NCBI GenBank assembly: GCA_902806565.1
Contig: CADCXA010000037.1
Coordinates: forward strand, 496,001 to 560,000
Direction: 5' to 3'
Origin: Hypoxylon rubiginosum
Taxonomy: Eukaryota > Ascomycota > Sordariomycetes > Xylariales > Hypoxylaceae
DNA length: 64,000 nucleotides
Positions 1 to 64,000 of the stretch are shown piece after piece (positions within the stretch are counted from its first letter, which is position 1; the number at the start of each line of letters is the position of its first letter). The notes below the pieces were generated by a model. The model saw only the letters and a program-made list of their open reading frames with translations. It had not been told where the DNA came from and did no database searches. Made by a program: the position numbers and the translations under genes.

Positions 1-450
1 CTGTGTGATATATGCGGCTGCATATGCTGTCGTACAAGCGCGTAATGCTTCTCGACCGGCGTGGATCGTGCATGAACATCCGAAACATAGGCACGTGGTG
101 GGGATGTGGCTAAGGGATTAACGCTGTGTAATGGAAACTAACTCGAGAGCTCAGCAACTCAAACGGAGCAACCAGCTTAAATGAGACAAAGTTGCTATTT
201 CGGTATCATATATTCGGTAAAGCCTTGTTCAAGGGCGTCTCCGAGCCCCGGGGCGTTGCAGCTGAAACGCTCAGAGTCAACATGTCCGTCATTACATATG
301 TGTTCCCTCGCCCGGCTTGACGGAGTTCGAGTGAGTTTTCGACGTGATTCGCAACGCCAGGTCTAATCATACGTTAAAGTGTACGATCACCAAGGAAGTA
401 GATTCCTCATAACGACACGCTTTTAACAGTTTTCGACTCTTCAGATAGGG
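1..450. other. No gene recognised
   Basis: I see no supported coding sequence, RNA gene or repeat here. Short open frames exist (for example 181-366) but show no domain and no splice-consistent extension. The stretch may hold the promoter of the frameshifted gene that follows. Confidence 0.5.
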
Positions 451-1678
451 ATGAAGCAATCGACGAAGAGACCATCAAGTGGGTCACTCCTGGATTTATC
501 ATGGTATGACTTGGTGGCTTCAAACCCAACTCCGTCAACAGCCCAAAGACCTATACAGTTGCGTTAGAGACACCGATGGCAAATCCGAAGATGACATAGC
601 CAACAAGATCAAGTCGCTTTACTTGAGAGTTTCCGACATCATTGTCCAAAACGCGCCCCTTAGTATCGACGACATCGTTCAAACACTGCTAGAAGATGAG
701 AGTAGCATCATTGCAGCAGAAGACTCCCAGGGACTTGACTCAGCGATGAACTTGGTGTTTTCGATAATTGGTTGGCAGACCATGCTTTACCGACCCGATG
801 TGCTGTCTTGCCCTCCGTCCGAATTCTGCATCGCGGATGAGATGGACGGCCACAGGGGCGAAAGCCACATCTGTCTGAAGCAATCCCGCACCGGCAGTAC
901 CAAACTGCTTTCTGATTTCCTTCTGGGGTTCGGTCTAATGCTGGCGCCGAGGAATTATCACATGCTGGACGACGCTGAAGAGATCAAAGCCTTCAACCGG
1001 CTGAAATCGGTTGACCCTCCGACTGTAAACGCACATCTTTTGACAACAATCGGCAATGTCACAGTGACCTGGTCCGACTGTTTGGCCTGCCATCTTGAAC
1101 TTGATAAGGATACTGGCGTCTTATACGTGTTTCGGTATCCATCCTTCTGTATAGCAAGTCTCAAGGACCGATCGGCGCAGGATACCGGCCGGTCGGTAAT
1201 CCACTCGTGTGCTTCGAGCGTCCCAAGAAACAGCCACTGGGCTACGCCACAAGATGTAACAGAGTTGCTGGAAGAAGCTGTCCTCTCTTACCGACTCTTA
1301 TTCGGGCAACATCTCAGGTCGCGGAAGCTTTTCCGAAAGCTTCGTCCATTCAAAGACGTTCCATTAGAAGGCCGCGACGATTTTCTCTCCGATCTCTGCG
1401 GAGAAAAGGCGATCGACCCGTCGCTAGGGATAGGAGAACGGGATAGCTACGAACTGGCACGAGATTTTCCTCATCTCCGGACACGGCTCTTTCGTCTTAG
1501 CACGTATCTCAACGAACGAAAGCCGAGGCGCTGGAGGGAACTGTGGCTAGACAACCGCGACTCGGCGTCCTGGTTGACATTCTGGGCTGTGATCCTAATC
1601 GGTGGGATGGGATTGCTTCTCGCCTTTATCCAGGTCGTACTTCAGATTGCCCAGTTGGCTATAAGCCTACGGAGCTAA
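451..1678 (+). pseudogene. Frameshifted gene for a fungal C-terminally membrane-anchored protein of unknown function
   Basis: The long frame ending at 1678 has no good ATG at its 5' end; a TGA at 452-454 closes it upstream. A different frame begins with ATG at 451 and reads 38 residues of plausible protein (LDLSWYDLVASNPTPS) before TAG at 565-567. Removing one base near 562-567 joins this to DTDGKSEDDIANKIKSLYLR and continues for about 370 residues. The C-terminus has one hydrophobic segment (WLTFWAVILIGGMGLLLAFI) after a basic stretch, so a tail-anchored or single-pass membrane protein is likely. The body resembles uncharacterised proteins I recall from sordariomycetes; I cannot assign a function. 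Either the gene is a recent one-base pseudogene or this is a sequencing error. No intron of normal size explains the shift. Confidence 0.6.
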
Positions 1679-1982
1679 GAGCCATGGAGTAAGAGACCGC
1701 CCCTGAATGGCTTAGCCACAAAGGCGGCTGTGATACCTTGTTTTAAGCTTCATTGAAGGCAGCATAGGGATGGTGGAATGTAGACGGCCCTGCCTTTCAT
1801 TGGTTGGGATGCCCCTAGCTTTACCAGCCCCTACCTAGTGTGGGGTAGACACGCCCAGGTGACTCACGCGACTGAGGACGCTGGCTCAGACAATACTTGA
1901 TGCAGTCGGTTTAGATGCAGGAGTTGGACCAAGATTATAAACCTTTTGCACTCGCTCAAATTAGCCCAAGCACATCGATGAC
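1679..1982. other. Intergenic; presumptive promoter of the iminopeptidase gene
   Basis: This gap of about 300 bases holds no recognisable feature. It contains the 3' region of the preceding broken gene and the upstream region of the proline iminopeptidase. Confidence 0.4.
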
Positions 1983-3044
1983 ATGTCCGCATATCCTACA
2001 GTTGAAGGACAAGTGCCCTTCGAGGCACCTAACAGTGGGAGACCATGTAGCACAGTAAGCCAGTGTCCCCTCACATTGTTCATTCACATGCAGAAGCCAT
2101 CAATCGCAAGTGCTTTATTTGTAAATAGGCCTGCATGTTTCCTACAACAGTCTCGGCCTTGCAGGCGTTAATTCTTGGTCATCTAGTGGTACAAGGTCGT
2201 TGGGGACTTAGAGCAGTCCACCAACTACCCGCTCATAGCGCTTCACGGAGGTCCTGGGGCCGGTCACGAGTACCTTTCCTCACTCATGGACCTTGTCGAG
2301 CAGTACAGTATCCCCATAGTGTTTTACGACCAGATCGGCTGCGGACGTTCCACACACCTACGCGATAAGATGGGAGACGCAGATTTCTGGACCTTCGATC
2401 TATTCATCGCCGAGCTAGACAACCTAATCGACCACCTACACCTTCGCTCGAGAGGTTTCTGTATCCTCGGCCAGAGCTGGGGCGGGATGCTGGCCGGCAT
2501 GTACGCGGCGCGTCGGCCGGAGGGCTTGCAGAAGCTGGTGATAGCGGGCTCGCCTGCCAGCTTCCCCCTCTTCGTCGAGGGCGGCAAGCGGCTGCGGGCG
2601 GCTTTACCCTCGGACATCCAGAAGGTCTTGGAAGAGGGCGACAGTACTGGCAACTTCGACACCCCGGAGTACGAACGGGCCAGTGCGATCTTCTACGCGC
2701 AGCATGTCTGTCGCGTCATCCCGTTACCTGGGCCGGTGCAGCAGGCGTTCGCGAACCTGAAGGATGACCATACGGCATACAATACCATGCAGGGGCCGTC
2801 CGAGATCGTAGTGGATGGCAGTCTCAAGGATTGGGATGGGTCGGAGCAGGCGAAAAATATCAATGTGAGTACGCTACTGCTAAACGGGCGGTACGATGAG
2901 GTCTCGGAGCTGTGCGTTGAGCCTTGGTTCCGATCCATCCCGCGGATCAAGTGGGTTGTATTCGAAAATTCAAGCCATATGGCGCACTGGGAGGAGCGTG
3001 AGAGGTACATGCAGTTGGTTGGACGTTTTCTTACATCCTATTAA
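1983..3044 (+). CDS. Proline iminopeptidase / alpha-beta hydrolase (peptidase family S33)
   Basis: Two exons, 1983-2054 and 2187-3044, joined in phase 0, give 309 residues. The junction restores CST-WYKVVGDLE, the usual N-terminal strand of fungal S33 enzymes. The protein has the oxyanion motif HGGPG (about residue 44), the sequence DQIGCGRST, the nucleophile elbow GQSWGG with Ser121, an Asp in NGRYDE (about 261) and a His in NSSHMAHW (about 288), so the catalytic triad is complete. The family removes N-terminal proline from peptides, or hydrolyses related amides; it is normally cytosolic, and no signal peptide is visible. The intron is 132 bases, about twice the length of most introns in this window, and carries a TTAAT branch-like sequence near its 3' end. 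Exact substrate is not determinable. Confidence 0.88.
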
Positions 3045-3203
3045 CTGGGCGTCTCTCAATCTTGTAGTCTTCCGCTATTGAACCCTATTAGAGAAGTATG
3101 CTACGGCAACACATAGAGGATTAGCCCCCTTACAGTTTACCCATGCTCACAGGCCAAATCTCATCTAGACAGCCAAAGGGACAGACTCCCCACATTTTCT
3201 TAA

Positions 3204-5623
3204 TCAGACAGCACGCTCAGCCCAACTCTTGATAATGCCTTCTATCGTGGGTTCATATTCTCTTAACGTGACTGTTTCTCCTTCAATGAATGTGTTGGCT
3301 TGCACATTCAATAGGGGAGGGGGCTTGTTCTCAATAACCGTCTGTCTCCACTCCAAGCATTCCCCATCTACATGAGAGAGGTCTTCGTAGTACTCTCGAC
3401 ACGCTTGGACGTCGGCGATGCAGCGGTACATATGAAGGCGCAGGAGCATCTCGCCAAGAGCTTTCTTGCCATGGCTTAGAATCTTGGATCTGTCAACATT
3501 CACCCGGAGCTTCTTGGTCTCTTTGCTGTGGTAAATGCTGATACAACCGTCGCTATGTTTTAGTAGACACCTTAGCATCGCGAAATGTGCCTATTATATT
3601 ATTAGCATGTTTCTAGCACTATGAAAAGTTGGTTCCATACCCGGCTATGAGCCTGTCCCCATTTCTGTAGAAGGAAGTTAGCCAGTACTCCGATATGACT
3701 TAATTACACAACTCACCATGCCGTCGACATTGAAATTAGAGAGCGCTCGAAGACCATCAACTCCAAGCTGTTGGTATAAGTTAAAGGTCACTTTCACGAG
3801 TTAGTACTAGATCTTAAAAGGGGCGTGGATTTGGTTAGGAGGTATACAATCACTAGCTCGTATATCCGATTCCTCTGTGAACCCGAATAGAGCTAAAAGC
3901 TCTGGATCGTCCATGAGGTAAGCCCCTACGAGTTCGGCCCTACACTCGTCCACAGTTGTTGCCAAATCCTCGAATTGACCAGTCCACGTTTGACCTGGTT
4001 TGTACCAAGTTTTGATGGGCTTCCCATTCAGAGGACTTATCGGTGGATTTGCCGGATCAAAGTTGAACTTATTGGCAGGTTCCTCCATTACCATCTTGCC
4101 AGTGCCATGACCCAATAGCTCGTGAAGCACCACCCACCAGTAGTACGCTGGATACTTGTGCTTCTGGAAAGTTTCGACTTCGGAATCATCAATGAACGGC
4201 CACTGCATCGCTGTGCTCTCGGCCACCATGCGATTCGCGATGATGACGTTCTTGAACCCCACATCTTGGCGGATATCATTATACTAATTTCCGTAAGAGA
4301 CTCAACACGGGGTAGGATGTAGGAGTGCACTCACGTTCGGGAGGTTGATTCCAGGGAATATTATACTGGAACAGTATGCCAGCGCTACGAGCGTTAGACC
4401 TTAGTCCAAATAGCAAAGTCATGACTCATTACTCACCATGGATGCTAGAGAAATCAGGCGGCTCAAATAAAGATTTCTCAAATACCCCCTTGCCGTTGTT
4501 TTCAGGGGAAGCCCAGGGAAGCCTTCGGATGAATCTGTCAGAGTTCTCAACCAGTTTCGATAAGAGTTTGGTTTCTTCAGCATCGGCAATTGCAACCAAA
4601 CCCTCGAATTCAGCACGGATACCAGCCGGATCTCTGTACGGCTCGACAAAGCCGAAAATGTTCTCAATCTTCGGCGCTTTATCGGTGACCCACGTTCGCT
4701 GAGAGTCACGATACAAATCAAGGTTACCAGTGCGGAAACTCTCGATGTGCTCGGTTAGGAACTTCCGCTGAGTATCATTGGCGGCATGCTCAGCAGCTTT
4801 CGACAGATTCTCGTAAACCCTCTCCAGCTCTTCGGCATGATCTCCACGGACTAAATTCACCCTCGCAGACGAGTTCGGCATGTCTAGTGACACAATAGGC
4901 TCTGTTGACATAATTGAAGCTTGGAGTACTTCGAACGTGCGTTCGCCGGTTTTGCGAAGTCTGGTGTTCTCTGGGAATATGGAATGGGAAGCTAGATGCT
5001 GGGATACGAGGGCAATGTCGTCCTTCCCAATCAACTCCCCTGGGTAATAAGAGCTCTGAGCTAGCGTACTGGGATATCCAAGGGTGAAAGGGGGGAGGGT
5101 TGTAATAGATGATTGAATCTCCACATAGAGGCTTGAGAGCCTTGATGATCGGGAAGCAAGTCTCTGTAACGTATTAGGCTTTGTCCGAGGAACAAACTTC
5201 TGGTCTCCTGAGCCCTTTATAGTGTCAGCATATTGCTCGATAATGTTACTGTTGACTTACATAGTAGTTCCCAATATTCGCTAGGAAAGTAGCCGCATAT
5301 TCGAGCCAAGCTTGTACCTCTTCCTCATCAATCCCATCGATCTCGGAAAATTGCTTCCAGTCTCCCCTGCATGTTCTATACAGCTCCAGAATGAAGTCAA
5401 ATATTGCTAGAGACTCAGGAGAGACCTGGCGGAGAATGATCCTGGTTCCCGACCAAGCAGCCCTGGTTGTTACTCGTTAGCTCCAAACGGTCTCGACCAA
5501 GTTGAGAGGAACGACCCATCCAGCTAACCTTGACAGATAATGACTGTATCGTTTCTCCTGTTCTGATAAGCAGTCAAACAGCGGCGCAACGCTCAACTTG
5601 TAAATTTGCACCGGGGCAGCCAT
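3204..5623 (-). CDS. Dipeptidyl peptidase III (peptidase family M49)
   Basis: Eight exons read on the minus strand: 5529-5623, 5261-5462, 4437-5214, 4335-4384, 3848-4283, 3717-3790, 3641-3664 and 3204-3590. They give 681 residues, close to the family's usual 680-740. The zinc site HELLGH is at about 429-434 and the second zinc-ligand motif DECRAE at about 487-492, both diagnostic of M49. Other family hallmarks are NLPNYNDIRQ, KWGQAHSRAHFAML and the conserved N-terminal block. The enzyme releases dipeptides from the N-terminus of oligopeptides, usually in the cytosol. Seven introns of 49-66 bases all follow GT-AG rules. Exon 7 has only 24 bases and encodes KWGQAHSR. The model is unusually intron-rich for this window but every junction restores conserved sequence. 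Confidence 0.93.
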
Positions 5624-7018
5624 GATCCGCTCGTTTCATGTGCTTGACGAAGTATTGTCGAAGATGTTAAGCTTGCCCATACCTGGTAAATAAGGACGGC
5701 CTGTCGGCCTGAGGAGATGGGTGGGGTTATGCTCTCGCAGGGGCTTATCCACCGTATCGGTACCGATTGCTTGCCGTCGTGTCACTCGAAAGACAGTCAG
5801 TGAAGATGCCCTACCTAGTCCCAGTGTATGTGACCTGTCATTTCGTCCACTTTTGTGTCGTGGCGGGTTCGGTTTTCGTTTACAACAGTGTCAAGTTGCG
5901 CTCGTAAGCCAATTATGGTGAACGAGGTAGTGTACACGTTTTACCTTAGGACCTCATAGCGACGACAATATCCAGGAACAAGAACCACATCAGAAAATCG
6001 CATCCGGATCAGCTGCAACGCCGCCCCATCTAGCGAATTTATTTCCACCACAGCTAAAAATGACTCTGCGATATGTGCAGGAATAGACTTTGATGCGCCA
6101 GTGCTAATGCTGGTTCGTACAGATCCATAACCGCTTGCACAACTCCGCCGATCAAAAGTTTCAGGCATAGTAAGCTTCTACCGGAGCCGTGGTGTGTACG
6201 ACTACGTACCAAGGCCAGTGCGTGATTAGTCATCCACCACACAAAGAGGCCATCGTGCGTAAGTGTGTCTACATTGTGTGTTTCTGATGTGATTATCTGG
6301 GTAGCTACTGTACCTAATTGTGGAATTTTATACTGGAATTCGAATTTCCAACCTAATTGTTAGTAATTATTGTAATTTTCAGTGGCTGTACTGACAGTAT
6401 GCTAGAGTAGCTAAGGTTGTTACAAAGGTAAGTGAAAAGGGGTTATTAAAATTAAAATAGGGGTGAGATATCAGCCCCCATATATTCCATATATTCACCG
6501 CGTATAAAAAACCGAATCTGCGGATCTAGGAGTCCTGGGTGGTTTGAGATTCTCAGCAATCTAATGAAAAAAAGACAACAAGATACAAGGACCTTTTCGT
6601 CAATATTCTAAGCAAAGTTCTAATCAACCATCTTAGTCACTGGGTGGCGGAATCAACAGCTCTGGCGGCCAACCACAGGATTATCCTCCTTTCGTATCAA
6701 TGCTGTCGGTAGCCTACGTAATTTAATAAAGGAATTATTCAATTCGTCATCGTTTCTCAAAATGTAACGGTAGTAGATCTCGATCATTGGCATAGTACTT
6801 TTGATTTCAAAAAGCAAAAATTCCCTATAGAGGTAGGTATCGTAGGAAACCCCCGCACCGTCTAGATAAAATTTTGAGGCCATCTTGATATCTTATAGAT
6901 ACGACATGAGAACACGACATAAGCCTGCTCGCCATTCCAGTCTGCCTATCTCCATTCTGAGCCAGCTGTCAAAACCCATCTTCGAATCCTCATACTCCGA
7001 GTAACTCTGACCGTCAGC
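5624..7018. other. Gene-poor intergenic region, partly AT-rich
   Basis: No supported gene. The part at about 6290-6560 is rich in A and T (runs such as TTAGTAATTATTGTAATTTT). A 76-codon frame starting with ATG on the minus strand (6653-6883) has no recognisable domain and is not called. The right end is the promoter of the methyltransferase gene. Confidence 0.45.
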
Positions 7019-7792
7019 ATGGCCACCGCGGAAGAGCTAAGAGACGAGTACAATGAGCACGCGCGTGCGTATAATGAGGGTTACCCTACATTTCCGTGGG
7101 CCTGCTTAGAGACTCAACTCCTGGCGTCTGCCCTGGGCGACTGCACCGGCTGCACCGTCCTAGATCTGGGGGGTGGCACGGGCCCCCGAGCCCGCGAGGC
7201 GATCGATTACGGTGCCGTCGCCGTAGACGTCGTCGACGTATCGCCCGAGATGCTGAGCCACGGCCGCCGGTCTACCGGCCCGGGCTACGGAGATCGTATC
7301 TCCTGGCACGAAGCCGACGTCTCCGAGCCGCTGGACCACTTACCGCTCCGCGGGACCTATGACCTGGTAATGGCCAACTGGGTCTTGGACCACGCGGCCA
7401 GCGTCGCCGATCTCGAGGGCATGTGGCGCAACGTCGCGTCGCATCTGAAGCCGGGCGGCCGCTACGTCGGCGTGCGCAGCGGCGACCCTTACGCGGCGTG
7501 TGTTGCGGAGGGGAAATACGGCATGAGGTATAAAGACTTCAAGCCGGTCCCCGGCGGGGTGCTCTTCCGCTACGAGGTGAGCACGGTGCCGCCGATCGAC
7601 ATCGAGGCCTCGTCGTGGGAGGTCAGCTACTCGGGTTCGACCGAGATGCATGAGAAGTTCGGGCTGGGTGAGGTCGAGATCGAGCCGTACAAGAACACCG
7701 AGGAGGTGAAGAGGAACCCGGAGTTTTGGAAGCTGTTCTTGGAGAACCCCGCTCTGGTGGTCGTTAAGGCGCGAAAGCTGACAGGTAATTGA
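7019..7792 (+). CDS. Class I SAM-dependent methyltransferase
   Basis: A single exon of 257 residues. Motif I, VLDLGGGTGPRARE, lies at about residues 47-60 and the acidic strand VDVVDVSPEML follows, the layout of the Rossmann fold that binds S-adenosylmethionine. Later motifs (YDLVMANWVLDHA and LKPGGRYVGV) fit the methyltransferase-11/25 type. The first ATG is preceded by a clean upstream region and gives the normal N-terminus (ELRDEYNEHARAYNEGYP). The substrate is unknown; such enzymes act on small molecules or on protein side chains. The gene converges on a cytochrome P450 gene about 380 bases away, a pairing often seen in secondary metabolism, though no synthase is present. Coding sequence is markedly GC-rich compared with flanking DNA. 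Confidence 0.85.
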   Translation: MATAEELRDEYNEHARAYNEGYPTFPWACLETQLLASALGDCTGCTVLDLGGGTGPRAREAIDYGAVAVDVVDVSPEMLSHGRRSTGPGYGDRISWHEADVSEPLDHLPLRGTYDLVMANWVLDHAASVADLEGMWRNVASHLKPGGRYVGVRSGDPYAACVAEGKYGMRYKDFKPVPGGVLFRYEVSTVPPIDIEASSWEVSYSGSTEMHEKFGLGEVEIEPYKNTEEVKRNPEFWKLFLENPALVVVKARKLTGN

Positions 7793-8169
7793 ATACTCTC
7801 GTTACGGAAATTCACGATGAATTTACTGTTAGCTACCTATGGATGACGGCTAGGGGAAATCCAAGGGAATGGGGCAAGCCAGGCCAAACCCACTATGAGG
7901 CAGTTCTTGTTCAATATTTCGACCCTATCACGAAGAGGAATAATTCGTAAATGAGGGTGATATATATCAATCATTCTTTTGATTAATGACAAACGTTTTA
8001 GACCATACCTTTTACTCAGCACGCGTGATTTACCTTAAAACTCGATGCTCTTCGGCCCTAAGATAGGGGAGCCGCCGAAGTTATACTACCTACCTAGAAA
8101 CCTGGCTGAATAACGATAATACTTGATTCATTCACTATGACCTATGCATAATGGCACTACCCGACCCAT
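7793..8169. other. Convergent intergenic region between methyltransferase and P450
   Basis: The gap holds the 3' ends of two converging genes. I see no further gene or repeat in it. Confidence 0.4.
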
Positions 8170-10024
8170 TTACGGCTTAGAAGCCAGTTTAACCCTCATT
8201 ATTGTCCCGTCTACCGGCTTGGACGTCATCCTCCGAGTCTACAGCCACACGGGAAGCGTCAGCCCACGGAAATATGCATTATAAAGGATGGAAGCGTAAA
8301 CCCAACTCACGTTATATAATTCTGACTCGACCTCATACTGCCCCTTTTCATTCAGCGTCGGGAGGCCCTTCTCATCCAGTGCGTTTTCGCCTAGGCCCAC
8401 CTTGACGAAGTCGTACCTGCGAGCCACGATGGCGATGATGACGCGCGACTCGAGGTTCGCCAGCTCGAGCCCGATGCAGTTCCTCGGCCCCCTCTCGAAC
8501 GGGCGCCACGCGCTCGGGGGGATGCTGCTCTGGGCCGCCTCGCCGAGCCACCGCTCGGGCACCCAGTCGTCCGCCGTGTCCCCGTAGACGGCCGGGTCCC
8601 GCTGGATGACGGCCTGGCAGGAGTACATGATGACGCCGTCGAGGCAGTACTCCTCCCCGGTGGGCGCGTGGACCGTGAAGCCGGTCCCGGGTTCGGTCAT
8701 GCGGACGGTGCTGGCGGGCGGGTGCAAGCGGAGCGTCTCCTTGATAACCGCGTTGGTGTAGCGCATGAGCGGGAGGAGATGCTCGCCGTTCCGCGCCAGA
8801 GCAGCGCATACGGCCCGCGGGTCCGAGTCGGGTCCCAGAACCGAGTCGAGTTCGTCGCGCACGGCCTTGAGCGCGCGGGGCGTCCGGCTCAGCTCGTAGA
8901 AAGCCCATTGCAGCGCGCTGGTGTTTGTGTCGTGGCCCGCGAACAAGAAGCTGCGTATCTGATCTGCTGTCGTCGATAGAAGCTGGGGCGTCAACGCTTC
9001 AGTATCCTGGAAGCTTAGCGCAAGGATGCTCCGGGATCTATTTCCATCTGCTTCTTCTCTTATCTCGGTATACTTCTGCTGTATCATATGTTTTACTAAC
9101 ATGTCAGTACGCTTTGCTAGCCGATTTCGTTTCCACGTAGTTAAAGGGATGATCCACCATGGGAGGTTGTTCTTATCATCGTTATATGTCTGGAGTAGCT
9201 CTCTGAATAGTCTAATTACTTCGCTTTGCTTTGAATGGTCCATGTGCTGGGCGTTGAGGTGGACTTCCATGACGGCGGCCCCAATGACATCAAAGGTCAG
9301 GTTAGAAATGAGTGTCTCAAGAGAGAACGTACTCCCTGAAGCAGCAAACTGGTCCAGGTAGTTCCAGAATGGCTCCATCTTGTCAAGAATGAGAGGTAAG
9401 AGGCTCCACAGATGTTGGGGGCTGAAGCCTGGGTTATATCTCTTGCGGAGATCTTTCCAGTCAACACCCTATGGATGTCAAATGTCAGAGACGCTTGCCA
9501 GCAACGGGGTATTTACACGTACCTCTCTGCCCAAAATCGACGTTGAACCTATGATGGGAATCATATGACTCAAGGTAGGCGATTTAGGCGGGCTAAAGGG
9601 GAAAAGCTTAGTAGACTTAGATATCTGTTCGGCAATATCGTGACCACAGATAAGAGCCATGGGTGGGTTGATAGGCCGAAGGTCCACGAGCATTACGGGA
9701 GGGCGGCCTATGGATGCCCACATCTCCTCAAAGATTTTGTCTATCTAGCTGTCAGAACTCTCGCTGGATAGATAGGGGTCGTAAAGTAAGATAAGGTTCA
9801 TGCTGGGTAAATATATTTCAAGTCAAATTCTTTTATGTCTTACCCGGGTGGCGGTCGTGTACCCCACGCTGCATGAATTCGCCAAAGACTTTGAGATGCC
9901 CCAAGAGGAGGTGATTTGGCAACTGCGGAATATGCGCATACTGTCTGAAGCGTATGTATCTCAGCTTTATATAGAGATACGAGGCTAGCAGTGCGACGGC
10001 TGCAACCAGGAAACGCTCAAACAT
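8170..10024 (-). CDS. Cytochrome P450 monooxygenase
   Basis: Four exons on the minus strand: 9844-10024, 9523-9740, 8311-9468 and 8170-8238, giving 541 residues. An N-terminal membrane anchor (FLVAAVALLASYLYI) is followed by a short basic stretch and PQLPNHLLLGHLK. The I-helix motif AGHDT is at about 310-314, the ExxR motif ETLR at about 377-380, PERW follows, and the haem-binding loop FERGPRNCIG has its cysteine at about 464. All are intact, so the enzyme should be active and bound to the endoplasmic reticulum. Junctions restore HP-DKIFEEMW, GRE-GVDWKDLRKRYNPGF and ELYN-TRRMTSKPVDG. The first intron (103 bases) uses a TAG acceptor at 9741-9743 that I chose because it alone keeps the frame. 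Family and substrate cannot be fixed from the sequence; it resembles fungal secondary-metabolism P450s. Confidence 0.92.
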
Positions 10025-10348
10025 ATTGTATTGTCGAATGGAACGATACTTCCGATGCGGGAAGTATGAGAGGAAAGTTGAGCTTGAGAGGGAGACAAAA
10101 CAAAGAATAATTTGGGGGCTGTTGGTATGGACAGGTTCCCATTGGTGGCTGTTTTGTGTAACTGGCCGAACTAACATCTGCTTATTTTCAGCTGGCTTGT
10201 GATTTTTTTAAACCTTGCCATCTATTTTGACTACAAACCTGATGATGGACTCACCATCACTCACTGCTAACCTAGCATTATAGCCGTGATCGGTGCTATA
10301 AGTAAGGTTGCAAAGGTGCTTATACTATTACGAGCAATCCACGATGCA
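10025..10348. other. Intergenic; P450 promoter region
   Basis: This stretch carries the upstream region of the P450 gene. No other feature is visible. Confidence 0.4.
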
Positions 10349-10879
10349 CTAGCCGAACTTCAAGCCTTGGGGGTTGAAGCTTAACCCAGTAATGACTTTT
10401 AGCATACTCCCCGAGCCTTTTCTTATAGCTGTTCGGTAAGGCTGAAACCACCCTCTCATTTTTCTATCTTCGGGTATCTCTTCGAAAGATTCTCGGATGA
10501 TATTCTCCACTTCGGATTGTTGATCTGGGAAAAACAAGGCGATCCGCAATCCCATGTAGTCCCATCGCCTTCCAGGGACGGACTTTTCATCCGTATATTC
10601 TCGGGATTGCAGGTGCTCGTAGGACCGTTTTTTTATTTTTAAAAAAGAGTCTTCCTCTTTTACGCGGGCTGTTATGTTGGTTAATAGCTGTTGTTATTCC
10701 CTAGGCACTGCTTGCATATATCGATCCCTCGATCTTTCGACTTGTTCCATAGTATACTCTTTCAAGAACTGGTGACAGGCGGAGGGTTTCAGTGCGGATA
10801 CATGAAAGTGTTCAATACCTCTGAGCTCTGGTTGAGCCTTGGGTTTCGATTGCCCAAGGTTCGGGAGATGGGGACGCAT
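10349..10879 (-). pseudogene. Broken RelA/SpoT-domain gene
   Basis: Two short frames on the minus strand are in the same reading frame and are separated only by one TAA at 10694-10696. Read through, the translation is continuous: a basic leader, then LLTNITARVKEEDSFLK, IKKRSYEHL, DEKSVPGRRWDYMGLRIALFFP and VENIIRESFEE. The pattern RVK-x-x-DS...K...R followed by D-x-x-GLRIALFFP is that of the RelA/SpoT nucleotidyltransferase domain, which fungi carry in uncharacterised proteins. The usual downstream half of the domain is missing; the frame ends after GLSFNPQGLKFG. The in-frame stop and the lost C-terminal half suggest a decayed gene. An unrecognised intron spanning the TAA cannot be wholly excluded, but no convincing branch point and acceptor are seen. 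Confidence 0.6.
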
Positions 10880-12525
10880 CGTAGCGACTATAACAATTCA
10901 TGTTGCTTTCTAGTCACCTTCCAAACCTCAAAAATTTGTGAACAGTCTTTTGCGTCTAATATCGACGCTCAAATAATAGTAACTCTAGGTGTAGCTTAGA
11001 ACAGAACGGTTTACTAGAATACTCGATGAACCATTAGAAAGAGGCAAGGGGCAGAATAAGTCAACTTTGTAGCCAATAATATGACGATACGGCCTGACCA
11101 CCGAATGAACCTGGGGAACGTTCCAGTGCATCAACTCTTATAATCCGGCCGTTTGATTGGACGGAGTGAATGCCTTTTTCTATGCGAGTTTGACATACGT
11201 CGAACCAAGGACAACATCTCTATGCCAGACCTTATCACGCCAACTTTAGTGGCAGGCACCTACCTACCTAGGTAGTAACACGTGTATATAACTGTGGACG
11301 ACTAGATATTCGAAATGACTGTAGCGCTATGTTTAGATAAAAGCGGCGAGAAGATGTACTGACCACTAACATCTAAAAGAGCAGCTCTCCTGATCCAACC
11401 CTACGTTAGGTAATGTACAAGGTATGTCTTACCTTAATCGAACCACCTCGACCTCGGCCTCCTATTTATTGGAGGGATAATCATGCTTGTTTGCTATAAA
11501 ATGTGTCTGAATACCCATAAAATGTGCCGGGAGCCACCACTCTCTGTTAAGTATCTACCGTCGGCCATTCGTTGGTCGTAATTATGCAAGGCATGCGCAG
11601 CACGCATATTCGTAAAGAGCCGGGATGCGAGATTGCCATATTTTGCCGAGGACATTCGGAATTGCCCGCCAAGGCTCAGCAGATGTTTCGACCGGCAACT
11701 TGAGATTCTCGACATTTGAACTGACTGCGTAACATTAAAAGGGATGGGTTCTCCCCAAAAGGATAATCCGGAGGGTTTGACCTAGGTTATTCATAACTCG
11801 TTGGTGACTTCATCCTCCTCTAGGTTGCTCTTTGTCTCATGGTGGTTGAAGAATAATTGGATAGTCCGGTTGCGAGTCTGACGCATTCTCCCGTGAGAAG
11901 GCCATTTCCAGTGAAGGAAATGGAATGGAGTTGCTTTTATCTAAAGGATTGCTTCGAAAACCAACAGGGCCCTTCTTTTCCTTAGCATCTTGAGCCCCTG
12001 AGTTCCTATAATCATTAACACGTTCAAGCTCCACGGATATAATGACGAAAACGACACTTGCCTAGTACAGGCCTTATTTTAACGTCGAATCACTTTGACA
12101 GGCTGTCTAGGTGCCGGCTCTCCGGGCTTCCCGGGCTCCTCAGGCTCCCTAAGGTTCCCCAGGTCTGCAGTTAAACTCGGGACCATTTACAATGGCATCG
12201 AACAAGCGACAACCTTTGCTAGCGGAACCTTGAAATCCGGGGAACTAGAGACGATCGTCAGGAACGAAACTCTGTCATGGCTCTGTCATGGATGAAAAGC
12301 TACAGGTGGGTATAAAGCTGGGGGATCCTTTGGGGGATCTCCTTGCCTTACCGCGACCTAAGAACGCCTTACAGGGACTGGCGCTGAGCTAGTCAAAAGA
12401 GGATTAGTACTGCCGATACGATAAGAGATAAGGTAGATTCCCGAGACTGGTATCGGCCGGATGAACAAAAAAGCGAGGGAAATATACCCAAATGGGCAAC
12501 CCGAGCCGGTGTACGGAGGTATCTA

Positions 12526-12539
12526 GGTACCTAGGTACC
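12526..12539. repeat. TACCTAGGTA palindrome family (best copy)
   Basis: GGTACCTAGGTACC, a perfect 14-base palindrome, is the longest member of a dispersed short repeat. Exact TACCTAGGTA cores also occur at 11265, 17071, 17917, 24972, 25134, 26306 and 26568, all between genes. Confidence 0.8.
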
Positions 12540-12580
12540 GTCTGGGCAGGAACGCGCGCAATGAAGTTTTTTGGAGGCTT

Positions 12581-12629
12581 TGGGGCCTGGGGCCTGGGGG
12601 CTTGGGGCTTGGGGGCTTGGGGCTTGGAA
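12581..12629 (+). repeat. G-rich minisatellite
   Basis: Tandem copies of a 7-9 base unit (GGGGCCT, then GGGGGCTT and GGGGCTT) run for about 50 bases. On the minus strand the tract would read as repeats of PQAPK, but no gene supports that reading. Confidence 0.75.
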
Positions 12630-13124
12630 GGGCCATGCGAGTCAGCTACCATGCTTAGAATCCCGGCAAGCTTAGCAAATTTCGGCTTCGGGCGTCACTC
12701 CAGAAAAATTAAATCACTCTGCGAACTTTGACGGCCTCACCCGCTTCAACCGTCTTTTAGACGCCAACACTCGTCCCAATTCCCCAGTTCCCATTGTTAT
12801 GCCTGGTCAATGTTAACGTCTCCTTTCGTCCCATCTTTTTAATGGTTTTCATTTCCCTCTAGTGTCCCCGTCTCTAAATTCCGAGCTCCTCCGAAATCAC
12901 GCGCCGTTCACTCCGCCCGTCCTACTCCTTGTATCGGCGGTCCACTACACGCGATCTTGAATTATTTCTCAAAATCAGTCAATTCAGTGCGCCAATCGAT
13001 AAGCCCACCTCCCCTCCCCAAAATACCCTACCTGGGTAGCTTAGTGTTTTACTGTCACCGATACCGCTACGTCTACGTCAACATCAACGTCTACTCTCGA
13101 CGCCGTGGTTAGAAACCTACCGAG

Positions 13125-15351
13125 ATGTCGACAACCACCACCGTAAAGGAGGTGGTCAAAGAGAGCCTCCTCGGTTCGAAGGAGCCATCCAACCTATCTG
13201 CTTCGCACCGTGCCTCCTTCATAAGCAATGCGAAGAAGGATGAGCACACCGGAGAGCTTTACATGGGACCTGATGAGTTCGTTGAGGCTATTGCGCCTCC
13301 CAGTGAAGACTATGTGAGCCATTATCCTCGCAAATTCATAACTAACCCATTTTTGCTAATTGGCCTTTCTCTATAGCACAAGATCAGCCGCGACCAGTAT
13401 AGCCTCCTATTTAGCGTTGCCGACCGCAATGGAACTGGGAAAGTGACAGTCGACGACTGGGCAGCTTTCGAGAACCTGCTGATGAAGCCCGATGCCGAAT
13501 ACGAGATCGCATTTCGCCTTTTCGATGTTGACCGCACCGGAACTGTCAAGTATGAGGATTTCAGACGCCTCTACGAGCGCGGCAAGGGACCAGACAGCAT
13601 CCCTTTCAACTGGGACTGCGAGTGGGCGAAACTGTATATCGGAGACAAGTCTAAGCGACACCCTCTCACGTACTCCGAGTTCTCCCAGATGCTCCGCGGT
13701 CTTCAGGGCGAGCGGATTAGACAAGCATTCCAGCTCTTCGACAAGGACAGAGATGGCTACATTGAGCCGGAAGACTTTGCTAGAATCATTCGCGAGACCG
13801 CAAAACACAAGCTCTCTGACCACCTCCTAGACAATCTCACGTCGCTCTGCAACATATCCACTGGCAGCAGGATCTCATACGCCAACGTCAGAGCCTTCCA
13901 GAACATGATCATGGAGATGGACCTAGTTGAACTCATCATCCGCCAAGCTTGCAAGAGGAGCGCTGACGGCAAGATCACGAGGACCGAGTTTCTGAATGAG
14001 GCAGCCAAGGTAGTCAGATTCTCCCTGTTCACCCCGATGGAAGCAGATATTCTCTTCCATTTCGCTAGCTTGGATGAGCCCTCTGGCCGATTAGGTTTAA
14101 TAGACTTTGCCAAGGTCTTGGATGCCTCTTGGAGACACCGTGGTACGGAAGAAGCACGGGAGGGCCAAGCCGTTTCTAAAGTAAGGTCTGCTACGAATAC
14201 TTTCTTCCTACGGGCTGTCGAGTCCGGTTTCAACTTCATGCTTGGAAGTGTGGCTGGTGCCTTTGGTGCATTCATGGTATACCCTATCGATCTGGTCAAG
14301 ACAAGAATGCAGAACCAACGAGGCGCCGACCCGGGACAGAGACTCTACAAAAACTCTATCGACTGTTTTAGAAAGGTCATTGCGAACGAGGGTTTCCGTG
14401 GTCTATACTCTGGAGTCGTGCCTCAGCTCGTCGGCGTCGCTCCGGAGAAGGCTATCAAACTTACCGTGAACGACCTCGTGCGTGGCTTTTTTACGGACCC
14501 TGCGACGGGAAACATCGAATTGAAGTACGAAATCCTGGCTGGTGGTAGTGCTGGTGGCTGCCAAGTCGTAAGTTCATCTTGCTACTTTAAGTTCTATGCA
14601 TCTTGGGTTGCTAACTTGATATTCTTAGGTTTTTACGAATCCACTTGAGATTGTAAAGATCCGACTGCAAGTCCAGGGAGAAGTTGCGAAAGCTACCGAA
14701 GGTGCACAGAAACGCTCTGCCATGTGGATTGTCAAGAACTTGGGTCTTGCCGGCCTCTACAAGGGCGCCTCAGCTTGCTTGCTTCGTGACGTTCCCTTCT
14801 CGGCCATCTACTTCCCCACGTATAGCCACTTGAAGAAGGATGTCTTTGGAGAATCCAAAACCAAGAAGCTTGGAATCTTGCAGCTTCTTTCAGCTGGTGC
14901 CATAGCTGGTATGCCTGCTGCGTATCTAACAACGCCATGTGATGTCATCAAGACACGTTTGCAGGTCGAGGCACGTAAGGGTGACACCAACTACACCGGT
15001 TTGCGACATGCGGCGAGTACGATTATGAAGGAAGAGGGCTTCCGAGCCTTCTTCAAAGGCGGACCGGCCCGTATCCTTCGGTCCTCGCCCCAGTTCGGCT
15101 TCACGCTTGCGGCGTACGAAGTCCTCCAGAGTGTCTTGCCATTCCCAGGCAAGCCCAAGCCGGAGCAAGTGCACACAGGTGTCGCGGATGTTGTCGACAC
15201 AATTCGAGAAAAGGATGTCACCTCACCTCACGCCCGCAGCCGAAATGCACTCAAGATCATACTTGATCTCGATGAGAATTTCGGTCGTGTCAAGCTTCCA
15301 GACCAGCAGTCCTGGAAGACGATGCCTCGAATCCTTGGCGGCGGAAAGTAA
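13125..15351 (+). CDS. AGC1: Calcium-binding mitochondrial aspartate/glutamate carrier
   Basis: Three exons, 13125-13313, 13377-14567 and 14629-15351, give 700 residues. The N-terminal half holds EF-hand-like loops: [14 protein letters not shown] (about 78-91), [12 protein letters not shown] (about 113-124) and [12 protein letters not shown] (about 185-196). The C-terminal half has three mitochondrial carrier repeats with the signatures [11 protein letters not shown] (about 365), [11 protein letters not shown] (about 465) and [11 protein letters not shown] (about 561). This two-part layout is that of aralar/citrin. Yeast Agc1p lacks the long EF-hand domain, so the animal-like form is kept here. 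The protein sits in the inner mitochondrial membrane, exchanges matrix aspartate for cytosolic glutamate and serves the malate-aspartate shuttle, with calcium sensed on the outside. Both junctions are phase 0. Confidence 0.95.
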
Positions 15352-15990
15352 GAGCCTCGCTTAGGACTTTCCCAATGGCCCTCCCAAGAGCCAAGAGCGC
15401 GCACTATAGAGTGCGCTCTATAAGCTCTGATTGCATTTCCTTTTCATGTTTTTGAAAGAACAATTGCATGGAATTGGCGTTTCGCGACCCGTGACACGGG
15501 TAATCTTTTCTGCGTTTTGTATTTTTGAGACGATTAAAGATGATGATGATCGTGGCTAGATACGATCATCTTGTGTAGGTTTGCTAGGTAGCTAGGATCC
15601 AAGGATCAGGATTGATGATGTTTCGGGTCCTCAAGGGAGACGAAGAGCAACGAGGGCACCCTCTGGTTCGCATGTCACTCATACCCTATAGACCGTGGGG
15701 AAATACGTCTCTTTCCGAAGAGTAATCAAATGGTTTGAAGTATATCAGATATTTTCACTTTGTGATTGATTGATTGATACAGCCCCAACGTGAACCGAGT
15801 ATCGTAAGTTCATCATAGATATTGTACAATTGCCATAAAACGCCCCGGGTATGCCCTGCCTTGGTCCCCTTTGAACCCCCCCATATTGAACTCCGTATAA
15901 ATCATCGAAATCAACGAAAGAGTTTTGGTATTACATATACATCCGCGCGCGCCATCACAGTAGCACTGCGCACGCAATAAGAGAAAAATC
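15352..15990. other. Convergent 3' intergenic region with a small hairpin
   Basis: This lies between the converging AGC1 and F-box-like genes. An imperfect hairpin (AGCGCGCACT, loop ATAG, AGTGCGCT) lies at about 15395-15416, near the 3' end of AGC1. No gene is visible. Confidence 0.45.
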
Positions 15991-16899
15991 TCAATTCGAG
16001 GACCAACTCGACTGCACTTCGGGTTCCCGGGCGGCCTCCTCCTTCTTCTCCTCCTCCCAGCAGAACGGCTCGACCTCGGCGCCGGCCTCGCTCATCATGG
16101 CGCGCTCGAGCCAGCGCGCGTAGTCCTCGAAGCCGGCCAGGCCGCCGACGACCTTGGCGCGGCGGACGCCGCGCACGCCCTCGAACAGCCGCAGGACCTC
16201 GGGGCCCGACGCCTGGAACGTGGATTGCACGGCTTCCAGGACGACCTCTTCCCGGTCGGACAGGTGCCGCGTCACGGCGTCCTGGTCGTACCCGGGCTCG
16301 GCGTCGAGCCGCACGCACACGTGGAAGCGGCCGATCTGGGCGGCGGCGTCCTCGGCGAGGACGGGGCGGTAGGCGCGCCGGAGTTGGGGCAGGTCTGTTA
16401 GGAGCGTGTTGTGCACGAGGAAGGTGTTGTTGCGGTAGAGGAGGGGCTGCGCTTCGGCGTAGAGAAGCCGGTTCGCGCGTAGGATGGCCGTGTGTAAGAG
16501 GCCGGGCTGCTGCTGGTACGACTTGGTGGAGGGTGACGAGGCGTCGTCGGCGGGCAGGATGAGCAGGTGCTTTAGGATCTCGTGGCGGATCTCGGGGGGT
16601 AGGGTGACGAGGGTCGGGGGCGGCGGGGGACCGCTGAAGGTGCCGAAGTCGGTGATGGTCTGGGAGGCGGCGTCGTCGAGGACGCATGAAGAGGCGGCGT
16701 CCTCATCGTCGCTGTCGCTCCGCTCGCTCTCCGTGTCTAGGTCCGACGTGTCGAGCTCCGTCGTGACGGCCTGCATCAACTTGTTCTGCTTCCCGGGCTG
16801 GTGCTCTGATAGGTAGTCCCCGAGCGTCAGGTACGGGGAGCCGTGCGCGTCTACGATGGTGTGCGTCGGCTCCATGTTGGACGGTTGCTGCCACAGCAT
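15991..16899 (-). CDS. F-box-like / 2EXR-type protein of unknown function
   Basis: One exon of 302 residues on the minus strand, starting at an ATG at 16899. After an acidic, serine-rich N-terminus comes TLPPEIRHEILKHLLILP (about 99-116), resembling the first helices of an F-box, then the typical fungal continuation LHTAILRANRLLYAEAQPLLYRNNTF. Such proteins may act as substrate adaptors for SCF ubiquitin ligases, but many fungal members are of unknown role. The C-terminus is acidic and lysine/glutamate-rich (EEEKKEEAAREPE). The coding sequence is very GC-rich, which produces long shadow frames in other phases. Confidence 0.7.
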   Translation of the reverse strand: MLWQQPSNMEPTHTIVDAHGSPYLTLGDYLSEHQPGKQNKLMQAVTTELDTSDLDTESERSDSDDEDAASSCVLDDAASQTITDFGTFSGPPPPPTLVTLPPEIRHEILKHLLILPADDASSPSTKSYQQQPGLLHTAILRANRLLYAEAQPLLYRNNTFLVHNTLLTDLPQLRRAYRPVLAEDAAAQIGRFHVCVRLDAEPGYDQDAVTRHLSDREEVVLEAVQSTFQASGPEVLRLFEGVRGVRRAKVVGGLAGFEDYARWLERAMMSEAGAEVEPFCWEEEKKEEAAREPEVQSSWSSN

Positions 16900-16904
16900 G
16901 ATGA

Positions 16905-17110
16905 GAGGTGTGGTGTATGTAGTATGAGTTGGTAGTATGAATTGGTGGTATGGTATGGTACGATGTAGCGGTGTGTGGTTTATAGTATATGGTATGGTAT
17001 ATAGTATAGTATATAATATCGTATATGGTATCGTATATGGTTATGTGTGTGATATAGTATATTAGGTAGGTACCTAGGTATAGTGGTAGGTGTGGTAGGT
17101 ATGGTATAGG
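16905..17110 (+). repeat. TATGGTA-type microsatellite tract
   Basis: About 200 bases just upstream of the F-box-like gene consist largely of irregular TATGGT, TAGTAT and GGTGTG repeats with strong purine/pyrimidine strand bias. It includes one exact TACCTAGGTA at 17071-17080. The tract lies in the presumed promoter or leader of the minus-strand gene. Confidence 0.7.
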
Positions 17111-20100
17111 ATGGTTATAAGATGGTGTGTCAGAGACAATTGTCTTGTCAGAAGAGGATATCTTGATGCCTTTTGTGTCTTTGACTTCGGACTCAATGGC
17201 GGTTATGGTCAACAAATATTTTTAAGAGTTTTGCCTTCTTCTGCGCAGTTCTGCTATAGAGGGCGCGTGGTTGTTAGTCACGAGCAGAAATGACGTGTGA
17301 CGATGATGGCAGTGATGTTTAGGGGGCAACAAGCAATTCCGAACTCGAGCCCAGGAACTTCCGTGACGGCCCCTCTAACCCCTATATAACTTTCTATACT
17401 CCCTATAAGGAACCACAGTGCGGGGAACACAATCACATGAGACAGGATTCGATGGATGTAGCTATCCTCCCATTATTTCCGTCTCGATCGGCACCCATAA
17501 ACACCCATTGCTTAAGGGGGCTTCGAGGGGTCCCGAGGGGCTCCAAGAGCCGAGGGGTAATTCTTGACGTTTCGGTCAAAAAAAAAAGATGGGGTGGGTG
17601 TGACACTTGGAGACTGACATGATCTCCGCATCTGCCAATGTAACCTCCGCTTACATACATCTACAGAGTGGACCACTACTTGGGTCCCTGATTGGGCCTC
17701 TGGGAAGTATCAAAAATGATAAAAATGACCAGTATGACATGATGGGACGATACGTACATAGGAGGATCGAGGTCACGCCAAGAAGCAAAAAAAGGGGGCT
17801 CCCCCACACCGACAGGTTGGAGACAGGAGACAATGCCACTTATCTAGGAACATAGCCAGACGGCTGGACCCGGCCTTGCTCAATCCATGACATTCGATAA
17901 TTACCTACCCCTTAGGTACCTAGGTATGCTTTTGGTTTTAGCCATGTGGTATTTGGAATAGTAAAAGATGCTTAGTTCAGCCTCAACAGCCTCAACTTGC
18001 CTTCTAATATATACCACACACGTATGCTAATACCTAGGTTAGATCTCGGCATGGGAGCTTTTCACCGGTCATACTGTATACATAGACCTTCGTACATACG
18101 CCTACAGTTATTGGAACGGGCTATACTCCCCGTGCAACGCTAAGCCACCGCCAGCAGTACCATAGTATCACGGTGACGTTTCCCAGTAAGCACTAAAGCG
18201 GTGAAGATACTGTGCGGATATGTAATAATCCATTACCCGTCCTATAATGGCCGCCAAAAGCCTGCAATACCCGTAATGCTGCAGTTATAAACTCCAACAA
18301 TCCTGATCTCAGGGGAAGGATTTACGATGTGGCCAGATCTCCATATCGTGCGTTCTGCAAGCCATCATAAGTTGATCAGCCCAAGAAGAATATAATTTTA
18401 TTATATGAACACAACCGTCCTGGAGCTTACTCACGTAGATACCTCGTAAGGTTCTCGCAAGACGTTGAACCGTGTCTTTTAATTCACTGCGACCAGTACT
18501 TTAGGTACATATTCAACCATGACTCAATACCTCAGCCGAGGATAATCGGCACACCACGCACCACACACAGCTACAGACACATACTGTACTTGCGCAGGTT
18601 GAACACCAACCGATCTCGAAAGGAAAACCTCCTTCGAGACGATGGGCGGTAAATCGCGATACCCCCACAGCCCGCACTTGACTGCTTACTTCAAAAGTTG
18701 GGTGAAATTTGGTAAAGTACGCAAGGCTTTGACCTTGATCTGCTCGCGCAGTCTTACTGCATAAGCTCGTGCAGGTTCTTGTCGCAATTCTATGTAAGTC
18801 GGCTAATTTCAGCCGGTCCCGCGCGGATGATCCCATGCGGCCTCTGATCGAGGTTTGCCAGAATCATCGGAGCCTTGCGTGTTTTACAACTTGTAGGGCG
18901 AAGCAATCGTCTGCGATTTGACGAAATATACCATATATCTTTTTGCAGAGGATTTTCAGTCCAGAGTTAACCAGATCGTGATTTGCGAACTACACAACCT
19001 TAGAAGGTGAACACCTATCGTCTCACGATCCAATAGGCTCCTACGCTTTTCTGTCAATGTCGAGATGTGACGAGTTATATTCAACGACGGAACATGCTGG
19101 TTCATGTCATTCAACTTTCCCGTACTCTGTGCACGGACACAGTATGCACACTCATTGACTCGCAATCAGCCATGAGTTGGACGATCCTATACTTGGCCGT
19201 ATTGGCTTATAGATAACCAGCATCACCAGCATCATCATCACCAACATCACCAACTTGTGTTGAGCTTAGAGAAAATTTTATGACCTCATCAATGGTATGT
19301 TCCAGTGTCTAGAATCGTTAACAGGTATGTCGCTTAGTATACCAAATATGGACTTACAAGGGTGCCACGAGTTTATGTAGCTGTAAAGTTGTCGATGGCT
19401 TTTCCTATTGGTCCATTCTTAGTCTATAATCGGTAGTAAAACCTCTTAGCAACTCGATTATTGCTTGCAAGAGTCATTTGGAATGTTCTACTGCGGCATC
19501 AGTATTCGCTCTTGCAGATAGCCAGTAAACTGGCAACATGCCTAAGTAGGTACCTAGTCTCTTGAACATAGAGTCCGCTGTTCATTCACCGAATCATGTC
19601 TAAACAGCGGATTGATTGGGGGGTAGTATTGTGAAATCGCTCAGTACCATCAGGCGTAGCAAGGCTATTCATTGGTACTAGAATGTGCCGCATACAATCG
19701 AGTTCCACCTAAGATGCCGTTGCTCAAGCTCAAAACATTCGATTGCGAAGATCTCTACAAGCATATTCGACAAATCTGGCCCCATATCGAGCCTAATGGC
19801 CTCTCACGGATAGGCATCGCACGACGAGATCTTCCAATTCCGTACTACATCCGCGGCGCGGGCAGATACGCAGCGACCACCCTAGTCGACAAGATATCCG
19901 TCTGACCACACGCTCGCAATACAGTCAGACTCTCACCTTCACAAGCTCTACGCATAGCTCTGGTAGTTACGTGGTCCCCCCAAACTGTATTGATCCAGCA
20001 GCGACCATTGTCCGTGGCTTCTATGGGTGCCGAACTGCTGGCGTCGCATGGGCCTGCAGCATGCAAGGCAACGGTAAGAGGTAAAAGGTAAGAACATTGA

Positions 20101-21313
20101 AGACAGCGGTGGGATGGCACAGGTATGGCATTGTATTTTTTTTTGTTTTTCAATTCAACAAGAGAATTCCATGTTAAAAAACATGGCAGTTTCGTACGAA
20201 TTAGCTACCCCTATCTTCAAGACTCAAATCAATACAAGAGGTTAAAAGGTGGCGGGATCTGCTCAACCCCACAATCTATGTATTAGATTCATACCTAGAA
20301 TCTCAACGGATGCGAAGACTTCGAGCCTACCGCTGGCGGATGAATGAATCTGAACCCGCTTTCTGTATTCATGCCCAATGTAAATGCGATGAATATCAGT
20401 GCCAATGTTAGATGGGATTCATAACGTTCCCACTTCCGATCAGACATTTCAGAGTTCATATGCACCTTGGAAATACCACCCTCTTCTAGGGCGACGTATC
20501 GTATGGTCTAACAGAGTCGAAGACGTTATGGTACTGTTCTCAATGTAGCCATGGGTTTGTTCCCGATATGAGTATGCGAGTATGCAGACAAGGCATGTTC
20601 TCGAGCAGCTTATTAAAGACCCAACTATTGGCACGACTCTTAGTTTGTAGCTGCTTGAATCATAAGACGAATATCAAGCAAGAGGCCTTCAGAGTGGTCG
20701 ATGCTGTCACGCTAAGGGATTCTATGCTTAGGAGTTAGCATACAAAGCCAACCATACACTCACTACCCGCTATTCTAGTACGTTAGAGTTATATTGGAAG
20801 AGCCTTCGGTATTAAGAATATCAGATTTAATTAAAAAAGAAAATAATAAATAGATAGATAAACCCGGCTAGGAGGCTCACTTTACAGAAACCACTTAACG
20901 ATGACAATGTTGTGGAGAGTTCAAAACAACAAAAGTAAATTAGTATTGCATTAATAAAGCAGGCGGTGAAAGGAAAATAGCCTACGGCCAAACCCCGCAA
21001 AAAACCCCACGTCGAATTCTGCCGTCCGAGGTGGGGCAAAGTGAGACTTGACGTTGACTGAAGAAATCGGAATTTGTGAATAGTGTCATAGCCTCCGTGT
21101 TAATTCAATCAAAAGCATCCTGTGCCGTATCCTGTTTTCATTTGGAAAACAACCAGTTTCGGATTGCCGGGTGGTTTTTCCCCCTCCTTGGCCCCTTGAC
21201 TTGAGGAACCGACATTATCGCGAGGCAATCCCGAAATTGCAACTCTAGGGTGCGCCACAAGTTACAACCGATGACCCCGGAATCCCGAATCTTGTCTTGA
21301 GTAAGCCGTCAAG
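17111..21313. other. Gene-desert of about 4.2 kb
   Basis: I find no gene with domain or splice support here. It contains a TACCTAGGTA palindrome at 17917-17926 and a nine-of-ten copy at 18031-18040. A CATCAC triplet-rich stretch lies at about 19217-19256. A 63-codon ATG frame at about 19714-19905 has no recognisable family. The last 300 bases are presumably the DRG1 promoter. Confidence 0.5.
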
Positions 21314-22807
21314 ATGGTGAACATTACGGAGAAAATCAAGGAGTGAGTCGGGAAATATCACCCTGCGCTGCCGCCCTGCAATGTATGTAATGTGTGTACT
21401 CACCTCATCGCGCATAACAGGATCGAGGATGAGATGAAGAGGACCCAAAGTAAGAAGAAGCCGGCCCGGGCCGCTGGGACGATGATGGTGATACGATTTC
21501 TGACTTGCTGAAACCATTCTATAGAAAACAAGGCGACTGGTAAGGCTGTCACAAGCTTCTCCCCCACGGCTAACGGGAGACTGAGGCTAATTTTCTGGGT
21601 GTGCAGAATACCACCTTGGACTTTTGAAGGGGTATGAGCTCATCTGCAAGTTCCCGAGGCTTGTTGCGTTAACTAAAAAATACCGAATTTAGAAAACTTG
21701 CACGTTTACGAGCACAACTTCTCGAGCCTGGCCCCGGCGCAGGCGGAGGTGGTGGTGCCGGCTTTGATGTGAGCAAGAGTGGCGATGCCCGGATAGCCCT
21801 CGTCGGCTTCCCGTCAGTGGGAAAATCAACCTTCCTATCCAAAGTGACTAAAACAAGATCCGAGGTCGCCTCGTACGCCTTCACGACTCTAACTGCAATC
21901 CCCGGTGTTCTCGAGTACGGCGGTGCGGAAATCCAGCTACTTGATCTACCCGGTATCATCGAAGGTGCTGCAGAAGGCAAGGGTAGAGGGCGGCAGGTCA
22001 TCTCGGCAGCCAAGACGAGCGATCTCATCCTCATGGTCCTCGATGCTACCAAGAGAGCGGAACAGAGGGCGCTGCTGGAAGCTGAGCTAGAAGCTGTCGG
22101 AATTCGGCTGAATAGGGACCCGCCGTAAGATTTCTAAACTTACCCCTTTTACCCTCCCTCCCAACCCCCCCCCCCCCCCCCCAACTGTTCTCCCAGCCTA
22201 AGATGCTGACCTATATACCAGTAACATATACCTAAAGGTGAAGAAGGCCGGGGGCGTCAAGATCACGTTCCAGGCGACGCCCAAGAACATAGACGAGAAG
22301 ATGGTGTTCAACATCCTGCGCGACTACAAGATGCTCAACGCCGAGGTGCTGATCCGCGACGACGAGGCGACGGTGGACGACCTGATCGACGTCATCATGC
22401 GGGACCACCGCAAGTACATCAAGTGCCTGTACGTCTACAACAAGATCGACAGCGTCTCGCTCGACTTCCTCGACAAGCTCGCGCGCGAGCCCCAGACCGT
22501 CGTCATGAGCTGCGAGCTCGACCTCGGCCTCCAGGACGTCGTCGACCGCTGCTGGAAGGAGCTCCAGCTCATCCGCGTCTACACCAAGCGCAAGGGCACC
22601 GACCCCGACTTCGGCGAGGCCCTCATCGTCCGCAGCAACTCGACCATCGAGGACGTCTGCGACCGTATCCACCGGACCCTGAAGGACACGTACAAGTACG
22701 CCCTGGTATGGGGAGCCAGCGCCAGGCACGTCCCGCAGAGAGTCGGCCTAGGGCACGTGGTAGCGGATGAGGATGTGGTCTACATCGTTAGTGGATACAA
22801 GGCATAA
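21314..22807 (+). CDS. RBG1: Developmentally regulated GTP-binding protein, DRG1/Rbg1 type
   Basis: Six exons, 21314-21342, 21421-21449, 21525-21539, 21607-21631, 21693-22124 and 22222-22807, give 371 residues (yeast Rbg1 has 369). The joined N-terminus reads [38 protein letters not shown], the conserved DRG start. G1 is GFPSVGKST (about 72-80), G3 is [10 protein letters not shown]4 is YNKID (about 248-252), and the C-terminal TGS domain ends [14 protein letters not shown]. These OBG-class GTPases associate with translating ribosomes together with a DFRP/Tma46 partner and help translation under stress. Four of the first exons are only 15-29 bases long, so nearly all of the helical N-terminus is encoded by micro-exons. 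The last intron holds a run of 18 cytosines. Confidence 0.95.
22165..22182 (+). repeat. Run of 18 cytosines in the last DRG1 intron
   Basis: An uninterrupted homopolymer of 18 C lies in the pyrimidine-rich part of the 97-base intron 22125-22221. It is well away from donor, branch (GCTGAC) and acceptor. Confidence 0.9.
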
Positions 22808-23224
22808 CGGAGCCAATAGCAAGTTAATAAACATAATTAACCAACCACATGACGCAGATCATTAGTAAGAGTGAATCAATGTGTGTAGTGAATCAATGTA
22901 TGTGTGCAGCAAAGCAAATGTATTCTCGTGAATCATCGGATGATGTCTTTAATCAATCATCATCAAAGGCAAATATACATGTCGTGATAGGCTCCCCTTT
23001 CCCCATTATACTGTGAAGAGCCCCCCAGGTCCAGGAATGCACGCATTACCCTAGAATCCCCTCCCTTTCCACCAACGCCATTGCGACGACCCTGGTACTA
23101 TCATCATAACGAAAAGAAAGCAAAAACAAAAGCATCTGGTATCGGAGAAGAATAAAGACCCTTAATGCCCGAACAGGGAAGGGGGAGGGGGCGAAAGTGG
23201 TCCAGAGGGCGTAGCGGTAGAAAG
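22808..23224. other. Convergent 3' intergenic region
   Basis: The gap between the converging DRG1 and Spo12-like genes shows no further gene. It contains repeated GTGTGTAGTGAATCAATG-like words near 22875-22905. Confidence 0.4.
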
Positions 23225-23850
23225 TTAGGTGCTCGATTGAGGGCCGTCCTCCGACGGGGTGGGTCGCGACGCGGCGGCGGCCTTGGCGCCGAAGACATTC
23301 TCGCCATCAAACTTCTTAGCGGACGTCTGTGCGAAGAGCGACTTGGGCTTGGCTCTGCCGTGGGGGAAGTTTTCTAGTTAGTATTTACTGATTCCCGATA
23401 TCGATGTAGGATGTAGAAGTAGAAAAAAACTTACCGGCCAGCGACTCGTCCCTTGAGCGCGTTGAGCTTGGCGGTGCAAGGGCTCATGATGTTGTCGGAA
23501 GGGGAGATGTACTGCTGCTTCTGTCTGTCACCGGCAGCACTAACGTTAGCAAGGAGGCGGCTCTTGGGGTGGTTCTGAACACGGGAGGCCGCGTCGGTGG
23601 TGGAAGTGGTAGTGGAAAAAGCAGAGGTGGCAGTAACAACAGCAGAGGAGGTGGTTGTGTTCTTGGTGGTGGTGGCAGCGGTAGCAGTGGCTTTGGCTCC
23701 GTACTTCTCCTCTTCGAGCTTCGACTGAAGGACCTGGCGGTGGTACTCTAGGCTCTTGACACCGGCGGGCTTGCCGTCCTTGTTGGCGGCCATGACGTCC
23801 TGGGTCTGAACGAGGGCGTTGACGTCCTTATCAGACAGAGCGGAACCCAT
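23225..23850 (-). CDS. Spo12-family cell-cycle protein
   Basis: Two exons on the minus strand, 23435-23850 and 23225-23354, give 181 residues. The start is the ATG at 23850 (MGSALSDKDVNALVQ); the frame is open further up but only through non-ATG codons. Residues about 114-133 read YISPSDNIMSPCTAKLNALK, matching the short Spo12 motif (aromatic-x-SP-[ST]-D...SPC...KLN). In yeast, Spo12 is a nuclear phosphoprotein of the FEAR network that helps release Cdc14 in anaphase, and the two SP sites are phosphorylated. The middle of the protein is a threonine/alanine-rich low-complexity tract (about 53-88). The C-terminus, KPKSLFAQTSAKKFDGENVF, is a further conserved-looking block. Family assignment rests on the motif only. 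Confidence 0.72.
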
Positions 23851-25275
23851 CGTATCGGATTGTTGAGATGTAGAGGTTAGGTTTGTTGTTGTAGAATTGT
23901 GGGATCGCAAGATCAACGTCGGGTGTTGTTGTAGGTTCGGCAGGCTGATGATTATGTAGTGCGCAGCAAGAATGCGAGACGTGATTCAGCTGATGGCTTC
24001 TAGCTGACGGTATTGATTGGATTCAATATGTCTGCCGACGGTGGTGTTTTGTAGGTGTATGTGTGTGAATGTTGAGTTCAGCAGTAGCAATTGGGGTGTT
24101 GAGGATGTGTAGAGACGCAAACTCTTTGTGTTCGATAAAGGTGACGGAGCTCGTTTATCTAGAAAAAGTCTGCATGTGAAATGATCAACAAATTTTTACG
24201 ATCTAAGGAAGACTTATGCCGTGAAGAGGAACGTTGATCTAGTGGGCTTTCTCCAGTGTAGTATGCGAAGAAAACATTCAAGGGCTTGTTGACCGGGCAA
24301 CGGGTGGAGACTACATAGTACCTAGTACCCTTCTGTTTCGAACCGTTTAGCGGCAGTCGCTACGCTACCGCTGCCAAGGGGCTGCTGCAGCTGTGCTAGG
24401 GCTGGTCGGCGGCCTAGGCGGCCCCGGCTGCTCGGTACGTGCACTGACTTTCTCCACATTTACACCTGAGAAAACTCCCGTAGCGTGGTTGATACCTGAT
24501 ACCCAGGCACTGTAAGGTAAACATTCCCCACTCTACCCACAGCTACATCGAAAAACAATTAATCAACATCAAATCATCTCAGATTTTCCTCCTAGCGACG
24601 AAGCATTCCGGGGCCTGCGGTTCATGCGCAGATTGCGCTAAGGGGTCGCAATCATGACTCACTTCTACTGAGGATACCTGCCAAGCCCTGTCCTGTCCAA
24701 GTCCATCATAGGAGGAGGGATTCGGGGATTCGGGGAGAGGAAAAAATTTCAGCTGGTCATTGGCGGGTCAATATGGCCCGTACATTGTTTTTTTTTATCT
24801 CATGATGTCTGCCTCTCAACCAGTCAATTCACGATGGCAACTCGAAAATCAAATAATTCCCAAAGCTACCGGTGCTAACCATCTCATGACCTTGTAGTTT
24901 TCGAAACTATAACCCTTGTACAACATCAACTTCGTCTAACCTCTGGTATTTCTTAAGCATGACTTGATCGGTACCTAGGTAGAGGTCAATCTTTTCGCCG
25001 GCAATCCCGTGATCCGACTTCTCCTACAAGGCTATTGGCCTACCAGATGTGATGTCATGAGCTCCCCAACACATGATTGCGTTCCGTGGCTTTGGGACGG
25101 TGTGACCAGGGGATGATTAAGCACCGGATATCTTACCTAGGTATACCGGGAGAAGGACGCGACACGAGCTTCCCAGCTTCGTACACCGAGTTGTCGAAAA
25201 GGGGGCTTTGGGGGAAAGGCGCGTGCTTTATGAGGCTCATCGTATGGGCGAACTTCGACTAATCGAGCACGTACG

Positions 25276-25406
25276 CAGAAGGGCGTCAGAAAAACTCGCG
25301 CCCGTATGGGTAACACTGTGCTTCACTGTGTAGTTAGGTAAGCCAAATTCATACAGTATATTACAGTGTTATTCATACGGGCGCGAGTTTTTCTGACGCC
25401 CTTCTG
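25276..25406. mobile_element. 131-bp MITE with 44-bp terminal inverted repeats
   Basis: The two ends are inverted copies: the first 33 bases of each arm (beginning CAGAAGGGCGTCAG) are identical. Two mismatches follow, then nine more identical bases (TAACACTGT). The element is flanked on both sides by the pentamer GTACG (25271-25275 and 25407-25411), consistent with a five-base target-site duplication. The interior has no coding capacity. The high identity of the arms suggests recent insertion or a palindromic hairpin form. The superfamily is not determined; the autonomous partner is not in this window. Confidence 0.85.
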
Positions 25407-26701
25407 GTACGGAGGGTTCAATGGGCTCTTCAATTCACATGAGCATTCTAACTTGGATAGCTAGAAAGGGTGGGTTGGTTGGCATTGATGTTATACGTCG
25501 GGGTCAGTCCTTTAGGGGGCCGTGTAAGTTTTCCACCCATAGTGCCAACTGCATTGGGGCTGCTTCATCTTGGATCCATCTCTCTGCAGCTCGAATCATG
25601 GTGTAGTACGTATAATATTAGATATAAAGGTGTAGTGATTCTTTAGCTTGTCTCTAGACGTATCTCCGATCATGATCAAATGGCTCGCATCTCAGGAAGA
25701 AATCTAGGAGCAACCTGTTTGTGTACGATTGAGAGAACCTGTTAGAGCTTGCCAGCTGCAGAGTTGTAGGTATTTAAGGTGGATACTGTTGAGTCACAAC
25801 ATAGTTTGTCAGTCGGGTGAAAAGGTTGACGTATACTAGGCGAGTTCTCAGTTATAAAAATGAGTATGCGCTCGTCTCTAGGCTTAAAGGCCAACAATGT
25901 GGGAGTTGTCTCTCTATTTCCAAGTTATGATAGGGAGTTGATTCAAGGGATTTTGATGATTGGAAGCATCATAAGCTAATACAGGCTTGTTCAGTGTAGT
26001 CAGTTCTAAGCTGCAAATTAGGCCAAGATGCTTAATCTGTGTCTTTTGCCAAACCTACGTCCAGGTTAGTACGATACTATCTACCTTTCTACCTATTTTA
26101 GATGTGCGTGGGCTTCTATGTGGTATGTCATAGATGAATTGAGGTAACATACACTTGTCTACAGTTACCCCTATTTGGTTTGGTCTTGGCACACTACTAT
26201 ACTTCCTAACTATGGATCAATATAACCAACGATAGATAGATTATTCGAAACATACTGGTAACACACTTCACAATTACCAATATCTAAGAGTATTTGCTCC
26301 TTAAATACCTAGGTAGTTAACTGGAAGGTTCGTAAATGGCAAACTAGGTAAATGTGTCAATAACAAATAATATGCGAATAATTCCAAATGATAAAACTAT
26401 TCCTCAAAACTTGACATATTTCATAAACCACCAACCTCAGGTAAAAAAAGCCCAGAGAGGCACATACTAGTATCTATGAGGTGCCTGAGTTCAGTGTGTT
26501 TAGGAATATATTAGCGGTTGGCGGGCAACAAGGTAACGCCGTCACCTTGTAGTGTACTCCTGTCGGCTACCTAGGTAGCTGGCAGCACGCTGGGCAGTTA
26601 CGTCGTCCGGGTAACCCACGGGGAACAAGCCGGCCCGGGCACCCCTCCTCACGAAAGGGTTATATGGCAGAATTACCGTAATTATTTCTAACAATTGAAA
26701 A

Positions 26702-26898
26702 GCCGGGGTGGTCTAGTGGTATGATTCTAGGAAAGCGGCCTGAAGCAGGCATTGGATCTCTAAAACGCGGATGCCAGACACCACATTCGAACCTTGTGGA
26801 TGCCAGCCACAGCGAGGAGCTTCAATGTATGTTAGCAGATGACCCACTGGACTGGAGACGCCAGTTCGAATCTGGCTCCTGGCAATTGTTCTTTTTTT
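26702..26898 (+). other. tRNA-like Pol III unit: split tRNA, tRNA pseudogene or SINE-like element
   Basis: The 5' part GCCGGGGTGGTCTAGTGGTATGATT looks like the acceptor strand and D arm of a fungal tRNA, with an A-box (TGGTCTAGTGG). About 110 bases later comes a T arm, GCCAG-TTCGAAT-CTGGC, with a B-box, and then TCCTGGCA, which pairs with the 5' GCCGGGG allowing two G-U pairs. A Pol III terminator (seven T, 26892-26898) follows directly. TCTAG at 26726-26730 can pair with CTGGA shortly before the T arm, but the expected loop lacks U33. The insert contains a repeated GGATGCCAG and a second T-arm-like hairpin (CCACA TTCGAACCT TGTGG). It could be a tRNA with a very long intron, a degenerate tRNA, or a tRNA-derived SINE. 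No anticodon is assigned. Confidence 0.45.
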
Positions 26899-26923
26899 CC
26901 CTTTTTTTTCTTTCTTTTTCTAG

Positions 26924-26955
26924 CAACAGCCAACAGCCAACAGCCAACAGCCAAC
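26924..26955 (+). repeat. Seven-base tandem repeat (CCAACAG)n
   Basis: Four copies of the heptamer CCAACAG follow the T-rich tract downstream of the tRNA-like unit. Such simple tails are common at the 3' ends of Pol III-derived elements. Confidence 0.8.
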
Positions 26956-27630
26956 CCCTAACGGTTGCACCCCCCTTTTCATTGTCCTTAACTAGCATAT
27001 TAGTATCGGAGGCATGCCTAGGTTCATACTTTACTCTATTCTTGCTTGATATTCTAACATTGATAACTCGGCTGTAGCGCTTCAGCATGAGCCCCTATCC
27101 ACGCATCAAGGTAAGAACCCATAACTGCGATTATTTACTAGGTAGTCGCATGCATAGAAGAAACATAAAGAGTCAGGTGCCCAATATTCACCTAAACTGA
27201 GGGGTTTATGCAGGTATCTAAAAGTCTAAATATACTAAAACGCCATTGAAATCGAGAAGGTTCGTTCCACCGCAACGCTTAATAGTGGCAGATAAGCCGA
27301 ATAATCAGTTATTCTAAAGTGTGTTCCATAGTACCTACCTGGATATACATGGCTTATGACATTGTAATCATGAGTCATTTTCCTAAACCATTCCTGAACT
27401 CTGTCCTATTATTTTTCTTCAAACCTACACCCTAATAACACCTTTTAAATCCAACAGTTCTTTATTCTCTTATAGCTATTAAGAATGCTTCATCATTGCT
27501 CAATCCATCCATTCAATTTGGTCACTCTAAATTTACCTGTTTAACTAAAGCACTGCATCTGTCAGACCCAGGAATGAAGAACAGCTCAGCCTAGCCTACC
27601 TAATCCTCCACCACGGGCTGGCTGCCCACC

Positions 27631-28235
27631 ATGGCTAATCTGAACGGGAACAACGTTCCTGGATTTATATGTCGCCCCCTGACAACCCCTTGTAGGTTTG
27701 ACGACCACTTAGACATTTGATTAACAGGCTCTACTGGTGAATGACTAACCATTGGTAGATCTCACCCATCCCGATCTGCTTGTCCGCCAACTTCAAGGCG
27801 AGTTGGGCATGTCCTTGACTTCTTCAATCTACGAGGCGGATGTTCGTTTCGACTGTGGCGTGGTCATATTAATGACACGAGAGGTATGTTATTTATTTTC
27901 TTCCAATTTTTCTAGTTTATTACTGCTAACATATATTCTGATGAGTACAGTCTTGCACTTACGTCGTTATCAACCGAATATATGTGACATACCAGCTTAC
28001 TCGTATCGCAAACGGCTTTTCACTGGATATAACGACGGCAACACTAAACGAGTCGTCGTCCAAGCTCTGCAGTTATATGCGGAAGTTCACGACCCAAGCC
28101 CCTTTATATTTCTCAATCCCTGAGGTTCATGTTTACCAAACCCCGAAAATAAGGGACCCGAAAATCACGAACTGCTTCAAATCCTGTCCCACACCCTGCA
28201 CAGGAAGACGCTGCGGTCTCGTAGGATTGCCCTAG
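27631..28235 (+). CDS. Three-exon gene of unknown function, cysteine-rich C-terminus
   Basis: Exons 27631-27691, 27759-27883 and 27951-28235 join without a stop to give 156 residues. The start ATG sits in a good context (CCACCATGGC). Both introns (67 bases each) have proper donors (GTAGGT, GTATGT) and branch points (GACTAAC, TGCTAAC) close to the acceptors, which is the main evidence that this is a real gene. The protein begins MANLNGNNVPGFICRPL. It has a hydrophobic strand (VRFDCGVVILM) and a middle part, TYVVINRIYVTYQLTRIANGFSLDI. It ends with NCFKSCPTPCTGRRCG, five cysteines in sixteen residues. I recognise no family. It lies in the accessory region beside decayed coding sequence. Confidence 0.5.
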
Positions 28236-28254
28236 ATTTGTCGTATTCAACGAG

Positions 28255-29219
28255 GCATATGGACAATAAACTCCCCTGGTCACTATTCTAGCGTCCTTCA
28301 TGGGACTGGCAAAAGGAGGCTGAGCAGAAAGGAGCCTCAGCAGACCATCCAGGCTCCCAAGCCCAAGCAAGGGAAGCGCAAGGTCAACAAGAATGACGAC
28401 CTCGATGACGAGAACGAGGCTAAGCGGGTCCGTACTGAGATTGGCAGCCCCCGTACCGACATCCAAAACCTTCGTACCGAGAACGAAACCCTCCGTAGCG
28501 AAGTCGACGCACAAGCACAGAGAAGAGATAGCTCTTCTCATCGATAAGGAGATGGAACCCGAGGCGAAAAAAATTAAAAGTCTCATAAAAGAGGCGTCGG
28601 CAACGTCGACGCTCTTGACATCGCTTGCCCCGAAGATACCGATGAAGAAGGTAACGAGATTGAGGAGGAAGACGAAGATCACCCCGAACCCGAGGCTGAC
28701 AGCAAGACGGAGGGGAATAAAAGAAAGAGGGCAGGGTAGGATCAGGATGTTGGGCTGCCGTCACAAAGGGAACGCTTGGAATCGGTCAGAGACACCCTTG
28801 CCAAGATTATTAAGAAATTGGCAAACAAGATTCTCCAAGCAGCGGAAGAAGGCAAAGAGGGGATGGGTGATATATTGAGAGCAATAGAACAGGGCCACGA
28901 CGGCGTAAACGACGGTTTAAACGACACTCTCAAAGCAGTGGAACAAGCCCGGGAGGAGAGTAAGGCAATGGGAATACGGGTAGAAGACATGGTCAAACAA
29001 CTGGTCAGCAATGTCCGCATTTTGCGGAACATCGACGAACGTCTCCGAACATTGTCAACTTCCGTCAATCAGGTCCGAATGAAGACAGAAGCTACAGCCG
29101 AAAATTTGGCACGCCTTGAAGGGAAGCTGGACACCTTGATGAGATTCATCATAAATGGTGCTGCTAGACAGCCGGTATCCAAGAACTGTATAACGTACCA
29201 GACGACGACCCGGCCGTAA
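28255..29219 (+). pseudogene. Decayed gene for an acidic, coiled-coil protein
   Basis: Fragments in shifting frames together resemble one protein. First comes a basic stretch (KRRLSRKEPQQTIQAPKPKQGKRKV), a likely nuclear signal, and a heptad-rich segment, TDIQNLRTENETLRSEVDAQ, ended by TAA near 28547. In another frame follows an acidic stretch, PEDTDEEGNEIEEEDEDHPEPEAD, with an in-frame TAG near 28738. Then comes a long helical part, about 28776-29219 (ESVRDTLAKIIKKLANKILQAAEEGKEG and onward), which is open. Composition and heptads suggest a coiled-coil nuclear protein. At least two lesions are needed, so a pseudogene is more likely than an intron-rich gene. I do not recognise the family. It may belong with the endonuclease relic that follows. 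Confidence 0.4.
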
Positions 29220-29579
29220 AACTTCCAATATCTTATGTTCAAGATCTTAACGCGCCTCTGAACCAACGAAGAAATCTCGCAATGGTTTAAATTGCCCAAG
29301 CAGAGCAAAGAGATATCTTCTAGCATGAGGTCATACCTCTTGCAAGCATATGTCACCCCCGAGTATCTGCGAGACCAGTTCATTTCTGCAATGCCCTTGC
29401 GTAGGTGCATAACAGGCCTTGGGAAATATACTCGTATCGACGGCCGTTCGGTTCAACTTCTCTCGGGCAGGCATTCGCCAACGTCGAAACCCAACAGATC
29501 CATCCAATTACTACCCTCAGATGACTCTTAGGACGTTGAAACGATAATAAGGGGCAAATGAGCCTGGCAGGCTAGAAAT

Positions 29580-30400
29580 ACCCTTCTATCCCTCTCCCGC
29601 ATTTTCGAAATACCCTTGTACTCCGAAGCTCACGACTACCATCCTCAAATTCCTTGACAAGTATCCTCGCGATTTTATCACCCCGGCACAAGCCTTGGTA
29701 GCGGCATACGTCTGGGACTACTTGAAGAAATACCTAAATCAGGAAACTTGGCCCAGTCTCAAGGATGAGCCTCTTTCTGATGTCCCTTTATCGAGATTTC
29801 TGATCTTATCCATGCATTATCTCTGAAGGGTAAAGGTCTTAAACCTGTCGGTATATCCCCATCCATTTAGGTTTATCGCGAAAGCCTATGCAAATGGAGC
29901 TGCTGCGTTTGAGGTCCCATACGAAGATATTGACGAGGACGTGGTGCAGGAGGAGATTGGCAACCCGCCTCTCCTTGGTGGTCGTCTCGCGCAGTTTTAC
30001 CCGTCAGATCTGAAGGGGTCCTCGATTCCTTCGTGCCGACCAGAAAATGCGAGGTTACGTGTTGCTATACCAGCTCGGCAGGGTGGCTAAAGGGGAAGCG
30101 AAATACCGGCTGCTGGCGGCAAGAGATACGGGTAACTAGCGCATATCTCATCTCTGCCACAACCCGGCGTGTTTGAACCCTGAGCATCTGGTGGTAGAGG
30201 AGGCTAAACATTACCAACCCCCAACACTTGTCGTGGACGGATGGTGTTGATAGACTGGGAAGGCACACGAGCGAACCTTTGCATGGACTGGTTTGCCAGA
30301 CACGAGCCCTGCATCGTACCGGTAGCGAAGGTGCCCCTATTCTACGCCAGCATCTTCTTTCGACGGATCTCGTTGCAGCATTAACTCCATATCACCGCCG
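29580..30400 (+). pseudogene. Relic of a zinc-binding His-Me finger (homing-endonuclease-like) gene
   Basis: In one frame, 30020-30200 reads GPRFLRADQKMRGYVLLYQLGRVAKGEAKYRLLAARDTGN, then TAG at 30137-30139, then RISHLCHNPACLNPEHLVVEEAKHYQ. The block SHLCHNPxCxNPEHLVxE is the signature of the zinc-binding loop region of His-Me finger nucleases that fungi carry in many copies. After a one-base shift in a C run near 30218 the sequence continues NTCRGRMVLIDWEGTRANLCMDWFARHEPC, which supplies further potential zinc ligands. A further shift occurs in the GGGG run at about 30015, and upstream frames (29600-29830) end in TGA. Several homopolymer indels and stops show that the gene no longer encodes a full protein. 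Function in fungi is not established; a nuclease ancestry is inferred from the motif. Confidence 0.6.
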
Positions 30401-31298
30401 TTGTTGGTCATATGCTACAGGTTTCAATCGTCGACGAACAGATTTTCGTTTTCTGTTGCTACAGGCAAAAGCTGAATAGAGAGGGCTTCCCGGCTTCAAT
30501 ATGGTCGACTTCCTAGGGAAGCGTCAGTTTGTTGCGGTAAATCGTGTGGGCCTGGGCTCTGTAGACTGTAGTAGATACTTAGAGACTAGGTAAAGATAAA
30601 GCAATAAATAACAACCATAAACATTAGTCTTAGGAGGTTAAGCATTGGTAGTCGTCTATGTGCTGGTACACTAGGGATACCTAAGTCGCCGTCACGAGAC
30701 TATCACAGGTAACTATTGCACATTTTTAATTCTTCATGGAAAGAATTGCCTCTTAGGTGGACTTCCTCTAGAGACAACTAGATTAGAGCCGTGGATATAA
30801 TTTGCGTTGTCTTACGATTGATTATCATTCCTTCTCGTCGTGTCGATCATTGCTGTTCTCCTATCTAGTTCTGTGCTGTCACTCAGGTACGTAGGCAGAC
30901 GAATAGCCTCGACTATTCAGCTCTCTCTTGGCTTAGGTAGTTTTCTGTATAGCTGATTAAAGGACGGGCTCGTAGAACTTTGCCCCTTCATGTTGGAAGA
31001 GGCCAAATTGGAATGTCATGGCCGCCGAACTCTCCAACAAAAGTAGCATTTACACGGCCAACCGATTCGGTGAGTTCGATGGCGATGCAATGAATACGGC
31101 GGGAAACACATAGGTATATCAGGGTTTTAGCCTCGCGGCCCCTAACCCCTTAGATTGGGGGGGGGTTGGTAGTGTGGCCATTGGGAATTGACGAGCTCAA
31201 CATGAATCTGATATTTCAGGGGAAATCACAAAGGACTTAATACTGAGGGAGAGGGAAGATGTCACTGTATTATAAGGTAGTTCGAACCTGTATTCGCT
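30401..31298. other. Intergenic region, no gene seen
   Basis: I see no supported feature apart from a run of nine G at about 31156-31164. The right end is the 3' side of the acyl-CoA dehydrogenase gene. Confidence 0.4.
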
Positions 31299-32817
31299 TT
31301 ATAGCTTAGGCTTGATATTAGACCCAGGTTGGAAGCGCTTCACATTGTACTGCTTCAGCAGCTGCTCCGTCTTCTCCTTCTGCCACTGGATCTTCCGCGT
31401 GACCTCCCCGCCCCTCTTGTTCTCGTTGCGGCCCATCTGCTGCAGGTGAACCTCGTCCGGGCCGTCCGCCAGCCGCAGCGTCCGGATCTGCGCCCACATG
31501 TAGGCGAGGGGCGTGTCCTGGCTGACGCCGGCGCCGCCGAAGGCCTGGACGGCGCGGTCGACGACGGTCAGGGCGGTCTGCGGGACGAGGACCTTGGCCT
31601 GGGCGATCTCCCTCAGCGTCGCCTTCGGGCCGAGGTCGTCCATCTTGACGGCGGCGTTGAGGACGACGAGGCGCGCCGAGTCGATCTCGAGCCGCGACTT
31701 GGCGACCCACTCGAGGATCACGCCGTGCTCCCTGAGCTGCTTCTTGAACGGCGTCTTCTTGGGGTCGTTGATGCGCATCAGCATCCACTCGAGCGCCCGC
31801 TCGGCGGCGCCGATGCTGCGCATGGCGTGGTGGATCCGGCCCGGTCCTAGCCGGCCCTGGATGATTTCGAAACCTCTGCCCTCGCCTAGGACCAGATTGC
31901 TCGCTGGAACTCGGACGTTGCTGAAAGATAAGTGACCATGTCCGTGCGGGGCGTCGTCATAGCCGTAGACGTTGAGCATGCGGTGGATGGTGATGCCCTT
32001 GGCGTTTGCCGGGACGAGGATGACGGACTGTTGCTTGTAGGGGTCTTTGTTGTTGGGGTCAGACTTGCCCATGACGATGTAGATTTTACATCGAGGGTCG
32101 CCGGCGCCACTTGACCACCATTTCTAGCGATTGTTAGTAGGTGATATGATAATAGCTGAAGTAGTAACGCACAGAACCGTTTAATACGTATTCGTTCCCT
32201 TCCTTCTTCATGCTAAGCTGGATGTTGGTCGCATCGGACGAAGCAACGTCCGGTTCGGTCATTAGGAAGGCCGACCGGATCTCGCCATCCATCAACGGTT
32301 TCAGCCACTGAGCCTTCTGTTCCTCGTTACCGTACTTGGCCAGGACCTCCATATTACCGGTGTCTGGCGCCGCGCAGTTGGTGGCTTCCGACGCTACTCT
32401 CGACCTGCCTAGCCATTCGGCCATCAAGCCGTATTCTAGGTTCGTGTAGCCCGGCGACTCTTTGTAGTGGCCCTTGGGGAAGAACATGTTCCATAGTCCC
32501 AGCTGCTTCGCTTTCACTTTCAAGTCGTCAACAATAGGGGGGTGGTGGTCCCATCGCGAGGGGCCTTCGCCAATCTGGGCTTCGAGGACGGGGTCGGCTC
32601 TAATACGTTTAGCTATTAGTGACGACCGTTGATTAAAGGGGTCTTGTCTATCTCACGGTATACATTCTTCCTCGACGAACTTGGCAACGATATCCAAAGT
32701 CTTCTTCGCCTTCTCGCTAACACGGTGTTTTACCTACGAACTCTAGTAAGCCACGGCGGTGTGGTATGTGGAAGTGGCTGGTTATTATCTTACAATATCT
32801 GGGATCTTGGACGACAT
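31299..32817 (-). CDS. Acyl-CoA dehydrogenase (ACAD10/11-like)
   Basis: Four exons on the minus strand: 32794-32817, 32657-32733, 32173-32599 and 31299-32123, giving 450 residues. Junctions restore [35 protein letters not shown] and [17 protein letters not shown]. The conserved blocks [20 protein letters not shown] (here [17 protein letters not shown]), [28 protein letters not shown], and the C-terminal [35 protein letters not shown] are typical of the family. It should oxidise acyl-CoA to enoyl-CoA with FAD as cofactor. The length and the [11 protein letters not shown] motif fit the long- or branched-chain ACAD11-type subgroup without the kinase-like domain. No clear mitochondrial leader is seen. 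The protein ends Pro-Lys-Leu, only a weak resemblance to a peroxisomal PTS1, so location is open. Confidence 0.93.
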
Positions 32818-33367
32818 TTTGGACGAATGAATTCAACAAATCGGTAATTGATATACGGGGAAGTTATAGCAAATTGTGTAATGGGAATAAACACTTCATA
32901 TCTTAGGAAACACGTATTATTGAGTATCTAAAAAGCAATAACTGGCAGGTCAGCTCCTCATCCGAGGCGATGGCATGTTGGATCGGTCTCGCCGTCGTTT
33001 GGCCGAGGTACATGCTTTGTTTAGCGGGGTATAGGTAACATATTACAGAGGAAAAGGGAGCTTTCAGCAGGTGAAGCTGCAGCAGGGGGCAGCTCTCCAA
33101 CAGCCCAGGGAGCTGACCCCCGTTGAAATTGAAACGCTAATAACAATTGGACTAGGATGGAGGTAAAGAAATCTGGGGAAATTAGTAGCCTTATAAGTGC
33201 ATGTATATGCATATAAACATAGGCACTGCTCTGTCATTATCAGATATGTTACTAACAGAAATGTAACAGTAGAAAGATTTCCCAAATTTTATTTGCAGCC
33301 TCGCATCCGATTTATTCAATCTTCCAGCCTTATTTCCAAATCATCCACATACCACACACCGCCCACC
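32818..33367. other. Divergent promoter region between the ACAD gene and CWC2
   Basis: About 550 bases separate two divergent starts (32817 minus, 33368 plus). No other feature is recognised. Confidence 0.4.
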
Positions 33368-34534
33368 ATGTCTGAAGAAAGGGAACTCGAGCAAGCACCG
33401 TCAACAGAGGTAGCCGCACCAGCACCCAAGAAGGTCAAAAAGATCATCCGCAAGAAACGCCCAGCGCGACCGCAAGTCGATTCCTCCTTCATCACCTCCG
33501 AGCCGCCACCGCAGACCGGTACCATCTTCAACATATGGTATAATAAATGGTCGGGAGGCGACCGCGAGGATAAGTACCTCTCCAAAACTGCGGCCAAGGG
33601 CCGATGCAACGTCGCCCGCGACAGCGGGTATACCCGCGCCGACAAGATCACCGGCTCCTACTTTTGCCTGTTCTTCGCGCGCGGCATCTGCCCCAAGGGC
33701 CAAGACTGCGAGTACCTGCACCGGCTGCCGGGCATCCACGACCTGTTCAACCCCAACGTGGACTGCTTCGGCCGCGACAAGCACTCGGACTACCGCGACG
33801 ACATGGGCGGCGTCGGCAGCTTCATGCGCCAGAACCGGACCATCTACGTCGGGCGGATACACGTTACGGACGACATCGAAGAGATCGTGTCGCGCCACTT
33901 CGCGGAATGGGGCCAGGTGGAGCGCATACGCGTGCTGAACAGCCGGGGCGTCGCCTTCATCACCTACACCAACGAGGCCAACGCCCAGTTCGCCAAGGAG
34001 GCCATGGCGCACCAGTCCCTCGACCACAGCGAGATCCTGAACGTGCGGTGGGCCACCTCGGACCCCAACCCGATGGCGCAGGCGCGCGAGGCCCGGCGCA
34101 TCGAGGAGCAGGCCGCCGAGGCCATCCGGCGGGCGCTGCCGGAGGCCTTCGTCGCCGAGATCGAGGGCCGGGACCCGGAGGCGCGGAAGCGGCGCAAGAT
34201 CGAGAGCAGCTTCGGCCTCGAAGGGTACGAGGCGCCGGACGACGTGTACTTCGCCCGCGGCGCGCAGGCGGTGAATCCGATGGGGAGGCAGGGCTACGAG
34301 CTGGGGCACGAGGAGAGGTTAATGATCGAGAACGGCGAGACGGGAGGTGGTGGCGATGCTCCTCTGGCGATCGAGGCGGGACAGCAGTCTGCGGAAGTAA
34401 AGGGAGGCATCTTCTCGAGTAGCACGTTGGCGGCGCTGAAGGCGGCGCAGGTCTCGACGGCCCCGAGAGCTAAAGCAACGGCATCGTCTGGACCACTAGT
34501 GGCGTATAGTAGTGATAGTGAAGATGACGAATAA
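33368..34534 (+). CDS. CWC2: Pre-mRNA-splicing factor Cwc2 (RBM22-like)
   Basis: One exon of 388 residues. The frame is open upstream, but I chose the ATG at 33368 because it stands in a good context (GCCCACCATGTC) and gives the normal start (MSEERELEQAP). A basic segment, KKVKKIIRKKRPARPQ, precedes the Torus region TGTIFNIWYNKWSGGDREDKY. A CCCH zinc finger (CLFFARGICPKGQDCEYLH, about 100-118) follows, and an RRM with RNP motifs TIYVGRI and RGVAFITYT lies at about 157-232. The C-terminus is alanine-rich and ends in an acidic SDSEDDE. Cwc2 belongs to the Prp19-associated complex and contacts U6 snRNA and the intron at the catalytic core of the spliceosome. Confidence 0.95.
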   Translation: MSEERELEQAPSTEVAAPAPKKVKKIIRKKRPARPQVDSSFITSEPPPQTGTIFNIWYNKWSGGDREDKYLSKTAAKGRCNVARDSGYTRADKITGSYFCLFFARGICPKGQDCEYLHRLPGIHDLFNPNVDCFGRDKHSDYRDDMGGVGSFMRQNRTIYVGRIHVTDDIEEIVSRHFAEWGQVERIRVLNSRGVAFITYTNEANAQFAKEAMAHQSLDHSEILNVRWATSDPNPMAQAREARRIEEQAAEAIRRALPEAFVAEIEGRDPEARKRRKIESSFGLEGYEAPDDVYFARGAQAVNPMGRQGYELGHEERLMIENGETGGGGDAPLAIEAGQQSAEVKGGIFSSSTLAALKAAQVSTAPRAKATASSGPLVAYSSDSEDDE

Positions 34535-34759
34535 GGGTTCATCTCTCACCATTAGTCCATGCTGTCCGTGTCTCGGCATTTAGAAAGATGTATTTGTATA
34601 TACAAGACCGTTCGCAACATAATAGATACCAACAGCGCTCGGCCGGGCCAAAATTGATTCTTCCATGCATCCAACCCATTGACGGATTTAATTAACATCA
34701 TTGTCAACTTAATGTAACTTTCTATAGCTTTATGTACTTGTGCGTCGTAAATCTTTCTT
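34535..34759. other. Convergent 3' intergenic region
   Basis: This short gap separates the ends of CWC2 and the UreF gene. It is AT-rich with TGTAACT and TATATA words typical of fungal 3' ends. Confidence 0.35.
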
Positions 34760-35719
34760 TCAACTGTTAAATATCCTAGAGTACAGCAGCTCGTGCCTCC
34801 CGAACCAGAGGTCCATGACCGGCACGCCCTGCCCGGCCTCCTCGACGGGCGTATCCCACTCGCGCTCGACGGCCTCGGCGAGCAAGTTCTGCACCTCGGC
34901 GCCCGCGAGGATCCGCTGCGCCTGGTACGGCCCGAAGAGCCCGGCGCGGACCGCCGCCGACACGAGCGCCTTGACGTGGCCCAGCAGGAACACGTACGCG
35001 GCCTGCCGCAGCCCGAGCCCGCAGAGCGCGGCCACGGCGCCGAAGAGCGGCGCTAGGTGCGCGTGTGCTGCTGCCGGCAGTCCTTCCTCCCCTACTTCTT
35101 CCTCTGCCCCTCCTCCTCCTCCCACGGCAGTAGTAGTAGACCGCTCCGCAGGCGCCCGCCGCCGCAGCATCTCCGCGTACGGCGCGAGGCTACCCCCCGG
35201 GTCCGCGGCGGCCGCCATGCTCTTCTCCCAGATGCCGAGGAGCGCGCGCCCTTGGGCGACGGAGGCGCGGCGGCCGACGGTGCAGACGACGGCGGCGTCC
35301 TGGGCGTCGTCGAGGGCGGCCACCGCCTCCGGGGTGGGGTCCCGGTGCGCGGCCAGGACGAAGGGGAGGGTGGTGCCGGCGTAGGAGGAGAGCGAGAGGG
35401 GGAGGAAGGAGGTGAATGCCGATGCGGAGGCGGAGGCGCTAGATGGTGATGTCCGCTGCCGCGTGTGCGCTAGGTACGATTCTAGACCCGAGCTGAAGGC
35501 GAAGGAACCTAGCGGCAGGGCTGAGTCCGAGAGCAGGAGGAGGTAGTGTTGTGCGGAGTTTGGTGCCTGGGGGATGGATGGCGTAGTAGTAGACGGAGAT
35601 AGGCTGTGGTCCTTGGATTTGGCTACCAGTCGGTCCCTGGCCTTTCGGAGGCGGAGCTCCAGGTCGGCGATTTCATTCTCGAGAGCCTCCTGGGAATCCT
35701 CGACTACGGTTGGACTCAT
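34760..35719 (-). CDS. Urease accessory protein UreF
   Basis: One exon of 319 residues on the minus strand, start at 35719. The conserved UreF opening HYLLLLSDSALPLGSFAFSSGLESYL is at about 58-83, and the C-terminal VFLLGHVKALVSAAVRAGLFGPYQAQRIL block is present. The protein works with UreD and UreG to load nickel into apo-urease in the cytosol. Before the domain is a 40-residue helical extension (EALENEIADLELRLRKARDR), predicted to form a short coiled coil. A low-complexity alanine-rich insert and a glycine/glutamate insert (VGGGGGAEEEVGEEG) interrupt the domain, as is common in fungal members. Very high GC content gives long shadow frames on the other strand. Confidence 0.92.
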   Translation of the reverse strand: MSPTVVEDSQEALENEIADLELRLRKARDRLVAKSKDHSLSPSTTTPSIPQAPNSAQHYLLLLSDSALPLGSFAFSSGLESYLAHTRQRTSPSSASASASAFTSFLPLSLSSYAGTTLPFVLAAHRDPTPEAVAALDDAQDAAVVCTVGRRASVAQGRALLGIWEKSMAAAADPGGSLAPYAEMLRRRAPAERSTTTAVGGGGGAEEEVGEEGLPAAAHAHLAPLFGAVAALCGLGLRQAAYVFLLGHVKALVSAAVRAGLFGPYQAQRILAGAEVQNLLAEAVEREWDTPVEEAGQGVPVMDLWFGRHELLYSRIFNS

Positions 35720-36298
35720 TATATCATTATCTAATCAAGAACCTAGATATTTAGTGAGGATGTTGAGCAAAATCAGGGCGTTTTTGGCTTGCGGAGCGAT
35801 TGATAATGGAAAGTCGAAGGTTAGAGGTGGCACTAGGTTTGCGACTAAAATTCTAAGCTACTTGTATAGGGTCGCTCTCATCAAGATGGCCTCCTTTTTT
35901 CACTATTGGGTGATTTAATGAAAATGAGAATATTAAAAATGAGTATCTCAATTTGTATTTGCTTTGCATTGTACCTAATGTAGCCTTGCATCAAAAATTT
36001 AACTCCTTTGAAGAGTTCCAGGCTGGTTTTCTTGGGATTAATCCGCACGACGCCAAAGCCATATTCCTATCCCTATCCTTATCATCAATGCGTTGGTATG
36101 ATCCAGCTGCCAGCCAATGCTCATAGTAAAAGAAAAATAAGACCCGAAACTCCTACAATGCAATGCCACGCAGATGCCATGCCACGCAGATGCCATGCCA
36201 CGCAGATGCCATGCCATGCCATGCGACGCCAAATAATTACGTCGAATCATACTAGTCATTCCATCCTCGTCATGGTAATCAGTATCGCTTCGCTTCAT
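35720..36298. other. Intergenic region with a tandem repeat
   Basis: This holds the UreF promoter and the 3' side of the Cut12-like gene. The only feature I see is the 16-base tandem repeat at 36163-36225. Confidence 0.4.
36163..36225 (+). repeat. 16-bp tandem repeat, three copies
   Basis: The unit ATGCCACGCAGATGCC is repeated exactly three times (36163-36178, 36179-36194, 36195-36210) and decays into ATGCC copies. It lies just past the 3' end of the Cut12-like gene. Confidence 0.9.
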
Positions 36299-38533
36299 TC
36301 ATGGTCTGACGTTCTCCTTGTCGCGAAGACGACGACTGCCATTCTGTCTCTCCAGTTTCTTTTGCTCCAAGCGAGCACGAGCCGCCGCCTGGCGGTCCGT
36401 AGGTAAAGTGCAACGAGAAGCATTCATCGAGGGGGATCCTTCAAGCTCTCGGCCATGGAAACGCGTAGATCGGTTTCGTGCAAGATCTAAACTGGGCGCC
36501 TTGCTGTCGGCCAAGGGGCGGCTGCTGTGAGATCGCGCTCGGGTTGCGTTTGACACCGGCTTCAAAGCGCCGTGCATGACAGCATCTTCCGATGCACGAG
36601 GCGCAGCAACATGAGCACGCTCTTCGGTGAGCTTCTCCTCGAGGATTTCCTTGCCGGATCGCGGGGTAGGGGGAACATGGTCGTTCTGTGACAGCTTGTT
36701 GAGTTTGTTCGTGAGAACTTGGGACATGGCTCTGCCCGAGTCGAATGTCTGCAATGAAGCTCTATTCTTAGCTGGTGATCGAGGCATGCCAACTTCGCTG
36801 TCCTGCATTATCGAATCTCTCTCTCTCTTGTTGGCCTGCATCAGCTCATTCTTTTCCTTTTCCAACTGCGACCTGATATCCTTAAAACTACTGGACCAGT
36901 GGGGAGGTAGAAGTGAGGTAGTCATGTCCAGCTTGGAACCCGTTGAGTCCGTGTCTGCGAATAGAGATCTCTGAAACTTGTCAAGGGTGATTTCTTCAGC
37001 TGGTGTTATACGACTAAGCTGGCCCGCAGGCTTCACTGCCTCATATTTAGAGGGTTTGCCGAGAGACTCGATGCTTGCCTTCAGATCCTGTGTTGCTTTG
37101 GCCGAAGGGCTTACTATCTCGAGGTCCTTGATCGTCTTCTCCAGCTCGGCAATCTTGTCATTCTTGATCTGCAACACTTGCATAGCCTCGGCAGTTCGGG
37201 ACTTGGCATCTCTCTTTAGAGCCTCGTAATCTCTCTTGAGTTTACGTATATCATGATCCTTCTGTCGTGACAAGTCCTTGGATTCTCTCAGCTGGGTCTC
37301 CAGCTTCTGTATCTGGGTTTGGTAGGTGGCTACTTTGCCAAGATCCTCTCGAGTGCCTGTCGTTCGTTCCTCTGCTTCCTTCAGAGCGGACTTGAGTTTC
37401 TTATTCTCTTCACGAAGCTTGTCCATCTGTTTCAACTCAGATCGGGCTCGTCTGAGTTCTCGGTTCACCTCGTAAATAGTCTGTTCTGTTCTAGGTGAAG
37501 TGTTGATCCGATAGCGGTCAGAGCGGTTGGTGGCTGACTTATCCTTGTAGTCCTTAAGGATAGTCTCAAGCTCCTTTACTTGCTCTCGGTATTGTACGGC
37601 AAGGTTGGTCTGCTTAGCCAAATTCTCCATCAGAGGACCGTCTTCCTTGTCACCACCATGTCTCTTCTTGTGAGCAATCTTAGCAGCCATGAGTCCCACC
37701 TCCTGCTCCATTTTGGTGACTTTTTCTTTCTCATCCTTCAATGCCTGAGCCAGTTCAATTGCCTCAGAATCTTTCTTCTTAGCATAGGATTTTGCTAGAG
37801 CCTTGAACCTTACCATTCGCTCGATGTCGGACATTGCCTCTTCTCGGTATCTGATAAATTCCGACTTCCAGTACTTGCCTGACTCTGAGTGGGGCTCATT
37901 AAGATCCACGGTCATGTCATGATTGCAAAGGTCGTCCTCCCATTCACCTTCGGACTCGCCGTCGGCAGATTTAGGGGGAATATGCTCTCTGGCTTTCTCA
38001 GGGGAATTTTCAGATTTGGTTATGCGACGGGTTTTGTCCAATGCCTTCTGCAATGTTGTTCTCTTTCGTGTTCGGGCTGATGCTAGAGGACTGGAGTCCG
38101 GACCACTACCAGCCTTGACATCGTGATTGAAAGAAACGCGTTTCCTACGTGCAGTTCCAGTACCCGGCGTCAACAGAATGCTAGCCGGCTGCTTCGTCGG
38201 GGATTGCTTGCTTGGAGAAAGCATGTTGTTCGATTGTGTGTCATTACTAGTGCTCTTCGAATGCTCGGTGTGTTTTTGATCAGTCGTGACGGTAGCTTTG
38301 GGGGCTTCGGACGCGTTAGGTGCACCGAATAGAGCGTTCTTGAAAGCGCGTGCAGCAAAGACAGGAGCGGGTGTGTCCGGCGCATCGAGCTGGGTCGTGT
38401 CCTCTGCATAGCACATAGTGTTAGTAGACGGTTCATAGAATATGAGCAGGTTGCAAGCCTTACCGCTAGAATTCGGCGCGTCGATTTTAGCGGTCGCGCC
38501 GGGGAATCCTTTCTTCAGAGCCCACCCGAGCAT
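36299..38533 (-). CDS. Cut12-like spindle pole body protein
   Basis: Two exons on the minus strand, 38464-38533 and 36299-38403, give 724 residues. The intron 38404-38463 has donor GTAAGG, branch TACTAAC and acceptor GCAG, and its removal gives SSEDTTQLDAPDTPAPVFAARAFKNALFG. The block DxPxTPAPVFAARAFKxALFG is the mark of the fungal Cut12 family. A long coiled coil (about 235-500: ELKQMDKLREENKKLKSALKEAEERT and neighbours) and an arginine-rich C-terminus (RRLRDKENVRP) follow. In fission yeast Cut12 sits at the spindle pole body and controls Polo kinase activity at mitotic entry. I start at the ATG at 38533 (MLGWALKKGFPG), the conserved N-terminus; the frame is open further upstream. The 60-base intron has no stop, so retention would add 20 residues. 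Confidence 0.85.
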   Translation of the reverse strand: MLGWALKKGFPGATAKIDAPNSSGKACNLLIFYEPSTNTMCYAEDTTQLDAPDTPAPVFAARAFKNALFGAPNASEAPKATVTTDQKHTEHSKSTSNDTQSNNMLSPSKQSPTKQPASILLTPGTGTARRKRVSFNHDVKAGSGPDSSPLASARTRKRTTLQKALDKTRRITKSENSPEKAREHIPPKSADGESEGEWEDDLCNHDMTVDLNEPHSESGKYWKSEFIRYREEAMSDIERMVRFKALAKSYAKKKDSEAIELAQALKDEKEKVTKMEQEVGLMAAKIAHKKRHGGDKEDGPLMENLAKQTNLAVQYREQVKELETILKDYKDKSATNRSDRYRINTSPRTEQTIYEVNRELRRARSELKQMDKLREENKKLKSALKEAEERTTGTREDLGKVATYQTQIQKLETQLRESKDLSRQKDHDIRKLKRDYEALKRDAKSRTAEAMQVLQIKNDKIAELEKTIKDLEIVSPSAKATQDLKASIESLGKPSKYEAVKPAGQLSRITPAEEITLDKFQRSLFADTDSTGSKLDMTTSLLPPHWSSSFKDIRSQLEKEKNELMQANKRERDSIMQDSEVGMPRSPAKNRASLQTFDSGRAMSQVLTNKLNKLSQNDHVPPTPRSGKEILEEKLTEERAHVAAPRASEDAVMHGALKPVSNATRARSHSSRPLADSKAPSLDLARNRSTRFHGRELEGSPSMNASRCTLPTDRQAAARARLEQKKLERQNGSRRLRDKENVRP

Positions 38534-39294
38534 TGCGTCTAAGGTGAACAGTATGTTTACCTTGTTGACGCCGAAGAATTGCGTTGCACAGATGTGAGTG
38601 AAAAAGGAAGTTCGGCGTGAATTGGTTGCTGGACGTAACAAAGTTACAGACGCCGTGAAATGTTTACATTGCTCGTCGAGACCGGGGCAACGTGTAGCTC
38701 CAATTCATCGAATGAAATCATTTTTAGTGTTTAGTGACCTTGCAGCTTCAGGTGGGTCCCAAGGTACCCGTTCTGCGTTAAAAATATTAAAAATAACATG
38801 CATGTACCAATGGACAGAGAGGTAGATATCCATATTTTGCGCCTAATTATTGATAAATATTTTCTATTCTTTTCTATCTAGCTGAATTGTTTAGTTTTAT
38901 TAGAAATTAAATATAAATATTTGTACTACATTAAAATAGGTACTAGATACATATATGTAGAATTTTCTTTGTTAGGTACCTAAGTACCTAAGGTACTTGT
39001 ACCTGATGTAGACACCTGAGCGTGGGGCACTTCGAGGCCTAATGGCAGCATTTGGCAGACACGCATACTATGTATAAATCATGTGGTACCCCACCATCAA
39101 CGAAGCTCAGCTTCAGTCATTGATGCCCTGTTTCTGTTTCACCGCTACCAACCGTTGCTATAGAAAATTTAATATTCTTTTTTTATTTACTTGTAGCTGC
39201 AAAATGGCCAAAGCTCAGTAGACCACATACAGCTCCGGCTGTGTGAGTCTATTTTCGTTCGTTTGAATTCCCCCGGACGATATACTGAATCAAA
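38534..39294. other. Divergent promoter region of the Cut12-like gene and GCN2
   Basis: This is AT-rich at 38860-38960. A cluster of degenerate GGTACCTAAG words lies at 38973-39005, related to the TACCTAGGTA repeat. No gene is visible. Confidence 0.45.
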
Positions 39295-44317
<5,023 letters not shown>

Positions 44318-45163
44318 GACCGCGAGCGTTCCGGGACTTGGGGGGAAGCTTACGGAGACGGGTGGGGGGGAGTGAGGTAAGGAGTTAGATGGACGCAAGG
44401 ATGAATGCTGCAACTGAAGGGCTGCGTAAGCTTGTGTTGGGTTGCGGATAGATGATGCTAGGGAGTAAATTCCCATATTAATTTCCTAGCTAATATCCTT
44501 GTGAGGTAGTAACAATGCCACCGTGAGGCTCTGCCTTTGCTGGGAAAAGTCACATTGATGTCCTACAGAACCTATTCGCGTCATGATTCTATGTCTTCGG
44601 CTTATGGTATACCTGGATTGTTTCTCATCTCACATTCATCCTAGCCCAGTCTCAACCATCCCATACCTCATCTATAGTAGCCATTTGGCCCATAATTTCA
44701 ATCACATCTCGTTCTTCCGTTTTATCGCATGGTGGAGCTGCTAATCTGACTCGTCCTCAACATAGGAGCGCACGAGGAGTAGACTGCATCAGTTGGGTAT
44801 GAAGGACTGGTCTCACCCCTATTCATAGCCAAGGCCGAAGAGCTATATCCCTAGCAGCCACGTCGTACACATAATCAATTGTATACTTACCCAGGTCAGG
44901 TTGGCGCAGCTTTCATTAATCCGAAGGCGAACCTGTTAATTGGTACCCACGTCAACGACTTTTCTATTTCATACTCAGATGCCTACCTGTTACCAACACC
45001 GTTAACATAAATACTCTGCCTTGCTACCTAGACTGGCTAAACAATTCTCTGTCCAGCAATTCCATTACCTCCATCCCCTTTCCATCAACCACAATCGACG
45101 TCTAGGTGCGAAGATACACTGCCATATTCATTCATCAACATACCAAACATACTCGTCGCAATC
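44318..45163. other. Upstream region of the first CVNH gene
   Basis: No gene is visible. It carries the first copy of the promoter block shared by the four CVNH genes and the 3' end of GCN2. Confidence 0.5.
44810..45013 (+). promoter_or_regulatory. CVNH promoter block, copy 1
   Basis: TCTCACCCCTATTCATAG, then GGCCGAAGAGCTATATCCC and CCACGTCGTACAC, match blocks upstream of the other three CVNH genes. A TATA-like ATAAATA at 45007-45013 stands 157 bases before the ATG. Confidence 0.6.
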
Positions 45164-45655
45164 ATGAAGGCAACCTCGGCATCTCTTCTCGCAGCCTTGT
45201 TCCTGCCCGCCCTCCCCATCGTTTCGGCGCTGCCTAAAAACTCCGGCGAGTTTACATACGACGAAATCAGCCAGTACTATGCCGAGCGCCCCATCACCAA
45301 CACCTGCGGTCCCCTCAAGTTTCGAGATGGACACCTCTTAGACGCCAGCTGCGTCGAGCCCTACTGGTATCCCAATGGCTACAGTGTGAAAACCATCACC
45401 GCGTTCGACCTCAACGACTGTCTCGCCAACCGTTCGGGGGATCTGGAGTTCGCCCGGGGCGGCGACTTCGCCAGCTCCTGCCAGGACTGCGAGCTGTCGG
45501 ACGGGGGGGCGCTGACGTGCGAGTGCGCACCGGGCGGGGACCGGGTGACCAACCGGAGCACGTTCGATCTCGGCGACTGCCGGTATTTCCAGAACGTCGC
45601 GGGGACGCTGACTTGCAACGATGTCGGGACGGCTTGCCCAAACCCAGACAACTAG
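45164..45655 (+). CDS. Secreted cyanovirin-N homology (CVNH) protein, copy 1
   Basis: One exon, 163 residues. The N-terminus MKATSASLLAALFLPALPIVSA is a signal peptide with cleavage likely near VSA-LP. The mature part follows the CVNH pattern: CGPLKFRDGHLLDASC, then AFDLNDCLANRSGDLEF, FASSCQDCELSDGGALTCEC and TFDLGDCRYFQNVAGTLTC. The family fold binds oligosaccharides, commonly mannose-rich or GlcNAc-containing glycans. Most characterised fungal members lack a signal peptide, so secretion is notable. This copy has Cys in place of the Trp found in the last strand of the other three copies (DLGDC versus DL-D/N-[DN]W), and a longer cysteine-containing tail. Two glycosylation sequons (NRS) occur. 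Glycan specificity is unknown. Confidence 0.82.
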   Translation: MKATSASLLAALFLPALPIVSALPKNSGEFTYDEISQYYAERPITNTCGPLKFRDGHLLDASCVEPYWYPNGYSVKTITAFDLNDCLANRSGDLEFARGGDFASSCQDCELSDGGALTCECAPGGDRVTNRSTFDLGDCRYFQNVAGTLTCNDVGTACPNPDN

Positions 45656-45956
45656 GGGTTAGCAAGGACGTAAGATAATGTTGGAGAGCTCTAGTCTCAT
45701 CTGTGGTAGTAATATAGACTTGTCATATTGAGAATTAGTACGAGCTACTTGTGTTATGATTCCACGCCTTAGGCTATAACTCGTTCGGGCCAAGTGTTCG
45801 TCATTAGTTAGGTATGAAGGACCACCCGGTAGAATTACAATACGAATCTCGAGGTGCGAAATCGACGACGGTATTATGTATATAGCTCTTAATCTTCCTA
45901 CTAAGGCCCTGGATAATGGAATTACACATATAGGAAGAGGCCACTCTTCTTCTTGT

Positions 45957-46077
45957 CACATCCCCTGTTCAGAGGGATAGGGCCGAGCATGCCAGCAACG
46001 TCGTACACGCAGTCATTGCCTTGGTATTGCTTCCCTCCTAAAACTTAGGTCGATGCGTCATACCATTAATATAAATA
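45957..46077 (+). promoter_or_regulatory. CVNH promoter block, copy 2
   Basis: CACATCCCCTGTTCAGAGG, GGGCCGAGCATGCC and AACGTCGTACACGCAGTCATT are shared with the other copies. ATATAAATA at 46069-46077 is 152 bases before the ATG. Confidence 0.65.
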
Positions 46078-46220
46078 AACACTCCTCCGCCTTGCTCCTT
46101 GGACTTGCGAACAGTAATCTCTACCACCTCCAACTTATTCCCAACAACAGCAATCAACATCCCGCTGCGAGAAAGACTTGCAAGTAAATTTTACTGATAT
46201 ATCGAATATATCTGGTAACC

Positions 46221-46733
46221 ATGAAGGCAATCCTCGTATCCTTCCTCGTGGCGATCTTGCCCGCCCTCGCCACCATTGTTTCGGCGGTGCCTACTCCCAA
46301 CGACTCTACCACGGACTACGCCAAGCAGGCCATGTCTCTAAGCTGCAGCAACCTCAAGCTGCGAGACGGCCGCTTCCTCGATGCCGACTGCCTCGAACCC
46401 CCGTCGTGGCCCGCAGCCACTACGTTCTCCGCGGAACTCGACCTAAACAACTGCCTCGCGAATCGTTGGGGGCACCTAGATTACGCGTACCCTGGTGGCG
46501 CCTACGCCAACACGTGCTCTTTCTGTAGCCTAGAGGGCCCGAAGAACACATCGATAGGATGCATGTGCCCGGACGGCAAGAACACCGATCCCAACCGTCC
46601 CGACTTTTTCATAGGCTCCGCGTTCGATCTCGATGATTGGAAGTACATTCGCAACAGCCAGGGAACGCTGACTTGCGCGCCGTCCCCGACAAACATGACG
46701 AGGAGGGCATCTTTTCACCGTGGAAGATATTAG
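46221..46733 (+). CDS. Secreted CVNH protein, copy 2
   Basis: One exon, 170 residues. The signal peptide is MKAILVSFLVAILPALATIVSA. The CVNH core runs LSCSNLKLRDGRFLDADC, AELDLNNCLANRWGHLDY, ANTCSFCSLEGPKNTSIGCMC and AFDLDDWKYIRNSQGTLTC. Spacing and order of cysteines match copy 1 except for the missing extra pair. A short basic tail (MTRRASFHRGRY) follows. It lies about 1.06 kb downstream of copy 1 in the same direction, with the same promoter layout, so it is a tandem duplicate. Divergence of the coding sequence is large, which points to an old duplication. Likely an extracellular lectin; ligand not known. Confidence 0.82.
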   Translation: MKAILVSFLVAILPALATIVSAVPTPNDSTTDYAKQAMSLSCSNLKLRDGRFLDADCLEPPSWPAATTFSAELDLNNCLANRWGHLDYAYPGGAYANTCSFCSLEGPKNTSIGCMCPDGKNTDPNRPDFFIGSAFDLDDWKYIRNSQGTLTCAPSPTNMTRRASFHRGRY

Positions 46734-46993
46734 TCGTTTCCCTACGCTTTAGCTCGTGTCCTTGCTGTGGATGCCCGTTTTTCTAATCGTCATCGAGATG
46801 GCAGTGATGGAGAGGCAAATGCTTCGGAATCTAGACTATGTGGATAGACAGAGATACAAAATTCAAGTACTAGTCTATTGACTCCCATCAAATCATCTCC
46901 TCAGGTGTTTTAGGCCATAATTAATCCCAACTCAAAATCCACTCCCTAAAACACCTGCCTGCATCTCAGATGAGAAGCATTAAACCATCGCTA

Positions 46994-47207
46994 GTCTCAC
47001 CCCCTATTCAGAGGAACAGAGCCAAACATGACAACCACGTCGTACACACACAGTCATCACTTCGGCATGGCAGCGCTTACACCCCAAGACTCAGGTAAAT
47101 GCGTCAGTCGTTAGTCGAATTCGAAGCTATTGACGAGTACCCATATCATGTCAACAGCTTTTCTACTTCATACCCAACCTAAGCTGTTACCACCATTGAT
47201 ATAAATA
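46994..47207 (+). promoter_or_regulatory. CVNH promoter block, copy 3
   Basis: GTCTCACCCCCTATTCAGAGG, GAGCCAAACATG and ACCACGTCGTACAC match copies 2 and 4. ATATAAATACTCCTTGCCTT starts at 47199, 152 bases before the ATG. Confidence 0.65.
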
Positions 47208-47350
47208 CTCCTTGCCTTCCTCTCTGGATTTATGAACACTCCCCAACAACTCCACCATTACTACTCTTCGCTCACCATATCCAATTGACTTAATACGAAA
47301 ACATACTACAGCACTCACTCACTAACGTGACAAACACGTCCATCGCCGTC

Positions 47351-47839
47351 ATGAAGGCAACCTTCGCATCCCTCCTCGTGGCGTTCCTGCCCGCCCTCAC
47401 CATTGTTTCGGCGTTGCCCGACCCCAACAGCTCTACCGTCGTAGACTATTCCACGCAGGGAATATCCGTGAGCTGCAGCAACATCAGGCTGACTCACTCG
47501 CGTTACCTGTTTACCGAGTGCCTCGAAATCCCCGCGTGGCGGTCCTCACCCGCCGCCGTGATTTCCGCCTCGCTCGACCTGGACGAATGCTTCGCCAACT
47601 ACGAGGGGAATCTCGTCTACGCGTACCGCAACGGCCACTACTCCGGCTCGTGCGCTTGCGACGCGGTAGGCCTCAACAACGCGACGCTGTCGTGCATCTG
47701 CGACGGCAACGAGAATTACAGCGCGTTCGACCTCAATAATTGGCACTACATCCAGAACAACCTGGGAATACTGAATTGCATGCCGGTCCCGGCGATCAAG
47801 CCAAGGATGCCAAAGAGATATACCTCTTTTGCCGCCTAA
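47351..47839 (+). CDS. Secreted CVNH protein, copy 3
   Basis: One exon, 162 residues, from the ATG at 47351 (MKATFASLLVAFLPALTIVSA). The frame is open a little further upstream, but only through a GTG. The core reads VSCSNIRLTHSRYLFTEC, ASLDLDECFANYEGNLVY, SGSCACDAVGLNNATLSCIC and AFDLNNWHYIQNNLGILNC. Here the middle cysteine pair is CAC rather than CxxC, a small departure from copies 1, 2 and 4. Sequons NAT and NYS suggest glycosylation. The tail (KPRMPKRYTSFAA) resembles the tail of copy 2 in its basic character, so copies 2 and 3 may be closest. Confidence 0.82.
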   Translation: MKATFASLLVAFLPALTIVSALPDPNSSTVVDYSTQGISVSCSNIRLTHSRYLFTECLEIPAWRSSPAAVISASLDLDECFANYEGNLVYAYRNGHYSGSCACDAVGLNNATLSCICDGNENYSAFDLNNWHYIQNNLGILNCMPVPAIKPRMPKRYTSFAA

Positions 47840-48062
47840 GCTATTAGCCTTATTCTCGTGGAGATAGCAATGGTGGAGAGGCACAGTAGGTGAAGTGCTT
47901 TTAGGATTTTGGACGAACATTTCTGAATCTAGACTGCTTAGATATACAAATACAAAGACTAGTCTATTAAACATACCAGATCATCTCAGGCGTTCCTGTC
48001 CGTAATCAAGCCTGACTCGCAATCTCCTCTGCCTCTCAGGTGACAGCCATTAAACCATCACT

Positions 48063-48248
48063 TGTCTCACCCCCTATTTAGAGGACCGGGGCCGAGAGAC
48101 TATATCCCTGACGGCCATGTCGCACACGTAGTCATTACCCATGTATTGTTTGCTTCTCAGTACTCATTAAAGTCGTTAATGAGAGGTATCCATGTCAACG
48201 ACTACTCTACTTCATACCCAACCTACCTCCTAAGCTGTTACATAAATG
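48063..48248 (+). promoter_or_regulatory. CVNH promoter block, copy 4
   Basis: GTCTCACCCCCTATTTAGAGG, GGGGCCGAGAGACTATATCCC and GGCCATGTCGCACACGTAGTCATT match the other copies, and most closely 1 and 3. ATAAATG at 48242-48248 lies 117 bases before the ATG. Confidence 0.65.
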
Positions 48249-48358
48249 CCTACTCTCCCGCCTCGCTCCCTAGACTTACGGACAATCTCGTTCCAACCCA
48301 ACAACTCCATCGCCTCTACCCCCATCTTAGAAAATACCAACCAACACCACAGCTAACC

Positions 48359-48826
48359 ATGAAGGTGACCTTCACATCTCTCCTCGCAGCATTCCTACCC
48401 GCCCTCACCACCACCGTCTCCGCCGACCCCAGCCCGGACTACTCCAGACAGCCCATATCCGCGAGCTGCATGACCATCGCCCTAAAAGACAACCACGTCC
48501 TCAGCGCCACCTGCCTCGCGCCATCCTCCTCCGGCTCCTCCGCCGGCCCCAGCTACGCCAGCTCGGACCTCGAGCTGGACGGCTGCCTGGCCAACTACGC
48601 GGGAGACCTGAGCTGGCCGGCGGGCGACGGCGGCGGCGGCGGCGGTTTCTCTAGCACTTGTGATGATTGCTACCTGGACGGCTCGGCCGGCACGACGTTG
48701 ACGTGCGAGTGCGGTAGGGGCGGGGATGAGGGGGGGACCAAGCGGAGCACGTGGGATCTCGACGACTGGAAGTACGTCCAGAACACGAGGGGCGCGCTGA
48801 CTTGCTCGTACGATGACAAGCCCTAA
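48359..48826 (+). CDS. Secreted CVNH protein, copy 4
   Basis: One exon, 155 residues, from the ATG at 48359 (MKVTFTSLLAAFLPALTTTVSADPSPD). The open frame extends about 100 codons upstream, but that part is promoter sequence shared with the other copies, so the upstream start is rejected. The core is ASCMTIALKDNHVLSATC, DLELDGCLANYAGDLSW, FSSTCDDCYLDGSAGTTLTCEC and TWDLDDWKYVQNTRGALTC. Low-complexity inserts of Ser/Gly (PSSSGSSAGPS and DGGGGGGFS) sit in loops. GC content is highest of the four copies. Confidence 0.83.
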   Translation: MKVTFTSLLAAFLPALTTTVSADPSPDYSRQPISASCMTIALKDNHVLSATCLAPSSSGSSAGPSYASSDLELDGCLANYAGDLSWPAGDGGGGGGFSSTCDDCYLDGSAGTTLTCECGRGGDEGGTKRSTWDLDDWKYVQNTRGALTCSYDDKP

Positions 48827-49517
48827 GCTGGGTACCTACTGCGCCTAAAGGATGGCGACAGAAGTACGGTTGGTCTCTTCGCCGCATAAGCTTTTCGTGT
48901 GCCTGCTGTCTGTGGGATGTTCGTCTTCTAATTATCGAGATATAGCAGCAGTAGCAGTGATGGCGGAAGGCAACAATGTGTGTGAAGTGCTCTTGGGCTT
49001 TCGGGTAACGACTTCTTCGGCCTAGCCGCAGGCAGAATTATCCAGACTAGACCGAAATGCAAAGACCAGTCGATGCGCCCATACCACATTATATCCTTAG
49101 ATGTTCGTGACCGCAGCCAGCCTCGACTTAGATTTCACTTACCTCTTTAGTGACAAGCAATAGACAAGTAGGATCTATATAAAACACACATAACTCTAGA
49201 TACGTACCTAGTCAAGATATCGATGAGTTTTCAAAAGTTGAATTATATATCAAGCCCCCGAGTCTATAAGAGTCGAGACGACCTGCTTCTTCGCAGTTTG
49301 AAGATTAACTACGACGGGAGATAGCAGACATTCTACCCGCTGTGCTCTAGTTACCCACACAATTGTTTCCTCTTCTTTTTTTTTCATCCCTTCCTTAAGA
49401 TTACAAGGCCCCAAGCCAAATGTTGTACAATAGAGTAGGTAGGTAGTATATATATCACAATGCTCATAGATGATCAGTTAGAACCTCTATTCCCCTCCCC
49501 TCGTACCTCCGGCGGCC
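48827..49517. other. 3' flank of the CVNH cluster
   Basis: At 49085-49170 the sequence repeats, in diverged form, the block that precedes the promoter of copies 3 and 4 (ATATCCTTAGATGTTCGTGACCG... then GTGACAAGCAATAGAC). It is followed by no further CVNH gene, so it marks the broken end of the last duplicated unit. A partial TACCTAG lies at about 49205. No gene is visible. Confidence 0.45.
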
Positions 49518-52500
49518 TTAGCTTTCCTTGTTAGACTTGCCGTCCCCTTCCTCGCCGGGGTCATCATGATCCGTATTTTCGTCTTGGTGCTCGTCATCCG
49601 CTAGTTCGGCTTCTTGCGGAGTAGGATCCTGCTGCTGCTGCTGCTTCCCGAAGACATCTGTCCACTTCAGGGCCCCGTCGTGGCCCACGACGTGGACCGG
49701 ACGCCACTTGGCCCTGGCGGTCTCGCTGGCGCGGAACTTGCGGCCGGACTGGGTGCGCTCCTGGAGCTGACCGCGGAACATCTTATACCACATCGAGTCG
49801 CGCTCGCCCGTGTCCTCGAACACTTTGCGGCGCCTGGTTCGACACTGCTGGTAGATGGTCTGCGCACGCTTGCCCGTGATCTCCTCGATATTGTACTCTA
49901 CCGTCCATTTATCCGACTTCTTTAGGTTTACAGGTCTTGGCACGTACGCGTCGTTAACCTTGTTCTTGATGGTCAGGACCATGCCTAGCAGGTTCGGGTC
50001 GCCCTCCTCTTCGATTGGCTCTGCTGCCTCCTTAGACGTCTCCGATGCCTCTGACGACGATTGTGGCGAGGACTCCTGTGCATTTCCCGCTTCCTCTAGT
50101 TGTGGCTCGATCGACTTGGTCTCTTCTTCCGCCTGTGGCCTGCTCTCTACGTCCGGTCCTGGGCTAATCTCACCCTCGAGAAGAGTCGTCTGTTCATTTC
50201 TAGAGCGAGCAATGAGCTCGCCAAGGATTCGCTCGAACTCTTTCAGTTTAGACGAATTGTCTAATGAGCTGCCAGCTTCCTCCGATACAGTTTTTTCGTC
50301 GATTCTCCGAGCCATCTTGACGATAAGGTCTTTCAACGGCGACATAGTTGAAGTAGCATTCGGGTCTTTCTTAGTCCTTCCAGCTTCTACTCCATCGTCC
50401 ATTTCATCCATCTCGTCATCCTCTTCTTCTCCCTCCTCTTCCTCCATCACTTCAGAGGTCTTGATGTGGGCTTCTTCTGACGGCTTCTCGCCAATCAAAA
50501 CTGTTGCGCGTGCCTCCGTAATAGATGACTCCTCGGGTGCAGCATTGTTGACTGATTGGTCATCTTCTCGCGTCTGGTATCCTGGAGACTCTATAGTTAC
50601 AGCACGTTCGCCGCCTTGGCCACTGCCGGTATCTGATTGTGCTGTTGACTTGTTATTATCTTTTTCGTCGATCTTTGGTTGATCGCCGGCATCTAGAATT
50701 TCCGTAGACTCTTCCTGTCCTTCGTCGATCTGAGGCTGGTCACTTTCTAGTTTGCTGCCCGATACCGGTTGCTCGTCACTGGATGGTTCTGATTCCAATT
50801 CTGATTTCTCTTGAGAGATTGAGATTGAGTCATCTTCATCGGCTGGTGCGGCTTCCTCTGTTGGTGGATCGAGTGAATGGTCTGCAAGTTCGGAGGGATT
50901 TTCGCTAGTGAGGGCACTCAGCAAAGCGTCGACATATCCCCGAGCTTCCGTGGAAGACCTAGCATGAAGAAGTCCACTCTGTTCCAGCGAATCTTCGATG
51001 GCCTCTCGCACAGCCCCAACCCCTAATTCGTCGTCATCCACCGCGTCCTCTACCATTTGACGAACTTCTTTCCAGGCTGCCAGACTAGATGTTACCTGGG
51101 CTACGGAAGATTCTTCGATGTCTTCGTCCTCGTCTGCAGCATCGTCATTCTCCACGACGGATTCCGAATCAGCATCAGCTTCGTCCTTTACTATGCCAAG
51201 CATCTCCTTTTCAAACGCTTCGATAGATGCCTTGCCAGCACTTTGAACCTCCTCTATGTCCTCGTTCGTTACGGGCTTCGCAAAGATGTACATGAATGGT
51301 GCTCCTACCGATGTCCTCGTCTCGAAGTGTAACCGTAGAGACTGTTCCGGGAACCGCTTAGCTGCCCGGTCTAGAACGTCATTGAGCAGCGAAAGGCTGA
51401 GCATGTATTCCTTGTTACCGAGGGTTTTATTAGATGTGCCGTGCAACGCAAGATCCATCTCCTCCAAAGGGATATACTGAAAACCAAAGATGCGCTGGGT
51501 GTTGTGAAATGCAACGAATATACCGTCCATTCGCCCCATGCGGACCTGCAAGGAGTACTTCAAGAATGCAGCACGAATCATATCGTAATATTCTCGTTCG
51601 AAAGATTCCCACTGGCCAAATCTTTGACGGATCTCGTAGCCTAGGCCCTTTTGAAACCCTTTTGCATCCATACGGATGGATACAACAGCGCGTGTTTTTA
51701 GGTCGAACATGCCCGTCCCGGGAATTCTCGGATCGTAGGCATCTAATTGCGAACGCATCATAAAGTCGCCAAAACTAGTGTAGTGAAAGGCTTCTTCGGC
51801 ATTTCGTTCTTCCTCGGTAATCTGATCCGAATTGATATGCCTGTATCTCTCGTATTCCTCCTTATTCAGAGTGAGGAGTTTTTCCATGGACTTCCCAAGC
51901 ATGCTCAAGATATTTGCCGTATCGAATTCTTTATCGGCATCGATAGCGTAGGTACCATCTTTCCAATGTAGGAATACTGCCGCCGGGCCACGCATGATTT
52001 CTGTGAACCGGACGGAGTCTGGTGTGAACAGCTTTGACAGCATGCTGGCGTTGATTTCTCGCCAGGATGACAAGAGAAAATGGAAGTGGGAAAGCATGGA
52101 TGTCATGCTAGAGGTCGATCCTGTGTATTTTTTGCCGTGCTCCTTTGCGATGCGGATTAAATTGGTGTCTTTAGAAGATGTTACATACTGCTTCAAGGCG
52201 TTGAAATCAAATTCCTGAATCGGCATGATCTCTGAAAGGTATGGATCGAAATTATAGACCTTCGATCTGGGATCTTGGAGACAATACACTCCGGGATTGA
52301 ACAGAACTCTATCCAGTCCGTAAGATAATGACGGAACTGGGATTCGGTCGGTTTCAATAGGGTCAACTTGTAGGCCTTTAGTGGAGATGGTGTTGATAGC
52401 TAAATCGTTCTTTTTCCATGCTACTCGTACTTGAGGGTCAATATTGAATGGTTGACCGAAAATATTATAGTCACCCCGAACTTCCCCAGACACGGTTGGA

Positions 52501-53345
52501 GGCCCAGTGGTTTCACTGTTTATGCCGTTGTCACTTAGACTCAGATTTCGCAGTGACTCTCGCAAAGCAGCGCTTTTGAGCTCTTTTGTAGACTGTCGAG
52601 CCCCTGCGTCTCCCTTTGATCTTACACGTCCTGCTAATCTTGTCGGCGCGGACCTTCTAGACCGGCCCGCCTTGGATTTCGAGCTGACGGGTATGTCTTT
52701 TGGAGTTGCTGACGACGTTGGAGTAGCATGTGCGGTGGCCTTATGAATTTTATCAACGTGTTTCCGCTTCGAAGTCTTTTTCGAGTCCCCTTTTCCGGAA
52801 GTATCCTGAGACGCCGGCGCCACTTCATTGTTGGCTTCGGTCGGGTTGTCAGCTTTGGTCGGTTTCGTGCTAGACTTGGATTTAGCCTTAGCCTTGGTCT
52901 TAGGCTTCGCTGTAGGTCCCGATCCTGCTTGATCGACCTTATTAGTAGACTTGCCGATCTGGTCAACATTGATATTCTGAGAGGCGAGGACGTTCTTTAG
53001 AGCTTGGAGTGCTCCTTGCAGAACTTGTAATTGGCGTGCGTCCTCGCTTCGGGAGTCAGCCTTTTTTATCTGCTGCTTTTTCCGTTTATTCTCTCTCTTT
53101 TTCTCAGTGGCATCCTTTGCCGGAACTTCTGTGCTTTGGGATCCATCGTCGGCAGGTGTTGAGGTCTGGGTACTCGTGGCAGGCCGGCGGGATGTGCTTG
53201 TTATTGTTAAAGGTCGGCGTTGATTGCTAGAGATGGAGGTGGGATGGAGCGCAAGCAATCTCGACGGATGGGAAGCCGCAAGACATGAAGCGCATACATA
53301 AGAAGTTCCCATACGGTGTGCACTTCGGCTGCTCAATTGAAGCAT
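49518..53345 (-). CDS. PET127: Pet127-like mitochondrial RNA-processing protein
   Basis: One exon of 1275 residues on the minus strand, start at 53345. The N-terminus (MLQLSSRSAHRMGTSYVCASCLAASHPSRLL) is basic and hydroxylated, fitting a mitochondrial leader. A lysine-rich linker with KSKSSTKPTK-type repeats follows. The conserved region, about 290-720, holds NIFGQPFNIDPQVRVAWKKNDL, GLDRVLFNPGVYCLQDPRSKVYNFDPYL, GPAAVFLHWKDGTYAIDADKEFD and YDPRIPGTGMFDLKTRAVVSIRMDAKGF. The latter carries the Asp/Glu-Lys-type core that has been likened to PD-(D/E)XK nucleases. In yeast Pet127 is a mitochondrial membrane protein needed for 5' trimming and turnover of mitochondrial RNAs. The 430 residues after the core are extremely acidic and probably disordered; a basic block (about 1150-1250) ends the protein. 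Much longer than the yeast protein because of these extensions. Confidence 0.9.
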   Translation of the reverse strand: MLQLSSRSAHRMGTSYVCASCLAASHPSRLLALHPTSISSNQRRPLTITSTSRRPATSTQTSTPADDGSQSTEVPAKDATEKKRENKRKKQQIKKADSRSEDARQLQVLQGALQALKNVLASQNINVDQIGKSTNKVDQAGSGPTAKPKTKAKAKSKSSTKPTKADNPTEANNEVAPASQDTSGKGDSKKTSKRKHVDKIHKATAHATPTSSATPKDIPVSSKSKAGRSRRSAPTRLAGRVRSKGDAGARQSTKELKSAALRESLRNLSLSDNGINSETTGPPTVSGEVRGDYNIFGQPFNIDPQVRVAWKKNDLAINTISTKGLQVDPIETDRIPVPSLSYGLDRVLFNPGVYCLQDPRSKVYNFDPYLSEIMPIQEFDFNALKQYVTSSKDTNLIRIAKEHGKKYTGSTSSMTSMLSHFHFLLSSWREINASMLSKLFTPDSVRFTEIMRGPAAVFLHWKDGTYAIDADKEFDTANILSMLGKSMEKLLTLNKEEYERYRHINSDQITEEERNAEEAFHYTSFGDFMMRSQLDAYDPRIPGTGMFDLKTRAVVSIRMDAKGFQKGLGYEIRQRFGQWESFEREYYDMIRAAFLKYSLQVRMGRMDGIFVAFHNTQRIFGFQYIPLEEMDLALHGTSNKTLGNKEYMLSLSLLNDVLDRAAKRFPEQSLRLHFETRTSVGAPFMYIFAKPVTNEDIEEVQSAGKASIEAFEKEMLGIVKDEADADSESVVENDDAADEDEDIEESSVAQVTSSLAAWKEVRQMVEDAVDDDELGVGAVREAIEDSLEQSGLLHARSSTEARGYVDALLSALTSENPSELADHSLDPPTEEAAPADEDDSISISQEKSELESEPSSDEQPVSGSKLESDQPQIDEGQEESTEILDAGDQPKIDEKDNNKSTAQSDTGSGQGGERAVTIESPGYQTREDDQSVNNAAPEESSITEARATVLIGEKPSEEAHIKTSEVMEEEEGEEEDDEMDEMDDGVEAGRTKKDPNATSTMSPLKDLIVKMARRIDEKTVSEEAGSSLDNSSKLKEFERILGELIARSRNEQTTLLEGEISPGPDVESRPQAEEETKSIEPQLEEAGNAQESSPQSSSEASETSKEAAEPIEEEGDPNLLGMVLTIKNKVNDAYVPRPVNLKKSDKWTVEYNIEEITGKRAQTIYQQCRTRRRKVFEDTGERDSMWYKMFRGQLQERTQSGRKFRASETARAKWRPVHVVGHDGALKWTDVFGKQQQQQDPTPQEAELADDEHQDENTDHDDPGEEGDGKSNKES

Positions 53346-53834
53346 TGCAACCTCTATGCGTTGAAGAGTATCTTGTCTTAACAGACTTGTACCGGGAATT
53401 CGATGCGATGCGATGCGATGCCAATGACGCTAAGAAACTTGGAGCTTCAAAAAAATTTCAGGACACCAGCAGTGCCAAAACTACTATCGATAAGGACATT
53501 GACCGTGACCCGCGTTTTACCGATAAGATACAAGGACCATCTCATCACAGGAAAACATTAGGTACCTAGCATATGAAGACCACCAGGTACGAGAACGACA
53601 ATCCGATCCTACCGGCTCTATTTACCACGGTATATTATTTATGAGTTCATTTATTGACAAATCGACCAAAACGTTGAAAACTGGGTATACTAGAGATTTC
53701 ATAGGGAAATCTTCGATATCTTTCAAGCCAATTTCTACAATGCTGAGGTGACATATCTCAGTCTCATGCGTATAAGTGGATTTGAGATTTCCAGGTCATG
53801 GAAACCGACGTGATATAAAAGAAGAAGAAAGAAA
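53346..53834. other. Divergent promoter region of PET127 and the WD40 gene
   Basis: Contains four tandem copies of GATGC at about 53400-53420 and a partial TACCTAG at 53563. No gene is visible. Confidence 0.4.
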
Positions 53835-55014
53835 ATGACTTTCCCTGACAAGCCAATTGCCCATCTTCTAGGGTCTAACGGTACGGTCTAATTCCCTCCT
53901 CATGAATTCTCATTCTCACCCGTAAACCTTCCATGCTAATAGAGAATCCCCAACAACAGGCCCCGTTCACGCACTCACCTACTCGGCGTCGCCGGGGACG
54001 TACATCCTAGCCGGGTCGGCGGACCGGTCCATCAGGCTGTACAACCCGCAGCCGAGCACGTCCGTCCACCCGGGCTCGTCGTCGCACATAACCAAGCAGA
54101 ACAGCGGCAACGTTTCCTCCTCCCCGCCGCCCGTCCCCGAGGGCCGCCTGGTCCAGACGTACGCGGCGCACGGGTACGAGGTGCTGTCGCTGACGGTGTC
54201 GGCCGACAACGCGCGCTTCGCCTCGTCGGGCGGCGACCGCGCCGTCTTCCTCTGGGACGTGGCGACGGCGCAGACGCTGCGGCGCTTCGGCGGCACGCCG
54301 CAGAGCCACGCGGCGCGCATCAACTGCGTCGCCTTCGGCGGCGACTCCGACTCCCTATTAATCAGCGGCAGCCTCGACGCCAGCGTGCGCGTCTGGGACG
54401 TCAAGAGCAGCGCGCTCCGGCCCGTGCAGGTGCTGACCGAAGCCCGCGACGCCGTCAGCGCCGTCGTCGTGCGCGGGCCCGAGATCGTGAGCGGCAGCGT
54501 CGACGGCCGCGTCCGCACGTACGACGTGCGCATGGGCCGGTGTGTCACCGACGTCGTCGGGCCGAGCGTCACGAGCCTGTCGATGACGAGGGACGGGAAG
54601 GCGGTCCTGGTCGGCAGCCTGGACAGCAAGCTGCGCCTTATGGATAGGGAGAGCGGAGGCTGCCTCAAGACGTACTCGGACCCTGGGTGGAAGAACGAGG
54701 ACCTGCGTGTCCAGTCCATCCTAGGCGGCAAGGAGCAGTACGTCCTGGCGGGGGACGAGATGACGGGCACGCCGGGCCGGCACGGAGAGGGACGGATATG
54801 GGCTTGGGATATTCTGACTGGAGAGCTAAAGGCCAAAGTGGCTGTCCCGTGGGGACCTGCCGGCCACGAACCTAAGAAGCTGGTCGGTAAAGACGGCAAA
54901 CCGAAGGAACGGAGCAATATCTTAACTTGCTTTGCTTGGAGAGAGGGTGGGTTCGGAGATCAATACTGCGTTAGTGGCACATCTGGAATTGTCACGGTAT
55001 TCGGGTATCATTAA
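53835..55014 (+). CDS. WD40 protein of the MORG1/WDR83 type
   Basis: Two exons, 53835-53880 and 53960-55014, give 366 residues. The junction makes MTFPDKPIAHLLGSNG-PVHALTYSASPG. Seven WD-like repeats can be followed: YILAGSADRSIRLYN, RFASSGGDRAVFLWD, LLISGSLDASVRVWD, EIVSGSVDGRVRTYD, AVLVGSLDSKLRLMD, a long sixth blade with GRIWAWD, and the closing YCVSGTSGIVTVFG. The order and words (HGYEVL..., EARDAVSAVVV, GSVDGRVRTYDVRMG) match MORG1/WDR83 rather than other WD40 families. In animals this protein is a MAP-kinase scaffold and also co-purifies with the spliceosome; the fungal role is not settled. A loop of about 25 residues (PQPSTSVHPGSSSH) is inserted after the first blade. Confidence 0.85.
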
Positions 55015-55325
55015 TAAGACCATCTTAATGTTTTTGTGTCTTCTAGTATCGCAGATAGACATTCTAGATGTCACATCCGACATGAAGTACCATCGATCCT
55101 TAATATTGGATCTGTACAACAACAGTTGGCTAAAAATTACCATGCCAACTTGAGATAACAAGCCGTCTCTATCAAGTGCCCCCCTTCTACGCCAAAAACA
55201 CCGCATGCCATCATGCTAACCTATCCATTTCGGGGGTTTCCAGACATTAATACAGCGTCGGGGGATATCGTGTAGCTAGCTGTTGCATTTCCGCCTATTT
55301 CAAGACGTCCCTAGCTAGTTCCTGT
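55015..55325. other. Convergent 3' intergenic region
   Basis: No feature is recognised in these 310 bases between two converging genes. Confidence 0.35.
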
Positions 55326-56684
55326 CTAGCCCATACCAACATATTTGAACCAGTTAGGTCGGCAATCTTCCTTGTTTAACCAAGCTTCGCCGTCGGTGAA
55401 ACGGCCGGTGACGCAACCCTTGCACTTTGGCGAATTGGGGCAGTTAAAGAAGGGGATGTGTTGATATCCGATGTCGCGGAACCTGAGAGATGTCAGTACA
55501 ATCCTATTGGTATAAAACCAGGCTTTGCTCACCAGTGAATCTTGCTCTTGTCCTCAAATAGACCAAGCGCTATACTATGTACCGGCGCATCACCCCATCG
55601 TTCGTAAAAGAAACCACCAGCTCGGTCAAGGTGGTTGAAATAGTCCTCATACGCCTGGCCCCGCCAGAAGTTCATGTCGGCAATCTCGAAATTGCTCCAG
55701 AAGTGGCACGTCGAATAGCCATTCGCCTCGTCCCAGTGGATGGGCCGGCGCTCCCTTTCGGTCAGCCACGGCTCGGCTCTGTTCTCGTGCAAATATTCGG
55801 GATGCTGAGCGACAAATTTGTTCGTCTCCGGCCAGAGAGTCGGGATGGATTTCGGGGCATCGTAGAGAGTTATAGTGAAGCCGTACGTCTTGTTGTGGTC
55901 TTGCATGTAACGGAACACGTCGTAGTCGATATCGCAGAAGAAGTGAACCTTGGGCTCGACACGCCAATAAAATTGCATGTTTTCTAGTGCAGGGTGCTTG
56001 TAGAAAAGCCCGCTGTTCCATCGGCACATCTTGTGGTACGATATTTTATCGGCATATTGGATCTCGTTCTCTTCGAGTATCTTGACGGATTCCTTGTATA
56101 GGTCGTCGTTGATCCAGGATGGAACATCCCAGTGCTCGTTCGGAATGACCTCTATAGTATGCTGTTAGTTGACGGCTCGGGTTGAAAGTCCATAGTCTGT
56201 TCCATATTCTAGCTTACCATATCGGGTCTCCGCCTTAGTCGCCGCTCTCGTTCTTCGCTTGAATTCTTCGGTAAAGGGGACATCGTTGAAAAAGGTCCAC
56301 GGGTAGTTAAATTTCGAGTTCCATGTCCGCTCCAAGTCCTGCATCGACTGCAGCATCCCAGCCAGTTCTTCGTTTCGTACTAACGCTAGAATGGTCGCAT
56401 TGATTCTCGAGGTGCCGCCGATTCCAGGAGCGTACCCTTCGGTCGCGCGCACGAGGTTGCCTTCGGGTTCTCCCGTAACTATTTAATGGTTAGACGCACT
56501 CCAGTGCGGACAACAAATGAAACAACCAAAACTCACGATCTAGATTGGGATCCCTTTCGATGGTACCATGGAAATCGGCAGAGCTACCAGTGCCAGGCGC
56601 AGGACGCCATATGGTATACAGGAAAAAGCAGCAGACCACAAAGACAGCTAGCGCCAGAGCGCGGACAGGCCTTGCGACGGCCAT
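55326..56684 (-). CDS. Alpha-1,2-mannosyltransferase of the KRE2/MNT1 family
   Basis: Four exons on the minus strand: 56537-56684, 56218-56478, 55533-56151 and 55326-55482, giving 394 residues. A short cytosolic tail and one membrane segment (ALALAVFVVCCFFLYTIW, about 9-26) make it a type II Golgi protein. The lumenal domain shows INATILALVRNEELAGMLQSMQDLE, FNYPWTFFNDVPFTEEFK, EVIPNEHWDVPSWI, SYHKMCRWNSGLFYKHP, FFCDIDYDVFRYM (metal-binding region) and HFWSNFEIADMNFWR, all hallmarks of glycosyltransferase family 15. The C-terminus has the paired cysteines CPNSPKCKGC. The enzyme adds alpha-1,2-linked mannose from GDP-mannose to O- or N-linked glycans of cell-wall proteins. Junctions restore NLD-LTGEPEGN, TRY-EVIPNEHW and KIHW-FRDIGYQHIPFF. 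Confidence 0.94.
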
Positions 56685-57363
56685 GGTGGTTTTATCGTTG
56701 ACCGTTCATTAACTTAGTCGCCCTAGATGGTTTCGGAGAGGGAGCGAAGTAGATGTAGTCCCGCAGGTGTCCTAAGCAAAATATGATAAATGAAGTAATC
56801 AAATCGTCGGAAATGTACAAATGAATAGAAAAGTTTCGCCTAGTTGTGTGGCCAAGTGATGCCACCTATTTGACAATCTTCATCGAATACCTGATGAAAG
56901 TCCCGAATTCGTTTCATTTGAGGGATAGGAGACATCGGAAAATCTTCCAGCGCAATACCTGCTGTGCCTAGCGCATAAACCAGGGTGGGTAAGGGTAAGG
57001 CAAAAAGGAAAAGGGGAATTACAGTGTTTGAGGTACAGTGTTGAAGCACGTAATAGGTGGACTGATACCTAAATCGTACTGTGTGAGTTGGAATCATCCC
57101 TGTAATTGGGGGAAATCGGGGGACGCGTCAACGCGTTTTAATTGTATTGGCAACTTTCCAACTTAATTTCGATAACGCTTTATTAAATAGACCGTTTCGG
57201 GTTTCGGGTTACAGGCATCAAATGAAGGCACAGTTGCATGAGATTACTAAGATAAACACCAAATCAATACAGCGATCAGTTGGTAGATCTCATGATACCT
57301 TAGGCAATCTATCTCCTAGTTGTGGACAGTGGACCGAGATCTTATGAGACCAACGCAGCAAGC
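56685..57363. other. Divergent promoter region
   Basis: About 680 bases lie between the starts of the mannosyltransferase and the gamma-tubulin complex gene. No further feature is recognised. Confidence 0.4.
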
Positions 57364-60088
57364 ATGGCATTCGCCGCCACGTTGGGTGCGTTAACAGAAG
57401 AATTGATACAAGTCATCACTTCAACGTCAAGTCAGGTAGGTAGGCGTAGAACTTGGCTGTCCCATATACTGGCCAAGTCCGCTTACACGTCTACAGTCAG
57501 ATCCCAACCGCTTCAATGTTCTCAAGGAATCGAGTCTGCGGAAACTCCGTTATCACAACTATCTACGCACCAATCAATTTGAGGTTGAGGAGAAACTTAA
57601 CGGCTTCGAGGAGCATTTTCGCGTCGTCAATCGAGACGGGCTAGCTGATGCACTGAGGGAGCGTTTAGATGCTCTCACTCAAATTCCTAACAAATGGACG
57701 CCTGACATTCTCCACTTGTTATTGCAGCTCGAGGACCAGCCTATTCAGAAGTCTAAGCTTACTGACCTTGATTTACTGAAAGAGCCAGAAGAGGATACTG
57801 GGCCGCCCCTTAAATGGGATGATATTGCTAAGGAAGAAGGCTGGGACCAAGAACGTGACTTATGGAAAGATGTCAACTTCGAAGGAGGCAGCTCTGACGA
57901 CGACAATTTTGAGAGCACATCCGACCTATCGTCCGAGGCTGAAAACACTTCATTATCGTCCATTGAGGCACGCTATCAGAAGTCTCCCGCGGATTTTCTT
58001 GTCGTGTCTCGGGACGAGAACCGACTAAATCAAGTTCGAGAAACTCAGCTTTGGCGTAATGCCGCAGCACCAAAGGACCCGGCAGGAAGATCTCTCAAGA
58101 TTTCTATACCAGAGTCTCATATAGTACGCGAGGTGCTTTTCATGCTGAATGGCTTAGAGAATACACTGTTTGATACTCAGGGGGTTCCGTCATTACACTA
58201 CCAACTCAAGAATACATCTTGGGAGGTTTATAAAGCCTTATTGGGCTCTTTCAGTGAAGCTGGTCGACAATTGTCTGTTCTGCGCGAATTTGCGAAGACT
58301 ACTCAGCATGTTCCATTGTTACAGGTATTCCGAGAGGCGGTTGAAAGACGCCTTCGGTCCTTCGACAGAGAAATATCGAATCTACAAGCCCGATACGTTG
58401 ATATCCAGCAAGATGTCGTCGTTAGTTTGGCAAGAGTTGTAGATGACGTGAAACCTCATCTGCAGCCTCTAGCTTGCTTATCGGACATTATTCAACGACT
58501 CCAACAGTCGAAATATCCTCGCCCATTCCATTACCTGGAGCTTCTTTTCGAAGCTGCTGGGGTCTCCCAGTTGGAGGGAGACGATGTGGTGTATGAGTTC
58601 ATTGCTACTCTGTTCTTGGAATGCTTCCAGGTCTACCTTCGATCTATTCGTCTTTGGATGGAGTCTGGAGAACTCATAGATGGAGACAAAACGTTCTTCA
58701 TCACTAGTTCGACAAGCCAAGTTCCTATGAGCCAAGTCTGGAGAGGTCAGTTCACGCTGCGGAAAACCTCCGACGGCATTCTATATGCGCCACGATTTCT
58801 ACAGCCAGCGTCATCTAAGATACTTACAACCGGCAAGAGCGTTGTTATTCTCAAACTCCTTGGGAAATATCAACCAATCAGTACCTTAGTACCAGACGCG
58901 CCCTTAGAGGTTGATGGTGATTTTGCATCTAGATACGGGCTTTTTGCACCGTTTTCAGAGGTCTTCAACCATGTCTTTGACAAATGGATGGAGAGTAAGC
59001 ACCATGCCGCTTCTACAACTCTCCAGCGAACGCTCTACGAATCCTGCAGTCTCTGGTCGGTATTGAGCGCCCTCCAACATGTATATCTCATGTCAGACGG
59101 GTCTCGTTCTAATATGTTCGCTTTTTCGATATTCAATAACATTGATCTCCTCAACGCGAACTGGCATGATCGATTCAACCTAACATCCCTGGCGCATGAA
59201 GCGTTCGGGAACGTTGCCAATGCCCACCGGATATCTGTCAGCGTGCTAGCAGATGGTCTTGCAGATACTGTTACGGAGATTCGAAGATCGGTTCGAAAAG
59301 GTCTACCGTCGGTCAGGATAATCTATCGTCTGTCCTGGCCACTTCGAATCGTCCTATCAGACGAGAGCCTTGCCCAGTACCAAGCTGTTTTCACTTTCCT
59401 ACTACAGCTTCGGCGGGCGAGTTCCGTCCTTCACAGGTACCGCTTAGTATCTGACAGCGTGGTGGGTACGTCGATTACATCATCGGAGCAAGCTATTTAC
59501 TATGGACTACGGTCGAAGTTTCTCTGGTTCTGCAATACGCTACAATCATATTTAACCACATTAGTCCTTGGACCACTTACGGCTCAGCTTCGCGTAAGCC
59601 TTCAACAAGCGGAGGATGTCTCCGGCATGATTGGATCGCATAGCACCTTTACAAAACAGATGATCAACGAAATGTGTCTAGGCAGTAAGCTTGACCCTAT
59701 CCGGCAATGCATGCTGGACATGTTTGATCTTGCTATCAGGCTTCAGGATGCGCGCCAATTAGAGTCGGAAAGAGAGCAAGAAGAGGCCCAAGAGTTGTCA
59801 CGATTATCGGTGATGTCTTCTCCAATAAGACAGGGGAAACAGAAATATATGAAGAGTGACGACGAGGAAGATGAAACCTTCCTTCTAGAACAAGATAGGA
59901 GTTCGATGATGCAGGATAGGGAGAAGACCTTTGCCGAAATTCTTGTTGAGATTCGAGCGGACTCAAATCGACAGTTGAAATTCATCTGTAGCGGGTTGAG
60001 GGGGGTTGCGAGAGCCAGTGGCGAAGGTGCTGCAGGAAAATGGGACACGCTCGCAGAGATGCTCGAGGTTGGAGTTCAAAGAGCGTAG
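57364..60088 (+). CDS. Gamma-tubulin complex component, GCP5-like (Spc97/Spc98 family)
   Basis: Two exons, 57364-57435 and 57497-60088, give 887 residues. The first exon encodes MAFAATLGALTEELIQVITSTSSQ; the second continues SDPNRFNVLKESSLRKLRYHNYLRTNQF. The GCP fold is visible: the N-terminal part has VREVLFMLNGLENTLF and LFEAAGVSQLEGDDVVYEFIATLFLECFQVYLRSIRLWMESGEL, and the C-terminal part has YRLSWPLRIVLSDESLAQYQAVFTFLLQLRRASSVLH and YYGLRSKFLWFCNTLQSYLTTLVLGPLTAQLRVSLQQAEDVSGMIGSHSTFTKQM. These are signatures of subunits of the gamma-tubulin ring complex that nucleate microtubules at spindle pole bodies. Length, the split second half (RSVRKG linker) and acidic inserts (SSDDDNFESTSD, SDDEEDETF) fit GCP5/Mod21 better than Spc97 or Spc98, but the subclass is inference. 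Confidence 0.85.
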
Positions 60089-61112
60089 ATAATTCTGCCA
60101 ATCTATGTACCTAGGAGGTGTTGTCTGTACGTTACCTACCTGGCAGCCCTGGTAGCTACGTAGTTAGATAGTTCCACTATCACTAACTGTATGATAATAA
60201 TGCACTAGCATGACTGAGTAATGGAGCAGTTCACCTATGACATTCACAGTTACATTTTATTCTCACCGAGGTGGTGGAGCAAATCTAGATCCTCCCTATC
60301 GAATGCTGGTCGGAGCAGGCCCCGGGACTAATAGTCTACCAATGACGTTCCCCTGACAACCTGGATTATAATAATCGGTCCTCCCGAAGAACGCATCGAG
60401 CTAACTATATACATACACATGTACGCAGATCAGACAGAAAACTATCTCTAACATTCTCCTAAAAATCATATTCCGGCAGGAAATTAGCACTATCCTAGTG
60501 CCCGTCGATGGCAGAGCATTTCTTCAGATCTTGTCCGCCGACTATGACCAATTATGACGAGGGCATTCCTAGCTTGGCTCATTTGTACCAAAGCCAATTC
60601 GGCGTAGCGCAGGGGGTCGGGGACTTAAGCTCTTGGAGGCCTACCCGAAAGAAGGTCGGGCAGGCCGGGGGTGGAATAACCGATGATGGAATCCTCCCGA
60701 GTTCGAGGTGTGCGCGGACTAAGCCCCCTGCATCGGTTCTTGGCGTGCATCATGGTGCCGGGGAAGTGGGGCTTAGTGAGAATCAAGAAGAGTACAAAGT
60801 ACATAGATACCTTTTGATCCTCAGCCCCAGCTTCAGCCGCAGCCATCGGAAATGAGCCTCAGGATGAGTAACGCAAGTGAGGCTGGATTTGCACGTGATC
60901 ATTAGCGCCACATGCCCACTTCATTCCGGTCAAACTCAGGTCGCGCCCGAGTTATCGGAAATCAACTCCGGTTCCATCGCCATACTCAATCCTCATCACA
61001 GCTTCGCATCTACAACTTGTCACGGAGCACCTCATACTTAAATATTCTCATCCTCAGCACCTCGTAAAGCTGAACCTCGTTCTTTCCGGTTCATCTTGGA
61101 CAATAACCAATC
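60089..61112. other. Intergenic region, 1 kb
   Basis: A partial TACCTAGG lies at about 60107. A 115-codon frame at 60508-60855 has no recognisable domain, and its codon choice looks non-coding. The final part is the promoter of YJU2. Confidence 0.45.
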
Positions 61113-62398
61113 ATGTCTGAACGCAAAGTTCTCAGTACGTTGCCCCCAAACCTTAGCTATCTTTTCGTCCTACCCCCAGCCACAGTAGTAATTTGAGAAT
61201 TTGCAATACTAACGCTGCGCACAGCCAAATACTACCCGCCGGACTTCGATCCGAGCCAGCTCAAGCGCGTCCGCGGACCCAAGGCTGCGGGACCCAAAGT
61301 CCAAACCGTCCGTCTCGCAGCCCCGTTCAGCATGAAATGCACCTCATGCGGAGGTAAGCTGCCTCCCTACGTAGATACTTTCGCTATGAAACTCTCTGCT
61401 AACGACTCATTTCTTCATAAAGAATACATCTACAAAGGCAGAAAGGTATGAAACCTGGTATATATGGAGCCCCATAAGAAAACGTATGTTTACATAAAAA
61501 ATAGTTCAACGCACGGAAAGAGACTCCGCAAGAGGAGAAATATCTCGGCATTCAAATCTTCAGGTACGTACATAACTCTAGACCTCTTGCCTACTGTTTC
61601 AACAGAAGCTAACTTATTCACAGTATGTTAGAGCCTTTTTTTCTTTCGCTCGCTCCTTTTTTCTATACAAATACAAGAGACTAACTCAGAACAGGATTCT
61701 ATATTCGCTGTACAAGATGCAGTGGGCAGATCACGTTCAAGACCGACCCCAAGAATCAAGATTATGTATGTCGAGTCACCATAACCTGCTACTGTGCGGT
61801 TTCGAGTTTCTAATATCGTTTATAGGCATGCGAGAGCGGAGCAAAACGGAGCACAGAACCGTGGCGCGTGGGGCACGAGGAGACGGATGAGGAGCGTCTG
61901 GACAGGCTAGAGCGCGAAGAGGAGGAAGAGCGGAACGCCATGGTAGAACTTGAGGCTAAGACGGTAGATGCTAAGCGCGAGATGGCAGTTGCAGACGCAC
62001 TCGACGAAATTCGCACGCGAAACGCCCGACTAGAACGCGCTAACGCAGACGGTGTGGAAGTGGGCGTCGCCGCGCCCGTGGATACCGATGCCGAGCGGCA
62101 GGAGAGAGAGGACGCGGAGGCGGCAAGGAAGGCTTTCGAGTTCGCGCGGCAAGTCGACAGCATTATGGAAGAGGTCCCAGACGATGAGGTCGACGACGCA
62201 GCTTCTGCATCTACTTCAGCGTCAGCTTCGCTCTTCACTCCTGAGGCTAGCGGCAGCCCGGTTCCCCAGCCGGAGCCAGCACCAACAGCAAGCACGGCGT
62301 CCAAGGACATGCCACCCCCCTCATTCAAGCGGGTGGTCAAGAAAAAGAAGGATCATTCGGCAATGCTCGGCATCAAGAAGAAGCCGTCTCTCGTGTAA
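61113..62398 (+). CDS. YJU2: Splicing factor Yju2 (Cwc16/CCDC94 family)
   Basis: Six exons, 61113-61134, 61225-61353, 61423-61445, 61505-61562, 61695-61765 and 61826-62398, give 291 residues. The start [22 protein letters not shown] is the family's invariant opening. Four cysteines, C46, C49, C83 and C86 (CTSC and CTRC), form the zinc site; [27 protein letters not shown] and [12 protein letters not shown] are conserved. The C-terminal half is helical and charged, with a basic end ([20 protein letters not shown]). Yju2 enters the spliceosome with the Prp19 complex and promotes the first catalytic step. The segment between 61562 and 61695 is not a single plain intron: only nested removal of two introns gives IFRFYIRC (see the separate entry). 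Confidence 0.95.
61563..61694 (+). other. Spliceosomal twin intron (stwintron), type D1,2, in YJU2
   Basis: An internal intron, 61564-61623 (GTACGT ... GCTAAC ... CACAG), sits between the first and second base of the external donor. Its removal brings G61563 next to TATGTTAG, making the donor GTATGT of an external intron that ends at CAG 61692-61694, with its own branch GACTAAC at about 61679-61685. Joined this way, codon A|GA gives IFRFYIRC, the conserved family sequence. A single GT-AG intron from the visible donor ends in the wrong frame at the best acceptor, or inserts two extra residues. Confidence 0.8.
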
Positions 62399-63611
62399 GC
62401 TACAGAAAATTCTGATCAGGTCATGACTGCTGGGTTTCCATAGCATTTAGCGGGCGGTATTAGGGCCGGGCTGGCGTATGAATTGAATGATTGGCAGGAA
62501 CAAAACGAATATGTAATATTTTTTCGACCGTGATATCCCCCGATGCGACCTTACATTGCTTGGTTCGTTGCATACATACAAGGTCAGAGTAACAGTTTGT
62601 TGCTGCTTTTCTTTCGCATGTCACCCCGTGACGCGCCCCCCACGGCCGGAGTTGGTCATAAAAATAAGATTCTGCATGAGAAAAAAAGGAAAAGGAAAAG
62701 AAAACTGGTACGCTGACATAATTAGGGAGGGTGTCGTCGGCCCAGAACCTGCGGGGCTTACTGATGTACTGATGCGTATTAGAAAGTTGGTGATTGGGCC
62801 GAGGGAAGGTATTCCGAACGAACGCCTTACCGTGCCGCCTAGATCACGTTCGGACCTTTCCATACTTGTCATACGATATACCCAAACACAGCATACGAGA
62901 CACGACGATGGAGGGATTCGGGAAGCGTACCTATTCGACGTCGTTACCGGTCGAATGTATTGCCGGCGGGAGTTAGGCACCTTCGCGGATTATCAATGCT
63001 CGAAAGGGGAATATTAATATGGCACAAGTCAACATGCACAGCCAATGTGATCATGAGAAAATAGCATGTAAACGTTGTAATAGGTTGAACGTTCAAGATC
63101 GACCCGAACTAAGGTCGATCATCGTCAGATTCGTATTCTCGTACGACTTATCTCATCACAAGTCGTTTTGCTTAAGCTAAGTTATGTATCTGTCTCCTTT
63201 GTTGCTATGTCGGAGAACAAATGGGTTTAACCCTTCCACCGCACGCTTTGTTTCCCGGCGTCATCTGGCCTACGCGGCCGGATTGCTTTGTTCCCTGTGT
63301 TTCCCTCTCCATTGTTTCTCGTCGGGGTTCACCCGAAGCGATGACTTTCATGGGGCCCTCGTATCTGCCACGAAAGAAGGCCAACTCATGATTTGATGTA
63401 CAGATGCTTGCTTTCCCCAAGAAATCCCCGTGTAACGCCTAGCGTAGTAGTGTACATGTTGTGTGGCTACGAAGCTCTTTTCAAGCTGAGCCGATGTGTT
63501 TTTGAATTTATTCGCCGATCGTCATTTCGACGGTACTGTGTTCGTGTGCGTGTACGTATGTGCTTGTTTATTTCCATCTTTCTCGATCATTCTGTCCAAT
63601 ATATCTTAAAT
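62399..63611. other. Intergenic region, 1.2 kb
   Basis: The stretch holds the 3' ends of the converging YJU2 gene and the small protein gene. A 153-codon frame at 62556-63017 starts without a good context and shows no domain. No RNA gene or repeat is recognised. Confidence 0.45.
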
Positions 63612-63857
63612 TCAGTCGTGGTATTCGACATCCGGACTCCTCGACGACGTTGATCCTGTTGATGATGATGACGTGCCGTTGGGTAGACCGGGAAAGTGAG
63701 AGCGCGACGTCCGGCCGTTTCGCCGACTCGTGGGCATGTTCGCAGCCTCCATCTGCCTCTTGGTGTGTTGGTGCATGGACCGAGCGTAGCTTGCCAGGTC
63801 TACTGGCGGGGGAAGCGACGACGGCATGGAAATAGAGTAATTGCTTCGGGAAGACAT
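63612..63857 (-). CDS. Small serine-rich protein, 81 residues
   Basis: One exon on the minus strand from the ATG at 63857. The sequence MSSRSNYSISMPSSLPPPVDLASYARSMHQHTKRQMEAA begins with a Ser/Pro-rich stretch, then a short amphipathic helix, and ends in a Ser/Thr-rich tail (GTSSSSTGSTSSRSPDVEYHD). I recall similar short proteins from other sordariomycetes but no function. No signal peptide or membrane segment. The start is chosen because the longer open frame upstream begins only at a TTG. The Ser-rich tail and the basic patch (TSRRNGRTSRSHF) suggest a phosphorylated, disordered protein; this is inference. Confidence 0.6.
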   Translation of the reverse strand: MSSRSNYSISMPSSLPPPVDLASYARSMHQHTKRQMEAANMPTSRRNGRTSRSHFPGLPNGTSSSSTGSTSSRSPDVEYHD

Positions 63858-64000
63858 GGTGGATGTTTTGATGTTTGAGACGCAGTCTGGTGTAGAAGGA
63901 AGATAAGGGGTTTCAAGCCGGCTTGATCGTTGATGGGATTGGGTTGGATTGTGGAATGACAAAGAAATCTGAAGCCAGTTCGTACTTAATGATGAATGAT

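Follow-up and report, generated by a model that had tools for sequence, protein, structure and literature searches.

A tandem array of four predicted secreted CVNH genes with related leaders and upstream regions in a Hypoxylon genome

Introduction

Among secreted fungal CVNH proteins, SsCVNH (SS1G_02904) of Sclerotinia sclerotiorum carries a signal peptide and was observed at the hyphal tips, and its silencing lowers virulence, growth rate and sclerotia (PMC4632110). According to the available part of the same source, previous work had found no secretion signals in fungal CVNHs. Small secreted CVNH proteins are also described in Colletotrichum (PMC5915685). The preliminary description of the DNA studied here set its genes against fungal CVNH proteins said to be mostly cytosolic; since secreted single-domain proteins of this kind are already known from both genera, that contrast is out of date. 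CVNH proteins have furthermore been treated as effector candidates (PMC4039746, PMC5301223, PMC11766245), and the accessible text of the last of these describes a CVNH gene that is mainly increased in one peach cultivar and decreased in another. In the portions available of two further sources, MoCVNH3 of Magnaporthe oryzae is listed without a signal peptide (PMC13027065) and CVNH is one entry among the listed domains (PMC3828140). The CVNH of Neurospora crassa is described as binding mannose with a site in domain B (PMC6359319), and in domain B of cyanovirin-N every known substitution of a binding residue lowered the affinity for dimannose (PMC9725752, as far as its available text extends). 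Our search of the literature on expanded, tandem or paralogous secreted fungal CVNH proteins brought no title on a tandem CVNH array among those listed. H. rubiginosum itself inhibits the ash dieback fungus, an effect that the available part of PMC7195382 ascribes to phomopsidin compounds and not to proteins.

Results and Discussion

The window analysed in this work is a stretch of 64,000 nucleotides, to which all plain coordinates refer. It contains four neighbouring single-exon CVNH reading frames on the + strand, with starts at 45164, 46221, 47351 and 48359 and lengths of 163, 170, 162 and 155 aa, so that the four same-direction genes of 155-170 aa given in the preliminary description were confirmed. 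The array and its two neighbours are as follows.

39295..44317, + strand, left neighbour of the array, probable GCN2-type eIF2-alpha kinase, three ORFs
45164..45655, + strand, array gene 1, leader and CVNH, 163 aa, 10 cysteines
46221..46733, + strand, array gene 2, leader and CVNH, 170 aa, 8 cysteines, CVNH 43.1 bits
47351..47839, + strand, array gene 3, leader and CVNH, 162 aa, 8 cysteines, CVNH 33.6 bits
48359..48826, + strand, array gene 4, leader and CVNH, 155 aa, 8 cysteines
49518..53345, - strand, right neighbour of the array, Pet127, landmark

The name of the left neighbour is deduced from the domain order of its three ORFs (RWD and kinase; a HisRS-like match below the cut-off; an anticodon-binding domain), which points to a GCN2-type protein. 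The array lies far from both ends of its 1.17 Mb contig, and its DNA repeats with a spacing of 0.99-1.13 kb. The tandem array is real and well formed, and its proteins are of a known kind.

All four proteins scored above the curated cut-off of the Pfam CVNH profile (PF08881; 33.6-54.0 bits vs 24.5) with one CVNH stretch in each, and no second Pfam family exceeded its cut-off in any of them, so that no LysM domain stands beside the CVNH domain. A hydrophobic N-terminal leader was recognised in all four by hydropathy and alignment, and the array proteins are probably secreted. Structure prediction was run on copies 1 and 4, and both models show the cyanovirin fold of two pseudo-repeats. A CVNH domain and a leader, as claimed for these proteins at the outset, are supported for all four and the CVN fold for the two modelled, and the proposed role outside the cell is likely. 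Cysteines equivalent to C8, C22, C58 and C73 of cyanovirin-N, which we take to be disulfide-paired there, are aligned in all four proteins. About four disulfides would brace each of them.

The CVNH profile search covered the whole assembly (48.3 Mb, 70 contigs) and located at least ten CVNH places, a count that is a lower bound: four in the array, two in C31 and one each in C25, C33, C44 and C67. The local expansion that had been proposed is supported, with four of these places in tandem. Intact leader-bearing genes outside the array are present in C33 and C44, one in each, as unlinked paralogues, and three further matches (two in C31, one in C25) have no leader evident on reading the sequence. 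The C25 match (L013:4616-5626) is a 336-aa CVNH-LysM-like protein, and that in C31 (L011:4602-5348) comprises two adjacent CVNH blocks. The C67 copy (G000, L009:4848-5276) belongs to the leader family and is degraded, with ATA as first codon, one in-frame TAA and an AT-rich flank; an intact relative (P0013) is listed from another Hypoxylon strain. The closest proteins carry the name Hypoxylon rubiginosum (F4820DRAFT), with copy 2 at 99% identity. A second protein set of the same name (F4821DRAFT) is much less similar in the tree, which leaves some doubt about the species label; the genome is that of a tree-associated fungus, H. rubiginosum or close to it.

The regions compared upstream of the genes, and the paralogue that has part of them in common, are given below.

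44780..45163, + strand, gene 1 upstream region, similar to the upstream regions of genes 2-4, C33 and C44
44999..45025, + strand, TATA-like 27-bp stretch, identical upstream of the C44 paralogue
45795..46220, + strand, gene 2 upstream region, from pairwise alignment
46955..47350, + strand, gene 3 upstream region, conserved block 47150-47181
48015..48358, + strand, gene 4 upstream region, conserved block 48194-48225
L010:4847-5305, leader-bearing CVNH gene of C44, unlinked paralogue

By comparing the upstream regions within the array, similarity was observed in all six pairs, with scores of 74-172 against maxima of at most 45 in shuffles that preserve base composition only. Their identity is 0.55-0.71 over 116-405 columns, and that of the coding regions is 0.57-0.65. 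Taken as a control, the regions upstream of four genes nearby were unlike those of the array in 16 pairs, where 10 to 200 of 200 shuffles reached the score. The C33 upstream region is similar to those of all four array genes. That of C44 has a clear likeness to gene 1 (score 84, shuffle maximum 51), a marginal one to gene 3 (41, shuffle maximum 40) and none to genes 2 and 4 (28 and 27 of 200 shuffles score at least as high), and upstream of C67 no clear likeness to any array gene was found (4 to 153 of 200 shuffles). Downstream, genes 2, 3 and 4 are similar in 3/3 pairs and gene 1 resembles none of these three. As judged from these alignments, the upstream regions are duplicated along with the genes and are partly common to the two unlinked paralogues; the likeness within the array may in part be a leftover of duplication, since genes 2-4 resemble one another downstream as well.

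Searches of the genome with shorter queries found the 27-bp stretch, allowing up to 3 mismatches, at two places only (upstream of gene 1 and of the C44 gene), a 32-bp block at two places (genes 3 and 4), and a 21-bp block at ten places, three of them in the array and the other seven all with 3 mismatches. The leader search listed five places, all of them CVNH genes; array gene 2 was not among them, which shows the limited sensitivity of this search. A leader or promoter common to unrelated genes is unsupported by these matches. The gene 1 upstream region, used as a DNA query of the genome, found only itself and missed the likeness that is visible in pairwise alignment.

Two protein profile searches listed 10 and 16 relatives. 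All 15 named proteins among the 16 are from Hypoxylon, the remaining one being nameless, and no Sclerotinia protein appears in either list. The recall of these searches is limited (P0007 is in the list of 10 and absent from that of 16), and because they miss members, "only Hypoxylon" holds within these searches and restriction to the genus is not proven; the family is perhaps specific to Hypoxylon. In a midpoint-rooted tree of 21 proteins, in which 8 of the 18 inner branches are weak, copy 2 groups with a H. texense protein (support 97/94) and copy 4 with a different H. texense protein (98/97), so the divergence of these two copies predates that species split. Eight C44-type proteins form one group with support 100/100. 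In H. texense, the orthologue of copy 4 (P0011), a 154-aa CVNH protein, carries the name "eukaryotic translation initiation factor 2-alpha kinase", which may be a spill-over from an adjacent GCN2 gene and is a hint at synteny rather than a test of it. Five relatives of the C44 gene (P0017-P0020 and P0023) have a KR dipeptide right after the leader (PSEKR or PSQKR), a possible Kex2 site, where the C44 copy of the strain itself has KL.

We hypothesize, with a probability of roughly 0.6, that the locus is a tandem array of secreted, cysteine-rich, single-domain CVNH genes, probably co-regulated, whose products act outside the cell as CVN-fold binders. The sequences show that units of upstream region, leader and mature domain were duplicated, both in tandem and onto other contigs, and that the mature part diverged strongly while the leader and upstream blocks remained recognisable. 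Over the six array pairs the identity is 0.59-0.86 in the leader and 0.28-0.45 in the CVNH domain. The four genes would be switched on together, and their proteins would be exported by the ordinary secretory route to bind glycans or glycoproteins in plant tissue or at the surface of the hyphae, as proposed for SsCVNH; this functional reading draws on the analogy with that protein.

The mannose pocket was scored at domain-B positions N42, D44, N53, E56 and T57, taken as mannose contacts of cyanovirin in part from the available text of PMC9725752. In the alignment, none of the four array proteins has D44, N53 or E56, by which most of the listed high-affinity contacts are gone; N42 is present and position 57 is S or T in all four, and all five residues are kept in microvirin and the N. 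crassa CVNH. With D44, N53 and E56 replaced throughout, even sugar binding is no more than putative, and the ligand probably differs from the classical Man-alpha1,2-Man. The four proteins do not differ from one another at N42, G45 and N93, which lie in the two pocket hairpins; this may have structural reasons.

The rival that survives best, although we regard it as unlikely, is that only the CVN scaffold is kept: sugar binding would have been lost, and the disulfide-braced fold would serve another extracellular task, as a protein-binding effector, an antimicrobial or a signalling protein. The three replacements, at positions that microvirin and the N. crassa protein keep, would fit such a loss, as would the extra cysteines and a domain identity that is just 0.28-0.45, but the invariant N42, G45 and N93 speak against it if they are not structural, and what remains of the pocket could accommodate a different sugar. 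We consider it quite improbable that these are ordinary mannose-type CVNH lectins, secreted and directed at fungal mannoproteins or high-mannose plant glycans; the CVNH profile, the fold, the retained N42 and the S or T at 57 agree with this, but the four proteins all have other residues at most of the listed high-affinity contacts, and the substitutions in cyanovirin-N domain B mentioned above lowered dimannose affinity.

The variability of the sugar-site columns is 0.607 vs 0.629 elsewhere, a difference that 6348 of 10000 permutations attain, so faster evolution of the pocket is unsupported. As the pocket positions do not exceed the others in variability and three of them are replaced in all four copies, the diversified glycan specificity suggested in the preliminary description does not find support, and that description as a whole is partly supported. 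What the comparison of sequences adds to it is that upstream region and leader moved with the gene, that the relatives found so far are from Hypoxylon only, and that key residues of the mannose pocket are lost in all four proteins.

The NG86 Ka/Ks ratio of the CVNH domain is 0.66-1.02 in the six array pairs and that of the leader is 0.12-0.37 in five of them, the exception being genes 2 and 3 with 2.03 at a Ks of 0.06; the GC3 of the array genes (0.73-0.85) depresses Ks and inflates the ratio, so these values are not evidence of positive selection. The leaders of genes 2 and 3 (46221-46290 and 47351-47420, 21 codons only) have this Ks of 0.06 vs 0.67 in the domains, and local gene conversion between them is possible. 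When the window strain is compared with the F4820 strain, the leaders differ at 7/88 positions and the mature parts at 4/562 (gaps counted; Fisher p 1.4e-4), with five of the seven leader differences in copy 4, whose alignment requires a gap. The C44 and C33 proteins, which were excluded from these counts, differ from their database counterparts at 1/152 and 2/145 positions, all outside the leader. The mature parts, in which so few differences separate the two strains, seem to be conserved within the species when judged against the leaders alone, which suggests an old divergence that is now held. It is very improbable that the array is a rapidly evolving set of effectors engaged today in an arms race against hosts or competitors, with positive selection on the mature domains: the domain ratios exceed those of most leaders, but GC3 inflates them, the leaders of genes 2 and 3 break the pattern, the mature parts differ less between strains than the leaders do, and the pocket columns are not faster.

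A more far-reaching reading can be put forward tentatively, and we would sooner expect it to fail than to hold: a Hypoxylon-specific extracellular system in which one promoter-plus-leader cassette, common to the set, would serve disulfide-rich proteins with a repurposed CVN fold, the mannose pocket having been abandoned for separate new ligands that are now conserved. Should the four proteins be co-expressed and bind different ligands outside the cell, they would form a compact natural series on the change of specificity in the CVN fold.

Comparison with described CVNH systems

Microvirin (PDB 2y1s), a cyanobacterial mannose lectin in the part of PMC6359319 available, is unlike the array in having N42, D44, N53, E56 and T57. 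MoCVNH3 (CVNH-LysM) of M. oryzae (PDB 5c8o, 2l9y) is unlike it in having LysM beside CVNH. The CVNH proteins of Colletotrichum resemble the array proteins in being small, secreted and without close relatives beyond one genus, but they belong to another genus and no tandem arrangement is described in the accessible text of PMC5915685. SsCVNH differs in that a single gene is described, its homologues being confined to Sclerotinia and Botryotinia at the threshold of its authors, and no tandem arrangement is reported in the available part of PMC4632110, against the array of four genes here. On the other hand, SsCVNH (153 aa, 10 cysteines) is like the array proteins in its signal peptide, single CVNH domain and predicted CVN fold. 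With the array, Hypoxylon joins the fungi from which CVNH proteins of the secreted class are known, here with local duplication.
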